Notes under the pieces: generated by a model | Database searches by the model: none | Told to the model about the DNA's origin: nothing | Seen by the model: only the letters and a program-made list of their open reading frames with translations | Translations under genes and position numbers: made by a program | Part shown: positions 1 through 64,000 of the stretch, piece after piece | How the letters are laid out: each line of letters begins with the position of its first letter | Numbering within the stretch: the first letter of the stretch is position 1 | NCBI GenBank assembly: GCA_029287575.1 | Contig: JARFQW010000042.1 | Coordinates: forward strand, 1-64,000 | Length of the DNA stretch: 64,000 bases | Source: Gammaproteobacteria bacterium | GTDB lineage: Bacteria; Pseudomonadota; Gammaproteobacteria; Steroidobacterales; XN24 | Direction of reading: 5' to 3'

Positions 1-224
1 AGATCCATCTCCCTGCCGATACCATCCCTGGTATCCGGATCGAGCTTCGGCGAAATGCCCCGACACCTGGTAGCCGCTGCTACCGCCGCCCAATCCCTGG
101 CGTGGTCGGACAATGCGTCCACTTCGATCCTGCCGTCCGGCCGCCGGACCAGCACCCGCGGGGCCTTCAGTCCCCCTCTGCGGCGCTGCTCTGGTGGCAG
201 CATGGCGATAATTTCGTCTCGCAC
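1..224 (-). CDS. Unknown protein, 3' end cut by the window edge
   Basis: A minus-strand reading frame stays open from a GTG at 224 to the left edge (74 complete codons). It begins Met-Arg-Asp-Glu-Ile-Ile and is rich in Arg, Pro and Asp. A good Shine-Dalgarno (AAGGGAG) lies about 7 bases upstream of the GTG. I do not recognise the family; the part visible is soluble and has no signal peptide or membrane segment. It faces away from the DUF3667 gene, so both probably start in the 225-421 gap. The reading is supported by the ribosome binding site and by codon use like the rest of the window, but the fragment is too short to be certain. Confidence 0.5.
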   Translation of the reverse strand, partial: MRDEIIAMLPPEQRRRGGLKAPRVLVRRPDGRIEVDALSDHARDWAAVAAATRCRGISPKLDPDTRDGIGREMD

Positions 225-341
225 CGGTAACTCCCTTCCAGCACGCTCGTAGGACACTATGCAGAAGCCGTGCCAACTTATGGCAAAGCCCCTGAAACCG
301 GAGCCCTTAGCCGCGTCGGGGCAACAGACGCGATTCAGAAG

Positions 342-405
342 GTGACACGCAGCGTCACTTTCTGACCCCGAAGGCAGGCCGCCCGCTGGCCCCGCGGGGC
401 CTGCC
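342..405. promoter_or_regulatory. Two dyads in the divergent intergenic region upstream of the DUF3667 gene
   Basis: GTGAC (342-346) and GTCAC (354-358) form an inverted repeat with a 7-base centre. Just after it, GGCAGGCC (373-380) can pair with GGCCTGCC (398-405), and the loop holds the 14-base palindrome at 388-401. The second structure ends 16 bases before the ATG of the DUF3667 gene, so it would sit in the 5' leader if transcription starts upstream. An operator (first dyad) and a leader hairpin (second) are possible; neither is matched to a known regulator. Confidence 0.3.
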
Positions 406-421
406 GGAACACAATGCGCCC

Positions 422-1195
422 ATGCACTCCTCGAAGGACCCGCCGGACACGGCCCGCTGCCCGAACTGCGGCACGAGCCGGCGCGGGCCGTGGTGTCACG
501 CCTGTGGTCAGCGCGCGCCAGAGCCGCTGAGATTTTCGCGTATCACCCGGGACGTCCTGGAGCAGATCACCGATCTCGGCGCCGAGCGCGGCCTGTTCCA
601 TACGCTACGGCAGCTCACCATACGCCCGGGCCAGGCCATCAGGGCCTACGTCGACGGACGGCGCAAGCCCCTGGTTAATCCGGTCAAGTACGCCTTTTTC
701 GCGCTGACCATCGTCGCCGTGACCGTGGGCGTGACCGGTACGGACCCGGGCGAGGCCCTCGGGATCGTCGACCGCAGCCCGGTGGAGCGCCAGGCGCTCG
801 CCATTTCCAACGCGTTGCTCGCCTACCTCGCCTTCCTGTCCATGCTGCCGGTTGCCGCCCTGCAGCGCTGGCTGTTCAAAGGCCGCATGGCAATCGCGGA
901 AAACTATGCCTTCCAGCTGTTCGTGACCGGCCATCTGGCCCTGTTCGATACCCTGGCCATCGTTATCGGACTGATGGAGTCTTTCCCCGGGATGGTCATC
1001 GTGATCTGCGCGCATCTGTTGTATGTGTTGTTTGCGCTCGGAGGATTCCACCAGCGACGGGGCATGGGCCTGCTCTGGCGTGGTATCGCCGTGCAGGCGG
1101 GTGGGTTCATCGCCCTGAACGGCCTGGCCTGGGTATTTGCCAATTTGCTCAACTGGCTGGGCGTTCTGGATGCGCTGGAACGGCTTCTGATCTGA
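422..1195 (+). CDS. DUF3667 family membrane protein with N-terminal zinc ribbon
   Basis: 257 residues. The N-terminus carries a zinc-ribbon pattern, Cys13-x2-Cys16 and Cys25-x2-Cys28, typical of DUF3667 proteins. A conserved soluble stretch with Phe-His-Thr-Leu and Pro-Gly-x3-Ile-x2-Tyr follows, and then the Asn-Pro-Val-Lys-Tyr motif that leads into about five hydrophobic segments (roughly residues 92-108, 128-150, 163-184, 189-208, 222-246). The protein should sit in the inner membrane with the ribbon in the cytoplasm. Its function is unknown. It is a stand-alone gene converging on yqgE. The family call rests on the ribbon plus membrane layout and is quite secure. Confidence 0.85.
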   Translation: MHSSKDPPDTARCPNCGTSRRGPWCHACGQRAPEPLRFSRITRDVLEQITDLGAERGLFHTLRQLTIRPGQAIRAYVDGRRKPLVNPVKYAFFALTIVAVTVGVTGTDPGEALGIVDRSPVERQALAISNALLAYLAFLSMLPVAALQRWLFKGRMAIAENYAFQLFVTGHLALFDTLAIVIGLMESFPGMVIVICAHLLYVLFALGGFHQRRGMGLLWRGIAVQAGGFIALNGLAWVFANLLNWLGVLDALERLLI

Positions 1196-1236
1196 GCAAC
1201 CCTGAGGCATGGCCGTAGCGCCGGCGGGCAGGCAGA

Positions 1237-1848
1237 TCAGCGCCCGGATGCGGGTGGACGATACAGCCGGGCGGTCAGGGGCGCCATCGGTCCGGCCAGA
1301 CGCTCCCAGAGGGCCTCGACTCGATCGGTGAAGATCTCGGCGCCGGTGGCCGCCTGGACCTTCCAGTCGCCACGGGCGATTTCCCCCTCCAGCTGCCCGG
1401 GACCCCACCCGGCATAGCCTGCATACACCCGCACGCGAGCCGGATCCAGACCGTCCTTGACGAGGGCCTCGAGCCGGTCCGCACTCGTGGTCACGAACAC
1501 GTCGTCCACGACGTGGCCCGCATCCACGCCGATCTCGCCTGCTGTCCGGTCGTCCCGAAACAGCACAAACAGGCTGCCCGCCATGACCGGGCCGCCGATA
1601 AACAGGCCCCGCGCGGCCTCCGCGCTGCCCCCTCGCCCGGAGCGGTCAGCCGGCGCGGGCCGGTTCACCACCAGGCCCATGGCCCCGGTTTCGTCGGCCG
1701 CGACGAGCAGCACGACGGTCTGCCGGAAAACCGGACCATCCAGCTGCGTGGTGGCAACCAGGAAACGTCCGGCCGCAGGTGCCGGAGACCCGGCCCAGAC
1801 GAGCCCCGGCCCACCCATCAGCAAAAAAACCCAGACCAGCCCGCGCAT
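1237..1848 (-). CDS. yqgE: YqgE/AlgH family protein with a predicted signal peptide
   Basis: 203 residues. Hallmarks of the YqgE/AlgH family are visible: a Phe-x-x-Thr-Val-Val-Leu-Leu strand near residue 41, Gly-Leu-Val-Val-Asn-Arg-Pro at 58-64, Gly-Gly-Pro-Val at 85-88, and the diagnostic Gly-Tyr-Ala-Gly-Trp-Gly-Pro-Gly-Gln-Leu-Glu at 144-154. The usual family members are cytosolic and start directly at the domain; this one has a hydrophobic leader (residues 1-20, ending Val-Trp-Ala-Gly) that looks like a cleavable signal peptide, so it may be exported. The biochemical role of the family is not established; AlgH has been linked to alginate regulation in Pseudomonas. The usual partner yqgF (ruvX) is not next to it. 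Confidence 0.88.
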   Translation of the reverse strand: MRGLVWVFLLMGGPGLVWAGSPAPAAGRFLVATTQLDGPVFRQTVVLLVAADETGAMGLVVNRPAPADRSGRGGSAEAARGLFIGGPVMAGSLFVLFRDDRTAGEIGVDAGHVVDDVFVTTSADRLEALVKDGLDPARVRVYAGYAGWGPGQLEGEIARGDWKVQAATGAEIFTDRVEALWERLAGPMAPLTARLYRPPASGR

Positions 1849-2015
1849 GGGCCCACCCTAGCAGGAGCCCGTTTCCCGCGACAGGCGGGAGCACTGCGTT
1901 CGCAGGCCCGGGCCGGCAAAACTTGCACATCGGCGGCACAGGCGGCGTGGCGGCTTGGCGTCTCCCCGCCGACTGGGTAATGATTGAGGCCTCAGTAACC
2001 AAAGAGGCGACGGAA

Positions 2016-2828
2016 ATGTTCACAGCTGGAACGCTGGCCGTCCGAATCACCCTGCTGGCGGCGGCTCTCGCCGTCTCGGCCACGCTTGCGGCGTGCGGCA
2101 CCTCGCCCACCGGGCGGCCTCAGATCAAGTTCAAGTCCGAGGATGAGATGGCCGCCATGGGCGAGCAGTCATTCCAGCAGATCCGGGCGCAGACGCCGGC
2201 TTCCAGGGACCAACAGGCAACCGCCATCGTGAATTGCGTTGCCACGGCGATCATCGGGCAGCTTCCCGTCAAGCAGCGCTTTGGCTGGGAGGTCGTCGTG
2301 TTCGACTCCAATCAGGTCAACGCGTTTGCGCTCCCCGGCCGAAAGATCGGCGTCTTCGAGGGCATTTTCCGGGTTGCCCGAAACCAGGATCAGCTCGCAA
2401 CGGTCATCGGCCACGAAGTGGCCCACGTGATTGCCCAGCATGCCAACGAGCGGGTATCCACCTCGACCGCCGCCGGCTTTGGAGCCCAGGCGGTATCGGC
2501 CGGCGGCGGCGCAGGTGGCGCCGCGGCGGGGGCCGCCCTCGGGGTCGGCCTGCAATACGGCGTACTGATGCCGTTCAATCGCAAGCAGGAGACCGAGGCC
2601 GATGTCCTGGGACTCGATCTCATGGCAAAAGCCGGCTTCGATCCCAGGCAGAGCCTGCCGCTGTGGGAGAACATGGAGCGCCAGACCGGCGAGAAACCGG
2701 CAGAGTTTGTCTCCACTCATCCATCGGGCGAGACGCGCTCCCTGAATCTGAACAACCAGCTGCCGATTGCCCTGGAGTTCTACGAGGAGGCAAAGAAGAG
2801 TCAGCTCATTCCGGACTGCGGCTTCTGA
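2016..2828 (+). CDS. M48 family metalloprotease, lipoprotein (LoiP/YggG-like)
   Basis: 270 residues from the ATG at 2016, chosen because AGAGG lies about 8 bases upstream; an in-frame ATG at 1981 lacks this. A lipobox ending at Cys27 (Ala-Thr-Leu-Ala-Ala-Cys) predicts a lipid-anchored periplasmic protein. The zinc site is His133-Glu-Val-Ala-His137, with the third ligand region Glu-Thr-Glu-Ala-Asp about 60 residues downstream, both typical of peptidase M48. A Gly/Ala-rich helix-like insert separates the two. By analogy with LoiP and BepA it would take part in outer-membrane protein quality control; the actual substrate is not known. Single gene, separated from the next gene by 79 bases. Confidence 0.93.
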   Translation: MFTAGTLAVRITLLAAALAVSATLAACGTSPTGRPQIKFKSEDEMAAMGEQSFQQIRAQTPASRDQQATAIVNCVATAIIGQLPVKQRFGWEVVVFDSNQVNAFALPGRKIGVFEGIFRVARNQDQLATVIGHEVAHVIAQHANERVSTSTAAGFGAQAVSAGGGAGGAAAGAALGVGLQYGVLMPFNRKQETEADVLGLDLMAKAGFDPRQSLPLWENMERQTGEKPAEFVSTHPSGETRSLNLNNQLPIALEFYEEAKKSQLIPDCGF

Positions 2829-2907
2829 GAGCGGGGCGGCGCCGGGCAGGATCCACAGTGTTTGCCATACTCCTCCTGCGCTTCGCCATTGCCAGAGGGC
2901 CCCTTCC

Positions 2908-3327
2908 ATGACTGACAGTCATCGCTTTACCGACGATGAAAAATTCCTCCTGTTCAACACGCCGGCGATGATCGGCGCGGCGATGTCGTTCGCTCAAAGC
3001 AGCGGCGCCATCGGCACGTTCAAGGAAGCGCTGGCCAACGCCAAGAGCATTTCCGGAGGCGCGAAGGCGTTTCCCGGCAATGAAGTCATCCAGGCCGTTC
3101 TGCCGGACCTGGAGCACCGGGAAAGCGCCATGGAGACCGCCCGCGCCATGCGTACGAAGGCGGTCGAGCGGATGAAGTCGCTGGAAATCGATTCGAAGGA
3201 AAAGATGCATGCCCAGGCCATCGCGGATATCGGCGCCGTGCAGGAACTGCTGAAGGCGAAGGCCACGCCCGAGGAAGCCGTCCTGTTCCGGCAGTGGGCG
3301 CTGTCTGTCTCGGAATACGTGGCCTAG
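2908..3327 (+). CDS. Unknown conserved protein, cut short by an in-frame TAG
   Basis: From the ATG at 2908 the frame reads 139 residues and meets TAG at 3325-3327. The product is soluble and helical, with no signal peptide; I do not know its function. The Phe-x-Thr-Pro near the start and the Lys-rich helical middle fit a small family of roughly 175-residue proteins of unknown role. The same frame stays open for 37 more codons after the TAG (3328-3438, stop TGA 3439-3441), and that tail has the Glu-Gly-Gly-Phe-Leu-Gly-Phe-Gly-Gly ending I associate with full-length relatives. The gene therefore looks like a 177-codon gene with one nonsense codon, most simply a CAG-to-TAG or GAG-to-TAG change, unless the amber is read through. 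Confidence 0.75.
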   Translation: MTDSHRFTDDEKFLLFNTPAMIGAAMSFAQSSGAIGTFKEALANAKSISGGAKAFPGNEVIQAVLPDLEHRESAMETARAMRTKAVERMKSLEIDSKEKMHAQAIADIGAVQELLKAKATPEEAVLFRQWALSVSEYVA

Positions 3328-3441
3328 GCAGCGTCGGAGGGCGGATTTCTCGGGTTCGGTGGCGAACAGATCAGTGACGGGGAGCGGGCGGCCTACCGCG
3401 AAATCGCCGACGCGCTCGGCCTGTACGCCAGGCTGGTCTGA
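3325..3441 (+). other. In-frame TAG and the open reading-frame tail beyond it
   Basis: After TAG 3325-3327 the frame of the 2908 gene continues for 37 sense codons to TGA 3439-3441. The translated tail is Ala-Ala-Ser-Glu-Gly-Gly-Phe-Leu-Gly-Phe-Gly-Gly and then a Glu/Ala-rich helix ending Leu-Gly-Leu-Tyr-Ala-Arg-Leu-Val. It has protein-like composition and does not look like intergenic DNA. No good ribosome binding site or start codon opens a separate gene here. It is either the decayed 3' end of the gene or a C-terminus reached by stop-codon readthrough. Confidence 0.65.
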
Positions 3442-3469
3442 CCCGGGAGCCAGTCCTCTCGCCCGGCTG

Positions 3470-4510
3470 TCAGCGCGCGTTTCTGTCCGTGGAACGGGCG
3501 GCCCGAAACTCAAGCAGATCGCCGGCAGTCCGTGCGGGCCGCTCCACCATGGGCAGATGCCCGACTCCCGGCATGACGACCACGCCTGCTCCCGGCACGT
3601 GGGCGGCCAGCAGTTCGGCACCCGCGGGAGAGAGCACCCGATCGGCGTCACCCCAGACGATCAGCACATCGTAATCCCGGCTCTCGGGCAAGGGCTCGAC
3701 AGGCGTTGCCGCCACCGGGTATCCCCCCTCGCCTGTCCTTCTTATCTGGCCCCGAATTGCCAGATACCGGTTCCGGCGGTCGGCCACCTGCTGGCCGAGA
3801 TGGCGGATTACGCCCGGAGGCAGCCAGGGGGGCTCGGAAAATGCAAAACTCAGCCGATTCCGCATGCCGTCGGCGGACTCCGGCAGCAGCGGTGCCGGCC
3901 GGCCCGCCCTGATCAGCTCGTCCATCTCGCTGGGCGGAGCACCGGGGGCCCCCAGCGGAGCCAGCAGCCACAGCCCGGCAACCCGGTCCGGGTATTTCGC
4001 GGCGAACGCGGCGGCGATATTCCCGCCCATGGAGTTGCCGCCGAGCCACGCGCGGCGGATACCCAGCGCATCCAGAAACTTCGCGAGCCACTCAGTCTGG
4101 GCGGGAACGGAGTAGGCCGACAAGGGCAGATCCGGATCCCACAGGGAGTCTCCGAATCCGGGCAGATCCGGGGCGATGATCCAAAATTTGCCAGTGAGAT
4201 GGGCGGCAACCCGGGTCCAGTTATCCTTGTCCCCTGTAAACCCGTGCAGCAGAACGATCGGCTCGCCGTCGCCACCCTCAAGAACGGGTACCGGCCGGCC
4301 CGCCACCTCGACGCTTGTCGCGGTCAGCCCGGCACGCCAGCGTTCGAAGCCGACGGCGGCCCGATAGGCGGTGGCGTCGGGCAGCAGCCACCCGATGACA
4401 AGGAGCAGCAGCGCCACCGCGGCCAGACCGGCAGCAAGCAACGGGACGAGCCGGCCATCACTGCGCGGAATCGATAAGGCCCCGCACGAACGGCCCCTCG
4501 AGATCTGCAC
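3470..4510 (-). CDS. Membrane-anchored alpha/beta hydrolase
   Basis: 346 residues if started at the GTG at 4510. A hydrophobic anchor near residues 18-38 is followed by a classic alpha/beta-hydrolase fold: oxyanion His-Gly-Phe-Thr-Gly, nucleophile elbow Gly-Gly-Asn-Ser-Met-Gly-Gly, acid region Trp-Gly-Asp-Ala-Asp, and catalytic His in Gly-Val-Gly-His-Leu-Pro. It resembles lipase/esterase-like hydrolases of the Pseudomonas type; the substrate cannot be told. The start is uncertain: an in-frame ATG at 4537 would make it 9 residues longer but would share the CATG with the start of the divergent gene at 4536, and has no Shine-Dalgarno. The catalytic part is certain whichever start is used. Confidence 0.85.
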   Translation of the reverse strand: MQISRGRSCGALSIPRSDGRLVPLLAAGLAAVALLLLVIGWLLPDATAYRAAVGFERWRAGLTATSVEVAGRPVPVLEGGDGEPIVLLHGFTGDKDNWTRVAAHLTGKFWIIAPDLPGFGDSLWDPDLPLSAYSVPAQTEWLAKFLDALGIRRAWLGGNSMGGNIAAAFAAKYPDRVAGLWLLAPLGAPGAPPSEMDELIRAGRPAPLLPESADGMRNRLSFAFSEPPWLPPGVIRHLGQQVADRRNRYLAIRGQIRRTGEGGYPVAATPVEPLPESRDYDVLIVWGDADRVLSPAGAELLAAHVPGAGVVVMPGVGHLPMVERPARTAGDLLEFRAARSTDRNAR

Positions 4511-4535
4511 GCCGGTTCCCCGGAGGAACTCTCCC

Positions 4536-5165
4536 ATGAGCAAACTGGTTCCCAAACTCATCCTCGAAGGAACACGCCTGACCCACAAGACGGATCTGGC
4601 TTTCGCCCTGAACGAACACCCGCGCATTGTCGGTGAGCGGCGCTATCGATACCACTCGCCGCTGATATCCGCCGAATGGTGCGGGTTCACGAATTCGCCC
4701 TGGGGCCGGGGCCTGATCAATTTCGACCCCGATGAGTACGACCGGGCCATGGAAACCTATGCCTGCTGGGTCCGTTTGTTCGAATTGCTGCACTACTACT
4801 CGTGGATTGTCGACCGATTCCATCTCTCGACACGCGCCTGGCAAGCGACCGCCGGTCGGGCGGATCCCGATTTCGCCTGGCTGGAGGACCGCCTTGCGGC
4901 ACTGGATTTCCGGATCATCCTCTGCCAGCGCCCGGCGGAGTCCTTCGCTGCGGCCCGGGAGGAGCGGCTCAAGGTGTCCGGAAACCCGTCCCAGTACGAC
5001 GATCTCGATGTATTCGTTCGCGAGCAGGAGTTGCTGGACAGGCTGGCGCGGGCCTCGCGCCTCCAGGTTCTGCGGCTGGACGTCAGTGGCGGAGATATCG
5101 CCGGCGCGGCCGACACCTTGGCCGACTGGATGGCCGCGACCGGCGGCCTCACCACGGATCAGTAG
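4536..5165 (+). CDS. P-loop protein resembling thymidylate kinase, with degenerate Walker A
   Basis: 209 residues; ATG at 4536 preceded by GGAGG at 9 bases. The N-terminal strand leads into Glu11-Gly-Thr-Arg-Leu-Thr-His-Lys18-Thr19, which has the place and Lys-Thr of a Walker A loop but His instead of the second glycine. Asp93-Arg-Phe-His-Leu-Ser-Thr99 followed by Trp-Gln matches the Asp-Arg-(Tyr/Phe)-x2-Ser-Thr motif of thymidylate kinases. A Trp/Tyr-rich stretch (residues 40-60) and a C-terminal strand-helix pair complete the fold. It is probably a nucleotide-binding protein of the dNMP/dNK kinase superfamily; whether it is an active kinase is open. Its end overlaps the convergent reductase gene by 7 bases. 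Confidence 0.7.
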   Translation: MSKLVPKLILEGTRLTHKTDLAFALNEHPRIVGERRYRYHSPLISAEWCGFTNSPWGRGLINFDPDEYDRAMETYACWVRLFELLHYYSWIVDRFHLSTRAWQATAGRADPDFAWLEDRLAALDFRIILCQRPAESFAAAREERLKVSGNPSQYDDLDVFVREQELLDRLARASRLQVLRLDVSGGDIAGAADTLADWMAATGGLTTDQ

Positions 5166-6151
5166 TCCTCGCCCCGGTCCTGATCGATCCGGAGCACCAG
5201 TTTGCCGCGGGTCCGGCCGGACCGACTCGCTGAGAGAGCGTCGTCCACCTGCGAGAGCGGCCAGGTGCGGTCCACATGGCACTTGAGCCGGCCTTCGTCG
5301 GCGAGGGCGGCCAGTTCGGCAAGGCGCGGCCCCGAGGATCGCACGAGCACGAGCCGCGTCGGCCGGCGCCGGGGCACCCACCCCAGGCCCAGGTCCACGG
5401 CGGCACGGCGCAGGGCGACGCGCCTGGGTACCGTCGTGACGTGGACGCCGCCCGGCATGAGCACCTGCCGGCAACGGGCCGGCGATTCCCTTCCGATCGT
5501 GTCGAAGACCCGGTCATAGCGCCGGCTGCCGGCGTCGAACTCTGCCATCTCATAGTTGATGACGTGCCGGCAGCCGAGATCCCGGGCAAAGGCCACATTC
5601 CGGCCGCTGCACACGCCGGTTACCTCCGCACCGGCCGCACGCGCGATCTGAACCGCCAGATGACCCACGCCGCCCGAAGCGCCGATTACGAGGACCCGGC
5701 GGCCCGCAAGCCGCCGGCCCAGCCCCTGGAGGGCGGTAAGGCCGGCCAGGGGGATTCCCGCGGCTGTCTCGAAGCAAAGATTCTCCGGAATTCGCGCACA
5801 GACACCGGCACGGACGACACACCACGGCGCGAACGCCCCGAGGCCGCCCGCAAGTGTCTGCATGGCAAAAACCCGATCTCCGGGGCGAAACCCGGAAACC
5901 CGGCGGCCAGCCACGGCCACTTCGCCGGCCACATCCGCGCCGGGCACGAAAGGGCGCCGGGGGAGCGTCCGGGAAAACGGATAGCGGCCGGCCACCATCA
6001 TCCAGTCGCGGGGATTCACTGCCGCGGCCCGAACCCGGATGAGCAGGTCCCGGGGGCCCGGCGAGGGAACCGCCATTTCGCGCAAAAGCACCGCGCCGGC
6101 GCCGGGATGCTCCAGCACAACCGCAGTCATTACGGGCGGCGGATGAGGCAT
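5159..6151 (-). CDS. Quinone oxidoreductase-like medium-chain reductase (zinc-free MDR)
   Basis: About 330 residues from the ATG at 6151 (an ATG at 6178 and one at 6130 are alternatives; none has a strong ribosome binding site). The GroES-like N-terminal half contains Ala-Ala-x-Asn-Pro-Arg-Asp and Pro-Gly-x-Asp-Val-Ala-Gly, and the Rossmann half contains Ala-Ser-Gly-Gly-Val-Gly, the NADPH-binding motif of quinone reductases. Structural zinc cysteines are absent. Such enzymes reduce quinones or activated double bonds with NADPH. The tail is rich in Arg. The gene is divergent from the DUF2333 gene and converges with the 4536 gene. Confidence 0.85.
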   Translation of the reverse strand: MPHPPPVMTAVVLEHPGAGAVLLREMAVPSPGPRDLLIRVRAAAVNPRDWMMVAGRYPFSRTLPRRPFVPGADVAGEVAVAGRRVSGFRPGDRVFAMQTLAGGLGAFAPWCVVRAGVCARIPENLCFETAAGIPLAGLTALQGLGRRLAGRRVLVIGASGGVGHLAVQIARAAGAEVTGVCSGRNVAFARDLGCRHVINYEMAEFDAGSRRYDRVFDTIGRESPARCRQVLMPGGVHVTTVPRRVALRRAAVDLGLGWVPRRRPTRLVLVRSSGPRLAELAALADEGRLKCHVDRTWPLSQVDDALSASRSGRTRGKLVLRIDQDRGEDY

Positions 6152-6221
6152 GGTGGGCCTGTACTGATCGAAGGACATTCGGGCGGTACAATAGGCCTCT
6201 TTTGCCCGGGGTGTTACCTGA

Positions 6222-7262
6222 ATGGATGCAAGCACGCAAAGCTGGACCGATCGGCTGATGGCGGTCTGGTACAAGCTGATGCCCGGAGAAAGCGGTTCGG
6301 TACGCAGCCGGGCGGTCGGTGTGGCCCTCCTGATCGTTCTCATCGCGCTGCTGGCGCTGTCGTTCTGGTGGTCCCGCGAACCCGCGCCGTTCTGGGTGGA
6401 GTGGGAGAACGCGGGCCAGCCGGCGGTTCGCGGCCACGCCACGACCCGGGCCCTTATCGGCGTAACGTCAACCCTGCTGGACAAGCCCGGCGGCTATCTC
6501 ACCAACGACGTGATGCCACCCGGCGTAGCCCTGGACAACATCCCGAGCTGGGAGTGGGGCGTGCTGAAGCAGTCCCGGGACCTCGTCAAGTCCTTGCGCA
6601 ATGACTACAGCCGGTCCCAGACCCAGTCCATCGAGGATCCGGACCTGACCCTGGCCGAGCCCCGGCTCAATCACAACCGGCACAGCTGGATCCTGCCACC
6701 GGCCGAGTCCCAGTACCGCCAGGCCATTACTCACCTGGAGAACTACCTGGCCAGACTGGGGGACCCGAACGACCGGGATGCCCAGTTCTATGCCCGGGCC
6801 GACAACCTGCGCTCGTGGCTCGAGCAGGTGGAAAAACGCCTCGGCAACATGGCTCAGCAGCTGTCCGCCAGCGTCGGTCAGCGCCGGGTCAACACGGATC
6901 TGGCCGGCGATCCCTCGGCGGAAACCGCCACCCCCAGGCCCACCGACGTGGATGTGCGCACCGGCTGGTTCGAGATCGATGACGTGTTCTTCGAGGCCCG
7001 CGGCACCGCCTGGGCGCTGGTGCATTTCCTGCGCGCAGCCGAGTACGACTTCGCGCAGGTGCTGACGGACAAGAACGCTACCGTGAGCCTGCGCCAGGTC
7101 ATTCGCGAACTGGAAGCGAGTCTGGCGCCTATCCGCAGCCCGATCATCCTCAACGGCAGCGGTTACGGAATGACGGCCAATCACTCGCTGGTGATGTCCT
7201 CGTATCTCTCCAGCGCCAATGCAGCGGTGATCGAGCTCCGGGACCTGCTCTCCAAGGGCTGA
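6222..7262 (+). CDS. DUF2333 family membrane-anchored protein
   Basis: 346 residues; ATG at 6222. An N-terminal amphipathic stretch precedes one transmembrane helix (residues 31-50) and a large soluble, helical, probably periplasmic domain. The region around Gly-Gly-Tyr-Leu-Thr-Asn-Asp, Trp-Glu-Trp-Gly and Arg-Asn-Asp-x-Ser-Arg-Ser-Gln is the pattern of DUF2333, a family found mainly in gammaproteobacteria. The segment with Trp-Phe-Glu-Ile-Asp-Asp-Val-Phe-Phe-Glu-Ala-Arg-Gly is also conserved. No enzymatic residues are obvious, and the role is unknown. It stands alone, divergent from the reductase and convergent with the DUF2505 gene. Confidence 0.88.
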   Translation: MDASTQSWTDRLMAVWYKLMPGESGSVRSRAVGVALLIVLIALLALSFWWSREPAPFWVEWENAGQPAVRGHATTRALIGVTSTLLDKPGGYLTNDVMPPGVALDNIPSWEWGVLKQSRDLVKSLRNDYSRSQTQSIEDPDLTLAEPRLNHNRHSWILPPAESQYRQAITHLENYLARLGDPNDRDAQFYARADNLRSWLEQVEKRLGNMAQQLSASVGQRRVNTDLAGDPSAETATPRPTDVDVRTGWFEIDDVFFEARGTAWALVHFLRAAEYDFAQVLTDKNATVSLRQVIRELEASLAPIRSPIILNGSGYGMTANHSLVMSSYLSSANAAVIELRDLLSKG

Positions 7263-7292
7263 GCCGAAGGGGCCAAGCTGAAGCTGCGCCGC

Positions 7293-7796
7293 TCAGTCGA
7301 CCAGCGCGTCCAGATAAGCCTGGATGAACTCGTACTCGGCGGCGAGGTTCTCGGCGGTACTCTCGGCGATGAAGCTCTCGAGCTTGCCGCCGATGAGCGG
7401 CACCGAGGCGGCAATGGTGATGGCCACTTCGTTGACGCAGCCGTCGTCCGTGGGCGAAAGGTACATGGTGCCGGTCATTTTTGCCGGCACCCCTTCTCCG
7501 GTCATGTCCAGCTCGTTGAACCAGTTCCCCTCGTCATCCTGAGCCCAGCGCTCGGACTGCAGCATGGTGTTCCATTCCCCCAGGACTTTCTTGAGGAAGC
7601 CCGGCACTTCCAGCGGCACATCCCGCGTCGTTTCGATCATGAACACGTCATCTTCGGTGTCGGCAGACAGCACCGAAACCCGCTTTGCACCGATCCCCTC
7701 GAATTTCGCCTCGTAGAAGTCAGGGTCGGTGAAGGCTTCGATCACGGTATCGACGTCGTAGTCGTATTCGTGGCGGGCTTCGACGGTGACGCTCAT
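7293..7796 (-). CDS. DUF2505 family protein (START/SRPBCC-like fold)
   Basis: 167 residues; soluble. The N-terminal pattern (strand, then Asp-Val-Asp-Thr-Val-Ile-Glu-Ala-Phe-Thr-Asp-Pro-Asp-Phe-Tyr) and the C-terminal long amphipathic helix are typical of DUF2505, a member of the polyketide-cyclase/START superfamily that forms a hydrophobic ligand cavity. The ligand is unknown. The protein is acidic, as expected for a mildly halophilic host or a small cytosolic ligand binder. It is 55 bases downstream of the 7851 lipoprotein gene on the same strand and may share its transcript. Confidence 0.85.
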   Translation of the reverse strand: MSVTVEARHEYDYDVDTVIEAFTDPDFYEAKFEGIGAKRVSVLSADTEDDVFMIETTRDVPLEVPGFLKKVLGEWNTMLQSERWAQDDEGNWFNELDMTGEGVPAKMTGTMYLSPTDDGCVNEVAITIAASVPLIGGKLESFIAESTAENLAAEYEFIQAYLDALVD

Positions 7797-7850
7797 GGCC
7801 GGCTCCGGTTTGCAGGGGCGTTCCGGAAGACTAGTCGGGCCGGAAGGACC

Positions 7851-8420
7851 TCACAACTCTTCGGTCCAGACCAGCAGCGTCCGGTCCCCTTCCACACGGG
7901 CGACGGCGAGCTCCACCTGGCCCGTCCACGCCAGAAACGCACTGATCTCCGCCTCGGAGATCACCTCGTAAAAGGTTGCATGACTCTGGAAGACGAGGGC
8001 GCCGGTATCCGCGACGAAGACGCCGACGTTCAGGTTTTCGTTGAGCTCGGCGGCGAATGCGGACAGATCCGCACTCGTGACGCCGGGCTGGGCGGGGAAG
8101 CGGCGGGTGACGACCAGCCGGTCCAGGCCTTCCGACTGCAGCACCGGGCTGATCGATGCCTGTAACGTGTCCGTGCCGGCCTCCACCGTAAGCGGGCCCG
8201 CCACCCGCACGCGGTAGCCGTGACCGAGGAGAAACCGGGCCAGGGGCTCAACGGCACTCTCGTCGCTCAGTCCGGACAGATCGAGCACACCGGCAGGAGG
8301 TCCCGGCGCCGGTGTCTGGGCAGGCTGCGGCGCCGCACAGGCGGCCGAGAGAGCAGCCAGGACCAGCGCCGCCCGGCGGCCCCATCCACGAGGCGTCATC
8401 AAAAATCTGCTAGCGTTCAT
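7851..8420 (-). CDS. Lipoprotein of unknown function
   Basis: 189 residues from ATG 8420 (ATG 8399, seven codons in, is possible). The signal sequence ends in a lipobox, Leu-Ser-Ala-Ala-Cys, followed by a Pro/Ala linker. The mature domain alternates strands and helices (Leu-Leu-Gly-His-Gly-Tyr-Arg-Val, then a long amphipathic helix, and a C-terminal strand ending Trp-Thr-Glu-Glu-Leu). It slightly recalls YbjN-like proteins but I cannot assign it. It is divergent from the SDR gene with a short 58-base gap. Confidence 0.7.
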   Translation of the reverse strand: MNASRFLMTPRGWGRRAALVLAALSAACAAPQPAQTPAPGPPAGVLDLSGLSDESAVEPLARFLLGHGYRVRVAGPLTVEAGTDTLQASISPVLQSEGLDRLVVTRRFPAQPGVTSADLSAFAAELNENLNVGVFVADTGALVFQSHATFYEVISEAEISAFLAWTGQVELAVARVEGDRTLLVWTEEL

Positions 8421-8478
8421 GTCTCGAAGGATACCGGCAAGCGGTCCGAAAGGGATCAGCGCTTGCAAGGAGTTAAGC

Positions 8479-9150
8479 ATGGGCGTTTGCGTCGTTACCG
8501 GTGCCAATCGCGGCATTGGCCTGGAATTGGCAAGGCAGCTGGCCAGCCGCGGAGAACGGGTGATAGCCGTATGCCGGCACACGTCCCCCGAGCTGGAGTC
8601 CGCGGGAGCCGTCATCGTGGACGGAATCGACGTGACGAAGCCGGACGATCTCCAGGCCCTGGCGGGACGCCTGGAAGGCGAGACCGTGAGCCTGCTGGTG
8701 AACAATGCGGGCGTCTTGTCGAGTCAGCGGCTCGGTGCCATCGACAACGATGCCATCGCGGCTATGGAGCATCAGTACCGGGTCAACAGTCTGGGGCCGC
8801 TGCTCGTGACCCAGGCACTGCGGCCGCTGCTGGCTGCCGGAAGCAAGGTGGGCATTGTGACGAGCCGGATGGGGTCGATCGCTGACAATACCTCGGGCGG
8901 GACCTACGGCTATCGCATGTCCAAGGCCGCCGTGAACGCGGCCGGCATGTCGCTCGCGCGGGACCTCGAGGACGAGGGGATTGCGGTGATTCTGCTGCAC
9001 CCGGGCTACGTGCGCACCGATATGACCGGCGGCTCGGGGCAGACTGAGCCCGCGGACGCGGCCGCCGGCCTGATCGCCCGGCTGGATGAACTCGATCTGG
9101 CCTCGAGCGGATCGTTCCGCCACGCGAACGGTGAGCACCTGCCCTGGTAG
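8479..9150 (+). CDS. Short-chain dehydrogenase/reductase (C-factor-like)
   Basis: 223 residues; ATG 8479 with AAGGAG about 7 bases upstream. The Rossmann motif Thr-Gly-Ala-Asn-Arg-Gly-Ile-Gly is near residue 7, Asn-Asn-Ala-Gly follows, and the active site Tyr-x3-Lys appears as Tyr-Arg-Met-Ser-Lys with a preceding Ser. The short length and Ser-Arg-Met-Gly-Ser-Ile pattern match the C-factor / CsgA-like SDR group. It should reduce a carbonyl with NAD(P)H; substrate unknown. Converges on pgl. Confidence 0.9.
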   Translation: MGVCVVTGANRGIGLELARQLASRGERVIAVCRHTSPELESAGAVIVDGIDVTKPDDLQALAGRLEGETVSLLVNNAGVLSSQRLGAIDNDAIAAMEHQYRVNSLGPLLVTQALRPLLAAGSKVGIVTSRMGSIADNTSGGTYGYRMSKAAVNAAGMSLARDLEDEGIAVILLHPGYVRTDMTGGSGQTEPADAAAGLIARLDELDLASSGSFRHANGEHLPW

Positions 9151-9172
9151 CGCGGACACGGAGACCCGGCCC

Positions 9173-9895
9173 TCAGAAACCGGGCGCCGCGCCCTCGTCC
9201 ATGAATACGTCCACGCCGGTTGGCGGCGTGACCAGCGCAGCCGGCAGACTCTGACCGTGGCGCCAGTGGGACACCGCGTCGCGTTTGGCTTCGCCGGTCA
9301 CCATGAACAGAACCTGGCGGGCCCGGGACAAGCGATGGGCACTCATGCTGATGCGCACCGGAGGCGGCTTGGGGGCGTCACGCACCACCAGGACGTCGGC
9401 CGCATCCGCCGACTCGCCCACGTCATGACCCGGGAACAGGCTGGCGGTGTGGCCGTCCGGACCCATCCCGAGCAGGACCAGGTCGAACTGCCGTATCGGA
9501 GCGAGCAGCTCCGCATAGACTGACGCGGCCGCCTCCGGAGTCGGCCCGTGCGGGACGGGGTGGATGTTCTTCCCGGGGATTGCGGACTCAGCGAGCCAGC
9601 TGTCCCTGGCCATGGTCTCGTTGCGGTCCGCGTGGCCCGGCGCCAGGTAGCGTTCGTCGCCGAACCAGATCTGCCAGCGATCGTCGCCGACGCCCATGTC
9701 CGCCAGGCGGGCATAGATGCCTCGCGGCGTATTGCCGCCGGCGAGCACGATATGAAATTCTCCCCTGGAAGCCAGCGCCTGATCGGCTCCGCCGACGATC
9801 GCGATCGCGGCCCTTTCGGTCAGTTCGTCAAGTCCCGGATATACATGCCAACGCGCCACGCTTGTTCCTCGTGTTTCTTGTTCTTGTCCTGACAA
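9173..9895 (-). CDS. pgl: 6-phosphogluconolactonase
   Basis: 240 residues. Hydrolyses 6-phospho-D-glucono-1,5-lactone to 6-phosphogluconate, the second step of the oxidative pentose phosphate pathway, in the cytosol. Family signatures are Ala-Gly-Gly-Asn-Thr-Pro near residue 51, Gly-Asp-Glu-Arg at about 79 and Leu-Leu-Gly-Met-Gly-Pro-Asp-Gly-His-Thr-Ala-Ser-Leu-Phe-Pro, all of the glucosamine-6-phosphate isomerase-like Pgl (DevB) type. It is the last gene of the minus-strand operon gnd-zwf-pgl, 15 bases behind zwf, which matches its function exactly. Confidence 0.96.
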   Translation of the reverse strand: MSGQEQETRGTSVARWHVYPGLDELTERAAIAIVGGADQALASRGEFHIVLAGGNTPRGIYARLADMGVGDDRWQIWFGDERYLAPGHADRNETMARDSWLAESAIPGKNIHPVPHGPTPEAAASVYAELLAPIRQFDLVLLGMGPDGHTASLFPGHDVGESADAADVLVVRDAPKPPPVRISMSAHRLSRARQVLFMVTGEAKRDAVSHWRHGQSLPAALVTPPTGVDVFMDEGAAPGF

Positions 9896-9910
9896 TCCCG
9901 TGGGGCGAGC

Positions 9911-11397
<1,487 letters not shown>

Positions 11398-11401
<4 letters not shown>

Positions 11402-12321
11402 GACTCATCGCCCTCCCGGGCAACGACCGCGTGGCCGCCAAACCCCTTGCGCATCATCGACAGAATTCGCGCGCCGTAGTCCCCGCCCCCCTGGCTGGCA
11501 TGGCGCATCATCACCGCGGCCCCGATGGCCGGTGCGGGTACGCCCTGCTCGATGGCTTCGATCACCGTCCAGCGGCCCTCCCCGGAGTCGGCAACGACCG
11601 GTTCAATGGATTCCAGCTCCTGGTCGTTGCGCAAAAAGTCCGCCGTGAGATCCAGCAGCCAGCTGCGAACCACGCTGCCGTGACGCCACATCTCTGCAAT
11701 GCCCGCCAGGTCCAGACCGAAATCCTCGCGCCCCTTCATCAGCGCGAAACCCTCCGCATAGGCCTGCATCATGCCGTACTCGATCCCGTTGTGGACCATT
11801 TTCACAAAGTGCCCGGAGCCCGGCGGGCCGCAATGCAGCCATCCCGAATCCGTGGCGGGCGCCAGCGTCTCAATGGCCGGCCGGACGGCGGCAAAGCTCC
11901 TGTCCGTGCCTCCCACCATGAGGGCGTAACCGTTCTCCCTTCCCCATACGCCGCCCGATACACCGGCATCCACGAAGCCGATGCCCAGGGAGGCGAGCTC
12001 CTGTGCGCGCCGCATGGAGTCCTTGAAGAGTGAGTTTGCGCCGTCGACCAGAGTGTCACCGGGCGCGAGCAAACCCTTGAGTTCGTCGATCGCGGCTTCG
12101 GTCACGTCGCCTGCCGGCAGCATGAGCCAGACGGTTCGAGGCGCGGCCAGAGCGGTCACCAGGTCTGCGACCGATTCCGGTGCCGAAAAACCGGCTTCGG
12201 CCGCCAGAGCGGCAACGGTCCCGGGATCGCGGTCGTACCCACGGACATCGTGACCCCCCGCGGCGAGCCGCAGGAGCATGTTGCCACCCATTTTTCCCAG
12301 ACCGATGATCCCCAGCTGCAT
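11398..12321 (-). CDS. gnd: 6-phosphogluconate dehydrogenase, decarboxylating (short type)
   Basis: 307 residues, the length of the short GntZ/YqeC type and not the 470-residue E. coli Gnd type. It converts 6-phosphogluconate to ribulose 5-phosphate and CO2. Visible are Gly-Leu-Gly-Lys-Met-Gly-Gly-Asn at the N-terminus, Tyr-Asp-Arg-Asp at the end of the second strand (an acidic residue there usually means NAD+ preference), Asp-Ala-Gly-Val-Ser-Gly-Gly, and the catalytic Lys in Phe-Val-Lys-Met-Val-His-Asn-Gly-Ile-Glu. ATG 12321 has GAAGGAG 6 bases upstream. First gene of the gnd-zwf-pgl operon; the 12322-12468 gap probably holds its promoter. Confidence 0.95.
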
Positions 12322-12468
12322 GGCTGACTCCTTCAGTGTGCAAGGCGATAAAGAATAGCCCACGGGGACGGCAGCGGCGGACGCCTTGCCCGCTGTGAGG
12401 ATGCTGTGGTGTGATTCACTCTCCGGCGACCCATCCGGCGCCGCAGGTCGCGAGCCGCGAAATCGCCC

Positions 12469-13215
12469 ATGACCGATTCGATGCCGATAGATCTGCCGGC
12501 GATCGTTGCCCATCGCGGCTGGGCGGCCCGCTATCCCGAGAACAGCCTGGCTGCCATCGAGGCGGCGATCTGGCTCGGACTGCGGTACGTGGAATTCGAT
12601 GTTCAGCTGACCGCGGACGGGGTGCCGGTGCTGTTTCACGATGTGTCGCTGGAGCGCATTACCGGCCGGCCGGGCCGAATCCTGGACACCCGGTGGGCGG
12701 ACCTGGCGCATCTGTCCACCGGAGAGCCCGGGCGGCTGGGAAACGCCTTTTCCCGAATTCGGCCGGCAACCCTCATGGACGCGGCGAACCTGCTGTCCCG
12801 TCATCCCGGCGTCACCGCCTTCGTGGAGATCAAGCCCGAGAGCCTGGCCCATTTCGGAAGCCATGCGGTCTGGGAGGCGTGCCGGCTGCCCGTCGGGGAA
12901 ATCCCGAGACCGGTCGTGACCTCGTTTGACCGCGCGATTCTGGAGCAGGTCAGAGCGGAACACCGCATCGCCTGGGTCCTGCCGGAGTACACCGATGCCA
13001 CCCTGGCGTCGGCCCGCCGGCTGGCCCCCCGGTACCTGTTCTGCAATGTCAAGCGCCTGCCTGCAGGCCCCCTGGCCGACGGGACCTGGGAGTGGGTGAT
13101 CTACGAGATCCGCACCGCCGCTGCGGCCCTTCGGCTCGGCGAGCGCGGCGCAGGCCTGGTCGAGGCGATGGATCCGGCCGCCCTGCTGGGCCGGCCCGCG
13201 GCCGACCGGCCCTGA
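12469..13215 (+). CDS. Glycerophosphodiester phosphodiesterase
   Basis: 248 residues. Hydrolyses glycerophosphodiesters to glycerol 3-phosphate and an alcohol. The GDPD signature is complete: Ala-His-Arg-Gly-Trp with Pro-Glu-Asn-Ser, then Glu-Phe-Asp-Val-Gln and Phe-His-Asp, which give the two catalytic histidines and the metal-binding acidic residues; a later Glu-Ile-Lys is the usual third site. There is no signal peptide, so it is a cytosolic UgpQ-like enzyme. It sits alone, divergent from gnd, and ends 100 bases before the ABC exporter. Confidence 0.94.
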   Translation: MTDSMPIDLPAIVAHRGWAARYPENSLAAIEAAIWLGLRYVEFDVQLTADGVPVLFHDVSLERITGRPGRILDTRWADLAHLSTGEPGRLGNAFSRIRPATLMDAANLLSRHPGVTAFVEIKPESLAHFGSHAVWEACRLPVGEIPRPVVTSFDRAILEQVRAEHRIAWVLPEYTDATLASARRLAPRYLFCNVKRLPAGPLADGTWEWVIYEIRTAAAALRLGERGAGLVEAMDPAALLGRPAADRP

Positions 13216-13315
13216 TCCGCTGCGGGCCCCCCGCCTGCGCTTGCGTATAATCCGGCCGGTCGAAGCGTGTCGCCCGGTGCGGCGCGCCGCACCCGAAGTC
13301 ACTTCAAGGGGCCCC

Positions 13316-15184
13316 ATGAGCGCACGCAGGACCGCCTCCGGCGGGGTTACAACCGATGCCGGCAGCGAGCGCGAACGCAGCCGGGACGTGCGTCCGCTGG
13401 CGGGGCTGGTGCCGTTCCTTGCCCCCTATCGGAGTCAGCTGTTCGCGGCCCTTGCGGCCCTGGTGCTGGCGGCGGCTGCCACCCTGAGTCTTCCGCTCGC
13501 CGTCCGCCAGATGATCGATTTCGGCTTCGGCGGGAACGATCCGGCATCCGTTGATCGCTACTTTTTTGTTCTGTTCGGGATCGCCGCCGCTCTCGCCGTT
13601 TTCACGGCCCTGCGCTACTACTACGTTTCGTGGCTGGGAGAACGGGTCGTGGCTGACATCCGCGATGCCGTGTTCTCCCACATGCTGCGTCTGAGCCCGT
13701 CATTTTTCGAAATGACCCGAACCGGCGAGGTGCTGTCCCGGCTCACCACCGACACGACGGTTCTGCAATCGGTGATCGGTTCCGGCGCCTCGATCGCGCT
13801 TCGAAATCTCTTCCTGCTCGCCGGCGGCCTGGTCATGCTGGTGCTTACCAGCCCGGGCCTCACGGGGCTGATCATCGGACTGATCGTGCTGGCGCTGTTG
13901 CCGCTGATCCTGTTCGGACGACGGGTACGATCCCTGTCCCGCGCCAGTCAGGACCGGATCGCTGACACCAGTGCCGTGGCAGGCGAGATCCTCGGCGCCA
14001 TGCCGACCGTCCAGGCATATACGCGCGAGGACTGGGAGCGGGCCCGCTTTCACGAGGCCGTGGAAGACTCCTTTGTCGCTGCCCGATCGAGGATCCGCGC
14101 AAGATCGCTGCTGACCGCGGTGGTGATTCTGTTCGTCTTCGGCTCCATCGTCATGGTGCTGTGGATGGGTGCGAAGTCGGTCATGGACGGAGACATGACC
14201 AGCGGCCAGCTCGGCCAGTTCGTGCTGTACGCCGTCCTGACATCGGGCGCCTTCGCGGCTCTCGCCGAGGTCTGGGGTGAGGTTCAACGGGCGGCAGGGG
14301 CCATGGAGCGGATCTCGGAATTACTCGCTGCCCAGCCGGAAATCAGTGACCCGGAGAAGCCCGTCGCACCGAAAGTGCCGCCCGGCGGTGCCGTTGCGCT
14401 GGAGAACGTTGCCTTTACCTACCCGTCCCGGCCGGGGCGGCCTGCCCTTGATCAAGTCAGCTTTGACGTGCCGGCCGGGTCCACCGTTGCGCTGGTGGGG
14501 CCGTCCGGCGCCGGCAAGAGCACGCTCTTTCAGCTGCTGCTGAGATTCTGGGCCCCGGATTCCGGGACGATCAGAATTGATGGCGTGGATATCGCAACCC
14601 TGCGGCTCTCCGATCTGCGGGAGCTGATCGGCATCGTGCCCCAGGAGACCGTGATCTTTTCGGCCAGCGCGGCGGACAACATTCGCTACGGCCGCCCCGG
14701 GGCCAGCGCCGGCGAAATCGAAGCTGCCGCGAGAGCCGCGGGTGCCCACGAGTTCCTATCCAACCTGCCCGAGGGCTACGAAAGCCACCTTGGCGAGCGC
14801 GGCGTCCGCCTGTCCGGCGGCCAGCGCCAGCGCCTGTCGATTGCGCGAGCCTTGTTGAGCAACCCGCCGCTGCTCCTCCTGGACGAGGCCACCAGCAGTC
14901 TGGACGCGGAGAGCGAACGGCAGGTCCAGGCGGCGCTCGAGCGCCTGATGGCCGACCGGACCACCCTGGTCATCGCCCATCGTCTGGCAACCGTGCGTAA
15001 AGCCGACCGGATTCTCGTCCTCGACGAAGGCCGGATCGTGGCCAGCGGCACCCACGACGAGCTGCTCGCGGCAGAAGGCCTGTATGCGCGGCTGGCTTCC
15101 CTGCAGTTCGACAGCCTGGACGCGCCGGCTCGGAGCACTACCGCCGGGCCGCCCCCGCCGGACCTTGCGGAGAGCGCGCCCTGA
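13316..15184 (+). CDS. ABC half-exporter (MsbA/LmrA-type, fused TMD-NBD)
   Basis: 622 residues from ATG 13316, with AAGGGG 4-5 bases upstream. About six membrane helices (residues 38-320) are followed by a nucleotide-binding domain with Walker A Gly395-Pro-Ser-Gly-Ala-Gly-Lys-Ser402, Q-loop Pro-Gln-Glu, signature Leu-Ser-Gly-Gly-Gln-Arg, Walker B Leu-Leu-Leu-Asp-Glu and the H-loop Ala-His-Arg. It should work as a homodimer that exports a lipid or amphipathic drug with ATP. The coding end runs 47 bases into the opposite-strand DoxX-like gene. No substrate can be assigned from context. Confidence 0.95.
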   Translation: MSARRTASGGVTTDAGSERERSRDVRPLAGLVPFLAPYRSQLFAALAALVLAAAATLSLPLAVRQMIDFGFGGNDPASVDRYFFVLFGIAAALAVFTALRYYYVSWLGERVVADIRDAVFSHMLRLSPSFFEMTRTGEVLSRLTTDTTVLQSVIGSGASIALRNLFLLAGGLVMLVLTSPGLTGLIIGLIVLALLPLILFGRRVRSLSRASQDRIADTSAVAGEILGAMPTVQAYTREDWERARFHEAVEDSFVAARSRIRARSLLTAVVILFVFGSIVMVLWMGAKSVMDGDMTSGQLGQFVLYAVLTSGAFAALAEVWGEVQRAAGAMERISELLAAQPEISDPEKPVAPKVPPGGAVALENVAFTYPSRPGRPALDQVSFDVPAGSTVALVGPSGAGKSTLFQLLLRFWAPDSGTIRIDGVDIATLRLSDLRELIGIVPQETVIFSASAADNIRYGRPGASAGEIEAAARAAGAHEFLSNLPEGYESHLGERGVRLSGGQRQRLSIARALLSNPPLLLLDEATSSLDAESERQVQAALERLMADRTTLVIAHRLATVRKADRILVLDEGRIVASGTHDELLAAEGLYARLASLQFDSLDAPARSTTAGPPPPDLAESAP

Positions 15185-15512
15185 GGGCCACCGCAAGCGT
15201 CAGCGCGGCCAGCAGCATGAGGTCCGGCGCCAGCGCCCGCCAGCCGTCGGCGAAAACGATGTGGGTGACTACCAGGAAGCCGGCCCCCAGTCCGAGCAGG
15301 ATCGCCCCGCCCCGGCGCCAGGGGGTCATCAGGACAAGCAGCGCGCCGAGCACCTCTGCCATTACCAGCAGGCCCGCCAGCCAGGCGGGATAGCCCCACA
15401 CGGCGAAGCTCGGGACCGTGTAGTCCCAGGCCGCTATTCGCCCGGCACCGCGGAGCAGAAACACGGCGGCGACCATGACCAGCGCCCAGCGCCGAACGAG
15501 TCTCGAAAGCAT
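15138..15512 (-). CDS. DoxX-like small membrane protein
   Basis: 124 residues with four hydrophobic segments (about 8-22, 42-63, 69-87, 92-111). The layout Trp-Leu-Ala-Gly-Leu-Leu-Val-x2-Glu-Val-Leu-Gly followed by Pro-Trp-Arg-Arg-Gly-Gly-Ala is that of DoxX/DoxX-like proteins, which sit in the inner membrane and often act with redox enzymes. Its ATG at 15510-15512 shares one base with the stop codon of the upstream hydrolase (TGATG), so it is probably translated by coupling. The 3' end overlaps the ABC exporter gene by 47 bases on the other strand. Confidence 0.75.
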   Translation of the reverse strand: MLSRLVRRWALVMVAAVFLLRGAGRIAAWDYTVPSFAVWGYPAWLAGLLVMAEVLGALLVLMTPWRRGGAILLGLGAGFLVVTHIVFADGWRALAPDLMLLAALTLAVALRARSPQGPAGAARR

Positions 15513-16498
15513 CAGAACGCCGTCCCGAAGACTTCGATAATGCGCCGGTCCGCCCAGGAAGCCGAACCGGGCCTGTCCACAAATCCGCAGTGGCCGCCGT
15601 GATCACAAACCTCGACGGTCAGGGAAGACGGCCGGGCCAGTTGGTCGAGGTCGGCGACCGGAATCACGGGATCATCCGCGGCTGCGAGAATGTGTGCCGT
15701 GGTGTCGATTGCGTCAAGCGCATCGCCGGTGATTGCGTATCCCCCAAGATAGGTCTCCAGATCCGGGTAGTCGGTATAGCCGGCGACAAAGAAGTCGGTC
15801 ATCTCGGTCAGGGAACGAAACCGGCCCAGATCGCCGAACGCGTACAGGCCGGGATGACTTGCGGCCTTCTTGCGCAATGATCGCCGCCACTTCGCGAGAA
15901 AATAGTGCCGGTAAACAAACCACCCCTGCTCCAGGGCGCCGAGTGTGGTCCGGGGATCCAGCACCGGACAAACCGCCACGACCCGGGCGAGCACCAGTCC
16001 ACTGCGCGAAGCCCGGGCCGCGACACGAAGGGCGAAGTTGCCTCCCAGGGAGAATCCGGCAAGGCACAGTGAACGGCCAGGATACCGCTCGGCGATGGCC
16101 TTGACGGCGCCCACCACCTCGGCAATCCGGTTGGAGTGAAACAGCCCTTCGTTGAGATGATGGCTGTCACCGTGATCGCGAAGATTCAGCCGCACAACCT
16201 CGTAGCCAGCCGCGTGCAGGGCTGCGGCTGCGGAGACCAGATAGAGCGAACGGGCGCTGCCTTCCCAGCCATGAATCAGCACGGCCAGCCTCCCATCGGG
16301 ATCGGCGGACGGCGTTTCCACGGCCAGCAGGCGCGTTCCGTCGCCACAATCGACAATGAGATCCCGCGACCTCGCCTCCAGCGGACCGATTTGCCCGGCC
16401 AGCCAGTAGCGGCGGAGTTTCAGGCTCGCCAGCACCGACTGGACATGGCCGTGACGAAGCGGCGGCGGCGGCGCAAACTTCCCCTCGGCGTCGATCAC
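15512..16498 (-). CDS. YheT-type alpha/beta hydrolase
   Basis: 328 residues. The start Pro-Pro-Pro-Leu-Arg-His-Gly-His-Val-Gln-Ser (residues 11-21) is the mark of the YheT/embryo-growth-associated hydrolase family. The catalytic machinery is present: oxyanion His-Gly-Trp-Glu-Gly-Ser, nucleophile Gly-Phe-Ser-Leu-Gly-Gly-Asn, acid in Ala-Asp-Asp-Pro-Val-Ile-Pro, and His in His-Gly-Gly-His-Cys-Gly-Phe. Family members are probable esterases; the natural substrate is not known. It is coupled to the DoxX-like gene behind it and follows the saccharopine-dehydrogenase-like gene by 12 bases, so this is part of a four-gene minus-strand run from 18389. Confidence 0.93.
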   Translation of the reverse strand: MIDAEGKFAPPPPLRHGHVQSVLASLKLRRYWLAGQIGPLEARSRDLIVDCGDGTRLLAVETPSADPDGRLAVLIHGWEGSARSLYLVSAAAALHAAGYEVVRLNLRDHGDSHHLNEGLFHSNRIAEVVGAVKAIAERYPGRSLCLAGFSLGGNFALRVAARASRSGLVLARVVAVCPVLDPRTTLGALEQGWFVYRHYFLAKWRRSLRKKAASHPGLYAFGDLGRFRSLTEMTDFFVAGYTDYPDLETYLGGYAITGDALDAIDTTAHILAAADDPVIPVADLDQLARPSSLTVEVCDHGGHCGFVDRPGSASWADRRIIEVFGTAF

Positions 16499-16510
16499 AG
16501 CGACCGCTGC

Positions 16511-17563
16511 CTAGCCCAGCTCGAACGCCCCGGACCCGGGCAACTGTGTCACGAAGTCGGTGCCCATCAGACGGGCGGGGGTCACATGACCGCTTGCCGT
16601 CTTGCCGGCCAGAAGTGCCGCAACGATTTCCAGCGATGCGGACACCGTTACGTCATAGCCGTTGGCGGTCCGGATTCGCCCCGTGACCGTCTTGCCCGCG
16701 GCATTGACGACCTCTCCCCAGACGGCCGTTGTCAGCTCGGCGCGCTGCGTCTCAGAGGGCCCGTGCACTCGCTTGTCTACCTGTGCCTTCATGAATTTCT
16801 GAACCAGCCCCAGACCCAGGAGGGGGCGAATCGCGTTCATTCGCTTGAGGCGCTTTACGAGATTGGGCGACGCCGGAATGTATACGTCGATGTCCGGGAT
16901 GCCGGTCGTGCGATAGGCAGTGGAAACGTCACCCCACGGAATGGTCATGGCCAGTTTCTCACCGTCGCCGAAATCGATGCGCCGGGTACGCCAGGCCAGC
17001 GGCACGGTTTGGAGTTCGCCGTGCCGACGCACCTTCCCGCCGCCCGCCAGCCCCTCCACCGAGGTCTTCGCGGTGCCCGGACTGAAACCCGACCGGGAAT
17101 CGAATCCCAGCGCCAGCTTGGTCGCGTCCGGGAGGGCGGAGGCCAGCTTCGCAGCCAGACAGTCCGTGGGCACCACATCGAAACCGGTGCCGGGGCACAG
17201 GAGCACGCCTCCGGAAGCAGCCGCCGGACCGAGTTCGTGGGCCAGCTCGAATACGGCGATCTCGCCGGTGATATCGAGGTAGTGGCTGCCGGCCTTGATA
17301 CAGGCCTCCATCATGGGCCGGGCCGTTGCCGAGAAAGGCCCGGCACAATGCAGCACGATCCCCATGCCGGCGATGCCCGACACCGAAGCCTCGGCATGAT
17401 CAAGGGAAAATACCCGATGCTCGAGCCCCAGTTCCTTGGCCAGTCCCGAGACCGCCGCATCGCTGCGCCCGGCCAGCACCGGCTGCATGCCGCGGGACGC
17501 GGCGGCCTGGGCGATGAGCCGTCCGGTGTACCCGTTGGCGCCATAAATCATCCACTGGGTCAT
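16511..17563 (-). CDS. Saccharopine dehydrogenase-like NAD(P)-binding oxidoreductase
   Basis: 350 residues; ATG 17563 sits one base after the stop of the preceding SDR. The N-terminus Ile-Tyr-Gly-Ala-Asn-Gly-Tyr-Thr-Gly is the Rossmann loop of the trans-acting enoyl reductase/SCCPDH group, and Tyr-Leu-Asp-Ile-Thr-Gly-Glu around residue 94 is a further family mark. Members act on membrane-associated or lipid substrates in mycobacteria; here the substrate is unknown. It is co-transcribed with an SDR and a YheT hydrolase, which suggests small-molecule or lipid metabolism. It is not lysine-pathway saccharopine dehydrogenase, because the C-terminal domain is short. Confidence 0.9.
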   Translation of the reverse strand: MTQWMIYGANGYTGRLIAQAAASRGMQPVLAGRSDAAVSGLAKELGLEHRVFSLDHAEASVSGIAGMGIVLHCAGPFSATARPMMEACIKAGSHYLDITGEIAVFELAHELGPAAASGGVLLCPGTGFDVVPTDCLAAKLASALPDATKLALGFDSRSGFSPGTAKTSVEGLAGGGKVRRHGELQTVPLAWRTRRIDFGDGEKLAMTIPWGDVSTAYRTTGIPDIDVYIPASPNLVKRLKRMNAIRPLLGLGLVQKFMKAQVDKRVHGPSETQRAELTTAVWGEVVNAAGKTVTGRIRTANGYDVTVSASLEIVAALLAGKTASGHVTPARLMGTDFVTQLPGSGAFELG

Positions 17564-17564
17564 G

Positions 17565-18389
17565 CTATGTCTCCGAGGTCGTTGTCTGGGCAGCCAGGAA
17601 GCGGGCGCTGCGTTTTTCCAGCAGGCGGAAATACCACTCCGGAGCGAAACGCTTGAGCGACAGCAGCCTGCGGCTTTCGGCGTGCGGCGCGAGCAGAAAG
17701 CGGCGCCGCGCCACCGCGGCATGAATCTCCTCGGCAATATCGTCGGCGCTCAGCGCCGACCGGGACATCGCCCGTTCGGCGAAGCCGCGGGCCGCTTCAG
17801 GTCCGCGAAAGGTCTCCAGAAGATTGGTGCGAAAAAAGGACGGGCACACCACGGTCACGCCAATTCCCCTGCCCGCGAGTTCCGTGCGCAGGCTTTCGGA
17901 GATCGAAATCACCGCCGCCTTGGAGGCATTGTACGCGGCCATGCCCGGCGCAGACACGAAGCCCGCCGCGGAAGCAATATTGATCACGTGGCCGGTCCGT
18001 GCTGTCAGCATGGGCAGAAACGTTCTGCTGACCCGAGCGACACCGAGAACATTGACCCCCAGGGTCCATTCCCAGACGTCCATGGTCGTGCGCTCCACGG
18101 TCCCCGCCGAGCCGACGCCGGCGTTGTTGACCAGGATATCCAGACCGCCCCACTCGGCAGCCAGCCGGTCGGCAGCCGCAGTGACCGCCTCGTCGTCGGT
18201 CACGTCCATCAATAGCGGCAAGCCCAGTCCTCCGAGGCTGTCGATTTCCGCGGCCGCTGTTTCCGCTTTGGCTGCCTCGATATCCGCCACCGCGACACGC
18301 CAGCCCCGGCGGGCCCATGCCCGGGCAACGGCAAGACCCAGTCCCTGGCCGCCCCCGGTCACGAGTATCCGGCCTGTCTTCGTCGTCAT
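17565..18389 (-). CDS. Short-chain dehydrogenase/reductase
   Basis: 274 residues from ATG 18389, which has GGGAGAA about 5 bases upstream. NAD(P)-binding Thr-Gly-Gly-Gly-Gln-Gly-Leu-Gly, Asn-Asn-Ala-Gly-Val-Gly, catalytic Ser in Ile-Ala-Ser-Ala-Ala-Gly and Tyr-Asn-Ala-Ser-Lys are all in place. A long C-terminal tail (about residues 240-274) ends in a basic helix, as in SDRs that associate with membranes. Substrate unknown. First gene of the minus-strand run SDR / saccharopine-DH-like / YheT / DoxX-like. Confidence 0.9.
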   Translation of the reverse strand: MTTKTGRILVTGGGQGLGLAVARAWARRGWRVAVADIEAAKAETAAAEIDSLGGLGLPLLMDVTDDEAVTAAADRLAAEWGGLDILVNNAGVGSAGTVERTTMDVWEWTLGVNVLGVARVSRTFLPMLTARTGHVINIASAAGFVSAPGMAAYNASKAAVISISESLRTELAGRGIGVTVVCPSFFRTNLLETFRGPEAARGFAERAMSRSALSADDIAEEIHAAVARRRFLLAPHAESRRLLSLKRFAPEWYFRLLEKRSARFLAAQTTTSET

Positions 18390-18519
18390 GTCATTCTCCC
18401 GATGGCTCACGCGCCGCGGCAAAGGCAGAGATGATGCCCGTCCTGACGCCGTGTGCAAGCCGCCGGACAACGCGTCGCGGTGCCGCCGGCGCCGGAGCCC
18501 CCCCCAGAAGGGGCCACGG

Positions 18520-18549
18520 TTGACACCCCGCAGCGGAGAAACCTATGGT
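18520..18549 (+). promoter_or_regulatory. Candidate sigma-70 promoter for the histidine phosphatase gene
   Basis: TTGACA (18520-18525), 18 bases, then TATGGT (18544-18549). The -35 is a perfect match and the -10 has four of six consensus bases. It lies 43 bases before the ATG at 18592, within the divergent gap between the SDR and the histidine phosphatase gene. The plus-strand run of genes up to about 25.5 kb could be served by it. Not proven; short consensus matches occur by chance. Confidence 0.45.
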
Positions 18550-18591
18550 TCTCCGGCTTCCCCCTCGGGAGCGGTGCAGACAGAGGAACAA

Positions 18592-19308
18592 ATGGCGGTC
18601 TTCTACCTGATCCGTCATGGCCAGGCGTCATTCGGCAAAAACGACTACGACCAGCTGTCGCCGGTCGGTGAGCGGCAGGCCAAGATCCTTGGCCATCATA
18701 TGCGCCGTCTCCTGCCGGCCATGGATGCCGTTTTCGCCGGCACGCATACCCGCCAGCAGCGGACCGCGGATCTGGCGGTCGAAGCCATGGAAGTCCAGGC
18801 CCCGGTCGACACGCTGGCGGCCTTCGACGAGTACGACTATCGCCGCGTGATCAGCGCCTACCTGCCGCGCTTCATGACGGACGTTGGCGAGGCGCGGGGT
18901 ATTCGCCGCGAGGACATCGGCCGTGATCCACGGCTGTTCGATCTCGCCTTCCGCTTCATGATCCGCGCCTGGATGGCCAACGACCCCCACGAGGAAGAGG
19001 CCTTCGAGACCTTTCAAGTGTTCTGCAACCGGGTTTGCGCCGGTATCGAAGCCATACTCACGACCTGTGAGCCCAAGGCCCGAATCGCCGTGTTCACCTC
19101 AGGCGGAACGATCTCGGCCCTGCTGCGTTCGGTGCTGGGCCTGTCCAACAAGCGCACCCTGTCGCTGAACTGGAGTATCTACAATGCCTCGGTGACCCAG
19201 CTCTACTACGGTCGGAGCCGTGATCACCATGAAGCGCTCCTCATGGGTTTCAACAACATCGCCCATCTGGAAATCACCGGCGACCGCGACCTGATCACCT
19301 TCAGATAA
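18592..19308 (+). CDS. Histidine phosphatase family protein (Ser in place of second His)
   Basis: 238 residues; ATG 18592, AGAGGAA 4 bases upstream. The N-terminal phosphate pocket Leu-Ile-Arg-His-Gly-Gln-Ala (His9) and Thr-Arg-Gln-Gln-Arg-Thr-Ala are those of the phosphoglycerate-mutase-like superfamily. The motif near the C-terminus that normally reads Ser/Thr-His-Gly-Gly is Phe-Thr-Ser-Gly-Gly-Thr-Ile here, so the second catalytic His is Ser; I have seen this Thr-Ser-Gly-Gly form in a subgroup of bacterial members. Catalysis may be weak or changed. It lies 27 bases before the acyl-CoA dehydrogenase gene and may act on a phosphorylated intermediate of that pathway, which is only an inference. 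Confidence 0.85.
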   Translation: MAVFYLIRHGQASFGKNDYDQLSPVGERQAKILGHHMRRLLPAMDAVFAGTHTRQQRTADLAVEAMEVQAPVDTLAAFDEYDYRRVISAYLPRFMTDVGEARGIRREDIGRDPRLFDLAFRFMIRAWMANDPHEEEAFETFQVFCNRVCAGIEAILTTCEPKARIAVFTSGGTISALLRSVLGLSNKRTLSLNWSIYNASVTQLYYGRSRDHHEALLMGFNNIAHLEITGDRDLITFR

Positions 19309-19335
19309 CCACATCGGCACACCCCGGGGCCCTGC

Positions 19336-20541
19336 ATGGAATTTTCGATCGACCCTTCTCTGGAAAGCCATCTCGCGGCAGTTCGCGAATACGTGGATGA
19401 GCGTCTCGTCCCCCTGGAGCCCCTGCTGCTGGCCCAGGACTGGGGGCGGCTGTGGCCCGCGCTCGCGGAATGCCGGGAGGAAGTCACCGAGCGCGGCTGG
19501 TGGGCGCCGAATCTGCCCGATCACGCCGGTGGCACGGGTGCGGGCCTGGTAACCCTGGGGCTTTTGTCCGAGGAACTGGGGCGGACACCCACGGGCCACT
19601 TCGCGTTTGGCTGCCAGGCCCCGGACGCCGGCAACAGCGAACTCCTGCTCCAGCACGGAACCGACGCGCAAAAAGCAGCCTATCTGGAACCGCTGGCCCG
19701 CGGCGAGGTCCGCAGCTGCTTTCTGATGACGGAACCGGAATTTCCGGGCTCGAACCCTGTCCTGATGGGCACCACCGCGGTCGCTGACGGAGACGATTGG
19801 GTCATCAACGGTCACAAGTGGTTCGCGACCGCCGCCGATGGTGCGGCTTTCGGTATCTGCATGGCGGTCACCGAGGCGGACGCCCCAAGACACCAGCGAG
19901 CAAGTATGATCATCGTGCACATGGATGACGACGGCGTCGAACTCGTGCGCAATATTCCAGTCATGGGCCATGGCGGGCACGGCTGGTTCAGCCATGGTGA
20001 AGTGCGCCTGACCAACGTGCGGGTACCGGCCTCTCGCCTGCTCGGCGGGCCCGGCGCGGGATTCGCGATGGCCCAGGAACGGCTCGGTCCGGGCCGGATC
20101 CATCACTGCATGCGCTGGCTGGGCATTTGCCGCCGGGCCCTCGATGAGATGATTCGCCGGGCTGCGCTCCGGGAGGTCAAGCCCGGCACACCGCTGGCCG
20201 CCATGGGCACCGTCCAGGACTGGATCGCGGATTCCGCCGCAGAGATCGAGGCGGCCAGGGCGCTGGTCCTGAAAGTCGCCTGGAGTATCGAGGAGCACGG
20301 GTTCCGCGCGGCGCGCGAGGAAATCTCGATGATCAAATACTTCACGGCGAACGTCATGCAGCGCATCGTGGACCGGGCGGTCCAGACCCATGGCGCTCTC
20401 GGTGTCACCGACGACACGATCCTCGCGTTCTTCTTCCGGGAGGAGCGGGCAGCCCGGATCTACGACGGCCCGGACGAGGTGCATCGGATGTCCGTGGCCC
20501 GCAGGCTCCTGAAACCCCATCTACGGCCCGCCGCTTCGTGA
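19336..20541 (+). CDS. Acyl-CoA dehydrogenase of the ACAD10/11 (LvaC-like) type
   Basis: 401 residues; FAD-dependent. The substrate/FAD signature Leu-Met-Thr-Glu-Pro-Glu-Phe-Pro-Gly-Ser and Gly-x-Lys-Trp-Phe are present. The C-terminal motif reads Tyr376-Asp377-Gly-Pro-Asp-Glu-Val-His, so the usual catalytic Glu of medium-chain enzymes is Asp, and Gly-Val-Thr-Asp-Asp-Thr replaces the common motif; both are traits of the ACAD10/11 group. That group, with an APH-type kinase, turns 4-hydroxyacyl-CoA into enoyl-CoA by phosphorylation and phosphate elimination; LvaC of Pseudomonas putida is the levulinate example. The next gene is such a kinase and overlaps by 4 bases (GTGA). Confidence 0.93.
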   Translation: MEFSIDPSLESHLAAVREYVDERLVPLEPLLLAQDWGRLWPALAECREEVTERGWWAPNLPDHAGGTGAGLVTLGLLSEELGRTPTGHFAFGCQAPDAGNSELLLQHGTDAQKAAYLEPLARGEVRSCFLMTEPEFPGSNPVLMGTTAVADGDDWVINGHKWFATAADGAAFGICMAVTEADAPRHQRASMIIVHMDDDGVELVRNIPVMGHGGHGWFSHGEVRLTNVRVPASRLLGGPGAGFAMAQERLGPGRIHHCMRWLGICRRALDEMIRRAALREVKPGTPLAAMGTVQDWIADSAAEIEAARALVLKVAWSIEEHGFRAAREEISMIKYFTANVMQRIVDRAVQTHGALGVTDDTILAFFFREERAARIYDGPDEVHRMSVARRLLKPHLRPAAS

Positions 20542-21611
20542 GCGATTCATCCCAGACCGTCGCCGTGCGTCCGGGCGAGGAGCTGGATACGGGCATCGTG
20601 GCCCGGTTTCTCGCCGACCATTTACCGGTGCCCGCGGCGGATGTTGCCATCGAGCAGTTTCCCGGCGGCGCATCGAACCTGACCTACCTGGTAAGCGCAG
20701 GCGACAAGGAATACGTGCTGCGCCGGCCGCCCTTCGGCACCAAGGCCAAGTCGGCCCACGACATGGCGCGGGAATACCGGATCCTCAGCCATCTGCACGA
20801 GGTTTTCGCATACGCGCCGCGGCCGCTGGCATTCTGCAGCGATGCCTCACTGATCGGTGAACCCTTTTACGTCATGGAACGACTGCCCGGAATCATCCTC
20901 AGGCGCGAGCTCCCCGAGGGCCTGACTCTGGATGCGGGCGCTGCCCGGGCCCTGTGTGAAAACCTGATCGGCGTGCAGGCGGAGCTGCACGCGGTGAACT
21001 ACGCGGCGGCCGGGCTCGAAGGGCTCGGTCACCCGGAAGGCTACATCGCGCGCCAGATTGCCGGCTGGAGCGATCGTTATCGCAAGGCGCGGACACCGGA
21101 CGTTCCGGATAACGAAGCCCTGATGACGTGGCTTGCGGACAACCAGCCGCCCGATTCCGGCCGGGCCGCACTCATCCACAACGACTACAAGTTCGACAAC
21201 GTGGTGCTTACCGCGTCGGATCACGGCCTGGCGATCAGCGGCGTCCTCGACTGGGAAATGGCTACCCTGGGCGACCCGCTGATGGACCTGGGGGCGTCGC
21301 TCGCGTACTGGGTCGAGGCCGGCGATCCGCGTCCCATGCAGCTGATCCGGATGCTCCCCACCCACCTCCCGGGCATGATGTCCCGCCGGGAGGTCGTTGA
21401 ACGTTATTTTCAGGTCAGCGGCCTGGATACGGAGCGCTTCGACATTTACTACGTCTACGGCCTGTTCCGGCTGGCCGTGATCGTGCAGCAGATCTATTAC
21501 CGCTACACCAAGGGCCAGACCTCGAACCCGCAATTCGCTCGCTTCGGGGAGTTCTGCACCGTCCTTTCGCGCACCGCCGAGGCGGTCGCCGGCGGGGCGG
21601 ACCTGATCTGA
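20538..21611 (+). CDS. APH-type phosphotransferase (ACAD10/11 kinase-like, LvaA-like)
   Basis: 357 residues from GTG 20538, overlapping the dehydrogenase stop. The N-lobe has Gly-Gly-Ala-Ser-Asn-Leu-Thr-Tyr and Leu-Arg-Arg-Pro-Pro-Phe-Gly, standard for the ACAD10/11-associated branch. The catalytic loop is His214-Asn-Asp216-Tyr-Lys-Phe-Asp-Asn221 and the metal-binding motif is Leu-Asp238-Trp-Glu. These enzymes are not antibiotic-resistance kinases; by family knowledge the branch phosphorylates the 4-hydroxyl of hydroxyacyl-CoA. Coupling to the acyl-CoA dehydrogenase supports that function here. Followed after 49 bases by an SDR. Confidence 0.93.
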   Translation: MSDSSQTVAVRPGEELDTGIVARFLADHLPVPAADVAIEQFPGGASNLTYLVSAGDKEYVLRRPPFGTKAKSAHDMAREYRILSHLHEVFAYAPRPLAFCSDASLIGEPFYVMERLPGIILRRELPEGLTLDAGAARALCENLIGVQAELHAVNYAAAGLEGLGHPEGYIARQIAGWSDRYRKARTPDVPDNEALMTWLADNQPPDSGRAALIHNDYKFDNVVLTASDHGLAISGVLDWEMATLGDPLMDLGASLAYWVEAGDPRPMQLIRMLPTHLPGMMSRREVVERYFQVSGLDTERFDIYYVYGLFRLAVIVQQIYYRYTKGQTSNPQFARFGEFCTVLSRTAEAVAGGADLI

Positions 21612-21660
21612 CGGCAATCCGGCGGATTGCCGCCCCGACGACGCAACAAGGAAAACAGAG

Positions 21661-22428
21661 ATGAGCGAAAAGGACCTGTTCGACCTTTCCGGCCGCGTAG
21701 CCCTGGTCACCGGCGCCAGCCGCGGCATTGGCGAAGCCACCGCCAGACTGCTGGCCCGCCACGGCGCACACGTCATCGTCTCCAGCCGCAAGGCAGAGTC
21801 TGTCGAAGCGGTGGCCGACGCCATCCGGAGCGACGGCCATCAGGCCGAGTCGATGGCCTGTCACGTCGGTGACATGAACGCCGTGGACGAGGCCTTCGAG
21901 CAGATTGCCTCGGCGCATGGCCGGCTGGATATCCTCGTCAACAATGCCGCGACCAACCCCCATTTCGGACACATAGCCGAAACCCCCATGTCCATGGTGG
22001 ACAAGACGCTGGACGTCAACGTCAAGGGATACTTCCAGATGTCCCAGAAGGCAGCCCTGATGATGAAGGCCAGCGGCGGCGGGGCCATCGTCAACACTTC
22101 GTCGATCAATGCCGAACGTCCCGGCCCGTATCAGGGCATTTACTCCGTCACCAAGGCCGCCGTGGTCAACATGACCAAGGCCTTCGCCAAGGAATGTGCC
22201 GCCTGGAACGTGCGGGTCAACGCCGTCCTGCCCGGCCTGACGGACACGCACTTCGCCTCGGCGCTGATCCAGAACAAGCAGATGCTGGAGATGATTTTGC
22301 CGCTGATTCCCATGAACCGGGTGGCTCAGCCCGAGGAGATCGCGCCGGCCATCCTGTTCCTGGCCGCCGACGCCGGCAGCTATGTGACCGGAGCCTGCCT
22401 GCCTGTAGATGGCGGTTTTCTGACCTGA
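21661..22428 (+). CDS. Short-chain dehydrogenase/reductase (FabG-like)
   Basis: 255 residues; AAGGAAAA lies upstream of ATG 21661. Thr-Gly-Ala-Ser-Arg-Gly-Ile-Gly, Asn-Asn-Ala-Ala, catalytic Ser in Thr-Ser-Ser-Ile-Asn, Tyr-Ser-Val-Thr-Lys, and a C-terminal Pro-Val-Asp-Gly-Gly are classical SDR features. In the family branch that looks like dehydrogenase/reductase member 4 it would act on keto or hydroxy acyl groups. It stands between the LvaA-like kinase and the DDAH gene with its TGA sharing one base with the DDAH ATG (TGATG), so the run appears to be one transcript. Confidence 0.92.
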   Translation: MSEKDLFDLSGRVALVTGASRGIGEATARLLARHGAHVIVSSRKAESVEAVADAIRSDGHQAESMACHVGDMNAVDEAFEQIASAHGRLDILVNNAATNPHFGHIAETPMSMVDKTLDVNVKGYFQMSQKAALMMKASGGGAIVNTSSINAERPGPYQGIYSVTKAAVVNMTKAFAKECAAWNVRVNAVLPGLTDTHFASALIQNKQMLEMILPLIPMNRVAQPEEIAPAILFLAADAGSYVTGACLPVDGGFLT

Positions 22429-23204
22429 TGAGACGCGCGCTGGTCCGGCCCGTTTCCGAGAGCCTCTCACGCTGCGAGCTGACCTGTATCGAACGCAGCG
22501 TCATCGACCTGGAAGTGGCCACCGGGCAGCACCGGGACTATTGCCAAATTCTCGCGGAGAACGGTCTCATCGTGCAGACCCTTCCTGCGGCCCATGACCT
22601 GCCGGATGCCGTGTTCGTCGAGGACACCGCGGTTGTACTGGACGAACTGGCGGTGATCACCCGGCCAGGGGCCGAATCACGCCGGCCCGAGGTGGTCGCG
22701 GTCATCGAGGCCCTCGCGCCGTGGCGGGAACTCGTTCACCTCACGGCCCCGGCGACGCTGGATGGCGGCGATGTCCTGGTCGTGGACAGGACGGTGTTTG
22801 TCGGTGCGAGTGCGCGCAGCAACGAGGCGGGGCGACAGCAGCTTGCGACCGCACTGGATCCTTGGGGCTACCAGGTTCGGGCCGTCCCGCTGAGCGGGTG
22901 CTTGCATCTGAAGTCCGCGGTCACCCTCGTCTCCGACGAGCTGCTGCTGGCCAATCCGCGCTGGGCCTCGATGGAGGCATTCGGGGGAATCCCGCATATT
23001 CCGGTGGCGCCGGAGGAACCTCACGCCGCCAACAGCTTGCGCCTGCCGGACCGGCTGCTGTTGCCCGCGGCGTTTCCGCGCACCCGGGAGCGGCTCGAAG
23101 ACGCCGGTATCGCAACACTCACCGTACCCGCCGGCGAACTGGCGAAGGCCGAAGGCGGAGTCAGCTGCCAGAGCATCATCTTCGACGACGGTCTCGCACA
23201 GTGA
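22428..23204 (+). CDS. N(G),N(G)-dimethylarginine dimethylaminohydrolase (DDAH)
   Basis: 258 residues. Hydrolyses dimethyl- or monomethyl-arginine to citrulline and methylamine. All active-site positions of the bacterial enzyme are seen: Phe-Val-Glu65-Asp66-Thr, catalytic His160 in Gly-Cys-Leu-His-Leu-Lys-Ser, and nucleophile Cys247 in Gly-Gly-Val-Ser-Cys-Gln-Ser, close to His162/Cys249 of the Pseudomonas aeruginosa enzyme. The substrate helix Asp-x-Arg seen elsewhere fits Leu-Asp-Gly-Gly-Asp. An acyl-chain role for its neighbours does not explain its presence; it may simply salvage methylated arginine from protein breakdown. Ends overlapping the next gene by GTGA. Confidence 0.95.
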   Translation: MRRALVRPVSESLSRCELTCIERSVIDLEVATGQHRDYCQILAENGLIVQTLPAAHDLPDAVFVEDTAVVLDELAVITRPGAESRRPEVVAVIEALAPWRELVHLTAPATLDGGDVLVVDRTVFVGASARSNEAGRQQLATALDPWGYQVRAVPLSGCLHLKSAVTLVSDELLLANPRWASMEAFGGIPHIPVAPEEPHAANSLRLPDRLLLPAAFPRTRERLEDAGIATLTVPAGELAKAEGGVSCQSIIFDDGLAQ

Positions 23205-23674
23205 GTAGCGCGGGCGGCATCGTGGCCACCGGCTCGGCGGTGCTGAAGGCGCTGCAAACCCTGCGGACCATGGGCAAGGGCGAGCGCGGCCGGCGGCGCA
23301 AGCTGCTCGCCGGGCTTGGGGAGATTCTCGACGCAACGCTGCTGCACACCCGCGACGGAGTGGAGGCCGGGGCCGTCATTCGAACCCTGGATCCGAAACC
23401 CATGGCAGATCTGATTGCCTCCGACCTGGATTTTCGGAGCCTGAGGCGTGGCGCGGTTAGCGCGGCGACGACCCGCGGTGTCGGCTTCTACAAGCGCTAC
23501 GTGGGCTGGTCCACCGAGCGCCTGTACACGCACATCTACCGCAAGCTCGCCGAGCTGAAGCGGATTGCGGATCTGCCACCCGGAGAGGGGATACGCCTGG
23601 ACCGAAGGCTGGCCAATCTGCAGAAGCTGATCGTGCTCTTTATCTGGCACGTCGGCCACGCCGCAGACTGTTAG
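23201..23674 (+). CDS. Unknown small basic helical protein
   Basis: 157 residues from GTG 23201, overlapping the DDAH stop by 4 bases. The N-terminus carries a basic patch, then long helices with Arg-Asp-Gly and Trp-Ser-Thr-Glu-Arg-Leu-Tyr-Thr-His motifs, and a hydrophobic C-terminal helix ending Ile-Trp-His-Val-Gly-His. No signal peptide and no convincing membrane helix. I do not recognise the family. Translational coupling to DDAH suggests shared expression but gives no function. Confidence 0.65.
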   Translation: MSSAGGIVATGSAVLKALQTLRTMGKGERGRRRKLLAGLGEILDATLLHTRDGVEAGAVIRTLDPKPMADLIASDLDFRSLRRGAVSAATTRGVGFYKRYVGWSTERLYTHIYRKLAELKRIADLPPGEGIRLDRRLANLQKLIVLFIWHVGHAADC

Positions 23675-23855
23675 CGGCAGCAGAAAGGCCGTTGATCTAT
23701 GCTTCACTCCTGTGATGCATCGCCATGAGCCTTCAGACCGGACCTCGCCTCCCTATGGGGCCTTTCTGACGACCGCCGCCAGCGCGTCCCTCGCCGACAG
23801 CAGTGCGCGTGCCTTGCATGGACCGCGCGGTCCGCGGCCCGGGAGCTGAGCGGTC

Positions 23856-24347
23856 TTGCTGGGTTCGCTGCACTGGATTTGTGCCAGCGCGGCGTTGCTG
23901 CTGGCCGCAGCCGTATTCGCGCGCCGCAAGGGTACCGCCAGCCACCGGACTCTCGGCTGGATCTACGTGGCCTGCATGCTGATCCTCAATGCCGCCGCGC
24001 TGGGCGTGTACCAGATAACAGGCATCTGGGGCCCGTTTCACTGGCTGGCCCTCGTGAGCCTGGCCACGTTGTGCGCCGGCATGCTGCCGGCGATTCGCAG
24101 GTCCGCGGGCCGCTGGCAAACCGGGTGGCTCGGGTACCACAGCCACTTCATGGCCTGGTCAGCCATCGGGCTGGCGGCGGCCGGCGCCTCGCAGCTTGCG
24201 GTGCAGATTTATCCGAACTGGTATGCCGTGATCCTGGCCACCGGACTGACGATGGTGTCCGGCTCGTGGCTGATTCGCCGGCATATCCCGGGCGCGATTC
24301 GCGCAAGCCGGCCGCGCTCGGCCGGTCCCGGTCCGGGAGCGGAATAG
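23856..24347 (+). CDS. DUF2306 family membrane protein
   Basis: 163 residues from TTG 23856; a TGA lies in frame at 23847 and no ATG or GTG is available before the conserved part, and GGGAG is about 10 bases upstream. Four hydrophobic segments are present. The pattern Ala-Ser-His-Arg-Thr-Leu-Gly-Trp-Ile-Tyr-Val, then Trp-Gly-Pro-Phe-His and Tyr-His-Ser-His-Phe-Met-Ala-Trp-Ser is typical of DUF2306 proteins, which have histidines in the membrane and no known function. In frame with and 4 bases before the next gene. Confidence 0.75.
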   Translation: MLGSLHWICASAALLLAAAVFARRKGTASHRTLGWIYVACMLILNAAALGVYQITGIWGPFHWLALVSLATLCAGMLPAIRRSAGRWQTGWLGYHSHFMAWSAIGLAAAGASQLAVQIYPNWYAVILATGLTMVSGSWLIRRHIPGAIRASRPRSAGPGPGAE

Positions 24348-24351
24348 GCCT

Positions 24352-24945
24352 GTGCAGCCCAAGGCACCGGGACAGCACCAGAGCTATCGGATTTCCCAGG
24401 GCCGGAACGGCCTGGAGATCACCATCGATCCGAAACGGCAGGCGGCCCAGAGCCTGATCCTGGTGCTCTGGCTGGTCGGCTGGGCTGCAGGAGAGATCGC
24501 GGTGCTGCGCGAATTCACCGATAGCAGCGGCGATGCCAACCGGATCATGCTGGCGGTCTTCCTGGTGGCCTGGACGCTCGCCGGGCTGATGGCGGCCAAG
24601 GCGCTGCTTTTCAGCCTCGGCGGACGGGAACGGCTGCGCATCAACTCGGTGGAGCTGGAGCACCGCCTGGAGGCACCGCTGGTGGGTCAGCACAAGACCT
24701 ATGAGATGAGCCGGATCTCGAATCTCCATGTCGGCCGCCCGGCACCGGCCCGTTACGGCCGTCCGACCGACCGGCGGCCCCGCAAGGGACGCATTCGGCA
24801 AAGCGGGCGGATAAGCTTTGACTACGACGGTAAACCGGTGGGGATCGGCCAGAGCCTGAGTAAGGAGGACGCCGAAGCCATCGTCCGCGAATTGCACAAC
24901 CGGTTCCGGCATCTGGAACCCAGCGCCCCGTCCAAAGGCAGCTAG
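24352..24945 (+). CDS. Unknown membrane protein with two transmembrane helices
   Basis: 197 residues from GTG 24352. A soluble N-terminal strand (Gln-Gly-Arg-Asn-Gly-Leu-Glu-Ile-Thr-Ile) precedes two hydrophobic helices (about residues 33-50 and 63-88), then a cytosolic domain rich in Arg, ending in an amphipathic helix. The layout of strands, helix pair and strand is like a bacterial PH-domain-type or DUF protein; I do not recognise it. It lies 4 bases behind the DUF2306 gene and 12 bases before the acetyltransferase, so all three likely share a transcript. Confidence 0.7.
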   Translation: MQPKAPGQHQSYRISQGRNGLEITIDPKRQAAQSLILVLWLVGWAAGEIAVLREFTDSSGDANRIMLAVFLVAWTLAGLMAAKALLFSLGGRERLRINSVELEHRLEAPLVGQHKTYEMSRISNLHVGRPAPARYGRPTDRRPRKGRIRQSGRISFDYDGKPVGIGQSLSKEDAEAIVRELHNRFRHLEPSAPSKGS

Positions 24946-24957
24946 GCTGCGTGCACG

Positions 24958-25461
24958 ATGGCGGGCATGGAATTCCGCATCGCCTCCCCGGCGGACCAGG
25001 TCGCCGTAACGGCGATCTACAACCACTACGTGCAGGAGACGCCCTATACCTTTGACGTTGAGGCCTTCAGCCCGGAAGCACGGGCGCCGTGGTTCGGCCA
25101 GTTCGCCAGCCGCGGCCGGCACCAGCTCCTGGTAGCGGCCAGCGGCGATGCGGTGCTGGGCTATGCCTGCAGTACGGCGTTCAAGCCCAAGCCGGCGTAC
25201 GCTTCTACCGTGGAAACGACGATTTATCTGGCGCCCCATGCCGTGGGGCAGGGCATCGGCCCACGCCTGTATGGCGCGCTCTTCGAGCGCCTGGCCACCG
25301 AGGATATCCACCGGGCGATCGCGGGCATCGTCACGCCGAATCCGGCTTCCATGGCGCTGCATGAACGGCTGGGCTTTCGGCCCGCCGGCGTCCTCGACGA
25401 GGCCGGCCGCAAGTTCGGCCGCTGGTGGACCGTGGAGTGGCTCATAAAGCGCATGGGCTGA
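24958..25461 (+). CDS. GNAT N-acetyltransferase (phosphinothricin acetyltransferase-like)
   Basis: 167 residues. The GNAT acetyl-CoA loop reads Val-Gly-Gln-Gly-Ile-Gly near residue 97, and the start Ile-Ala-Ser-Pro-Ala-Asp-Gln-x4-Ile-Tyr-Asn-His-Tyr-Val and the tail Gly-Arg-Trp-Trp-Thr-Val-Glu-Trp match the phosphinothricin/methionine-sulfone type (MddA/YncA). Those enzymes acetylate the amino group of glutamate analogues such as methionine sulfoximine. The substrate in this host is not known. Last gene of the run beginning at 23856. Confidence 0.92.
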   Translation: MAGMEFRIASPADQVAVTAIYNHYVQETPYTFDVEAFSPEARAPWFGQFASRGRHQLLVAASGDAVLGYACSTAFKPKPAYASTVETTIYLAPHAVGQGIGPRLYGALFERLATEDIHRAIAGIVTPNPASMALHERLGFRPAGVLDEAGRKFGRWWTVEWLIKRMG

Positions 25462-25532
25462 CGGGGCGAAACCGCAACGCTTCCCATTCCCGGATGCATC
25501 ACGTTTTCGCCGCTACTGCAGTGCGCCTGCTA

Positions 25533-25544
25533 TACATTTATGTA
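25533..25544. promoter_or_regulatory. 12-base palindrome TACATTTATGTA upstream of the TonB-family gene
   Basis: TACAT-TT-ATGTA is a perfect dyad in an AT-rich spot of otherwise GC-rich DNA, 59 bases before the TonB start. TATACA at 25531-25536 could serve as a -10 box, which would put the dyad over a promoter, as for an operator. It does not resemble a Fur box. No known binding site is matched. Confidence 0.3.
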
Positions 25545-25603
25545 GAGTCGCCGTCGGGCGGCGGCGGCCAACAGGCATCAAGATCGTTCGGGAGGATCTT
25601 CAG

Positions 25604-26335
25604 ATGCTAAAGGCTCGCAGCAACAGCGCCGTATCAGGCGCACACACCTTTTCCGGAACGCTCTTCTCTCGCCTGCGGGCGGTTCTGCGCATCGGTATCT
25701 GCATGCTCCTGGCCAGCGTCGTCACGGCTGCTTTGTTCTACTTCGACAGCGTCCTGGTGCGGCGGCCCCAGGCCTTCGACACGGGCGTCAAACGGGCCAA
25801 GCTGGTCGACTTCGTGCGGGTGCAGGAACAGCAATACCTGGTGACGAAGAAGCGAATGCCGAAAAAGCCACCGCCGCCGGATGCCCCGCCACCGCCGCCG
25901 AAAATCCAGATTGCGGCCAACGACATGGCGCCGCCCATGGATATCAATATGGACATACCCGCGATCGATATCCCGATGGGAGGCGGGAACGGCCCGTTCA
26001 TCGGTTCCTGGTCGAGCCGCACGGGCGACAAAGCCATGGACGGCGACGTCATTCCGATCGTTCGGATCGAGCCGCAGTATCCTCGGGAAGCCCTGCTCAA
26101 GGGCATGGAAGGCTGGGTGAGGCTCGCCTTCACGATCCAGGAGGACGGGTCGGTCTGTGACGTGGCCGTAGTCGAGGCGGAACCGGCCAGGGTGTTCAAT
26201 CGCAATGCCGTCCGCGCCGTGTTGCGCTGGAAGTTCAAGCCGCGGATCGTCGACGGCCAGCCGGTGCGCCGGCAGGGCCAGCAGGTGATCGAGTTCAAAC
26301 TGGATGCGGATCTCGACGTAGAGTCACTGAGCTAG
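25604..26335 (+). CDS. TonB family protein
   Basis: 243 residues; ATG 25604 with GGAGG 8 bases upstream. It has a single N-terminal transmembrane helix (about 28-46), a proline-rich Lys-Pro-Pro-Pro/Ala-Pro-Pro-Pro-Pro spacer (about residues 84-102) and a C-terminal TonB domain (Tyr-Pro-Arg-Glu-Ala, Gly-Trp-Val, and the ending Trp-Lys-Phe-Lys-Pro). It transmits proton-motive energy to outer-membrane receptors with ExbB/ExbD. No exbB or exbD is beside it in the window. It is flanked by a palindrome upstream and a hairpin downstream, so it is probably a single-gene unit. Confidence 0.92.
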   Translation: MLKARSNSAVSGAHTFSGTLFSRLRAVLRIGICMLLASVVTAALFYFDSVLVRRPQAFDTGVKRAKLVDFVRVQEQQYLVTKKRMPKKPPPPDAPPPPPKIQIAANDMAPPMDINMDIPAIDIPMGGGNGPFIGSWSSRTGDKAMDGDVIPIVRIEPQYPREALLKGMEGWVRLAFTIQEDGSVCDVAVVEAEPARVFNRNAVRAVLRWKFKPRIVDGQPVRRQGQQVIEFKLDADLDVESLS

Positions 26336-26355
26336 GGAGATGCGGCGGATGAAAA

Positions 26356-26379
26356 GGCCGGAGGAAAACGTCTCCGGCC
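26356..26379. terminator. Hairpin between TonB and the DUF4442 gene
   Basis: GGCCGGAG (26356-26363), 8-base loop, CTCCGGCC (26372-26379): an 8-bp perfect stem. On the plus strand no T-run follows, but on the minus strand the stem is followed by TTTTC (from GAAAA at 26351-26355), so it terminates the minus-strand DUF4442 transcript best and perhaps both. Confidence 0.6.
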
Positions 26380-26605
26380 CGCAACGGAACTGACTGGATG
26401 GCGGCCCGGGGACGGGCCGGCTGGCAGGCTTGTTGCTCGTGAGCGGCGACTGGCAATCCCGAGGCTCGTGGCCGAGCGAGCGCCAGACCGAACGCCGGAC
26501 CGGGCGCCCGATCAGGGCCGCCATCCAGGCTTTCCCGGTTTCGCGGCGTACCCAAGGCGATCGGGTCGGGGATTTACGGACACCACAGGAACACAGTCCG
26601 GGGAG

Positions 26606-27094
26606 CTAGCCGGAACGCGCGGGTTTCTCGCTGATCCACAGGCGAATCGTTCCCTTCACGACGGGCTCATCATCTGCATCCTGGGCCACTACGTCCACGT
26701 CCACCTCGCCGGGCCGCCAGGCTGACTGATCCAGGCGCGCCAGGCAGCGAATATCCGTGCCGGCCTTCGCCGTATAGTTCACGTTCATCCCCTTGGGGAT
26801 CCAGCGCAGCCCGGCGGGAATGGAGGCCTCGGCCATCACGCCCATGGCCATTTCCAGACCGTTGACGATGGCAATGACATGTACCGTGCCGATGTGATTG
26901 AGCACCGGCCGCGCCTTTTTTACCAGCACCTCGCAGGCGCCCGGCGTCAACGACACGATGTGGGGCGAGATGCTCCGGAAATAGGGCGCCCTGCGAGCGA
27001 CGATCGTCGTGAACAGGCGATCTCCGAAGGGCAGTCTTCTGCAGCGCTCGTAAAGCGCCAGGACGGAGTTCTTGCTGGTCGTATCTGCGGTCAT
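26606..27094 (-). CDS. DUF4442 hotdog-fold protein (probable acyl-CoA thioesterase)
   Basis: 162 residues. The tract from Pro-Tyr-Phe-Arg-Ser-Ile-Ser-Pro through Asn-His-Ile-Gly-Thr-Val-His and Gly-Met-Asn-Val-Asn-Tyr-Thr-Ala-Lys is the DUF4442 pattern, a branch of the hotdog fold to which PaaI-like thioesterases belong. The Asn-His-Ile-Gly stretch is where thioesterases place active-site residues. It would hydrolyse an acyl-CoA. The gene stands alone and is oriented with the DsbA-like gene 96 bases upstream. Confidence 0.85.
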   Translation of the reverse strand: MTADTTSKNSVLALYERCRRLPFGDRLFTTIVARRAPYFRSISPHIVSLTPGACEVLVKKARPVLNHIGTVHVIAIVNGLEMAMGVMAEASIPAGLRWIPKGMNVNYTAKAGTDIRCLARLDQSAWRPGEVDVDVVAQDADDEPVVKGTIRLWISEKPARSG

Positions 27095-27190
27095 GGCCTG
27101 CGGGTTCCTTGCAGCGTTCGGGTTGATGGCTGTCGCCTGCCGGTCACTCGGACCTGCGGTCTTTACGCCCGCCGGCCGGATCCGTCGGCA

Positions 27191-27874
27191 TCATTGCGAA
27201 CCGCCCCGGCGAAGGGCTTCGGAACGCATTGCCGAGGGCACGACACCGGCCTCCCAGCTCGCAGCCTCTTCAGCATCGAGTGGGTCCCTGCCGGCGATTC
27301 TCAGCTCCACCATGGGCAGGTCGTCGTAACCCCAGAAGAGTTCGCCATCCACGATCATGGTGGGGACGCCAAAGACGCCTTCGGCCAGCGCGTTGTCGGT
27401 TGCCGCCGTCAAGGCCTGCCTGGCATCGGGATGCCGGGCGGCCGCGAGCAGATCCTCACTGGCGAAGCCCGCTGCCGCCACCGCCGCTCCCACAGCCAGT
27501 GCGTCGCCGCCGTGCACGCCGTGCACCCAGATGGCCTCGAACAGAACATCGATCAACCGGCACCGGTCCGCCTCCGGCATGGGTGCCAGAGTCATTCGCA
27601 GCGGCGCCAGCGGATTGAACGGGTGGTGCGCGGGCGGATTCAGGGGAAGCCCCAACAGCTCGGCCTTGCGCAGGTTGTTGCGCATCATCCAGCGCGACTT
27701 GGCAGAAATTTCGGCCGGGCCGAGCTGTCCGTGGGCCTTCAGAAGACCCGCGAACAGCACCGGCGTGGGCCGCAGCTCGATCAGCCCCCGGGCCTCCAGC
27801 TGCCTGAGACGCACCCACGCCAGGTAGGCATTCGGCGAAATGTAGTCGAAATAGAAACGAACGTCGCTGGTCAT
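27191..27874 (-). CDS. 2-hydroxychromene-2-carboxylate isomerase / GST-kappa family protein
   Basis: 227 residues, DsbA-like fold. Phe-Asp-Tyr-Ile-Ser13-Pro-Asn-Ala-Tyr-Leu-Ala places Ser where GST kappa and HCCA isomerase bind glutathione; the Cys pair of true DsbA is missing, so it is not a disulfide oxidoreductase. The cis-Pro motif Gly-Val-Pro-Thr near residue 170 is present, as is Trp-Gly-Tyr-Asp-Asp-Leu. It should be a glutathione-dependent isomerase or transferase; the substrate cannot be told, and no naphthalene-pathway gene is near. It starts 24 bases after the phospholipase gene. Confidence 0.92.
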   Translation of the reverse strand: MTSDVRFYFDYISPNAYLAWVRLRQLEARGLIELRPTPVLFAGLLKAHGQLGPAEISAKSRWMMRNNLRKAELLGLPLNPPAHHPFNPLAPLRMTLAPMPEADRCRLIDVLFEAIWVHGVHGGDALAVGAAVAAAGFASEDLLAAARHPDARQALTAATDNALAEGVFGVPTMIVDGELFWGYDDLPMVELRIAGRDPLDAEEAASWEAGVVPSAMRSEALRRGGSQ

Positions 27875-27898
27875 CGTTGTCCCGCTGGCCCTGAATGA

Positions 27899-29473
27899 TC
27901 AGAGCTGCTCGTCGATGGGCAGAAGCCCGATCACCTTCACCTTGAATCGCTTCCACCAGCCGGTATCCGGCTCCTTTTTGTAAACCACCCGCTCGCCGTT
28001 TTCCGACGTCACCCAGCGCAGCCGGCCCTCGTCGTTCAGTACGACCTCATAGGCATTGACCGGCAGCATCTTCTCCATGCGCCGGCCCGCATACTGCCCG
28101 AACTCCTCGGACTCCAGGATGATTCCCATCTCGGTGTTGATGAATGCCGAGCGGGGATCCCAGTTGAAGCTGCCCAGATACACCAGCCTGCGATCCACGA
28201 TGAAGGCCTTGGTGTGCAGCGTGCCGCCGGAATGCAGCATCCGGCTTCGATCAACGCCGGTCGCCTGCGCATCCGCCCGCACCTCGAAAATCCGAACGCC
28301 CGCCTCGAGCAGCTTCTTGCGCCATGGCGCGTATCCCGCGTGCACGGCCGAATGGTTGTTGGCCGCCAGCGAGTTGGTAATGACGAAGATGCTCACGCCC
28401 CGCTGCGTCATCGCACGCGCGCCCTCCACGAGCCGGTCCGTGGGCACGAAGTAGGGGGACAGAATGATCAGCTCATTCTCCGTGGTGCGCACGGCTTCGG
28501 CCAGCGCAGGCCGTATTCTCTTGCCCTCGGCATTCGGCTTGGTGCCCGCCTTGTCGGGCGAATCGTAGACCAGGTCGTACGGTACCCAGGTGAACTCTTC
28601 CCGACGAATGTAGCGGTTGGCCTCGAATTCCCTGATCAGCTCGGCGTAGTGGGTCTTTTCGATATTCGCGATCGCCGGGTCCAGCCTGGCGCGGATACGC
28701 GCCGCGGCGACCTCCGGATCCTTCGGCGGCGTGATCACGGTTGTCACGGGAACCGCCAGCCGGTCGTTCCAGTAGAGGTCAAACATCGTCGAGATTTCGT
28801 TGACGACCGGACCGATCGTAATCACATCCAGATCGCCGAAATTGACGTCCTCGCGAGCGGCAAAGTATTCGTCGGCAATATTGCGTCCGCCGATGATCGC
28901 CACTTCGTTGTCGACGATAAAGGACTTGTTGTGCATCCGCCGATTGACGCGATTGAAGTCCCAGAGAAAGTTCCAGCTCCGCAAACCCCGGACCGCAAAG
29001 GGGTTAAACACCCGGATCTGGATGTTCGGATGCGCATCGAGATCCACCATTTCCCGGTCGTATCCCTTGGTCAGCACATCGTCGACCAGGATGCGGACAC
29101 GGACACCCCGATCGGCGGCGTTCAGGAGCTCGTTGATCAGCAGGGCTCCGGCCGTATCGCCATAAATGAGGTAGTACTGGAGGTCGATGCTCCGCTCGGC
29201 CCGTGTGGCACCCTTCAGGCGGGCACCCAGAGCTTCGATCCCGTCGATCATCGGATAGATACCCGTTTCACCCGACGCGCCGGTCTGAAACGCCTCGACC
29301 GCTTCGCCGAGAAAGGTTTCCGAGGTGTCCGTGATGACATAGCTCGGCTCCTTGGGCGCGTCGAAATCGACAGTGACGCAGGCGCCGTTCAGAGCCACGA
29401 TGGCGATCACGGCGAGTCGGCCGAACAGGTTCGCGCCGGACCGAGCAGACAGTCTCATCATGAGTGCGCGCAT
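27899..29473 (-). CDS. Phospholipase D family lipoprotein (ClsC/YmdC-like)
   Basis: 524 residues. A signal peptide ends in a lipobox at Cys32 (Ala-Leu-Asn-Gly-Ala-Cys), so the protein is lipid-anchored in the periplasm. Two HKD motifs, the phosphatidyltransferase signature, are intact: His181-Asn-Lys183-x4-Asp188 and His420-Thr-Lys422-x4-Asp427, each followed by the Gly-(Ser/Gly)-x-Asn element. The layout is that of ClsC/YmdC-type cardiolipin synthases or phospholipases D. ATG 29473 is the outermost start; ATGs at 29461 and 29458 are possible. It would make or remodel phospholipids at the membrane. Confidence 0.93.
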   Translation of the reverse strand: MRALMMRLSARSGANLFGRLAVIAIVALNGACVTVDFDAPKEPSYVITDTSETFLGEAVEAFQTGASGETGIYPMIDGIEALGARLKGATRAERSIDLQYYLIYGDTAGALLINELLNAADRGVRVRILVDDVLTKGYDREMVDLDAHPNIQIRVFNPFAVRGLRSWNFLWDFNRVNRRMHNKSFIVDNEVAIIGGRNIADEYFAAREDVNFGDLDVITIGPVVNEISTMFDLYWNDRLAVPVTTVITPPKDPEVAAARIRARLDPAIANIEKTHYAELIREFEANRYIRREEFTWVPYDLVYDSPDKAGTKPNAEGKRIRPALAEAVRTTENELIILSPYFVPTDRLVEGARAMTQRGVSIFVITNSLAANNHSAVHAGYAPWRKKLLEAGVRIFEVRADAQATGVDRSRMLHSGGTLHTKAFIVDRRLVYLGSFNWDPRSAFINTEMGIILESEEFGQYAGRRMEKMLPVNAYEVVLNDEGRLRWVTSENGERVVYKKEPDTGWWKRFKVKVIGLLPIDEQL

Positions 29474-29604
29474 GGAAATTCGTTGTCCACGGTCGAACTG
29501 ATCGCGCTAGCCTACCACCGGCGGCGCGGGCGGAATGGGGAATGGCGCAAGCGGTGCGTGAAAACCTGCCGCCGACCGTGTCGGCGAGCAGGTCCCAGGG
29601 CCCT

Positions 29605-29877
29605 TCACTCCGCAGTCGTCGGGTCGATGACCGCGGATATCTCGGTGATGCGGTTGGCCGGAAACCCGGTCTGCTCCGCGTGCTCCCTGATCAGGGACTC
29701 GTCAGGCGCAATGTAGACGCAGTAGATCCGGTCACCGGCCACATAGCTGTGCATCCACTGGATCCGCGGGCCCATCCCGGACAGGACACCGCAGGATGTG
29801 GCGGAGGCGGCCTTCAGGTCATCTGCCGACATGCTGCCAGCGCCAGGAATTTCTCTTTCGATCAGATACTTGGGCAT
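29605..29877 (-). CDS. DUF4242 family small protein
   Basis: 90 residues from ATG 29877, chosen because GGGGAG lies about 8 bases upstream; an ATG at 29892 lacks this. A ferredoxin-like alpha/beta domain (Tyr-Leu-Ile-Glu-Arg-Glu-Ile-Pro-Gly-Ala) ends in Ile-Thr-Glu-Ile-Ser. The family includes a nickel-responsive protein (SCO4226-like) but also many uncharacterised members. His-Ala and Tyr-Cys-Val-Tyr are in the conserved core. I do not assign metal binding here. Confidence 0.8.
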   Translation of the reverse strand: MPKYLIEREIPGAGSMSADDLKAASATSCGVLSGMGPRIQWMHSYVAGDRIYCVYIAPDESLIREHAEQTGFPANRITEISAVIDPTTAE

Positions 29878-30048
29878 GCTCAAACTCCCCATAACAGTCT
29901 ATTGAAGACATCGTGGGAGTGTATCGGTTTTGCTGCGGCCAGGCATCGTCGGGCCCGGAGCCGACCGCCGATTGCGTCGGCTGGCGCGGTCATCCGACGA
30001 TTGCCGCAGATCGCCTATACTCCGTCGCAGTCCGCACAGGAGAAACCG

Positions 30049-30261
30049 ATGACGCTGAAACCGATTGTGACTGTTACTGCCGTGGCCATGGCCCTGTTCC
30101 TGAGCGCCGGGTGCAGCCGGGAAGAAGGACCCGCCGAGAAAGCGGGCAAAGCCATTGACGAGGCGGTGGAAGACAGCAAAAACGCTGTGGAGAAGGCCGG
30201 GGACAAGGTCGAGGACGCGGTCGACGAGGCCGAGAAGAAGATGAAGGAAGCAGACAAGTAG
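30049..30261 (+). CDS. Small lipoprotein with a charged helical tail
   Basis: 70 residues; AGGAGA precedes ATG 30049. A lipobox Leu-Ser-Ala-Gly-Cys predicts a lipid anchor at Cys22. The rest is a Lys/Glu/Asp-Ala coiled helix, Ala-Gly-Lys-Ala-Ile-Asp-Glu and Ala-Gly-Asp-Lys-Val-Glu-Asp, with apparent 11-residue periodicity like late-embryogenesis or entericidin-type peptides. It may coat the outer membrane or protect it under stress; nothing more can be said. A clear terminator follows, so it is a one-gene unit. Confidence 0.75.
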   Translation: MTLKPIVTVTAVAMALFLSAGCSREEGPAEKAGKAIDEAVEDSKNAVEKAGDKVEDAVDEAEKKMKEADK

Positions 30262-30285
30262 CGCCCGGCACGACGGCGGTTGCGG

Positions 30286-30311
30286 GCGGGTTACCGGACC
30301 CGCTCTTTTTT
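30286..30311 (+). terminator. Rho-independent terminator after the small lipoprotein gene
   Basis: GCGGGT (30286-30291), loop of 6, ACCCGC (30298-30303), then TCTTTTTT. The stem is short but GC-rich and ends in a solid T-run, 24 bases after the stop codon. It ends transcription of the 30049 lipoprotein gene. Confidence 0.8.
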
Positions 30312-30415
30312 CGCTGCCCGAACCTGCAGTCTCCACGTACCGGCCCTGCCCGGGTCGATATGGCGCCCGGCCGGGTGCCGGCGAGCCCCTCCGGGCTTGC
30401 TTCGATGCTATACAG

Positions 30416-30428
30416 GTCAGCGGCTGAC
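30416..30428. promoter_or_regulatory. Palindrome GTCAGCGGCTGAC in a gene-free stretch
   Basis: A 13-base dyad with an unpaired centre, beside TATACA (30410-30415). It lies in the 30262-30596 stretch, which otherwise holds only the terminator; the open frames there (for example one starting at 30454 and running to 30600) have no convincing protein character and overlap the DUF188 start. An operator for the DUF188 gene is possible, as the dyad is 168 bases ahead of it. Confidence 0.25.
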
Positions 30429-30596
30429 CCCTCGTTCCGCGGAGCCGGATTCCATGGACATATCTTCCCTGACCGCAGCCTGGCCTGGCCGCCCGGCTGC
30501 CATGGCGCAGCGGACCGCTGCGACGGCACCCGCGGTCCCCGGTAACCCGATGGCCGGCCCGGACGGCGCAGCCTGCTCCGCGGGCGGAGTTTCGCC

Positions 30597-31043
30597 GTGA
30601 AGATCTGGGTGGATGCCGACGCCTGCCCGGGCGTGGTCAAGGACATACTTTTCCGCGCCGCGGAGCGAACAAAGATCCTCGTCACCCTGGTCGCGAACCA
30701 GCCGGTGAGGGTGCCGCGCTCACCCCACGTTCGCATGCTCCAGGTGCCGGCGGGCTTCGATGTCGCGGACAACGAGATCGTCAGGCAGTGCGAGCCCGGA
30801 GACCTGGTTGTAACAGCGGACATCCCGCTCGCGGCGGAAATCATCGAAAAGGGCGGCCATGCGCTGAATCCCCGCGGTGAGCTCTACACGACGGAAAACA
30901 TCCGCTCGCGCCTGAATATGCGGGATTTCATGGACACCCTGCGGGCCAGCGGCATCGATACCGGCGGTCCGCCCGCTTTCAGTCAGCGGGACCGGCATGC
31001 CTTCGCGGGAGCGCTGGACCGGTTTCTGACTCGGAACTCATGA
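30597..31043 (+). CDS. UPF0178/DUF188 family protein (YaiI-like)
   Basis: 148 residues from GTG 30597, with GGCGGAG upstream. The YaiI/YqxD family shows here as Val-Asp-Ala-Asp-Ala-Cys-Pro at the N-terminus and [10 protein letters not shown] and [11 protein letters not shown] in the core. It has a PIN-like acidic arrangement, and a nuclease role has been suggested for the family, but none is proven. Highly conserved, so the call is firm. Confidence 0.93.
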
Positions 31044-31197
31044 CAAACCTGCAAGCGATGTGCGACTGGCCTGTCGGGGACGGATTTTTGAGACGCTCAC
31101 GTCTTGCCGGAGTCCGGGTCATGCGGGCACCCGGAGGGCATCCGGGTCCCCCGGCGCCGCAAGTCGACCGATAGGCCCCGACGCCCGGCCGCGCCGC

Positions 31198-31794
31198 ATG
31201 CACGTGCCCGATTGGACAGTCAGAACCGCCCCGGTGCCCTCGGGCCTTCGCTACCAGCTGTTTGCCGGCAAAGCGCCCTTGACGTTCGCGGGGCTCTTCT
31301 CGGGTCTGGAAACCGACCCCCGATTCGCCGCCTGGTATTCGGAAGTGCTGTCAGCCGGTCCCTGGAAGGCCTTTTTCTGGGAGTTCCCGGGCATATGTGC
31401 TCCCGACCTCGAACGGGCGGCCGAGTTCGTGCTGATCGACGCGCCCCTGCTGGCCAACGTGACGGCGGATCCAGGCCCCTTCCAGGATCAGCTGTCCGGC
31501 GAAGACGCCACGCCTGTCGCGACGTTCTCAAGCCTGGGCGGCGACGCACTGCTGCTCGCGCCGTTGCCTCGGGGTGATGCCGATGCCTACGCCCATCTCG
31601 CGGCGTTCGTCCGCCATGCTCCGCGGGAGCAGGTTCGAGAGCTGTGGCGAGCGACCGGAGCCGCGCTTCTGACGCTGGTTTCGGAACGGCGAGTGTGGCT
31701 TAGCACGTCCGGGCTCGGCGTCCACTGGCTGCACATACGTCTGGATTCGACCCCCAAGTACTACCAGCACACACCCTACGCACGCGTCGGGTAA
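31198..31794 (+). CDS. Unknown protein, DUF6940-like
   Basis: 198 residues from ATG 31198; no strong ribosome binding site. Conserved-looking runs are Phe-Trp-Glu-Phe-Pro (residues 60-64) and, at the C-terminus, Trp-Leu-Ser-Thr-Ser-Gly-Leu-Gly-Val-His-Trp-Leu-His followed by Pro-Lys-Tyr-Tyr. This end resembles DUF6940, a family of unknown function found in many bacteria. It is soluble and without a signal peptide. The gene converges on the 31819 receiver protein with 24 bases between. Confidence 0.75.
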   Translation: MHVPDWTVRTAPVPSGLRYQLFAGKAPLTFAGLFSGLETDPRFAAWYSEVLSAGPWKAFFWEFPGICAPDLERAAEFVLIDAPLLANVTADPGPFQDQLSGEDATPVATFSSLGGDALLLAPLPRGDADAYAHLAAFVRHAPREQVRELWRATGAALLTLVSERRVWLSTSGLGVHWLHIRLDSTPKYYQHTPYARVG

Positions 31795-31818
31795 ATCGGG
31801 ATGGCTTCTCTGCGCCGC

Positions 31819-33210
31819 TCAGGCGCCCGGAATCAGGGAGAATTCGACCCGGTTGTTCTGCGCCGCGATCCGGTTCCACTCGCCGGCGGTTTCCACCGTC
31901 GACGGGAACGGGTAGCGGCGCACCGACTCCGGCCGTCCCAGCGCCTCGACCTCCACGTCGATACCCAGTTCGCTGGCCAGCAGGGAACTGGTAATGAAGT
32001 TGGCGAAACCCACGGACTGTTCATCGCCAGTGGATATTTCGAATTCCCGCTCGTGTCCCACGAAAGCGCACTGCGCGACCGGCAGGGCGGAATCCGCCAG
32101 CCGATAACGCCCGTTTTCGTCCTCGGCGAGACAGAACTCACCCAGGTGCGCTTCCATGCGGACCGTTCCCCGAAATCCGATGGCCGCGAGCTGGTCCAGC
32201 AGGTCCCGAAGCTCGGCCAGACGCCGATCGCTGAAGGCGATCTCGTCATAGGGAACCTCGCTGTTCTGGTTCACGGCCCATTCGAGGGCGTTGAGAAGCC
32301 CGGCATAACGGGCCTGGGCACGCACCTGCTCCTCGTCGATGCTGGACATCAGCGTCGCGTTCCGGGCCTCCTCGGCAGCCAGACGGCGCTCGGCGGCGGC
32401 CATGAGACGCGCGTTGTCGGCTCTTGCGGAGTCCCGCGCCGACCGGGTCTCCAAAAACATGCCGAAGAAAATCAGCGCCGGCAGCAGCAAGGCAAGAGCG
32501 GCAAGGGCGCGCCCACCGCGCCGCGGCCGTGGTGCGACCGGCTCGGCCGGTGGCTCGAGGGCGGATTCCCTCTGCTCTTCCTTCTGACGGGCATAAATCT
32601 CGGCCGCAACCCGGTTGGCAAAGTCCTGGTGGCTCTTGAGGATGTCGAGGCGCAGCTCCGCGTGCTGGTCCTGGAGAATCCGGGAAACCAGGGCCTGGAC
32701 GGACATGCCGATAGCCTGCTGATTCAGCGCCCGGTCGAGCTCCTTCTCGGCCTTTTCCATGCCACCGGATGGGGCTTCCACCTCGGCAACGACCGGCTCG
32801 CCGGTTGCCGGCGGCCGGGCGCGGCGGTCACGAACCAGACCCAGCTCCTTGAGGGTATCGAACAGCACACCGGGCTGAACCTGCTTCGGCAGCACGCCGA
32901 CCGCCCCGAGGGCCCTGGCCTGGCCCACGTACACCTCACCCTCCCTGGCGGTGTACATCATGACCGGGATCATTGCCGTGTCCGGATTTTTCTTGATGGC
33001 GGTGACGGCCTCCAGGCCGTCCATTCCCGGCATCTCGTGATCCATGAAAATGACATCCACGGACTGCCGGGTCAGAAAATCCAGCGCCGCCTCGCCGGAC
33101 TCGGCAAAATGCACGACCAGCCGATGCTCCTCGAGGAGCCGCTTGAGGGCCACGCGAGCCGATTTTGAGTCATCGACGATCAGGGCACGCTTGAACGCCA
33201 TAGGCTCCAT
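31819..33210 (-). CDS. Receiver-domain protein with transmembrane helix and C-terminal OmpA-like region
   Basis: 463 residues. Residues 6-125 are a CheY-like receiver with acidic pocket Asp13/Asp14, phospho-acceptor Asp57, Thr87 and Lys109 all intact. Next come a soluble linker, one transmembrane helix (about 234-252), a coiled coil (258-300) and a C-terminal domain that ends in Asn-Asn-Arg-Val-Glu-Phe and has the strand/helix order of OmpA/MotB-like peptidoglycan-binding domains, though divergent. A phosphorylated receiver in the cytoplasm would thus be tied to a periplasmic domain. This domain order is not one I know. It is divergent from the AsmA gene. Confidence 0.8.
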   Translation of the reverse strand: MEPMAFKRALIVDDSKSARVALKRLLEEHRLVVHFAESGEAALDFLTRQSVDVIFMDHEMPGMDGLEAVTAIKKNPDTAMIPVMMYTAREGEVYVGQARALGAVGVLPKQVQPGVLFDTLKELGLVRDRRARPPATGEPVVAEVEAPSGGMEKAEKELDRALNQQAIGMSVQALVSRILQDQHAELRLDILKSHQDFANRVAAEIYARQKEEQRESALEPPAEPVAPRPRRGGRALAALALLLPALIFFGMFLETRSARDSARADNARLMAAAERRLAAEEARNATLMSSIDEEQVRAQARYAGLLNALEWAVNQNSEVPYDEIAFSDRRLAELRDLLDQLAAIGFRGTVRMEAHLGEFCLAEDENGRYRLADSALPVAQCAFVGHEREFEISTGDEQSVGFANFITSSLLASELGIDVEVEALGRPESVRRYPFPSTVETAGEWNRIAAQNNRVEFSLIPGA

Positions 33211-33364
33211 GCTGTGGCAGATTCGCGCGGGTGTCCAGACCCCGGCATGCCGGGCCCCGGAATACGCAGCGGAACTGGCGGGCGAGGCACCGGTCGCCTA
33301 GATTGTGCGGGGGATGGTTCAACATCGCTTTGGCCGGAGCCTGACGGCTCGAGGGAGAACTGAA

Positions 33365-35701
33365 TTGAGCATCGGAAAGATCATTGCGTGGATTCTCGGC
33401 CTGCTGGTGCTGCTGATCGCCGGCGTCGTGGCGTACCTGAGCTTCGCCGACCTCACCTGGGTCAAGCAGCGAATCGAAACCGGTGTCACCGAGTCCACCG
33501 GGCGCGAGTTCAGCATCGACGGCAATTTCGAACTCGACGTGCTCCCCGAGCCGTCCGTCCTCGTCGAAGACGTCAGGCTGGCTAACGCACCCTGGGCCAC
33601 GACACCGGCCATGGCGACGGTCGGGCGCTTCTCGGCGCGCCTGAACCTCTGGTCTTTGTTGTCCGGCCCGATCGTGGTCCATGAAATCCGCCTCAACGAC
33701 GTCGACATTCAGCTGGAATCAAACGAAGAGGGGGTTTCCAACGCCGAGATGGGCGAATCCGAACCGGAGCAGCCGGACCGGGCCCGGGACAGCGGAGACG
33801 CCGAGGTTCCGGTGATCATCGAGCTGGCGGAGATCCGCAACGTCAAATTGACCAGCCGGGCACCCGGGTCCGAACCGACGATCCTGCAGATCGACGCGTT
33901 CGACATCTTGCTCGACGAGGCAGAAAACATGGTGCTTAACGGCAAGGGCCAGGCCCTCGAACTGCCGTTCTCGGTCAACGGCACGATCGGGCCCGCCAGC
34001 GCCCTGCAGGCCAGCAGGGATATCAATGTAAACCTCGAGGCCGCCCTCGGCGGGCTGAACAGCACGGTGAGCGGGGTGCTCGGCGAACTCCAGACCCAGG
34101 ATGGCACGGATCTAAGCATCAAGCTGACCAGCGCCGATATTGCGGCGCTCGCGAAACAGCTGGATGTGGACCTGCCTTTGACCGGCGCGCTGGCAGCCGA
34201 TCTCGGCATCCAGGGTACCGACGGTGTCACCGACACGACGCTCGAAGCCCAGGCCGGCGCGATCGCCGCGACGGCCAAGGCACGAAGGGAGGATGATACG
34301 GTTGACTTCGAGTTTACCGTACCGGCGCTGGACAAGGCCGGTGCCGCACTCGAGATCGACGGGCTTCCCGCCCTGGACCTCGAGGCCACGGGGCAGCTGG
34401 TCATGGACAACCGCAAGACGACCCTCAACGGGGTCAAGCTCATGTTGGGCGAGGCCCTTGTCCGAATAGACGGCAGTATCCCGGCCGATGAGCGGTCATC
34501 GACGCGTCTCGATATCAAGGCTCAGGGTCCAAGTCTTCAGGAGCTCAAGGCAGATCTGCCGGTCATTCCCTTTGCGGCGGCGATAACCGCGGCGCTCTCC
34601 GGGGACACGACTGATCTCGACATCGCAAACGTGTCCTTTGGCCAGAGCGACATGGCGGGGACGGTCACAGTGACCACCGGCGAACGGACATCGGTCGTCG
34701 CGGACCTGAGATCAAATCTGATCGACCTGAATCCTTTTTCGGCCGAAGAAGAGGGAGAAGGGGCATCAGCCGAGACGGAGGAGGAAAGCGAGCCGGAACA
34801 AGAATACGTCTTCACCGAGGAGCCGCTGCCTTTCGAGGCGCTGCGCGGCACCGACCTGGACATCACTTCCTCCATCGCCAAGATGATTCAGGGGCCCCGG
34901 CAGGTGCTGGATATTCGAACAACCGCGCAGCTGAAGGACGGGCTGCTGACTTTTCGGAACCGGTTCAGCGGGCATCTCGGTGGCAAGTACGCCAGCGACC
35001 TGGATCTCGACGCCTCCGGGGAGCCCGCAAAGATGAAGGCGCTGATCAACCTCAGGGATCTGAAAGTCAATATTTCTTCCGGTGAAGATGCGACACCGGA
35101 GGAGATTCCGACCACCGACGTCACGCTGGACGTCACCTCGGCCGGCAGTTCTCAGCGGGAGCTCGCCTCCGGACTCGACGGCAGGATGCTCCTGACCCAG
35201 GGACCCGGACGGCTGGAGAATGCGCTGGTCGGTGGACTGACCGGCGATCTGTTCGCGCAGCTGTTCTCCGCCATCAATCCGTTGGCCAAGGACGAGGAAT
35301 ACTCCAACTGGGACTGCACGATCTTCTCGATGGACATCGAATCGGGCCTGGCCGACATCAACGGATTCCTGCTGCAGGGCGCCAAGATCATGGTGGTAGG
35401 AGGCGGCGACATCGACTTCAACAGCGAAGAACTCAACGTCGAGTTCAACACCAAGCCACGCGAGGGGGTGGGTATCAGCGCGGACATGTTCGTGACACCC
35501 TTCATCAAGCTGGTCGGCACCTTCCAGAGCCCGAGAATCGGGCTCGACAAGAAAGCCTCCATCTTGCAGGGCGGCGCGGCGATTCTGACGGGTGGCCTGT
35601 CCATACTGGCCAAGGGCGCCGCGGACCGGGCCTCGGCCGAAGGGGACCGTTGTGCCCCGACGCTGGCCGAAGTGGGCGACCACGGCCCCATCCAGGACTG
35701 A
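33365..35701 (+). CDS. AsmA family protein
   Basis: 778 residues from the TTG at 33365, which follows GGGAGAA at about 8 bases and puts the transmembrane helix right at the start; an in-frame ATG at 33314 would add 17 residues with no signal features. A helix (residues 6-27) is followed by the AsmA pattern (Ser-Gly-Pro-Ile-Val-Val, Leu-Asn-Asp-Val-Asp-Ile) and a long run of beta-strands with an acidic low-complexity insert. AsmA-like proteins bridge the periplasm and are tied to phospholipid transport to the outer membrane. Transcribed away from the receiver protein and toward the CheX operon. Confidence 0.92.
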   Translation: MSIGKIIAWILGLLVLLIAGVVAYLSFADLTWVKQRIETGVTESTGREFSIDGNFELDVLPEPSVLVEDVRLANAPWATTPAMATVGRFSARLNLWSLLSGPIVVHEIRLNDVDIQLESNEEGVSNAEMGESEPEQPDRARDSGDAEVPVIIELAEIRNVKLTSRAPGSEPTILQIDAFDILLDEAENMVLNGKGQALELPFSVNGTIGPASALQASRDINVNLEAALGGLNSTVSGVLGELQTQDGTDLSIKLTSADIAALAKQLDVDLPLTGALAADLGIQGTDGVTDTTLEAQAGAIAATAKARREDDTVDFEFTVPALDKAGAALEIDGLPALDLEATGQLVMDNRKTTLNGVKLMLGEALVRIDGSIPADERSSTRLDIKAQGPSLQELKADLPVIPFAAAITAALSGDTTDLDIANVSFGQSDMAGTVTVTTGERTSVVADLRSNLIDLNPFSAEEEGEGASAETEEESEPEQEYVFTEEPLPFEALRGTDLDITSSIAKMIQGPRQVLDIRTTAQLKDGLLTFRNRFSGHLGGKYASDLDLDASGEPAKMKALINLRDLKVNISSGEDATPEEIPTTDVTLDVTSAGSSQRELASGLDGRMLLTQGPGRLENALVGGLTGDLFAQLFSAINPLAKDEEYSNWDCTIFSMDIESGLADINGFLLQGAKIMVVGGGDIDFNSEELNVEFNTKPREGVGISADMFVTPFIKLVGTFQSPRIGLDKKASILQGGAAILTGGLSILAKGAADRASAEGDRCAPTLAEVGDHGPIQD

Positions 35702-35747
35702 CGCAACCGGGCGGGCGCCGCCTGCTTCAGTCTACGTCCGCGACGAT

Positions 35748-36194
35748 CTACTCGATCGTGATCACCAGCGCCGCCTGGTGGCTTCGCCAGTTGATCGGCA
35801 CCACGAAGGAACGCAGGTTGTTCGGGCTGTGGATCCGTTCCGGCTGTCCCTTGACAACCAGGGGAACGGATATCATGAAGTCCGATCCAAACGAGCGGCG
35901 CGCGTTGCCGGAAATCGTGTTGGCCACTTCACCGACCAGATCGCACAGAAACTCGTGGGACAGGTCGGTTTCGCCCAGGCTCATCAGGAGCACCTTGAGA
36001 AGACCCGGGCCGGCCGTGAAATAGACGGTGCCACGCCGTTTTCCGGAAATACCGATAATGCCCGTGTATTCGTCGGCGACCGTCTGTTCCTCGCCGATCA
36101 GGTAGGGCGTCCCGACATCGGCGGGCTCGTCCGAGGCTTGGGTGAAGTAATGAATCGTGCCGTCGATAAAGACCTGGAGCTGTGCCTCATCCAT
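35748..36194 (-). CDS. CheX-like chemotaxis phosphatase
   Basis: 148 residues. The CheC/CheX/FliY active-site motif is clear: Asp85-x3-Glu89-x2-Asn92 followed by Ile-Ser-Gly-Asn, and the second half has Phe-Met-Ile-Ser-Val-Pro. CheX dephosphorylates CheY-phosphate. Its start codon lies 1 base after the stop of the CheY gene, with GGGGAGAG as ribosome binding site inside the CheY end. It is the last gene of kinase / CheY / CheX. The assignment of its substrate to the adjacent CheY is an inference from position. Confidence 0.9.
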   Translation of the reverse strand: MDEAQLQVFIDGTIHYFTQASDEPADVGTPYLIGEEQTVADEYTGIIGISGKRRGTVYFTAGPGLLKVLLMSLGETDLSHEFLCDLVGEVANTISGNARRSFGSDFMISVPLVVKGQPERIHSPNNLRSFVVPINWRSHQAALVITIE

Positions 36195-36195
36195 A

Positions 36196-36594
36196 TCACT
36201 CTCCCCGAATCAGCTCGGCAAGGGCCTGGTTCAGCTGCTTGTCGGTAAACGGCTTGCAGAGGAAACCGTTCGCGCCTTTTTTCAGCGCTTCGATAGCCGT
36301 CGACTTGTCGGACAAGGCGGATACCACGAGGATCAGCACATCGGGCTTGAGGTCAACCAGCCGCTCCACGCATTCAATGCCATCCATTTCCGGCATGGTG
36401 ATGTCCATGGTCACCAGGTCCGGATGGGTCTTCTCGAACAGGTGCACGGCCTCGACGCCGTTGCTGGCCTTGCCAATGATGCGAACCCCGTCGAGCTCGG
36501 TGCTGCGCTCGATCTTTCGTCGAATGATGTTCGAATCGTCCACGATCATCATCTTCATGCCGGCATCGGCTTCGGTCCTGTTTCTCGAGAGCAT
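36196..36594 (-). CDS. CheY-like response regulator
   Basis: 132 residues, a single receiver domain without output. Asp19-Asp20 form the acidic pocket, Asp64 is the phospho-acceptor (Thr-Met-Asp-Ile-Thr-Met-Pro), Ser92 takes the Thr/Ser position and Lys114-Pro the Lys position. ATG 36594 has GGAAGGG 3-4 bases upstream; ATG at residue 13 is an alternative. It follows the membrane histidine kinase by 83 bases and is coupled to the CheX gene. With no flagellar or chemoreceptor genes nearby, it more likely serves the local phosphorelay than a motor. Confidence 0.94.
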   Translation of the reverse strand: MLSRNRTEADAGMKMMIVDDSNIIRRKIERSTELDGVRIIGKASNGVEAVHLFEKTHPDLVTMDITMPEMDGIECVERLVDLKPDVLILVVSALSDKSTAIEALKKGANGFLCKPFTDKQLNQALAELIRGE

Positions 36595-36677
36595 GTCCCT
36601 TCCTTGATTCCTATGCTCGTGCTTCCGCCTCCCGGCAAACCGAGGCCGGATGGCGATTACGCTGATTCAATAACGGG

Positions 36678-38957
36678 TCAGGCGACGTCAGCCTGGCTGT
36701 CGGCTGCCGGCAGGGTGACCCGAAACTCGGTGCGACGGCCCTTGGCCGACGAAAGGCGCAGCCGGCCGCCGAGCTCGCGTACCCGATGACGCACCAGGTC
36801 CAGGCCCACACCGCGGCCAGCATCCTTGTTCGCTTCATCCACGGTGGAAAACCCGGCGCGGAAAATCAGCGAGAACGCCCGGCCATTGTCCATGGCATCG
36901 GCCTCTTCCTGCCCGATCAGTCCGCGAGCCACCGCCTTGGACCGGATCTCTGTCGCGTCGAGTCCGGCGCCGTCGTCCTCGATCACCATTTCATGGCCGC
37001 CGTTGGGATCCGGGTTGAACGCGATACACAGTCGTCCGGCGTCGGGCTTGCCCGAGGATTGACGCGCAGCGGGTTCCTCGATGCCGTGTATCACCGCATT
37101 GCGAACGAACTGAACGGCCATCTCCTTGACCGCCTTGCGGTAGACCGATGGAATCTCGCTGTCTCCCAGCCCCTTGCACTGCAGCTGAACCTTTTTGCCG
37201 GTCTCGCCCGCGATACGCTCGACCAGATTTTCGAGCGCACCGACAAGGCCGCCGGACACCATGCTCTGGCTCGTGCCAAGGCTCATGCTGACGCTCCGGC
37301 CGGCTTCGGCAACCTCGCCCGCAGTGCCGAGATTGGCGGTCTGGCCAGGATTGTCGCCGGCGGGCCGGAAGTCGGGAACGGCCGCGACGTGCGGCGGACG
37401 GGCTGCCTCGACCGGCGTGTTCTGGATTGCCATGCGAAGCTCGGCCAGGCGGCTAACCAGGTCCCGAACCTGGTCGAGATGATTAAACAGGTGGTCCAGC
37501 CGAACCGCCAGCGGCAGGAAGTCGTTTCCGTTGAGGCGGTCGCGCCCGCGCATGTCGTTGAGGAGTTCCTCGAATTCGTGAGCGTTGTGCTCCACGGTGC
37601 CGAGACCCAGCGCCGCGGCCTCGCCCTTCATGCTGTGGATCTGCCGGAATATACCGTCCAGCTTGCTGCGGAACGCAGCTTCATCCCGAGCCGGTTCCTT
37701 GAGGATGGTGTTGACCATCTTCATGGAGGTGTCGGTATCCTCGAGAAACGCCAGGAGCTGTGACGGCTCGACATGCAGAATCGATAGCAACAGGTCGAGC
37801 TGCTCCTTCGACTGCGTCTGGGATTCTTCCAGCTCACGGGCAAGGAGAACACGCTGGGTGACATCCGTGACCGTAACAAGGATGTGCAGCAGCTTCCCAT
37901 CCTGCTTCACCCGGTTGAAATCGAATTGCAGATACTGAGTTTCGAAACCCCCGCTACCGTCATCGAAGTGCACTTCGACTTCGCTCAGGGGGTTGAGGTT
38001 TTTGACCAGCCGGGCGTTGACCCGATCTGTCCACAGCAGGCCGACAAAGTCCAGCGCCGTCTTCAAGGTTTTCTCCGGGACGATGTCCCGCAGCATGCGC
38101 TCGAACTTGGAGTCGGCGAAGCTTTTCTTCCGGAAAATTCTCTCCATCGCCTGTGAGTGCGTGGAGCCGATATTCATGTTCTTGTCCAGCAGGAACAGAC
38201 CTTCGCTGACGGTCTTGAGTATGTTGTCGGTTTCCTGCCTGGCCTGGGAGGCTGCACGCTCTTCCCGGGAAATCTTGCGGCCGAAGTAGACGGCGATGAA
38301 GACGAACAACGCCAGCGCCACCGCCACCGCACCGCCCTGGATCAGGCGCAGCTGGGCGACCCGATTGGCGGCCTCCGCCTCCAGGTGCCGGACAAGCCGA
38401 CGCATGGCGGTAATGATGGGTTCGATCTGCGCGGAGCCGACCTTCACGGCGCTCTCCACGAGTCCCGTGAATTCCGCGCCAGCCGGCGTATAGAACTCGC
38501 TGGAACGCTCGGCATAAACGACGCCGTCAAACGCCAGCACCGGATCCAGGGCTTCCTTGAAGATCTCCCAGGACCTGGAGGCGTCCTGCAGCAAACCCTG
38601 GCCCGTGAATGTCGAGATCGGTTTCAGAAAGACGCTGTTGCCTGCCGGCCCGGTGGCGTTGCCCCCGCCCTGCATGGCGGAGAGGATGGAATCGAAGGAA
38701 CCCGCCGCGCGGCGCAGGGCCAGCTGAGCGTCTTCCACCGGATCGCCCGCGACCAGCCGGCCCTCGAGCATCATCAGATTCTTCATGAGACGCTCGGCCA
38801 GCATGCTCTGCTCGCCTGCCAGCGTGACACCCCCGCCGTCTGTGGTCAGTCGTTCGGCCATATAGAAATTGAGGCCGAAGACACCCGCCACAAACACCAT
38901 GAAGAGGCCGATGGCGCCGATGATTCCCTTGTATTGTCCTGCTTCCCTGCCGCCCAT
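36678..38957 (-). CDS. Membrane histidine kinase with PilJ-like sensor, PAS, Hpt and ATPase domains
   Basis: 759 residues from ATG 38957 (GGAAGGA 6 bases upstream). TM1 (10-31), a helical periplasmic PilJ/type-IV-like region (32-205), TM2 (206-227), a PAS-like part (about 245-370), Hpt with His441 (Ile-His-Ser-Met-Lys-Gly-Glu-Ala), then a HATPase_c with Asn620/His624, Asp661-Asp-Gly-Ala-Gly and Gly714-Arg-Gly-Val-Gly-Leu-Asp. This is the CheA-type order, P1-like Hpt plus P4, but the P5 CheW-binding domain is missing, and a sensor is built in. It should phosphorylate the CheY and receiver proteins nearby. First gene of the kinase/CheY/CheX operon. Confidence 0.92.
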   Translation of the reverse strand: MGGREAGQYKGIIGAIGLFMVFVAGVFGLNFYMAERLTTDGGGVTLAGEQSMLAERLMKNLMMLEGRLVAGDPVEDAQLALRRAAGSFDSILSAMQGGGNATGPAGNSVFLKPISTFTGQGLLQDASRSWEIFKEALDPVLAFDGVVYAERSSEFYTPAGAEFTGLVESAVKVGSAQIEPIITAMRRLVRHLEAEAANRVAQLRLIQGGAVAVALALFVFIAVYFGRKISREERAASQARQETDNILKTVSEGLFLLDKNMNIGSTHSQAMERIFRKKSFADSKFERMLRDIVPEKTLKTALDFVGLLWTDRVNARLVKNLNPLSEVEVHFDDGSGGFETQYLQFDFNRVKQDGKLLHILVTVTDVTQRVLLARELEESQTQSKEQLDLLLSILHVEPSQLLAFLEDTDTSMKMVNTILKEPARDEAAFRSKLDGIFRQIHSMKGEAAALGLGTVEHNAHEFEELLNDMRGRDRLNGNDFLPLAVRLDHLFNHLDQVRDLVSRLAELRMAIQNTPVEAARPPHVAAVPDFRPAGDNPGQTANLGTAGEVAEAGRSVSMSLGTSQSMVSGGLVGALENLVERIAGETGKKVQLQCKGLGDSEIPSVYRKAVKEMAVQFVRNAVIHGIEEPAARQSSGKPDAGRLCIAFNPDPNGGHEMVIEDDGAGLDATEIRSKAVARGLIGQEEADAMDNGRAFSLIFRAGFSTVDEANKDAGRGVGLDLVRHRVRELGGRLRLSSAKGRRTEFRVTLPAADSQADVA

Positions 38958-39103
38958 GGTGTCCTTCCCGTTGGTTCGTGGGACGCCAGTCCCGTGTTGC
39001 GAAATCCTTGGCGGTTGCTCGATCCGGTGCCTCGCGGGCACTGTCGCAGGATGGAGACTAACGCCAGCCATCCGGGCCGGGGTTGAACTCAGTCACAGTA
39101 TTG

Positions 39104-39118
39104 GACATAAGAAATGTC
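39104..39118. promoter_or_regulatory. Inverted repeat GACAT-N5-ATGTC between the kinase operon and the receiver-kinase gene
   Basis: GACAT (39104-39108), AAGAA, ATGTC (39114-39118) form a 15-base dyad in the 240-base gap between two divergent genes (38958-39197). Its place suits an operator that would control one or both transcripts. I see no strong sigma-70 or sigma-28 box around it. No known regulator is matched. Confidence 0.35.
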
Positions 39119-39197
39119 TCGTCTGTTTCTGCCGGTTCAGACCTTTACACTCCCGGTCGGGACGGATAACTTGGCCTCCGGTTTTCAGGTCCCCCCC

Positions 39198-40442
39198 ATG
39201 AATCCACGTTTTGCCATTGTCGACAGTCACGCGGCTTTTCGTGCCCTGGTCCGACACCATCTGGGTGTCCGTTGGCCCGAAGCACGAGTGGACGAATTCG
39301 ATCCCTCCAAGGCCGACATTCCGGCCACGGACCTGGCCGGCGCGGGGTACGACCTGGTGCTCGTCGATCCCACTTCGATTGCGGCGGCCTCAACGCAGGA
39401 ATCGCTGAACTGGATGAAGTCCTTCTGCGGCCGTTCGGACTCGCCGCCGATCATCGTGCTGCCCGAGGGAGGCGACGAACTCTACGCGGTCCGGGCGATG
39501 AAGGCAGGAGTCGCTGACTACATTCCAAAACGACTCATGACCCATCAGCTACTCGTGCGGTCCGTGGACGAACTTCTGGTCACCCGAGATCCGGCAGCTT
39601 TGGAGGCGGCCACGACCATCACCGATAGCTCGATGCCCAGGGCGGTGGTGCTGCCCGGCTACCGTATCGTCCGGCCGATTTCCCAGGGGCGGCTGGCCTC
39701 GGTCTACCTCGCCGACAGCAAGGCGCTGGGCGAGCGGGTGGTCCTGAAGGTATTGATGGATGCTTCGGACATGCCGGGCTTCCGGGAGGACTTCGACCGG
39801 TTCACGCTGGAATGCGACCTGGTCGGCCAGCTCAACAACCGGGCCATCGTCGACATCTATGACCACGGGATCAGCGACTACTTCGCCTTCATCGCGATGG
39901 AGTACTTCCCCTGTGGCGATTTCAAGGCCCGTCTGCAGAACCCGCTTTCCGGCGCGGAGATCGTGGACTATATGAGTCAGCTCGCCGCGGCACTGCAGGT
40001 CATCCACGAGCTTGGCGTGCTCCATCGGGATCTCAAACCCGGGAACGTCATGCTGCGCGAAGACAACAGTATTGCACTGATTGATTTCGGACTCGCCAAG
40101 CAGCTGAACGCCGAATCGGGGCTCACCGGAGCCGGCGAGATTCGCGGGACGCCCTACTATCTGAGCCCTGAGCAGGCCAAGGGCGAATCCGTCGACACAC
40201 GCAGCGACCTCTACAGCCTGGGGGTCATGCTCTACGAAATGCTGACCGGAAAGAAGCCCTTCGTCGGCAACTCGTCAATCGACATCATTCACGCGCATGT
40301 GACCGAGGACATTCCCGAGCTGCCGCCCGAACGAAGCGGCTTCCAGGGCATCCTCGAGGACCTTATGGCGAAAAACCCGGACAAGCGTATCCAGAGCGCC
40401 GGCGAATTGCTCAACGTCCTCGAAGACTTCGACCTCTACTAG
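39198..40442 (+). CDS. Receiver domain fused to a Ser/Thr protein kinase
   Basis: 414 residues from ATG 39198. Residues 1-125 are a receiver: phospho-acceptor Asp57 (Leu-Val-Asp-Pro-Thr) and Lys111 are kept, but the acidic pocket has only Asp9 (Asp-Ser) and the Thr/Ser switch is not clear. Residues about 155-414 are a eukaryotic-type kinase: a weak glycine loop, Lys184 (Val-Leu-Lys), His276-Arg-Asp278-Leu-Lys-Pro-Gly-Asn, Asp296-Phe-Gly, and Gly-Thr-Pro-Tyr-Tyr-Leu-Ser-Pro-Glu. No transmembrane helix or PASTA repeats, so it is cytosolic. A phosphoreceiver would control kinase activity. Divergent from the CheX/CheY/kinase operon. Confidence 0.92.
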   Translation: MNPRFAIVDSHAAFRALVRHHLGVRWPEARVDEFDPSKADIPATDLAGAGYDLVLVDPTSIAAASTQESLNWMKSFCGRSDSPPIIVLPEGGDELYAVRAMKAGVADYIPKRLMTHQLLVRSVDELLVTRDPAALEAATTITDSSMPRAVVLPGYRIVRPISQGRLASVYLADSKALGERVVLKVLMDASDMPGFREDFDRFTLECDLVGQLNNRAIVDIYDHGISDYFAFIAMEYFPCGDFKARLQNPLSGAEIVDYMSQLAAALQVIHELGVLHRDLKPGNVMLREDNSIALIDFGLAKQLNAESGLTGAGEIRGTPYYLSPEQAKGESVDTRSDLYSLGVMLYEMLTGKKPFVGNSSIDIIHAHVTEDIPELPPERSGFQGILEDLMAKNPDKRIQSAGELLNVLEDFDLY

Positions 40443-40458
40443 GTTCGATCGCTGCCCG

Positions 40459-41055
40459 GTGAGCGCCTCAGCAGATACCCTGGTTGCCGGCTTCGCCGCT
40501 TACGCCAGCAGCAACCTGGACAATGTGCTCGTTCTGATTGCGCTACTCAACGCACCGGATCTGAGCCGGCGGGCCGTTATCGGCGGCCATCTTGCGGGCA
40601 TTCTGATCGTGGCGCTGGCCGTCGGCGGGCTTGCGCTGACACCGGAGCTCATTTCACCCGACCACGTCGGCCTGCTGGGCGTTATCCCGCTGGCCATGGG
40701 GGCGGCGCGGCTGTTCCAGCTGGTTCGCGGAAGCGGGCTCGAGCTGGCGGACATCTCGCCCCGCCGGGGCGCAAGCGGATTCTCTCAGGCCACGACACTC
40801 CATGTGACCGGCAGCGCCGACACTCTGGCCGTATTCGGCCCGCTCATAGTGGATTCGCTGCCCTCGGCGAGGCCCGCGCTGGGCGCGACCTTTCTGGTCG
40901 CCGCGGCGCTGCTGGCCTGCGCCGCGGTCCTTCTGTCGCGGCGACGGACGGCTGTGGCGATGCTCTCCCGAGGCGGCGCGTGGACTGCGCCCGTGATCAT
41001 GGTTCTGGTCGGTGCCTACGTACTCGCCGATACCGCCGACGACCTGCTTCTCTAG
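40459..41055 (+). CDS. CadD-like cadmium-resistance/cation transporter
   Basis: 198 residues from GTG 40459, 16 bases after the receiver-kinase stop. Five or six hydrophobic helices and the N-terminal Ser-Asn-Leu-Asp-Asn motif followed by Leu-Leu-Asn-Ala, with the repeat-like Thr-Gly-Ser-Ala-Asp-Thr in the middle, fit the CadD family of the LysE superfamily. It may export a divalent cation, but a family name is not proof of cadmium transport. Its stop codon TAG lies on the CTAG shared with the convergent FadD gene (41052-41055). Confidence 0.8.
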   Translation: MSASADTLVAGFAAYASSNLDNVLVLIALLNAPDLSRRAVIGGHLAGILIVALAVGGLALTPELISPDHVGLLGVIPLAMGAARLFQLVRGSGLELADISPRRGASGFSQATTLHVTGSADTLAVFGPLIVDSLPSARPALGATFLVAAALLACAAVLLSRRRTAVAMLSRGGAWTAPVIMVLVGAYVLADTADDLLL

Positions 41056-42722
41056 CCTGACGTGGGCCCTGAGGTGGGCGATGTGTCAGCGACCACTTCG
41101 TCCCGCAAAACCCGCCGCAAAATCTTGCCCACGTTTGTCTTGGGCAATTCGCCGCGGACCTCGATACGGCGCGGGACCTTGTACGCGGTCAGCTGCTGAC
41201 GGCAGTAATCCTTCAGCGCGTCCTCATCCAGGCTGGCGCCCGTCTTAAGTACCACATAGAGCACGATCGCCTCGCCCGTGCGATCGTCGGGAACACCCAC
41301 ACAGGCGGCTTCGAGAATGTCTTCGTAACGGGTGACGACGTCCTCGATCTCATTGGGATACACGTTGAAGCCCGACACGAGGATCATGTCCTTCTTGCGG
41401 TCGACGATCTCGATACAGCCGGACTCATCGAACCTCGCGATATCACCGGTACGGAAAAACCCGTCTTCGGTGATCACCTCGGCGGTCGCCTCGGCTTGTT
41501 GCCAGTAGCCCTGCATGACCTGGGGCCCGCGTACCCACAACTCGCCCGGCTCACCGGCGGCAACGAGACGGCCGTTGAGGTCCCGAAGCGTCACCTCCGT
41601 GTCGACCAGCGGAGGCCCTACCGTGCCGCTCCAGGCGCCCGGGATGCCGGCTTGCTCCGCGCTGACCACCGGCGATGTCTCGGTCAGCCCATAGGCCACC
41701 TGGATCCGGGAACCCGTCACCCTGAGCCATTCTTCCGCAACGATCTTGTGCAGCGGCGCACCCCCGGTACCCGTGAAGCGCAGGCGGGAAAAGTCCAGCG
41801 CGCGGAAATCCTGCCGCTGGAGCAACGCCGAAAACAGGGTATTGATGCCGACGAACCCGCTGATCCGGCGCCGGCGAAGCTCGCGGAGAAACGCGTCCAG
41901 GTCCCTGGGATTGGGAATCAGCAGCTGGCAGGCACCGCTGTGGAGAAACAGCATGAGGCCCGGAATCAGTGCTGCCGCATGATAGATCGGCAGCGGTAAC
42001 ACGAACACGTCTTCCCCGGGGCACACCTCGGCCAGGAGTTCCGCCTGAAGTTCCTCACACTGGGCCAGATTGGCGAGCACGTTGCCGTGGGACAGCATCG
42101 CTCCCTTGGAGAGCCCGGTTGTGCCGCCGGTATATTGCAGAAACGCCAGGTCGTCGCGGCCTGTGCTCGTCGGCGGCGGGTCACTGCCCTCACTGGCTCG
42201 CGCCACGGCGAGCCAGCGATGATGGCCGGGCAGTTCGTAGGCGGGTACCAGCTTCTTGACGTAGCGCAGCACGAAATTCACGAGCCTGCGTTTCAGCCGC
42301 GGAAGCTCGTCAGCCACCTCCGTGACGATCACATGCCGCACTGCCGTGTCGGCCACTACCGTCTCGAGGGTAGCGGCGCAGTTTGCAAGAACAAAAATCG
42401 CCAGCGCCCCGGAGTCGCGGAGCTGGTGAGACAGCTCCCGCGCCGTATACAGGGGGTTGACGTTGACCACGACCAGGCCGGCCCGAAGGATGGCGTGCAG
42501 CACGATCGGGTACTGCAGCACGTTGGGCAACATGACCGCGACGCGGTCCCCAGGCTGAAGGCCGAGATCGGATCGTAACCAGCCCGCCAGATCCCGGGAG
42601 CGGCTTTCCAGCTGCGCAAAGCTCAGGCTGCCACCGAGACAGGAGAAGGCCTCGTGCCGACCATGCCGCAGACAGGCCGAGGAAAAGTAGTCGCCGAGAT
42701 TCTCCTGCTGAATATTCGTCAC
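41052..42722 (-). CDS. fadD: Long-chain fatty-acid--CoA ligase (second of a tandem pair)
   Basis: 556 residues. Activates long-chain fatty acid with ATP and CoA. AMP-binding signature Tyr-Thr-Gly-Gly-Thr-Thr-Gly-Leu-Ser-Lys-Gly-Ala is present with the FadD linker Asp-Arg-Lys-Lys-Asp-Met-Ile-Leu-Val-Ser-Gly-Phe-Asn-Val-Tyr-Pro-Asn-Glu and the C-terminal catalytic Lys in Lys-Thr-Asn-Val-Gly-Lys-Ile. Its start is 33 bases behind the stop of a paralogous fadD, as in Pseudomonas fadD1/fadD2. The pair gives the cell two acyl-CoA synthetases from one transcript. Confidence 0.95.
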   Translation of the reverse strand: MTNIQQENLGDYFSSACLRHGRHEAFSCLGGSLSFAQLESRSRDLAGWLRSDLGLQPGDRVAVMLPNVLQYPIVLHAILRAGLVVVNVNPLYTARELSHQLRDSGALAIFVLANCAATLETVVADTAVRHVIVTEVADELPRLKRRLVNFVLRYVKKLVPAYELPGHHRWLAVARASEGSDPPPTSTGRDDLAFLQYTGGTTGLSKGAMLSHGNVLANLAQCEELQAELLAEVCPGEDVFVLPLPIYHAAALIPGLMLFLHSGACQLLIPNPRDLDAFLRELRRRRISGFVGINTLFSALLQRQDFRALDFSRLRFTGTGGAPLHKIVAEEWLRVTGSRIQVAYGLTETSPVVSAEQAGIPGAWSGTVGPPLVDTEVTLRDLNGRLVAAGEPGELWVRGPQVMQGYWQQAEATAEVITEDGFFRTGDIARFDESGCIEIVDRKKDMILVSGFNVYPNEIEDVVTRYEDILEAACVGVPDDRTGEAIVLYVVLKTGASLDEDALKDYCRQQLTAYKVPRRIEVRGELPKTNVGKILRRVLRDEVVADTSPTSGPTSG

Positions 42723-42755
42723 GTGCTGCTTGCCCCCGGCATGAACGGAACGACG

Positions 42756-44444
42756 CTAGGCGTGGCGCGCCATCTCTTCGTCGCGCAAAGCCCTGCGCAG
42801 AATCTTACCCACGTTGGTCTTTGGCAGATCGTCCCTGAATTCCACGTGCTTGGGAACCTTGTAGCCGGTGAGATTCTCCCTGCAGAAGGCGATGATCTCT
42901 TCTGCCGTCGGCGACTGGCCGCTTTCGGGAACCACGAAAATCTTCACGGCCTCCGTGGACTTCGGATCCGGAATGCCGATGCAGGCTGCCTCGAGAACCT
43001 TGGGATGCTGGGTAACGACGTTCTCCACCTCATTCGGATAAACGTTGAAGCCCGACACCAGGATCATGTCCTTCTTCCGATCGACAATACGGAAGTGACC
43101 GCTCTCTTCCATGATCGCGATATCGCCGGTTCGCAGGTATCCGTCCTCGTACATCACGTCAGCGGTGGCTTCGGCCCGTTGCCAGTAGCCCTTCATGACC
43201 TGCGGCCCATGAACGCACAGCTCGCCGGATTCCCCTGGGGGAAGGTCCCTGCCCTCGCTGTCGCGAATGGCGACATTCGTGGATGGCAGGGGCAGACCGA
43301 TGGTGCCGGAAAAAACGATGTCCGAACCCGTGGGCTGCATGCTCACCACGGGTGAGGTCTCGGTCAGCCCGTAGCCCTCCTGGATCAGGCCGCCGGTCAC
43401 CTCGTACCAGCGTTCCGCCACCGCCTTCTGCAAAGCCATTCCGCCGGCACCGGCCCATTTCAGCGAGGAAAAATCCAGTGCCCGGAAGCCGTCGTCGGCG
43501 AGCAGCGCATTGAAGAGCGTGTTGACCCCGGTGATGACAGTGAAACGGTGCTGGGCGAGCTCCTTGACGAAGGCCGGAATGTCGCGGGGGTTGGCGATCA
43601 GGACGTTGGTTGCCCCCAGCGACATGAAGAGCATGCAGTTACAGACCAGGCTGAAGACGTGATAGAGCGGCAGGGCGGTAATCACGATTTCCGGATTGTC
43701 CTCCTCGATGATGCTCTGGATCCAGGCCCGCATCTGCAGCAGGTTCGCGGTCATGTTGCGATGGGTCAGCATTGCGCCCTTCGAGAGCCCCGTGGTGCCT
43801 CCCGTGTACTGAAGGAATGCCAGGTCGTCCTGGGTCACGTCCGGTCGATCCAGCATCAGGGACTCGCCCTTGGCCAGCACGTCGTTCAGGCGCTCATGGC
43901 CCGTCAGACTATAGGCGGGCACCATCTTCTTTACGCGGCGGAGCACAAAATTCACGATGGCGGATTTGGGGAACCCGAGCATGTCGCCGAAATCGGTAAC
44001 GACGACTTTCTTCAGCGGGGTTTTCGACAGCACATCTTCCAGTGTGCCGGCGAAGTTGGAAAGAATCACGATCGCCTCCGCGCCGGAGTCCACGAGCTGG
44101 TGCTCCAGTTCCCGGGGCGTGTACAGGGGGTTGACGTTGACGACCGTGTACCCGGCACGCAGAACGCCGAAAAGCGCGACCGGGTACTGGAGAATGTTGG
44201 GCATCATCAACGCGACCCGCGCACCGCGTTCCAGCCCCGCGGACTTCTGCAGCCAGGCCCCGAAGGCGGCGCTCTTTCGATCCAGCTCCGCATAGCTCAT
44301 GGACTTGCCCATACAGCTAAAGGCCGAACGCCTGGCAAAGCGCTGACAGCTGTCTTCGAAAATCGAAACGAGAGTCTGTCCGCCGGAAAGATCGATCTCG
44401 GCGGGCGTTCCCGCGGGATAGTGCGTAAGCCAGGGCTTGTCCAC
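42756..44444 (-). CDS. fadD: Long-chain fatty-acid--CoA ligase (first of a tandem pair)
   Basis: 562 residues from GTG 44444, chosen because AGGAG lies 9-10 bases upstream and the Asp-Lys-Pro-Trp-Leu start matches FadD. It has the same signatures as its neighbour: Tyr-Thr-Gly-Gly-Thr-Thr-Gly-Leu-Ser-Lys-Gly-Ala, Asp-Arg-Lys-Lys-Asp-Met-Ile and Lys-Thr-Asn-Val-Gly-Lys-Ile-Leu-Arg. FadD binds the inner face of the membrane and couples fatty-acid uptake to beta-oxidation. The region 44445-44638 between it and the bactofilin gene should hold both promoters; I see no clear FadR site. Confidence 0.95.
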   Translation of the reverse strand: MDKPWLTHYPAGTPAEIDLSGGQTLVSIFEDSCQRFARRSAFSCMGKSMSYAELDRKSAAFGAWLQKSAGLERGARVALMMPNILQYPVALFGVLRAGYTVVNVNPLYTPRELEHQLVDSGAEAIVILSNFAGTLEDVLSKTPLKKVVVTDFGDMLGFPKSAIVNFVLRRVKKMVPAYSLTGHERLNDVLAKGESLMLDRPDVTQDDLAFLQYTGGTTGLSKGAMLTHRNMTANLLQMRAWIQSIIEEDNPEIVITALPLYHVFSLVCNCMLFMSLGATNVLIANPRDIPAFVKELAQHRFTVITGVNTLFNALLADDGFRALDFSSLKWAGAGGMALQKAVAERWYEVTGGLIQEGYGLTETSPVVSMQPTGSDIVFSGTIGLPLPSTNVAIRDSEGRDLPPGESGELCVHGPQVMKGYWQRAEATADVMYEDGYLRTGDIAIMEESGHFRIVDRKKDMILVSGFNVYPNEVENVVTQHPKVLEAACIGIPDPKSTEAVKIFVVPESGQSPTAEEIIAFCRENLTGYKVPKHVEFRDDLPKTNVGKILRRALRDEEMARHA

Positions 44445-44638
44445 GTGAAGCTTCTCCTCGGTGCGCTGCGGCGCGTTATTCTGAGTACGGCAGGGATTAG
44501 ACCAGCGTGCGCCGGTGCTCGCTATATGCGCTGCAACATGCACGCCGCTTGCGGCCACGCAGGCAAGGCCGGATAGTATCGGCTGGCGCGGCCTGGCAAG
44601 GCCGTGGGCGCCTGGAACCACAAGGACAACCAAGAGAC

Positions 44639-45031
44639 ATGATAGGGAAGAAACGACGGCTGCGTGATCAGTCAGACGGTCCGGCCACCATCATCGGCGA
44701 AACCGCGACGGTCCAGGGCGCCCTGGGCGGCAACGGTCACTTTGTCATCGAGGGTCACGTCGAGGGTGACAGCCAGCTCCATGGCCTGGTCACGCTGTCG
44801 GCCACCGGACGCTGGACCGGCAGTCTCGAAGCGACGGACGTGATCATCGCCGGAACACTCGACGGCGATCTTCGCGCCACGGGCAAGGTGGAAATCACTC
44901 CGTCCGCACGTATCGACGGGAGCGTGACGGGTGCAAGCATAGCCATTGCCGAAGGGGCGGTCATCGCCGGCGAAATCAAGGTGACACACGCTGAAGACGT
45001 GCATCACTTCCAGGAACGACGAAACAGCTAG
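44639..45031 (+). CDS. Bactofilin (polymer-forming cytoskeletal protein)
   Basis: 130 residues; ATG 44639. The core is the right-handed beta-helix of bactofilins, with hydrophobic positions every six or so residues (Ile-Ile-Gly-Glu-Thr-Ala-Thr-Val-Gln-Gly-Ala-Leu, Phe-Val-Ile-Glu-Gly-His-Val-Glu-Gly, Val-Ile-Ile-Ala-Gly-Thr-Leu-Asp-Gly-Asp-Leu). The N-terminus is basic and short, and the C-terminus is a short charged tail. Bactofilins polymerise into filaments that scaffold cell-shape and envelope enzymes. The gene is alone between fadD and the GGDEF-EAL gene. Confidence 0.94.
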   Translation: MIGKKRRLRDQSDGPATIIGETATVQGALGGNGHFVIEGHVEGDSQLHGLVTLSATGRWTGSLEATDVIIAGTLDGDLRATGKVEITPSARIDGSVTGASIAIAEGAVIAGEIKVTHAEDVHHFQERRNS

Positions 45032-45223
45032 CCTGGCGCCGTTCACTTCGCTGACCCCAGCCGCTACACTCTGAACGCGCGGCACGCTGGCTTGAACCGG
45101 AAGCGGTTCGGCCAGCAACAACAATCAACAACATGGCCGCGGCGGACACTCCAGAGGGGCGGGAGATGGTCGAGAGCTTACCCGGGGGCGGGCGACGCGC
45201 CGTTTGTGCTGCGCGGGATTCGT

Positions 45224-47113
45224 ATGCCTGATCGCACCACGGCTGTGGCTCTCTTCAGCATCATCGCCGCGATTGGTCTGGGGCTGCTCGCTCTAACGGG
45301 CGCTGTGAGCGCCACGCTGGCTGCCCCGGTAGCCGCGGTCCTGTGCCTGCTTGGCGGGTATCTGTTCGGCCGCATGGCCGGGGCCCCCACCCAATCGGGT
45401 GAGACCCACATGCCGGCCAATCAGGCCGCTCCCGGCCTGGACGCCCTTGTGGTCGAGGAGATCGGCGAGGGCGTTCTGACTCTCGACGACCAGGGCCGCA
45501 TCCGGCGGGCGAATGACGCCGCGGCTCAGCTGCTGGGACAGAGCGCGCCAGCGCTGAAGGGGCTTGCGCTCACCGACCTGATTGAAGAAGGCGCCGACCC
45601 GGTCCTGGATGGCGCGGGCTACCCGATTTCCAGCGGCCGAACCGTGCTGAAGCGCGCCGGCTCGGACCCGGTACCGGTCGCCTTCAGCTGCGTGGCACCC
45701 GAACCGGGCCGGCCGGAGGCCACAGCCGTGATTCTCCGGAGCCTGGCCAACGAGGATCGCTCGAAGAAGCGCATCCGCTACCTCGCGCGCTATGACTCCC
45801 TGACCCGGGTGGCAAACCGCATGGAGTTTCAGCATCGCCTGCAGCAGGCGATTGCCCGCGCAAGACGCAATGGCACCCGGCTGGCTCTGCTTTACGTGGA
45901 TATCGATCGTTTCAAGGACGTCAACGACCGTTTCGGCCACCTCGTCGGGGACCGCAGCCTGGAAATCATGGCCCGCCGCATCGTCGATTTCCTGGAGGAT
46001 TCCGATCTGGTCGGCCGGCTGGCGGGCGACGAGTTCGCCGTGCTCATCGAAGGGCTCCCGGCGGACAGCCAGGCCCGGGCCGGCCTTGCCGGCACGTCAC
46101 GCATGCTGCTCGACCGCATTGCCAACGAATTCCATGTGGAACGCCAGGAAATCTTTCTGACCGCCAGCATCGGCGTGGCCTGCTTCCCGGATGACGGGGA
46201 CAACGTCATCGACCTCATCCGCAATGCGGACGCCGCGATGTATCACGCAAAAAAGGCGGGCGGCAATACCTACGGGTTTTATGCCGCCGACATGAACGCC
46301 GACGCGGTCGATCGCCTGATGCTGAAAAGCGAGCTTCGCCGTGCCATGGAGCGGGATGAGTTCCTGGTACTTTATCAGCCCAAGGTGGACCTGCGCGACG
46401 GCCGTATCGCCGGCGCCGAGGCCCTCCTGCGCTGGAGCCACCCCAAACGCGGGGACGTGCCACCGGGGAAGTTCATCCCGCTTGCGGAGGAAGGGAGCCT
46501 GATATTCGAGATCGGCGAGTGGGTGCTGAACCGGGTTTGCAGCGACTATCTGGGCTGGCAGACCCGGCTGGCCTGGCCGGGCCGCGTCGCGGTGAACCTG
46601 TCGCTGAAACAGCTGCGCCAGCGTGACTTCGTCCAGCGTATCGAAGCCACCTTCGAGAAACATCGGCTGACGCCGTCTTGTGTCGAACTCGAGATCACCG
46701 AATCGACGCTGATGGACGACGGCGAAAAGACCTTGCACATGCTCGATCGCTTGTACGAACTCGGGCTGCATCTGTCCATCGACGATTTCGGTACGGGTTA
46801 CTCTTCGCTGAGCGCCCTGCAGCATTTTCCCATCGGCACTCTCAAGATCGACCAGTCGTTTGTCCAGGATGCCGGCGAAAACAGCGAGAGCCGGACCATC
46901 GTCACCACGATCATCAACATGGGCCGCAGCCTGAACATGGACGTCGTGGCCGAAGGCGTCGAAACCCGGGAGCAGCTGGAGATCCTGCGCCGACATGGTT
47001 GCACCTACGGCCAGGGACACCTGTTCGGTGCCGCACTGACCGCCACCGAGTACCGGGATCTTCTGCTCCGGCAGCAGCGCGGCGAGCGGCCCGACGAGGG
47101 ACTGTTCGCCTGA
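45224..47113 (+). CDS. GGDEF-EAL c-di-GMP protein with PAS domain
   Basis: 629 residues from ATG 45224. Two membrane helices (about 8-28 and 31-49), a PAS-like domain (about 75-170), then GGDEF with Ala267-Gly-Asp-Glu-Phe271 in place of the first Gly, and EAL with Glu399-Ala-Leu401, Asp-Asp-Phe-Gly-Thr-Gly-Tyr-Ser-Ser-Leu, Asn-Leu-Ser and Lys-Ile-Asp-Gln-Ser-Phe-Val all intact. The EAL domain should hydrolyse c-di-GMP; the GGDEF domain may still bind GTP or be weakly active. It is probably a membrane sensor that tunes motility or attachment. The 45032-45223 gap before it shows nothing I can name. Confidence 0.93.
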   Translation: MPDRTTAVALFSIIAAIGLGLLALTGAVSATLAAPVAAVLCLLGGYLFGRMAGAPTQSGETHMPANQAAPGLDALVVEEIGEGVLTLDDQGRIRRANDAAAQLLGQSAPALKGLALTDLIEEGADPVLDGAGYPISSGRTVLKRAGSDPVPVAFSCVAPEPGRPEATAVILRSLANEDRSKKRIRYLARYDSLTRVANRMEFQHRLQQAIARARRNGTRLALLYVDIDRFKDVNDRFGHLVGDRSLEIMARRIVDFLEDSDLVGRLAGDEFAVLIEGLPADSQARAGLAGTSRMLLDRIANEFHVERQEIFLTASIGVACFPDDGDNVIDLIRNADAAMYHAKKAGGNTYGFYAADMNADAVDRLMLKSELRRAMERDEFLVLYQPKVDLRDGRIAGAEALLRWSHPKRGDVPPGKFIPLAEEGSLIFEIGEWVLNRVCSDYLGWQTRLAWPGRVAVNLSLKQLRQRDFVQRIEATFEKHRLTPSCVELEITESTLMDDGEKTLHMLDRLYELGLHLSIDDFGTGYSSLSALQHFPIGTLKIDQSFVQDAGENSESRTIVTTIINMGRSLNMDVVAEGVETREQLEILRRHGCTYGQGHLFGAALTATEYRDLLLRQQRGERPDEGLFA

Positions 47114-47321
47114 GCCTGACTGGCGTCCCCGGCCGCGGCCAGCGCCGGCCGGGCCGGCCCCGAAGCGGCTGTGCCGAAGGCTGCTGCCCGCAAACTCCAG
47201 TCCGTCACGGTCGTCGCCAAACGCGAGCTTTCGAGGGGACTATTCTTGAAGCAGACAGGGGCGCGCGGCGCACGACGCCTTGCCCGGCCGTCCCCGTCCC
47301 GAGCGGCGAGAGTGAATCCCG

Positions 47322-48356
47322 ATGCGATGCATGGTGCTGAACAGCCCCGGCGAGGCCCTCCGGCCCCGGGTGTCCGATCTGCCGGAGCCCGGTGCGGGCG
47401 AGGTCCTTATCCGGATCGCCGCTTGCGGTGTCTGCCGCACCGACCTGCACCTCGTGGACGGCGAGCTGCCGCGCCCCGTACTGCCCATCGTTCCCGGCCA
47501 CGAAATCGTCGGCCGCATCGAGGCGTCAGGCCCCGGAGTGAAGCTCGAGCCGGGCCAGCGGGTCGGTGTACCCTGGCTGGGCTGGACCTGCGGAGTCTGC
47601 GAGTGCTGCCGGCGCGGCCAGGAAAACCTTTGCCCGCAGGCGCGCTTTACGGGCTACCAGATAGATGGAGGTTACGGCACCCATACCGTTGCGGATGCCC
47701 GGTTCGTGTTTCCGCTGCCCGAAACCTACAGCGATGCCGACGCCGCGCCGCTGCTGTGCGCCGGCCTGATCGGTTACCGAAGCCTGACTGCCGCCGGTGA
47801 AGAGGCCCGCCGTCTCGGTATCTATGGATTCGGCGCCGCTGCGCACATCATCGCCCAGGTGGCCCACTGGCAGGGCCGGGAGATCTACGCCTTTACTCGC
47901 CCGGGGGACGATGCCGCTCAGCGCTTTGCCCGTACGCTGGGTGCCGTCTGGACCGGCGGTTCGGATCAGGCGCCGCCAGAACCTCTGGACGCCGCGATCA
48001 TTTTCGCGCCGGCCGGGCCGCTGGTACCCCTCGCCCTGGCCGCCGTGCGCCCCGGCGGTACCGTAGTCTGCGGCGGCATCCACATGAGCGACATTCCGGC
48101 GTTTCCCTATCGGCTGCTCTGGGAGGAGCGGACGATCCGTTCGGTGGCCAATCTCACCCGCCGCGACGCGGTCGAGTTTCTCGAGCTGGCCCCGCGCGCC
48201 GGAGTTCACACCCGGACCACGACGTATCCGCTGGAGCAGGCGAACAGCGCGCTGGATGATCTGCGGTCCGGGCGGCTCACGGGCGCCGCGGTCCTGATTC
48301 CGGGCTCCGGCGCTGAACGAACCGAAAACAGACCAGCCGCGTCGGAGACTCAGTAG
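47322..48356 (+). CDS. Zinc-dependent alcohol dehydrogenase
   Basis: 344 residues. Catalytic zinc ligands are in Cys-Gly-Val-Cys-Arg-Thr-Asp and Pro-Gly-His-Glu, and the structural zinc cluster Cys-Gly-Val-Cys-Glu-Cys-Cys-x7-Cys follows; a Rossmann half contains Ile-Tyr-Gly-Phe-Gly-Ala-Ala-Ala. It belongs to the AdhP/YahK-like group of medium-chain dehydrogenases that oxidise primary alcohols or reduce aldehydes with NAD(P)H. The 47114-47321 gap before it is GC-rich and holds only small hairpins. Its end overlaps the lipocalin-like gene by 7 bases. Confidence 0.94.
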   Translation: MRCMVLNSPGEALRPRVSDLPEPGAGEVLIRIAACGVCRTDLHLVDGELPRPVLPIVPGHEIVGRIEASGPGVKLEPGQRVGVPWLGWTCGVCECCRRGQENLCPQARFTGYQIDGGYGTHTVADARFVFPLPETYSDADAAPLLCAGLIGYRSLTAAGEEARRLGIYGFGAAAHIIAQVAHWQGREIYAFTRPGDDAAQRFARTLGAVWTGGSDQAPPEPLDAAIIFAPAGPLVPLALAAVRPGGTVVCGGIHMSDIPAFPYRLLWEERTIRSVANLTRRDAVEFLELAPRAGVHTRTTTYPLEQANSALDDLRSGRLTGAAVLIPGSGAERTENRPAASETQ

Positions 48357-49489
48357 CCCGTCATTTCCAGGTAGCCCACCCCGCGCTCACCGCGCGAGCC
48401 GGTGACCGACACCGCACCCTCCCAATAGGCCACGTTGAGGTTCATTTCCTGTGCGGGCAGCCGCGCGGCGATCTCCAGGTCGAGGTTCAGGGAGTCGATC
48501 CGCATCCGCCAGGACACCGGGTATCGACGGCCGGTTTCGGAACTGCGCCACCACTTCCGGGGCTTAAGCCGCACATCGGCCGGAGCGATCCCTCGGCGGG
48601 TCCCGTCGGCCGCCACGAGGGCACCCTGGCTGAACGGACCCCGGCCGCCGTCCTCCCTCCGGAGCTGGTAGAACATCAGGTCCCGGCCGTCATCAAGCTG
48701 AAGGGCGAACCAGTCCCACCCCGCCAGGTCGTCACCGAGGGCGCTCGTGCTCCATTCACGGTCCATCCAGGCACTGCCGGTGACCTCGTGCGCCTCCCCG
48801 TCGAGAACCACCTGGCCACGAGCTTCCAGGCGTGTGTACGCGTAGTAGTGAGACGCATTGCCCGGTTCGCGGCCTTTCTGGCTGTAGCCTTGTTCACCCT
48901 GCAGTACCAGCGGCTTGGCGGGGCTGAGATCCAGCTCGACAGCGTAGTCGTCCTCCCGGGCGGACAGGCGCATCGGAAACGGCCCGTCCCCGCCTGCGGC
49001 GCTGGCGCTCCAGTCGTACAGCCAGACCCTGAAGGGATCGGCACTCGCGCCGGCCAGGCCGGCCCCTCCGCGCGCGAACCGTTCGGACTTGAGCAGGGCC
49101 TGACCCTCGGTGTCGGTGACCGCGAAATGGGCCATCCACGCCTGATTCGTGCCCCACTCCGACGCCCGGAGCGCGGCCTCGGGGGTCAGCGCAAACCGAA
49201 AGATCGTAAACATGAAGCCGAAATGGCGGCCGGCATCTCCCTCGAGGTTTCCGGTGAAGTACCACCATTCGGACTGGTACCGGGGATGGGCACCGTGGTC
49301 TTGGGGAAACGCGAGCCGGTGCCCCGGCTGAGCGCGCGCAAACCCCTCACCGGCACCCGCGCCGAGATAGTCCGCCACCCGGGCCCCGGTGGGCTCCTTC
49401 CCCGCCCCGCAGGCGGACAGCAGTCCGGAGATCACGAGCGCCAGTAGCGGGCGGCGAAACGACCTCGACATGGGTTCCGGCCCGCTCAT
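48350..49489 (-). CDS. AttH/CrtC-like lipocalin lipoprotein
   Basis: 379 residues from ATG 49489; ATG 49471 is an alternative. A lipobox (Leu-Leu-Ser-Ala-Cys) makes it a lipoprotein. The Pro-His-Pro/Gln-Ser-Glu-Trp-Trp-Tyr-Phe-Thr-Gly-Asn-Leu sequence is the mark of the AttH/carotenoid 1,2-hydratase (CrtC) fold, a double lipocalin, and later Ser-Ala-Trp-Met-Asp-Arg-Glu-Trp-Ser and Trp-Asp-Trp-Phe-Ala-Leu-Gln-Leu-Asp-Asp-Gly fit too. It overlaps FtsX-like permease by ATGA and so ends an ABC operon; such trios are known in several proteobacteria. Ligand and role unknown. Confidence 0.93.
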   Translation of the reverse strand: MSGPEPMSRSFRRPLLALVISGLLSACGAGKEPTGARVADYLGAGAGEGFARAQPGHRLAFPQDHGAHPRYQSEWWYFTGNLEGDAGRHFGFMFTIFRFALTPEAALRASEWGTNQAWMAHFAVTDTEGQALLKSERFARGGAGLAGASADPFRVWLYDWSASAAGGDGPFPMRLSAREDDYAVELDLSPAKPLVLQGEQGYSQKGREPGNASHYYAYTRLEARGQVVLDGEAHEVTGSAWMDREWSTSALGDDLAGWDWFALQLDDGRDLMFYQLRREDGGRGPFSQGALVAADGTRRGIAPADVRLKPRKWWRSSETGRRYPVSWRMRIDSLNLDLEIAARLPAQEMNLNVAYWEGAVSVTGSRGERGVGYLEMTGY

Positions 49490-51996
49490 TCGTCGCGCAG
49501 CCCGGCAGCCGTCGCGGTCCGGATGGTCCGCCATGCCGGCCAGGCGCCCGCCAGCAGCGCGGCAACCACCGAAAGAAGCAGCGCCTGGCCGAGGATCATC
49601 GGCTCGAGGGAAAAATCCATGCTCCACCCGAAGGACCGCGCGTTGATCACGAACACGAGCAGCGCCGCCAGAATAATGCCCACGGGCAGGGCGAGCAGGC
49701 CGGCCCCCAGGCCCATCAGCCCCGTCTGACCCAGTATCAGCCCGATCAGTCCGCGTGGCGTCCATCCAACGGCCCGCAAGACGCTCAGCTCCCTGATGCG
49801 CTCGAGCTGCAGCGCCTGCAGCGCGCTGAGCATGCCGAGAAACGCAACCAGCCCCACCAGCAGCTGCAGGACCCTCGTGATCGTGAAGGTCCGGTCGAAA
49901 ATCTCGAGAGAGATCTGACGGATTTCAGCGTTCGCGGCGAATTCCAGGCCCGCATGGGCGGCAAGAAACGATTCGAGACGGGGCCGCAGCACGTCGCGCT
50001 GACCTTCCTCGGCCATGATTCCGATTCCCTGCAGGCCGGGATCGTTCCAGGTCGAGCGATAGTGTTCCAGCGAGAACATGGCGGATCCCTGATCGCTCGA
50101 GTAGTCGATGAAGACGCCGGTGACCAGCCATGACCGCGGACCGTCCGGGGTCGGCAGGCTCAGCGTGTCTCCGACGACCAGCCCGCGTTTGCGCGCGAAC
50201 GGCTCCGAGAGCAGCACCCCGGTTCCGTCCAGGAAACTGGCGACCGCCGTCTCCCTGTCCCCTTCGAGAAACGTGATCGTCAGGTCCCGCGAGCCGGGAT
50301 CAACCGCCCAGAGCCGGACCTGCCCGTCGCCGGTGGTGAGCCGACGACGCTGGGAGCGAGTCACATCCGCTACGCCGGGAACCTCGGCCAGTTCCGCGAC
50401 AAACGCATCCACGTCACTGCCACCCGCCTCGAACGCCTCGTCAATCGCGAAATAGAAATCTGAGGTCAGCGTCTGCTGCAGCCACTGATCAACGCTGCCC
50501 CGGAAGCTGGCGATCATGAGACCGACCCCGACGACCGTGGAGATCGCCACGGTGAGCGCTGCTACCGCCACGCCGGTTCGGCTCAGCGAGGCCGTCACGC
50601 CTCGTGCTGCCAACCGCGTTACCTGACCGCCCCCGTCCCGGGCCATTCGCTCCGTTGCCGCCATGAGGGCCGCCAGACCGGGAGGCGTGCACAAGGCGGC
50701 CGCAACCACTACGGCAAACAGGCCGGCAAAAGAGAGCACCAGAGAATCGGTGCCGGCGCGCAGGAGCAGCCAGCCGAGAAAAGCCAGCGCAAGGCCACCG
50801 GCCGCCAGCCACGGGAGCTGCCGGCGAATTCGCCGCTCCAGCGACGCCCGGGTCAGCATGGAACGGGGCGCCGTTCTCGCCGCTTCGACCGCCGGAGGAA
50901 CCGCCGCGAGCAGAGACGTGCCAAGCCCCAGCAGCAGCGCCTTCAGGAGTGACAGGGGCGGAATGCCCGCCGACTGCACCTGCACGCGAAAATACAGATC
51001 GTCCACCGTACGCAGAACCAGCGACGTCAGACCAACGCCGAGAACAAGCCCGAGAACAATCCCCACCAGCGTCCCCGGGACACCCACCAGAAGGGCTTCG
51101 TACAGGGTGTTACGAAACAGCTGGCCGGGAGCGACGCCAAGACTCCGGGCCGTCCCGAACGTCGTTCTGCGCCTCACCACGAGAAACGACAGTGTGCTGT
51201 AGACCAGAAAGGCCCCGACCAGGAGCGCCAGAAGGCTGAGCGCCAGCAGATTGATACGGAAGGCGCGGGTCATCTGGTCAAGGCTGCTGGCCTGGGCTGC
51301 CGTGGGGATCAGCTCCAGGCCCTGAGGCAGCCAGTCCTTCACCCGCTGCTCGCCGTCGGCGTCCAGGATCAGGTCGATGCGTGACAGCTGACCGACCCGG
51401 CCAAGCAATTCCTGGGCAGCGGCCATGTCCGCGAACAACAAGCCGTCGGCACCCCGCGACCGGGCATCATCCAGTTCGAGCAACGCGCCGATCTCGAGGG
51501 CCGTGGGGGCTGCGGCGTCGTCCATTGGCACCCGGCTGCCGACGGAGAGTCCCCGTGCCCGCGCGGCCTGGCGGGTCATGGCCACCGTGCCCGGACGGGT
51601 CAGTAACGCCGTCAGGTCGATGCCGTCCGCCCCGGTGTCCAGGTAATCGCGAAACGGCCCCTCGGCAAAGGAGTCGATGCCGATCAGGCTGAACGTCTCG
51701 CCACCGGCCCGGATACGGCCCTCCAGCACCGGTGCGGCGGCGGCCACGCCCAGCTCCACCCTGAGCCGGGTGTATATCTCATCCGCCAGGAAGGGATCTG
51801 CCGGCACCGCCTGGTGCGTCGCCCTGCCGACCACCAGTTCGCGGGATGCATCGAACGCCTTGCGAGCACCACCGGCGGCGATGTCCACCCCCAGAACCAC
51901 CGCCACGCCGAGGGCCACACCCGCTACCGAGAGTGCGTACTGCCAGGGATGGCGAAGCAGGAATCGCAGACCCGCCCGCTGCAGAAGCCGGCTCAT
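49486..51996 (-). CDS. FtsX/MacB-type ABC transporter permease
   Basis: 836 residues from ATG 51996, sharing ATGA with the ATPase gene. It has two tandem FtsX-type modules: membrane helices at the N-terminus, near 250-400, and at the C-terminus (about 700-830), with two large periplasmic loops. It resembles the LolC/E-like or AttF-like permeases that move lipids or lipoproteins by mechanotransmission. With the ATPase before it and the AttH-like lipoprotein after it, it likely forms an envelope export/insertion system for an unknown hydrophobic cargo. Confidence 0.92.
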   Translation of the reverse strand: MSRLLQRAGLRFLLRHPWQYALSVAGVALGVAVVLGVDIAAGGARKAFDASRELVVGRATHQAVPADPFLADEIYTRLRVELGVAAAAPVLEGRIRAGGETFSLIGIDSFAEGPFRDYLDTGADGIDLTALLTRPGTVAMTRQAARARGLSVGSRVPMDDAAAPTALEIGALLELDDARSRGADGLLFADMAAAQELLGRVGQLSRIDLILDADGEQRVKDWLPQGLELIPTAAQASSLDQMTRAFRINLLALSLLALLVGAFLVYSTLSFLVVRRRTTFGTARSLGVAPGQLFRNTLYEALLVGVPGTLVGIVLGLVLGVGLTSLVLRTVDDLYFRVQVQSAGIPPLSLLKALLLGLGTSLLAAVPPAVEAARTAPRSMLTRASLERRIRRQLPWLAAGGLALAFLGWLLLRAGTDSLVLSFAGLFAVVVAAALCTPPGLAALMAATERMARDGGGQVTRLAARGVTASLSRTGVAVAALTVAISTVVGVGLMIASFRGSVDQWLQQTLTSDFYFAIDEAFEAGGSDVDAFVAELAEVPGVADVTRSQRRRLTTGDGQVRLWAVDPGSRDLTITFLEGDRETAVASFLDGTGVLLSEPFARKRGLVVGDTLSLPTPDGPRSWLVTGVFIDYSSDQGSAMFSLEHYRSTWNDPGLQGIGIMAEEGQRDVLRPRLESFLAAHAGLEFAANAEIRQISLEIFDRTFTITRVLQLLVGLVAFLGMLSALQALQLERIRELSVLRAVGWTPRGLIGLILGQTGLMGLGAGLLALPVGIILAALLVFVINARSFGWSMDFSLEPMILGQALLLSVVAALLAGAWPAWRTIRTATAAGLRDE

Positions 51997-52694
51997 CCGC
52001 TGGCCGCCGGCAACGGCTCGTCGGTCAGATGACCGTCCCGGATACTGAATACCCTGTCGGCAATGCCGACGACTTCCGGGCTGTGGGTCGCCATAACCAG
52101 CGTGGCGCCCTCGCGCCTGCACAAATCGTCCATCAGATCCAGAACACTTTGGGCGGTATCCAGGTCCAGATTGCCGGTCGGCTCATCGGCCACCAGAAGT
52201 CCGGGCTGATGCACGAGAGCGCGGGCCACGGCCACCCGCTGCTGCTCGCCGCCGGACAGCTCCTCCGGAAACGCCTCAGGGCGGTCCCCGAGGCCGACGC
52301 GCCGCAGCCAATCCGCGGCCTGGCGCCGCGCGCGGCTGCCCGACTGGTCCGTTAGCTCCAGCGGCAACAGGACGTTTTCCAGCGCAGTGAGCGTTGGAAT
52401 GAGATTGAAGAACTGAAACACGAATCCGATCCGGTGCCGGCGCAGCAGGGCCAGCTCGGTCTCGCTGAGTCCGGCCACATCCTGACCGTCCAGCAGCACC
52501 CGGCCGCGAGTCGGGTGATCCAGACAGCCCACCAGGTTCAGCAGCGTGGACTTGCCGGATCCGCTCCGGCCGACCAGAACGGCGAACTGGCCCCGGGGGA
52601 TATCGGCGCTGACATCCTGCAGCACGGCGCGGGCACCGGCCGGGCCGGGATACTCCTTGGTCACAGACTCCAGCCGGATATGGATGTCGTTCAT
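51993..52694 (-). CDS. ABC transporter ATPase (LolD/MacB-type)
   Basis: 233 residues. Walker A Gly-Arg-Ser-Gly-Ser-Gly-Lys-Ser-Thr, Q-loop Val-Phe-Gln-Phe-Phe, signature Leu-Ser-Gly-Gly-Glu-Gln-Gln-Arg, Walker B [12 protein letters not shown] and H-loop Ala-Thr-His-Ser are complete; Glu-Pro-Thr-Gly-Asn-Leu-Asp marks the LolD/MacB/FtsE group. ATG 52694 has a weak ribosome binding site. It powers the FtsX permease encoded behind it. First gene of ATPase / FtsX / AttH. Confidence 0.94.
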
Positions 52695-52770
52695 CGTTTC
52701 ACTGCCCACCGCGCCATGAGAATCCGGGGCCCAACACTCTCCGACCGCCCGGAGCGAAGTGTTCGCAGAA

Positions 52771-53298
52771 TCAGCGTTCCCGGTTTTCGCGGCGCCAGTC
52801 CCAGGGCGGCACCCGCTCGTGTTCCGGAAGAGACCACAGGCCGATGCGGCTCCTGCGGGCCGCCGCTTCCAGGCGGAGCAACTGCGGATCGTCCGTGTAC
52901 TGCCGATAGACCCAGCTGTGCCCGAGACGAACCTGCTCCGCATTAATGTCCATGCCGTCGCGAGCACGCTGGACGCGGGCCACGATCCGATCGTACCGAT
53001 CGATGTCCTCGATCTCCAGGCGAACCGTCTCCCCCTCGATCAGGTCGGTTAGGGCAGCACGGCTGCGGCGGTTCCAGCCCTGTCCTCGCTCCGGACTGTC
53101 GATACCGAACAGCCTGACCTCCGCATCGCCGCCGTCCGTCTTCATCACGAAGCTGTCGCCGTCCAGGACGCGAAGAACATGTCCTTCGGACGGCTGCCGG
53201 CCGTACTGCAGCCAGACCAGCAGCGCGAGCATGGCGAACAGCAGCGCGGCGGATTGCCACAGGGGCCGATGCCGTTGCCGCCGTGGCCTGACGCTCAC
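52771..53298 (-). CDS. Thermonuclease family protein (SNase-like), membrane-anchored
   Basis: 175 residues. A membrane helix (about 15-31) precedes an SNase domain: Val-Leu-Asp-Gly-Asp-Ser-Phe, Val-Arg-Leu-Phe-Gly-Ile-Asp-Ser-Pro-Glu, and the later Asp-Arg-Tyr-Asp-Arg-Ile-Val-Ala-Arg-Val, which supply the Asp, Arg and Glu catalytic and calcium positions. A nuclease facing the periplasm is expected. Its start overlaps the lipase-like gene stop by 4 bases (53295-53298), so they are coupled. Confidence 0.92.
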   Translation of the reverse strand: MSVRPRRQRHRPLWQSAALLFAMLALLVWLQYGRQPSEGHVLRVLDGDSFVMKTDGGDAEVRLFGIDSPERGQGWNRRSRAALTDLIEGETVRLEIEDIDRYDRIVARVQRARDGMDINAEQVRLGHSWVYRQYTDDPQLLRLEAAARRSRIGLWSLPEHERVPPWDWRRENRER

Positions 53299-54695
53299 CG
53301 CCGGTAATCCACGCTGAGCAACGCGTGCAGAAGATTGTCCTGAAAATGGATGTTTCCCGTCAGCCGGTCGTGAGCCTCGCAGAGGAAGAACGCGTAATCG
53401 AGGGGAAAGTCGCTGTAGCGATGGCGCTCGATCGTCGGATCAAGGGTTTGCCGCGCGAGCAGCGACGCCTTGGTCACCACGCCGTCGCCGGGCTCGAGCA
53501 TCAGCGCCTCGTAATCGATCCCGGGGCGGCGATCCTTGACCCGGTCCGGCCAGAGCCGCAGGACAGAATCACCGCCCGACTCTTCCACGAGCAGCCGGGC
53601 CGGGGTCAGATTGCAGTTACCGCCGAAAACGATCAGGCGATACTCGGGATCGGGGACGGGCACGGTGAGTGACCAGACGAAGCGCCGGCCTCGTTCCAGG
53701 TGTTTCTCGAAATAGCGTTCGAGGAGATCCAGATAGGCTTCGCCCTCGGCCGGGTCCGGGTAGCGTTCCATCACGCGTTCCCGAACCCCGGCGTCGAAGA
53801 TGCCGAATTCGAACCGCCGCCAGAAGTCGATATCGAAGAGGTCCCGGTCCAGGGGGCGGCCGTCGGGCAGTACGAGCCAGTCGTTGATGGGATGAGGCAG
53901 GACCTGGGGCCCGCTCGGGAACGTAGCCAGCATTTCCTGGGACATGCGCCCGAGCCCCACCTTTCTTCCCTCGAGAAAGCCCATCGCTGCGCTGACCGAC
54001 CCGAGGCTCGGCGTTCCCAGGAGCACGACCCGGCGCACCCGTTGCGCGCCGGCCCGGGTCACCGGGAAGTCGTTGTCGTCGAGAACGTCGGCGGTTCCGT
54101 AGCGCAGGTAGTACCGCACGAGCAGCCCACCCATGCTGTGCGCCACCACGTCCACTTTGAGTTCGGGATCATCGTAATCCTCGCGAATAGCTTCGAGGAA
54201 AGCGTCCAGGCGGGCGACGGTCCCGACGTTGTCCTGGCGCCAGTCATAGGCGAATACATAGACCCGTTTTCTGCCCGTGGGCGCGGGCTCGCCGGGCCGG
54301 GAGCGCTCATATCCTCCGGCAATTTCCAGAACATCCAGTATCTGACCGTAGAAGTCTCGCCCCGCGGCGCGGTCGGTCAGGCCCGTGACGATCAGCCCGT
54401 CCGGGGCGGGCGTGAGGGTCTCGGGATCGATGGGCAGGGTCAGATCCGAGTAGTCGTCGAACATCAGCCGGGACAAGGGACCGGGCCAGACTTCCCGGCC
54501 CGAGGATGCCTCGGCGAGCCGGCCTCCGAGCAGACCGTGGATCAGCACGACCGGGGGCTGGCCGGCGGGGTTGGCCTGGTCGGCGTACAGGCGGGTGAGA
54601 TCCGGGCGCAGGTCACGGGAACAGGCGGACAAGCCCGCCACCGCGGTGAACAATACCCACAGGGCCGTGACGACGGACAGTGACCGGGCGTCCAT
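53295..54695 (-). CDS. Lipase/LCAT-like alpha/beta hydrolase lipoprotein
   Basis: 466 residues. Lipobox at Cys25 (Ala-Gly-Leu-Ser-Ala-Cys). Oxyanion region Val-Leu-Ile-His-Gly-Leu-Leu-Gly-Gly-Arg and nucleophile elbow Val-Ala-His-Ser-Met-Gly-Gly are clear, followed by Leu-Val-Arg-Tyr-Tyr; the arrangement resembles LCAT/lecithin acyltransferase-like hydrolases. It is a probable lipase or acyltransferase anchored in the periplasm, and would act on phospholipid or esters. The gene begins 45 bases after the end of a PspB-like gene and is coupled to the thermonuclease. Confidence 0.85.
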   Translation of the reverse strand: MDARSLSVVTALWVLFTAVAGLSACSRDLRPDLTRLYADQANPAGQPPVVLIHGLLGGRLAEASSGREVWPGPLSRLMFDDYSDLTLPIDPETLTPAPDGLIVTGLTDRAAGRDFYGQILDVLEIAGGYERSRPGEPAPTGRKRVYVFAYDWRQDNVGTVARLDAFLEAIREDYDDPELKVDVVAHSMGGLLVRYYLRYGTADVLDDNDFPVTRAGAQRVRRVVLLGTPSLGSVSAAMGFLEGRKVGLGRMSQEMLATFPSGPQVLPHPINDWLVLPDGRPLDRDLFDIDFWRRFEFGIFDAGVRERVMERYPDPAEGEAYLDLLERYFEKHLERGRRFVWSLTVPVPDPEYRLIVFGGNCNLTPARLLVEESGGDSVLRLWPDRVKDRRPGIDYEALMLEPGDGVVTKASLLARQTLDPTIERHRYSDFPLDYAFFLCEAHDRLTGNIHFQDNLLHALLSVDYRR

Positions 54696-54739
54696 GTCCG
54701 GCAGTCTAGGCAGAGTACGCCTGCCCCTACAAGCCAGAG

Positions 54740-54961
54740 TCAGTCCTCCAGCTTCGACAACTCCTGGCGCAGCTCGTAGCCCCGGTCGGTCACGATTCTC
54801 TCCAGGACAACGATCCGTTCCTCAAGACGGTTCAGGCGCTCTTCGCTGCCCGAGTCGCCAGCACGCGTATCGCGGTTCTGCCGATATTCAAGCCAGTGTT
54901 TGAACATGGCCGCGAACATCACGACGAACACGATCGCGAAGACCATTTCGTATCGTCCCAC
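54740..54961 (-). CDS. PspB-like small membrane protein (second copy)
   Basis: 73 residues. A single N-terminal transmembrane helix (about 5-20) is followed by an acidic linker and the PspB-like helix Glu-Arg-Leu-Asn-Arg-Leu-Glu-Glu-Arg-Ile-Val-Val-Leu-Glu-Arg-Ile-Val. It lacks the Asp-Trp-Arg end of true PspB and ends Leu-Ser-Lys-Leu-Glu-Asp. It is a paralogue or distant relative at the end of the psp run, after pspC. Probable partner or modulator of PspC. Confidence 0.75.
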   Translation of the reverse strand: MGRYEMVFAIVFVVMFAAMFKHWLEYRQNRDTRAGDSGSEERLNRLEERIVVLERIVTDRGYELRQELSKLED

Positions 54962-54995
54962 GCGCTTCTCCTTTCAGCGGTTCCGCCAGGGAATC

Positions 54996-55391
54996 CTACT
55001 CGTTCTCCAGGTCCCTGAACTTGCGGTCGAGGTCGAAATTCCTCGAGGTCACGTAGCGCTCCATCCGCTGCAGGCGGGTTTCCATGGACCGGAACCGGTG
55101 GCGGACGCTCGATGCGGTCGCGGCCGGGGAGACCCGTATCGACTGCCAGAATTCCTCTTCCTCCTCGTCCCGATACAGGGCCCGGGGCTTGGTGGGCAGG
55201 ATCAGACAAAGCGCCATGTACACCAGGAATGTGACAGGAAACAGAAACTGCGAGAGGACCGTGAACACGCGCACCATCGCCACGTCGGCGCCGAAATAGT
55301 CGGCTATGCCGGCGCAGACACCACAAACGGCCCGGTTCTCCCGATCCTTGTAAAGCCGCCTCGGGCTCGGTTCCCTCTCAGGGCGGTTCAC
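54996..55391 (-). CDS. pspC: Phage shock protein C
   Basis: 131 residues from GTG 55391, with GGGGAGG 6 bases upstream and the stop of the preceding gene just before it. PspC domain: Val-Cys-Gly-Val-Cys-Ala-Gly-Ile-Ala-Asp-Tyr-Phe with membrane helices about 50-70, then a cytosolic tail with Arg-Met-Glu-Arg-Tyr-Val-Thr-Ser, the same as E. coli PspC's end. It works in the membrane with PspB to sense envelope stress and to bind PspA away from PspF. Confidence 0.92.
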   Translation of the reverse strand: MNRPEREPSPRRLYKDRENRAVCGVCAGIADYFGADVAMVRVFTVLSQFLFPVTFLVYMALCLILPTKPRALYRDEEEEEFWQSIRVSPAATASSVRHRFRSMETRLQRMERYVTSRNFDLDRKFRDLENE

Positions 55392-55392
55392 G

Positions 55393-55683
55393 TCAAACCT
55401 CCCCGTGGGCGCGCCCGCGCCGGCGGTTCCACAGACGGTCCTCGGCCTCACCGTAATATCTCAACGGCCGTTCCGGCAGCAGCAATCCGGCCAGGACATA
55501 GGCCAGGGTCGTTGTCAGCGGCTCGATGAGCAGAATGACGAACGCGACGATCCGCACACCGCTCACCTTCAGACCGAGACTGCCGGCCAGCCCGGAGCAG
55601 ACCCCGAGCAGCCATCCGGCCTCCCGATCCCGGTAGATCCAAGGGCGCCGCTCCCGATGCCGCGAAGGGCGGTATGTCCTCAT
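55393..55683 (-). CDS. Short PspC-domain protein
   Basis: 96 residues. PspC-like Leu-Leu-Gly-Val-Cys-Ser-Gly-Leu-Ala-Gly-Ser-Leu-Gly-Leu near residue 25 and a membrane segment (about 44-68) are followed by a short basic tail without the Glu-Arg-Tyr-Val-Thr-Ser part of true PspC. Located between pspB and pspC where E. coli has no such gene. Its ATG overlaps the pspB stop by 4 bases. It may be a PspC paralogue or a PspD substitute; role not known. Confidence 0.85.
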   Translation of the reverse strand: MRTYRPSRHRERRPWIYRDREAGWLLGVCSGLAGSLGLKVSGVRIVAFVILLIEPLTTTLAYVLAGLLLPERPLRYYGEAEDRLWNRRRGRAHGEV

Positions 55684-55898
55684 GTGCGTTTCCTCCAGTC
55701 GGGAACCTGATCATCGAGGATGGTTTCCAGCGTATTGATCCGGCTTTCCATTTTCTGGGCGTTGTCCCAGAGCTCCTCCAGCATGCGCTCTTCGTCCTTG
55801 GACAGCGCGCCGCTGGACTTCCACTTGGTCACGTAGTGGAGCACTACCACCAGGGGCAGAACGACCGCTACGAATACAATGGCAACGACTTCACCCAT
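55680..55898 (-). CDS. pspB: Phage shock protein B
   Basis: 72 residues, the normal PspB length. One N-terminal transmembrane helix (about 4-22), then Leu-Ser-Lys-Asp-Glu-Glu, the helix with Arg-Ile-Asn-Thr-Leu-Glu-Thr-Ile-Leu-Asp and the end Pro-Asp-Trp-Arg-Lys-Arg, all typical of PspB. It binds PspC in the inner membrane and relays envelope stress to PspA. Starts 5 bases behind pspA's stop. Confidence 0.92.
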   Translation of the reverse strand: MGEVVAIVFVAVVLPLVVVLHYVTKWKSSGALSKDEERMLEELWDNAQKMESRINTLETILDDQVPDWRKRT

Positions 55899-55903
55899 GG
55901 CCC

Positions 55904-56590
55904 TTACGCCTGGCTGCTGTCGGAGTCAGATCCGCCGCGCATCCGCTCCTTGAGGGCAGCCAGCTCCTTCTCGACCGTCTCTTCCGACGCGAGGGTCTGG
56001 AATTCCCGATCCAGGTCCTTCGGCAGGCCCAAGTCGTAGGCCTCGACCCGACCTTCGATATCCTCCATCTTGCGTTCGAATGACTCGAAACGGACCAGCG
56101 CGTCGTCGATCCGGTTTTCGTGAATCTGCCGGCGCACGTCCAGGCGGTGGCCTGCCGTGCGGTGGCGCATCAGCAGGGCCTTCTGACGGCCCTTTGCGTC
56201 AGCCAGCTTCTCCTCGAGGCGGGCGATGTCGTCATTCAGACGCGCCATGCTCTCGTCAAGCTGCTCGTGCTGATGCTCCAGCGCGGTGACGCGCTCCCCG
56301 CACCGGGTCCGTTCGGCGAGCGCCGCCCGGGCCAGGTCGTCACGGCCCTTGGTCACGGCGAGTTCGGCCTTGCGATCCCACTCATCCCGCTCGCGAGCCA
56401 CGGCCGCCAGCTTGCGGTCGAGGCCCTTACGGTCCGCGATGCCGCGGGCGGCCGCCGAACGCACCTCCACGAGTGTGTCTTCCATTTCCTGGATCATCAG
56501 CCGGACCAGTTTCTCGGGGTCTTCGGCTTTTTCCAGAATCGAGTTGATGTTCGCGTTCACGATGTCCGTGAATCGGGAAAAAATACCCAT
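55904..56590 (-). CDS. pspA: Phage shock protein A
   Basis: 228 residues. Starts Met-Gly-Ile-Phe-Ser-Arg-Phe-Thr-Asp-Ile-Val-Asn-Ala-Asn-Ile-Asn, the amphipathic membrane-binding helix, and continues as the long coiled-coil of ESCRT-III-like PspA (Glu-Asp-Pro-Glu-Lys-Leu, Ile-Gln-Glu-Met-Glu-Asp-Thr-Leu). It binds PspF to hold it inactive, and assembles on damaged inner membrane under stress. First gene of pspA-pspB-pspC-like-pspC-pspB-like and sits behind a sigma-54 promoter. Confidence 0.96.
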   Translation of the reverse strand: MGIFSRFTDIVNANINSILEKAEDPEKLVRLMIQEMEDTLVEVRSAAARGIADRKGLDRKLAAVARERDEWDRKAELAVTKGRDDLARAALAERTRCGERVTALEHQHEQLDESMARLNDDIARLEEKLADAKGRQKALLMRHRTAGHRLDVRRQIHENRIDDALVRFESFERKMEDIEGRVEAYDLGLPKDLDREFQTLASEETVEKELAALKERMRGGSDSDSSQA

Positions 56591-56633
56591 ATCGTTCTCT
56601 CCGCTCGGGTAAGTCAGTCTCCTGGGGTAATTA

Positions 56634-56650
56634 CTGCATATCCCGTGCCA
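56634..56650 (-). promoter_or_regulatory. Sigma-54 promoter for pspA
   Basis: On the minus strand TGGCAC (56650-56645), 5 bases, ATGCA (56639-56635). The invariant GG (56649-56648) and GC (56637-56636) are separated by 10 bases as in -24/-12 promoters. It reads toward pspA, about 44 bases before its ATG. With the pspF gene divergent on the other side, this is the expected PspF-activated promoter. Confidence 0.88.
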
Positions 56651-56721
56651 TTCCGGGGCTTTCCGTAAGTTGTTGAAATGACTGGACCTGTTTCACGGCA
56701 GCTTGCAGTGGACTGGCACTC

Positions 56722-56753
56722 ATAGGGTTTTTCCCAAATAATTGTGGCCCTAT
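56722..56753. promoter_or_regulatory. Candidate PspF enhancer region between pspA and pspF
   Basis: ATAGGG (56722-56727) and CCCTAT (56748-56753) form an inverted repeat in an AT-rich stretch about 75-105 bases upstream of the sigma-54 promoter for pspA and immediately upstream of pspF. PspF binds two upstream sites in E. coli at about this distance, and the same site may repress pspF itself. The repeat does not copy the E. coli site, so the match is by position. Confidence 0.45.
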
Positions 56754-56776
56754 TACTAAATATTGGGGAAAAACCG

Positions 56777-57775
56777 GTGAGCACAACCCGCGACCCGGTG
56801 TCGATTGTTGGTGAATCGCCGGCATTCGGCGCCATTCTCGAACAGGTCTCCGCCGTGGCGCCCCTGGACCGGCCCGTTCTGATACTCGGAGAGCGGGGCA
56901 CCGGCAAGGAGCTGATCGCCTCACGTCTTCATTTCCTCTCGGGACGCTGGGAGCAGCCCCTGGTCAAGGTTAACTGTGGCGCACTCACGGAAAGCCTTCT
57001 CGAATCGGAGCTGTTCGGGCACGAGGCGGGCGCGTTTACCGGCGCGTCACGGCGCCACATCGGCCGATTCGAAAAGGCCGACGGCGGGACGCTGCTGCTG
57101 GACGAGCTCGGAACGATCCCGGTGCGCATGCAGGAAACCATCCTGCGGGTGATCGAGTATGGAGAGTTCGAGCGGGTGGGCGGCTCGGACACCGTTCGGG
57201 TGGACGTGCGCATTGTCGGCTCGACAAACGACGATCTGCCGGGTCTCGCGGAGGCTGGCCGTTTCCGGCGGGATTTGCTGGATCGTCTTGCCTTCGACGT
57301 GGTGCATGTCCCCCCCCTGAGAGACCGCGCCGAGGACATACTGCTGCTGGCCGACCACTTCGCCGTCAACTTCACGGCCGAACTTCGCCGGGCGTATTTC
57401 CCCGGCTTCTCCGAAGCCGCGCAGGCCGCCTTGCTGGATCACGACTGGCCCGGCAACGTCCGAGAGCTGAAGAACACCGTCGAGCGCTCCATTTACCGCG
57501 CAGACTCAGAAGACGAACCGGTGGACGTCATCGCGTTCGACCCGTTCCGCTCCCCGCATTCGGCGGCATCTCCAAAGGCTGAAACCACTGCCGAGATGCA
57601 CCAATGGCCCGTCGATCTGAAGGCCCGGCTCGCGGAAATTGAGCGGCGCTACGTCACGTCCGCGTTGGATCGGCACCATTGGAACCGCCGCCGCGCCGCC
57701 GCGGACCTGGGCCTGACCTATGATCAGCTTCGCGGCAGTATTACCCGGCTGGGCCTGATCCCGGACGCTTCCTGA
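56777..57775 (+). CDS. pspF: Phage shock transcriptional activator PspF
   Basis: 332 residues from GTG 56777 with GGGGA 9 bases upstream. It has no N-terminal sensor domain: it starts with the AAA+ sigma-54 activator part, with Walker A Gly38-Glu-Arg-Gly-Thr-Gly-Lys-Glu, Gly85-Ala-Phe-Thr-Gly-Ala90 sigma-54 loop, Walker B Leu-Leu-Leu-Asp-Glu-Leu and the C-terminal helix-turn-helix (Ala-Asp-Leu-Gly-Leu-Thr-Tyr-Asp-Gln-Leu-Arg). Trp58 stands where the PspA-contact Trp56 of E. coli PspF lies. Activates pspA from the sigma-54 promoter. Confidence 0.95.
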   Translation: MSTTRDPVSIVGESPAFGAILEQVSAVAPLDRPVLILGERGTGKELIASRLHFLSGRWEQPLVKVNCGALTESLLESELFGHEAGAFTGASRRHIGRFEKADGGTLLLDELGTIPVRMQETILRVIEYGEFERVGGSDTVRVDVRIVGSTNDDLPGLAEAGRFRRDLLDRLAFDVVHVPPLRDRAEDILLLADHFAVNFTAELRRAYFPGFSEAAQAALLDHDWPGNVRELKNTVERSIYRADSEDEPVDVIAFDPFRSPHSAASPKAETTAEMHQWPVDLKARLAEIERRYVTSALDRHHWNRRRAAADLGLTYDQLRGSITRLGLIPDAS

Positions 57776-58126
57776 CGCCCGCGCCAGGGGTACCGCGGCA
57801 ACTGTGAGACCAGACACATTTTCACCGAATCGCGTGTGGAACACTGAGGCTCACTGCTGACGTCGGGTGCACCAGGGCCCGCTTCGCCCAAGGACCGGGC
57901 GGCAGCCCGCACCCGTCGCCAGCAGACCCCGCACTATCAAGCCTCTTCCACCTCGCGGAGAGGCGCAGCTGCTCCCGGTCGAGGCGCCAGGCGTGATCCG
58001 CCGGGCGGCCTGCGTTGCCTGACGGACCATCGCTCAGGCGCCCTCCCACATTCCCGGGTGGCCCGGGCCAAGGGGCTTCGCATACCATCAAGCGTCTTGC
58101 CCGGAAGATTCGGGAGAGGCCCCACG
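57776..58126. other. Gene-free stretch of 351 bases between pspF and the Kef-type gene
   Basis: No open frame with convincing protein character and no tRNA or known RNA pattern is seen on either strand. A minus-strand frame of about 105 codons (57822-58139) is made of Arg, Pro, Gly and Ala in shadow style and has no ribosome binding site. Several GC-rich small inverted repeats are present. The promoter of the Kef-type gene should lie in its right part. Confidence 0.5.
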
Positions 58127-60130
58127 GTGGACCACGCACCGATTCTGTCTGCCCTGATATTGATCGCCGCGTCGGTCCTCGTGCTGGCGGTGTTCCGGCG
58201 CCTGTCGATTCCGCCCATCATCGGCTACGTGGTTGTGGGAGCGGCGGTCGGCCCGCACGCGCTGGGCCTTGTGCCCGCCGGCCCGTCGGCCCGACTGTTC
58301 GCCGAAATCGGCGTGGTTTTCCTGCTGTTCACGCTTGGCCTGGAGTTCTCTCTCGCCCGGCTCGTGGCCATGCGCCGCCTCGTGCTCGGCCTCGGATCGG
58401 CCCAGGTGGCCATTACGACTCTGGCGGGTTTCGTACTGGCTCTGGTGCTTGGCGCCGGCATGGGCGAGGCGCTGCTCCTGGGGGGCGCGGCGGCCATGTC
58501 CTCCACCGCGCTGGTGGCCCGGCAGCTGTCCCTGCAGCTGGAACTCCAGGAACCTCACGGGTCCGCCGCGATCGCCGTTCTTCTGTTCCAGGACATGGCA
58601 ATCGTGCTGTTTCTCGCCCTCGTGCCGGTCCTGGCGGGGGACGGGCCTCCCGGCGCCGGGGAAGTCGCCACGCGACTCGGCGGCGCGGTCGTTGTCCTGG
58701 CCATCGTGCTGCTGGCGGGGCGGTGGCTGATGAGGCCGTTGTTTCACGAGATCGCCGGAGCCCGCACCGCGGAACTCTTCACCCTGGCGGTGCTGCTGGT
58801 CGTCCTCGCCGCCGCCTATGCCACCGAAAGCGCCGGACTGTCCGGCGCGCTGGGCGCCTTTCTGGCCGGCATCATGCTGGCGGAAACCGAGTACCGGCAT
58901 CAGATCGAGACCGACATCCGGCCGTTTCGCGACCTCCTGCTGGGGCTGTTCTTCATTACGGTGGGCATGACCCTGGATCTGGCGCTGATTCGCGAAAACG
59001 CCCTGATGGTGCTCGGCCTGACAATTGCGCTGATCGCAGGCAAGGCCGGGATCGTCGCTTTGCTCGCAGGACGGGTCAGCCCGGACCGTATCAGTGCCGT
59101 GCGCACGGGACTGGTACTGGCACAAGGCGGGGAGTTCGGGTTCGCATTGATCACCCTGGCGCTCCAGGCGGGCGCGATGAGTAACGCCGCCGGGCAGCCG
59201 CTGCTGGTCGCCATCGTGTTCAGCATGGCGATTAGCCCCCTCATCGTCCGCCACAATCTGGACCTGGCAAGGCGCCTCACCGGAACGCCGACGGATCCCT
59301 CCGACAACGCCACCGACGATCTCCGTGAACCGCTGCAGGTCGCGGAGCGCTTCGTGCTGATCTGCGGCTATGGTCGGGTAGGGCAAAACCTGGCCCGGCT
59401 GCTGGACGAAGAAGCGTTCGCCAGCCTGGCGCTGGACGTGGATCCCGTCCGGGTGCGCGCGGCGCGGGCCGCGGGTGACAACGTGATTTACGGCGACGCC
59501 GGCGACCCGCGATTGCTGGAAGCCATCGGCATCGAACGAGCGGAGCTGGTGGTGGTCACGCTGCCCAACTGGCGCCATGCCCTGAAGGTCATCACCGCCC
59601 TGCGCCGCCGGTGCCCGGACCTGCCCATCCTCGTCCGCGCGCGCGATGACACCCACCTGGACATCCTGCAGCAGGCCGGCGCAACCGAGGTGGTTCCGGA
59701 GACTCTCGAGGCGAGCCTGATGCTGGCCTCTCATTTGCTCCTGATTCTGGGCATGCCGGTGGGCCGGCTGCTGCACAAGATCCAGGAAATCCGCGACAAC
59801 CGCTATGCGCTCCTCCGGTCGGTCTTCCATCGCGGCGTGCCGACGTGGGAGGAACCCGGCGTTACCGACCGGGTCGAGCTGCGAACCGTCGCCCTTCCCG
59901 ATGGATCATCCGCCGATGGCCAGCGGCTGGACACCCTCGGACTGGAGGCCATCGGCGTGATGGTGACAGCCCTCCGGCGCGACGGTATCGTGGGCCGCCA
60001 GCCGCTGCCCGAAACGGTTCTCAAGGCCCGTGACGTGCTCGTGCTGTTCGGCCGTCCGGAGGATCTGGCACACAGCGAGTCGATCCTGCTGGCGGGTTCC
60101 CGTGTTCCTGAAGCGGAAGTCGAAGCATGA
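58127..60130 (+). CDS. Kef-type cation:proton antiporter (CPA2 family) with TrkA-N domain
   Basis: 667 residues from GTG 58127, GGGAGAGG 7-8 bases upstream. About twelve membrane helices (1-400) in the CPA2 Na+/H+ exchanger layout, with Phe-Thr-Leu-Gly-Leu-Glu-Phe and Phe-Gln-Asp-Met-Ala-Ile in the core, are followed by a TrkA-N Rossmann domain (Cys-Gly-Tyr-Gly-Arg-Val-Gly-Gln, about 420-540) and a C-terminal TrkA-C-like part. It exchanges K+ (or Na+) for protons, gated by nucleotide. Its stop overlaps the start of purT by 4 bases. Confidence 0.93.
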
Positions 60131-61308
60131 CCAGTATTGGCACCCCTCTTTCCGACACGGCAACCCGCATGCTCCTGCTGGGTTCCGGCGAACTGGGCAA
60201 GGAAGTCGCGATCGAGGCCCAGCGGCTCGGCGTCGAGGTTGTTGCCGTGGACCGGTACAGCAACGGGCCCGCCATGCAGGTGGCTCATCGCGCCTACGTC
60301 ATCGACATGCTGGACCCCAAGGCCCTGCGCTCGATCATCGAGAAAGAAGAGCCGAACTTCATCGTTCCGGAGATCGAGGCGATCGCGACCGCCGAGCTAC
60401 TGGGCCTGGAAAGCGAGAGCTACCGGGTCATTCCCACGGCCAAAGCCACCCAGCTGACCATGAACCGGGAAGGTATCCGCCGCCTGGCGGCGGAGGAACT
60501 CGGCGTCAAGACCTCCCCGTTCCGGTTTGCCGATAGCGAACAGGAATATCGCGCGGCGATCGAGGCACTGGGCCTGCCGGTGGTGGTCAAGCCGGTGATG
60601 AGTTCCTCCGGCAAGGGCCAGAGCACAGTCAGAGACGCCGCCGAGGCGGACGCGGCGTGGCGTTATGCCCAGAAGGGCGGCCGGGCCGGCGAAGGACGAG
60701 TGATCGTTGAGGGCTTTGTCCATTTTGACTACGAAATCACCCTGCTGACGGTGCGTCACGGCGGCGAGACGACCTTCTGCGAACCCATCGGCCACTCTCA
60801 GGTAGACGGTGACTACCGGGAATCGTGGCAGCCCCATCCGATGAGCGAAACGGCAATCGACAAGGCCCGGCGGATCGCCGGCATCGTGACCGGCCAGCTC
60901 GGCGGCGCTGGCTTGTTCGGCGTGGAGCTGTTCGTCAAGGGCGACGATGTCTGGTTCAGCGAGGTGTCTCCCCGACCCCACGACACGGGACTCGTCACGC
61001 TAATCTCCCAGGACCTGTCGGAATTCGCCCTGCACGTGCGCGCGATCCTGGATCTTCCGATACCCCGGATCGAACAGCTCGGACCCAGCGCTTCTTGCGC
61101 GGTCATCGCCGAAGGCGACGGTGACGCCATGCAGTTCACCGGGGTCGACGCGGCCCTCGAAGCACCTGGAACCGATCTGCGGCTGTTCGGCAAGCCCGAG
61201 GTTCGGGGCCGGCGCCGTGTAGGGGTGACGCTTGCCAGGGACGAGACCATCGACGCGGCCAGGGAGAAGGCCCGGGCCGCGGCCGCCGCGATCAGAGTGC
61301 GCTTCTAG
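60127..61308 (+). CDS. purT: Formate-dependent phosphoribosylglycinamide formyltransferase
   Basis: 393 residues. Adds formate to glycinamide ribonucleotide with ATP in purine synthesis, without tetrahydrofolate. ATP-grasp features seen: [11 protein letters not shown] at the N-terminus, Val-Asp-Arg-Tyr-x2-Gly-Pro-Ala-Met-Gln, Ser-Ser-Ser-Gly-Lys-Gly-Gln-Ser, and [11 protein letters not shown]. All strongly conserved in PurT. Translationally coupled to the Kef-type gene, which is an odd functional pair. Confidence 0.97.
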
Positions 61309-61343
61309 GCAACCACGGCGCAACCACAGCGCCGGGTAACCCG

Positions 61344-62492
61344 TCAGATCGCGTCACCGTGGCGAAAGGTCACGGATCCGCTCCCGGTATCGATGATGCC
61401 CGTACCCGCGCCTCCGGCGAGTGTGGTCTCGAGACGGTTGCGCTCGGAGCGAACCATCTCCATTTCCGGCAGATCGACACGGATCCCACCGTTGCTGGTC
61501 TCAACGGTCAACCGCAGCGACGGGACGACGCTTGTGGACAGGTCGACGCTGCCGGAACCAGTATCGATTCGCAGATGCCGCACCCCGGCCAGGTCCCCGG
61601 AGAGATCCACGCTGCCGGAACCGGTATCGATTTCCAGGTCGGAGCCCGCCGTAATCGCCCGGCCCCGGACCGAGCCGGAGCCGGTATCCACATAGAGCGA
61701 GCCTGAGACCTCGTCGAGCCGGACGCCGCCGGATCCCGTATCGACCCGCACCCGCCCTGAATTCACCTCGGTGAGGTCCACTTCGCCTGAACCGGTGTCG
61801 GCCCGCACTTCGCCGTCGATGCCGCGCAGCCGGATCGCTCCGCTTCCCGTATCCGCGGTTACGTCCCCAAGCACGCTCTCCATGATGACCGCGCCGCTGC
61901 CCGTGTCGGCCAGGACGCGTCCCCGATGCCCGAAAACTTCGATAGACCCGCTGCCGGTATCGGCATTGAGGTCGCCCTGCCCGTCCGCGCTGCGAATCCG
62001 GCCGGCTCGCGCCCGGAGGTCCAGCTCAGCCGCTACGCCCTCGGCCTCGATTGGCCCGGCCAGCAGATCGTATTTGAGGTCTTGTCCGGGCTCGAGATAG
62101 ATGCGCATATCCATCCACGCCTGCACGCCGCGGCCGTCGCCGCGGACCCGCACCTTGCGGCCATCGTAGCGTGCCTCCAGGTTGAGGCGGCGATATTCCG
62201 CCGACGGATAGACGAACGACTTCGTGTCGTCGCCGTAGTCGGCGCGAAACACGACGGTACGCCCGCTCGCCGTCTGGGTCAGGGCCGGCAGGGCCTCCGT
62301 GTCCTCGCCGTGGGCAGTCCACTCGATTCGGCCCGCTCCCGGCTCGGCCCCGAAAATCTCGATCCGGCCGGCGATGTTGTAAATCGTCACCCTTTCGGCG
62401 CCGTCGAGCGTCGCGGTTTCGGTGTATTCCGCTCCCTGGGCGCTCGCAAAGGCGAGGAAGAAAACGATCAGAATGCAGGAACGCAGGGTCAT
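61344..62492 (-). CDS. DUF4097 family repeat protein, secreted
   Basis: 382 residues with a signal peptide (residues 1-20, ending Ala-Ser-Ala-Gln-Gly-Ala). Nine Asp-Thr-Gly-Ser-Gly motifs begin at residues 178, 196, 214, 232, 251, 269, 289, 310 and 368; a degenerate Glu-Thr-Ser-Asn-Gly is at 331. Spacing is 18 to 21 residues, consistent with coils of a beta-solenoid, the DUF4097 fold. The N-terminal half (21-170) is a non-repeat strand-rich domain. It should lie in the periplasm. Its ATG overlaps the BON gene stop by ATGA. Function unknown; it is a structural or adhesion-type scaffold at most by guess. Confidence 0.88.
   Translation of the reverse strand: MTLRSCILIVFFLAFASAQGAEYTETATLDGAERVTIYNIAGRIEIFGAEPGAGRIEWTAHGEDTEALPALTQTASGRTVVFRADYGDDTKSFVYPSAEYRRLNLEARYDGRKVRVRGDGRGVQAWMDMRIYLEPGQDLKYDLLAGPIEAEGVAAELDLRARAGRIRSADGQGDLNADTGSGSIEVFGHRGRVLADTGSGAVIMESVLGDVTADTGSGAIRLRGIDGEVRADTGSGEVDLTEVNSGRVRVDTGSGGVRLDEVSGSLYVDTGSGSVRGRAITAGSDLEIDTGSGSVDLSGDLAGVRHLRIDTGSGSVDLSTSVVPSLRLTVETSNGGIRVDLPEMEMVRSERNRLETTLAGGAGTGIIDTGSGSVTFRHGDAI
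61377..61961 (-). repeat. DNA region coding for nine Asp-Thr-Gly-Ser-Gly repeats
   Basis: The nine copies are also similar in DNA, each around GA(T/C)AC(C/G)GG(A/T/C)(T/A/G)(G/C)CGG on the minus strand. Two adjacent ones (near 61560 and 61622) share nearly the same 20 bases, which points to recent duplication. Copy-number change by slippage or recombination would stay in frame, as spacing is a multiple of three. Confidence 0.7.
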
Positions 62493-62857
62493 TCGGCTGT
62501 TACCTCCACCGAGAGCCGGGAAACAACACGGGAGACGCCCGGCGTCGCGGCCGCGGTCTTCAGGGCGCGGTCCAGATCCGCCGGGGTCAGCGCCCGGCCG
62601 TGCAGCGTAACCGTGTCTCGGTAGACGGAGACGCTGATGTCCTGCCCCGCGAGCTGCGGGTCTTCGGCCAGCGCGTCACTGACGGCCCGCGCCATGGCCT
62701 TGTCCGCTTCCGCCTGCTCGCTGCGACTCTCGGAATAGCTGGATGCCCACTCGGTATCCACGTCGCCGTTTCCGTCAACGACAACCACGCAGCCGGTCAG
62801 GGCACCGGCGGCGCAGACAGAGACTAGGATCGAGAAAAGGCGGTTTGTCATGTGCAT
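62489..62857 (-). CDS. BON-domain lipoprotein
   Basis: 122 residues from ATG 62857 (AGAGG about 8 bases upstream; ATG at 62851 also in frame). Lipobox Gly-Ala-Leu-Thr-Gly-Cys. The C-terminal part Ile-Ser-Val-Ser-Val-Tyr-Arg-Asp-Thr-Val-Thr-Leu-His-Gly and Val-Ser-Arg-Val-Val-Ser-Arg-Leu is a BON domain, a small fold that binds phospholipid in OsmY and similar proteins. Coupled to the DUF4097 gene by overlap of 4 bases and 95 bases after the ABC-2 permease. Confidence 0.85.
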   Translation of the reverse strand: MHMTNRLFSILVSVCAAGALTGCVVVVDGNGDVDTEWASSYSESRSEQAEADKAMARAVSDALAEDPQLAGQDISVSVYRDTVTLHGRALTPADLDRALKTAAATPGVSRVVSRLSVEVTAE

Positions 62858-62952
62858 TGCTGACCTCTTTGATGTCCGTTTCGACCGCAGGGTTTGAACG
62901 GCCTTCGCCATGAATCGGTAAACGCAGAACTGTCCGGCGCGCGAGGCGTGGC

Positions 62953-63879
62953 CTAGGCCTCGTCCCGGTAGCGCCGCAGCCAGATGGCGCCGGCGACGAA
63001 CAGCGCCGCAACGGCAATGCCGCCCCAGAGCCCCGGGCTCGCAATCAGACCCACCGGATCCAGGGCGCCCCAGATGTCGCCGGACGCATCGATCGTGATG
63101 TTCGTGTCGCCGTCGCCGTGCCGGGTGACTTCGCTGACGCCCTGCCCGTCCAGTCCTTCCTCCATGAAGCCGACAAACCGCCGGCCCAGCAACTCGGCCA
63201 CATGGTTGGTGCCCAGGCCGGCGTGCTCCAGCCAGATCAGGGCCAGCGGCGGCAAGGAGGCCCAGAGCAGCAGGGCCCGGTTGGCGAACGCCGATACCAG
63301 CAGCAGCCAGCCGTAGTACGGCAGGTACCACAGGGACTGAATCACGAAGAGATACGCGCTGAACACGACGCCCTCGGCCACGCTTCCCGGCCCGGCAACC
63401 AGCATCCGGCCCTCTTCGCCCAGCGACGAAAAGAAGCCGGCGGTGATCGCCCAGCCAGCGATGCTGGTAACGGTCATCGCAACGATCGTTACGGCGGGAA
63501 TCACGAAGACGGCCGTGGCCAGCTTGGAGAGCACGACCTGGGCATCCGATACCGGCAGCGACTTCCAGAAGAGAATGCTGCGGTCCTTGCGTTCCGCATA
63601 CAGGGAGTCCAGCAGGTAGAAGGTGGTAACCAGCAGCATGGCCAGCGCGAAGGGAAAGGCCAGCCCGGCGCCGGCCACGGCCCACGCTGCCTCGATCTTC
63701 TCCGGAGTCAGGTCGTCCAGCTCACTGAACAGACCCTCCATACGCACGTCGCCCATGGTGCCGGCGAACACCGGCAAGAGCAGCGCGGCGACAATGAGGG
63801 CGCCGACGACGATCGGCGTCACGACAATGGCCCGATGCTCCCAGAGTTCCCGCCGCAACAGGGTGCTCATCTCGTTCAT
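62953..63879 (-). CDS. ABC-2 type transporter permease
   Basis: 308 residues with six hydrophobic segments. The N-terminus Leu-Leu-Arg-Arg-Glu-Leu-Trp-Glu-His-Arg is the typical start of ABC-2 permeases, and Leu-Tyr-Ala-Glu-Arg-Lys-Asp-Arg-Ser-Ile-Leu-Phe-Trp-Lys-Ser-Leu-Pro-Val-Ser is the conserved loop. It overlaps the upstream ABC ATPase gene by ATGA. The exporter substrate is unknown. The BON and DUF4097 proteins behind it may be cargo-related or only co-regulated. Confidence 0.93.
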   Translation of the reverse strand: MNEMSTLLRRELWEHRAIVVTPIVVGALIVAALLLPVFAGTMGDVRMEGLFSELDDLTPEKIEAAWAVAGAGLAFPFALAMLLVTTFYLLDSLYAERKDRSILFWKSLPVSDAQVVLSKLATAVFVIPAVTIVAMTVTSIAGWAITAGFFSSLGEEGRMLVAGPGSVAEGVVFSAYLFVIQSLWYLPYYGWLLLVSAFANRALLLWASLPPLALIWLEHAGLGTNHVAELLGRRFVGFMEEGLDGQGVSEVTRHGDGDTNITIDASGDIWGALDPVGLIASPGLWGGIAVAALFVAGAIWLRRYRDEA

Positions 63880-64000
63880 CGACCTCCTCCCATCTTGGCG
63901 ACGAACAGGTCGGCGATACCGGGAACCTTGACCTCGCCCAGAGATGCCAGCTCGTCCCGGCGCCGGCCCTCGAACAGGAACACCGGGCGGCCGAACACGA
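63876..64000 (-). CDS. ABC transporter ATPase, 3' end only (cut by window edge)
   Basis: The last 40 residues of a minus-strand frame that enters from the right edge and stops with TGA at 63876-63878. The ending Glu-Gly-Arg-Arg-Arg-Asp-Glu-Leu, Gly-Glu-Val-Lys-Val-Pro-Gly-Ile-Ala-Asp-Leu-Phe-Val-Ala is like the C-terminal tail of ABC-2-type ATPases. It overlaps the permease start by 4 bases. The catalytic motifs lie outside the window. Confidence 0.85.
   Translation of the reverse strand, partial: VFGRPVFLFEGRRRDELASLGEVKVPGIADLFVAKMGGGR

Follow-up and report, generated by a model that had tools for sequence, protein, structure and literature searches.

The window analysed here, a 64,000-nucleotide stretch of DNA from a MAG-like gammaproteobacterial assembly (208 contigs, 92.8% complete), carries genes for a membrane sensor kinase, a CheY-like receiver and a CheX-family phosphatase on its minus strand, and a receiver-Ser/Thr kinase (REC-STK) that diverges from them on the plus strand. 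All four genes described in an earlier note on this DNA, including the Hpt His441 and the ATPase of the kinase, are present:

35748..36194, minus strand: CheX-family phosphatase (by sequence), with the motif E89-x-x-N92
36196..36594, minus strand: CheY-like single-domain receiver, with Asp19, Asp20, Asp64, Ser92 and Lys114 (ORF numbering)
36678..38957, minus strand: membrane sensor kinase of 759 aa when counted from ORF residue Met39, with sensor, PAS-like, Hpt and ATPase parts
36702..37115, minus strand: HATPase_c domain of the kinase (ORF residues 653-790), N, G1 and G2 boxes intact
37635..37637, minus strand: codon of the phospho-accepting His of Hpt (479 in the ORF, 441 in the protein)
38793..38828, minus strand: relic of a nitrate N-box, VTLAGEQSMLAE, with the nitrate-binding Arg replaced by Ser
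38958..39197: divergent intergenic region of 240 bases, between the likely starts of the kinase and the REC-STK
39198..40442, plus strand: REC-STK (P0004), likely start Met29, ORF beginning at 39114
39213..39554, plus strand: receiver-like domain of the REC-STK, phospho-Asp and Lys kept, Thr replaced by Pro and the second acid by Ser
39660..40394, plus strand: Hanks-type protein kinase domain of the REC-STK, with the VAIK Lys, HRD Asp and DFG Asp intact

The ORF of the kinase is longer than the gene and covers 36678-39071 on the minus strand. Met39 is the likely start because the N-terminus is conserved from there in 8 homologues, and the Hpt His is therefore residue 441 and the gene 36678-38957. 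For CheY, an alternative start is possible at Met13. CheY and CheX are separated by 1 base, and both lie just beyond the 36678-40442 interval of the earlier note. A consensus scan of the 240 bases between kinase and REC-STK found no sigma-70-like site.

The kinase of the window is a CheA-derived membrane kinase. Its best solved relatives are CheA proteins, its Hpt and HATPase_c domains both exceed the Pfam cut-offs, and the CheA hallmark of a phospho-His in Hpt (P1) together with a P4 ATPase is present, with H479 of the ORF and the N, G1 and G2 boxes invariant. In the AlphaFold model (mean pLDDT 86), a four-helix membrane sensor leads into a PAS-like domain; a helical Hpt region follows, joined through a disordered linker to a P4-type ATPase. 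That the kinase has no CheW-binding domain, as first proposed, agrees with the lack of any Pfam match to a P5 CheW-like domain in 44 members of the kinase family and with the modelled window chain, which stops after P4. P3 has no Pfam match; residues 522-567 form a low-confidence linker in the model, and the profile aligns from position 507 to residue 270 of the CheA structure 6s1k. The proposed PAS domain is seen solely in the AlphaFold model, where residues 242-365 fold into an alpha/beta domain, and has no Pfam match. The PilJ-like sensor is borne out by relatives, with PilJ found in 28/44, and by structure matches, but not by the window protein alone, whose PilJ score is under the Pfam cut-off (E 0.0012).

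Together with its two downstream genes, this kinase forms an ancient cassette. Scanning genome contigs with an alignment of 8 kinases yielded 53 loci from beta/gammaproteobacteria plus two MAGs of other groups, and kinase, CheY and CheX are adjacent in that order in all 51 loci with enough contig (mostly beta/gammaproteobacteria), which upholds the idea of a self-contained module. The Hpt His, the ATPase boxes, the Asp, Ser and Lys of CheY and the Glu and Asn of CheX are conserved over 58-59 aligned sequences, the sole exceptions at the scored catalytic sites being one Gly to Ser change beside the Hpt His and one Ser to Thr change in CheY. The window CheX matches profile PF13690 (E 1.5e-19), and E89 and N92 of its ExxN motif are invariant in 58 sequences. 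Within the order of the window this CheX occurs in 111/396 genomes, nearly all from two families; in the window's own family, of which 7 genomes were examined, it was found in the window genome only. The gene of 604 aa located 3' of CheX in Steroidobacteraceae encodes a TonB_C protein.

By its parts the cassette is CheA/CheY/CheX-like, yet by the features tested it is not a chemotaxis system. CheW genes are present elsewhere in the genome (contigs C28 and C30), and FliM was not found in the 92.8% complete assembly; with no detectable FliM, a flagellar motor is probably not the target of CheY, and a flagellar output of the cassette was therefore rejected. An output through c-di-GMP, by way of downstream GGDEF genes, was also rejected, such a gene being verified in one locus only (L063), with a homologue in L064/L080.

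Two aspects that the earlier note had not mentioned are the nitrate-sensor ancestry of the kinase and the place of the cassette in nitrate-assimilation clusters elsewhere. The closest solved relative of the sensor profile is McpN of P. aeruginosa (PDB 6gcv, E 1.3e-5), and the sensor model (mean pLDDT 92) is a four-helix bundle of the PilJ/NarQ type between two TM helices, for which Foldseek returned NarQ and McpN structures with probabilities of 0.99-1.00 and E-values of about 0.005-0.02. Flagellins are among the same matches at similar E-values, but with low TM-scores. The nitrate N-box, [IVL]-[ND]-x-A-G-x-Q-R-M-L-[ST]-Q, was defined in the McpN paper (PMC6381276), and the G-x-x-R within it is found in nitrate-binding PilJ sensors (PMC6381276, PMC8199190). 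This box is exact in 15/54 relatives of the kinase and has at most one mismatch in 22/54, and it is missing from both the window kinase and the sister kinases of Steroidobacteraceae (full-length kinase tree, support 98/93). The relic in the window, VTLAGEQSMLAE, deviates from the consensus at 4 positions, including an Arg to Ser exchange at the nitrate-binding position. The counterpart of this Ser in NarQ, R50S, abolished nitrate binding, yet the protein crystallised in a ligand-bound-like form (PMC7247690). Since the exchange in the window matches R50S, the window sensor is probably insensitive to nitrate, as judged from these residues. The sensor domain thus belongs to the nitrate-binding PilJ family and is probably retuned in the window kinase. 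In Burkholderiales (L100), the cassette lies between nrtABC-type transporter genes and genes for nirB, nirD and a nasA-type molybdopterin reductase, with similar arrangements at related loci, and in Arenicella loci an ammonium transporter adjoins CheX. Nitrate sensing by the cassette is likely in many lineages.

The protein kinase domain of the REC-STK is well defined (PF00069, E 6.7e-46), and the Ser/Thr kinase residues checked (VAIK Lys, HRD, DFG) are intact in 67/67 STKs. Its receiver, in contrast, is under the Pfam cut-off (25.4 vs 30.2 bits). The set of residues expected of a phosphorylatable receiver (two acids, phospho-Asp, Thr/Ser, Lys) is incomplete: the first acid, the phospho-Asp and the Lys are kept, the second acid is Ser and the Thr is Pro, and 4 residues are inserted after the phospho-Asp. 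Most genomes of the order encode REC-STKs akin to P0004 (56/59 at a loose threshold, which also counts other Ser/Thr kinases), and most full-length relatives lie in a conserved neighbourhood, folC-dedD-cvpA-purF-(glycerate kinase)-STK-miaE-metallophosphatase-cyclophilin. Contig C174 of the window genome also encodes such a purF-locus STK, and the receiver of that copy is intact. P0004 represents a second paralogue that has diverged, its relatives in the searched genomes being at most 45% identical; the STK tree places it with the purF group (96/86), outside the operonic clade described below, and rejects a recent duplication of the genome's own purF-locus STK. Across the tree, receivers, as judged by sequence, appear intact in part of the purF group only and decayed in every STK clade that is linked to a kinase.

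The coupling of a REC-STK to the kinase is the interesting element of this locus, and it reaches beyond the window. From the first 7 order genomes and the 51 contig loci, the STK had seemed unrelated to the cassette, a view that was dropped once operons were seen in a wider sampling of the order. Among 20 further cassette loci across the order, a REC-STK lies directly upstream of the kinase in 6, on the same strand and abutting or overlapping it. When 396 order genomes were searched with an alignment of these operonic STKs, 9 genomes scored 580-768 bits, the next score being 392, and in 9/9 the STK is directly upstream, on the same strand, of kinase-CheY-CheX. At 14 additional loci a REC-STK adjoins a kinase relative that is soluble, and neither CheY nor CheX was found in the vicinity; since these loci come from among the top-scoring STKs of the operonic-model search, 14 is a minimum rather than a rate. 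Operon and pair coexist in 5 genomes (G096, G268, G298, G371, G393). The link between kinase and REC-STK proposed for the window therefore holds outside its own genome. In the neighbourhoods read, the order kinase-CheY-CheX recurs, and the divergent REC-STK of the window is one instance; the linked STKs of other genomes lie upstream on the same strand or in a pair with the kinase. Homologues occurring apart in relatives, which had been named as evidence against the proposal, were found for the purF-locus STK and also for the majority of cassettes, where no STK adjoins (about 101 of the 111 CheX-bearing order genomes have no operonic-type STK beside the cassette), but in operons and pairs the genes are adjacent.

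In the kinase tree, the kinases of the window, the operons and the pairs form three separate groups, with STK-free cassettes falling between the window and operon groups; a tree of Hpt and ATPase alone leaves the position of the window kinase unresolved. The linked STKs likewise fall into separate clades of the STK tree. The adjacency has thus probably arisen more than once, or been lost many times, and both histories speak for a functional tie. Given that the coupling recurs in 9 STK-kinase-CheY-CheX operons and 14 STK-kinase pairs, a functional partnership of kinase and REC-STK is likely.

The nature of this partnership is a separate matter. The earlier note read the locus as a phosphorelay in which the kinase phosphorylates both CheY and the receiver of the STK, switching the Ser/Thr kinase on or off, while CheX serves as the drain. 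The window kinase does have its Hpt His, the window receiver still has its phospho-Asp, one acid and the Lys, and the two families are recurrently linked; the cassette and the linkage in this reading hold up. Its relay into the STK receiver fares poorly, as the Thr to Pro change, the lost acid, the insertion after the Asp and the sub-threshold Pfam score all tell against it, as do the decayed receivers of the 9 operonic STKs (Thr and Lys gone, phospho-Asp replaced or shifted in most) and of the pair STKs, and the purF-locus paralogue of the same genome, with its intact receiver, would be the better acceptor. In the operons, where CheY depends on it, the kinase retains its Hpt His, whereas the paired soluble kinases have lost it in 14/14, together with parts of the G2 box. 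Because the STK receiver is decayed, the hand-over of phosphate from the kinase to the window STK seems doubtful, and we regard a true His-Asp relay through both receivers as unlikely.

Slightly less probable still is that the STK acts on the cassette, docking on it and phosphorylating the kinase, CheY or CheX on Ser/Thr so as to tune CheY~P. The operon and pair linkage would suit this equally, the pseudo-receiver would serve docking only, and phosphorylation of two-component proteins by Ser/Thr kinases has ample precedent (reviewed in PMC12189002), but its substrates are predicted ones and the loss of the Hpt His in paired kinases is left unexplained. That a conserved cassette merely happens to adjoin a divergent STK paralogue is improbable to much the same degree, for although no STK lies beside the cassette in the first 7 trio-bearing order genomes and the window STK is divergently oriented, without close relatives and alone in the tree, two such STKs in an estimated 3,000-3,500 genes give a chance adjacency of ~0.1%, and both families are adjacent in 23 other loci from at least two further clades.

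We therefore favour, with moderate confidence, a reading in which the REC-STK is a partner rather than a chance neighbour and docks on the kinase while phosphate goes to CheY. The kinase would autophosphorylate on His441, phosphate would pass from there to the cassette's own CheY, and CheX would strip it off again, so that the three minus-strand genes would make up one His-Asp switch. The receiver-like domain of the REC-STK would most likely dock on the Hpt/ATPase part of the kinase, whose state may then gate Ser/Thr phosphorylation mainly through contact rather than through a full phosphorelay, with control presumably running from kinase to STK. In the pairs, the Hpt His is lost and the receivers are decayed with the genes still adjacent, which fits an old Hpt-REC contact kept for docking. 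Two points count against docking: the window provides a single case, in which the genes diverge instead of running in one direction and the STK is outside the operonic clade, and most cassettes in the order have no operonic-type STK beside them.

More tentatively, we speculate that pairs, operons and window could be stages of one recurrent partnership between CheA-like kinases and REC-STKs, in which a His-Asp relay turns allosteric. As parts of this tentative series, the pairs would have given up the Hpt His and the receiver Asp with the genes still together, the operons would have a decayed STK receiver only, their His serving CheY, and the window, with Hpt intact and receiver half decayed, would be intermediate. 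If true, a single bacterial order would offer a natural series in which a two-component kinase becomes coupled to a Ser/Thr kinase, some of its members having lost the His and Asp chemistry on both partners, and the persistence of signalling without phosphotransfer would become testable with small purified proteins. In addition, the analysis names a widespread kinase-CheY-CheX cassette, of which no description was found in the open-access papers searched.

Among known systems, the CheA-CheY-CheX phosphorelay of chemotaxis resembles the window in its Hpt and CheA-type P4 ATPase, its CheY and its CheX with ExxN, the solved relatives of the window CheX being 6vpw and 3h2d. Unlike chemotaxis CheA, the window kinase has a fused membrane sensor, lacks the CheW-binding P5 and apparently has no separately folded P3, and no FliM was found in the window genome. 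The nitrate receptors NarX/NarQ and McpN share the PilJ-family sensor domain, but the window sensor has Ser in place of the nitrate Arg, and it signals through Hpt/CheY/CheX, where the receptors use DHp/NarL or an MCP. A fusion of PP2C with a Ser/Thr kinase, encoded in nitrate-assimilation clusters (L105, L112), likewise places a Ser/Thr kinase near the same cassette; it differs from the window STK in joining a PP2C to the kinase, with no receiver, and it goes with nirB/nasA, not with the cassette. SypE of Vibrio fischeri is a response regulator with a Ser/Thr enzyme output. HsbR (PA3346) of P. aeruginosa is a response regulator with a phosphatase output and a functional receiver (PMC12189002). 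Like these two, the window REC-STK could in principle carry a two-component signal into protein Ser phosphorylation, while, unlike HsbR, it combines a Hanks kinase with a decayed receiver and has its gene beside that of a CheA-like kinase.

Second downstream of CheX in the window lies a gene for a protein of 463 aa. The receiver at its N-terminus is intact (PF00072, E 1.1e-25) and is accompanied by a likely transmembrane segment; the C-terminal part gave no Pfam match. This gene and others of the window are as follows.

31819-33210 (-), 463-aa receiver protein
41052-44312 (-), two tandem AMP-binding genes (acyl-CoA ligase type)
44639-45031 (+), bactofilin gene
45206-47113 (+), PAS-GGDEF-EAL protein, next after the bactofilin gene

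At two loci from related genomes, CheX is directly followed, 3', by a GGDEF gene; other members of the same family carry none after CheX.

L063 11070-12557, GGDEF protein
L064 5813-7342, homologue of the L063 protein

Nitrate-assimilation genes (nrtABC, nirBD, nasA) surround or adjoin kinase-CheY-CheX at L100 (6823-18775), and the same setting, inside or beside these genes, recurs at L099, L105, L112, L113, L118 and L119, of which four hold a Ser/Thr kinase near the cassette. A kinase with the nitrate-binding N-box of PilJ-family sensors is a candidate regulator of such clusters.

L105 15588-17402, verified PP2C-kinase fusion
L112 2846-4549, verified PP2C-kinase fusion
L113 17295-19028, Ser/Thr kinase
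L119 13769-15502, Ser/Thr kinase

A receiver-Ser/Thr kinase is embedded in a neighbourhood conserved across the order, folC-dedD-cvpA-purF-STK-miaE, as at L143, L066 and some 30 further purF loci; the receiver of this kinase has decayed in several families. At L209-L213, L215-L220 and L226-L228 a receiver-Ser/Thr kinase adjoins a soluble Hpt/ATPase protein from which the Hpt histidine is gone, and the receiver is likewise decayed; judged from sequence, these loci may encode a pseudo-kinase paired with a Ser/Thr kinase.
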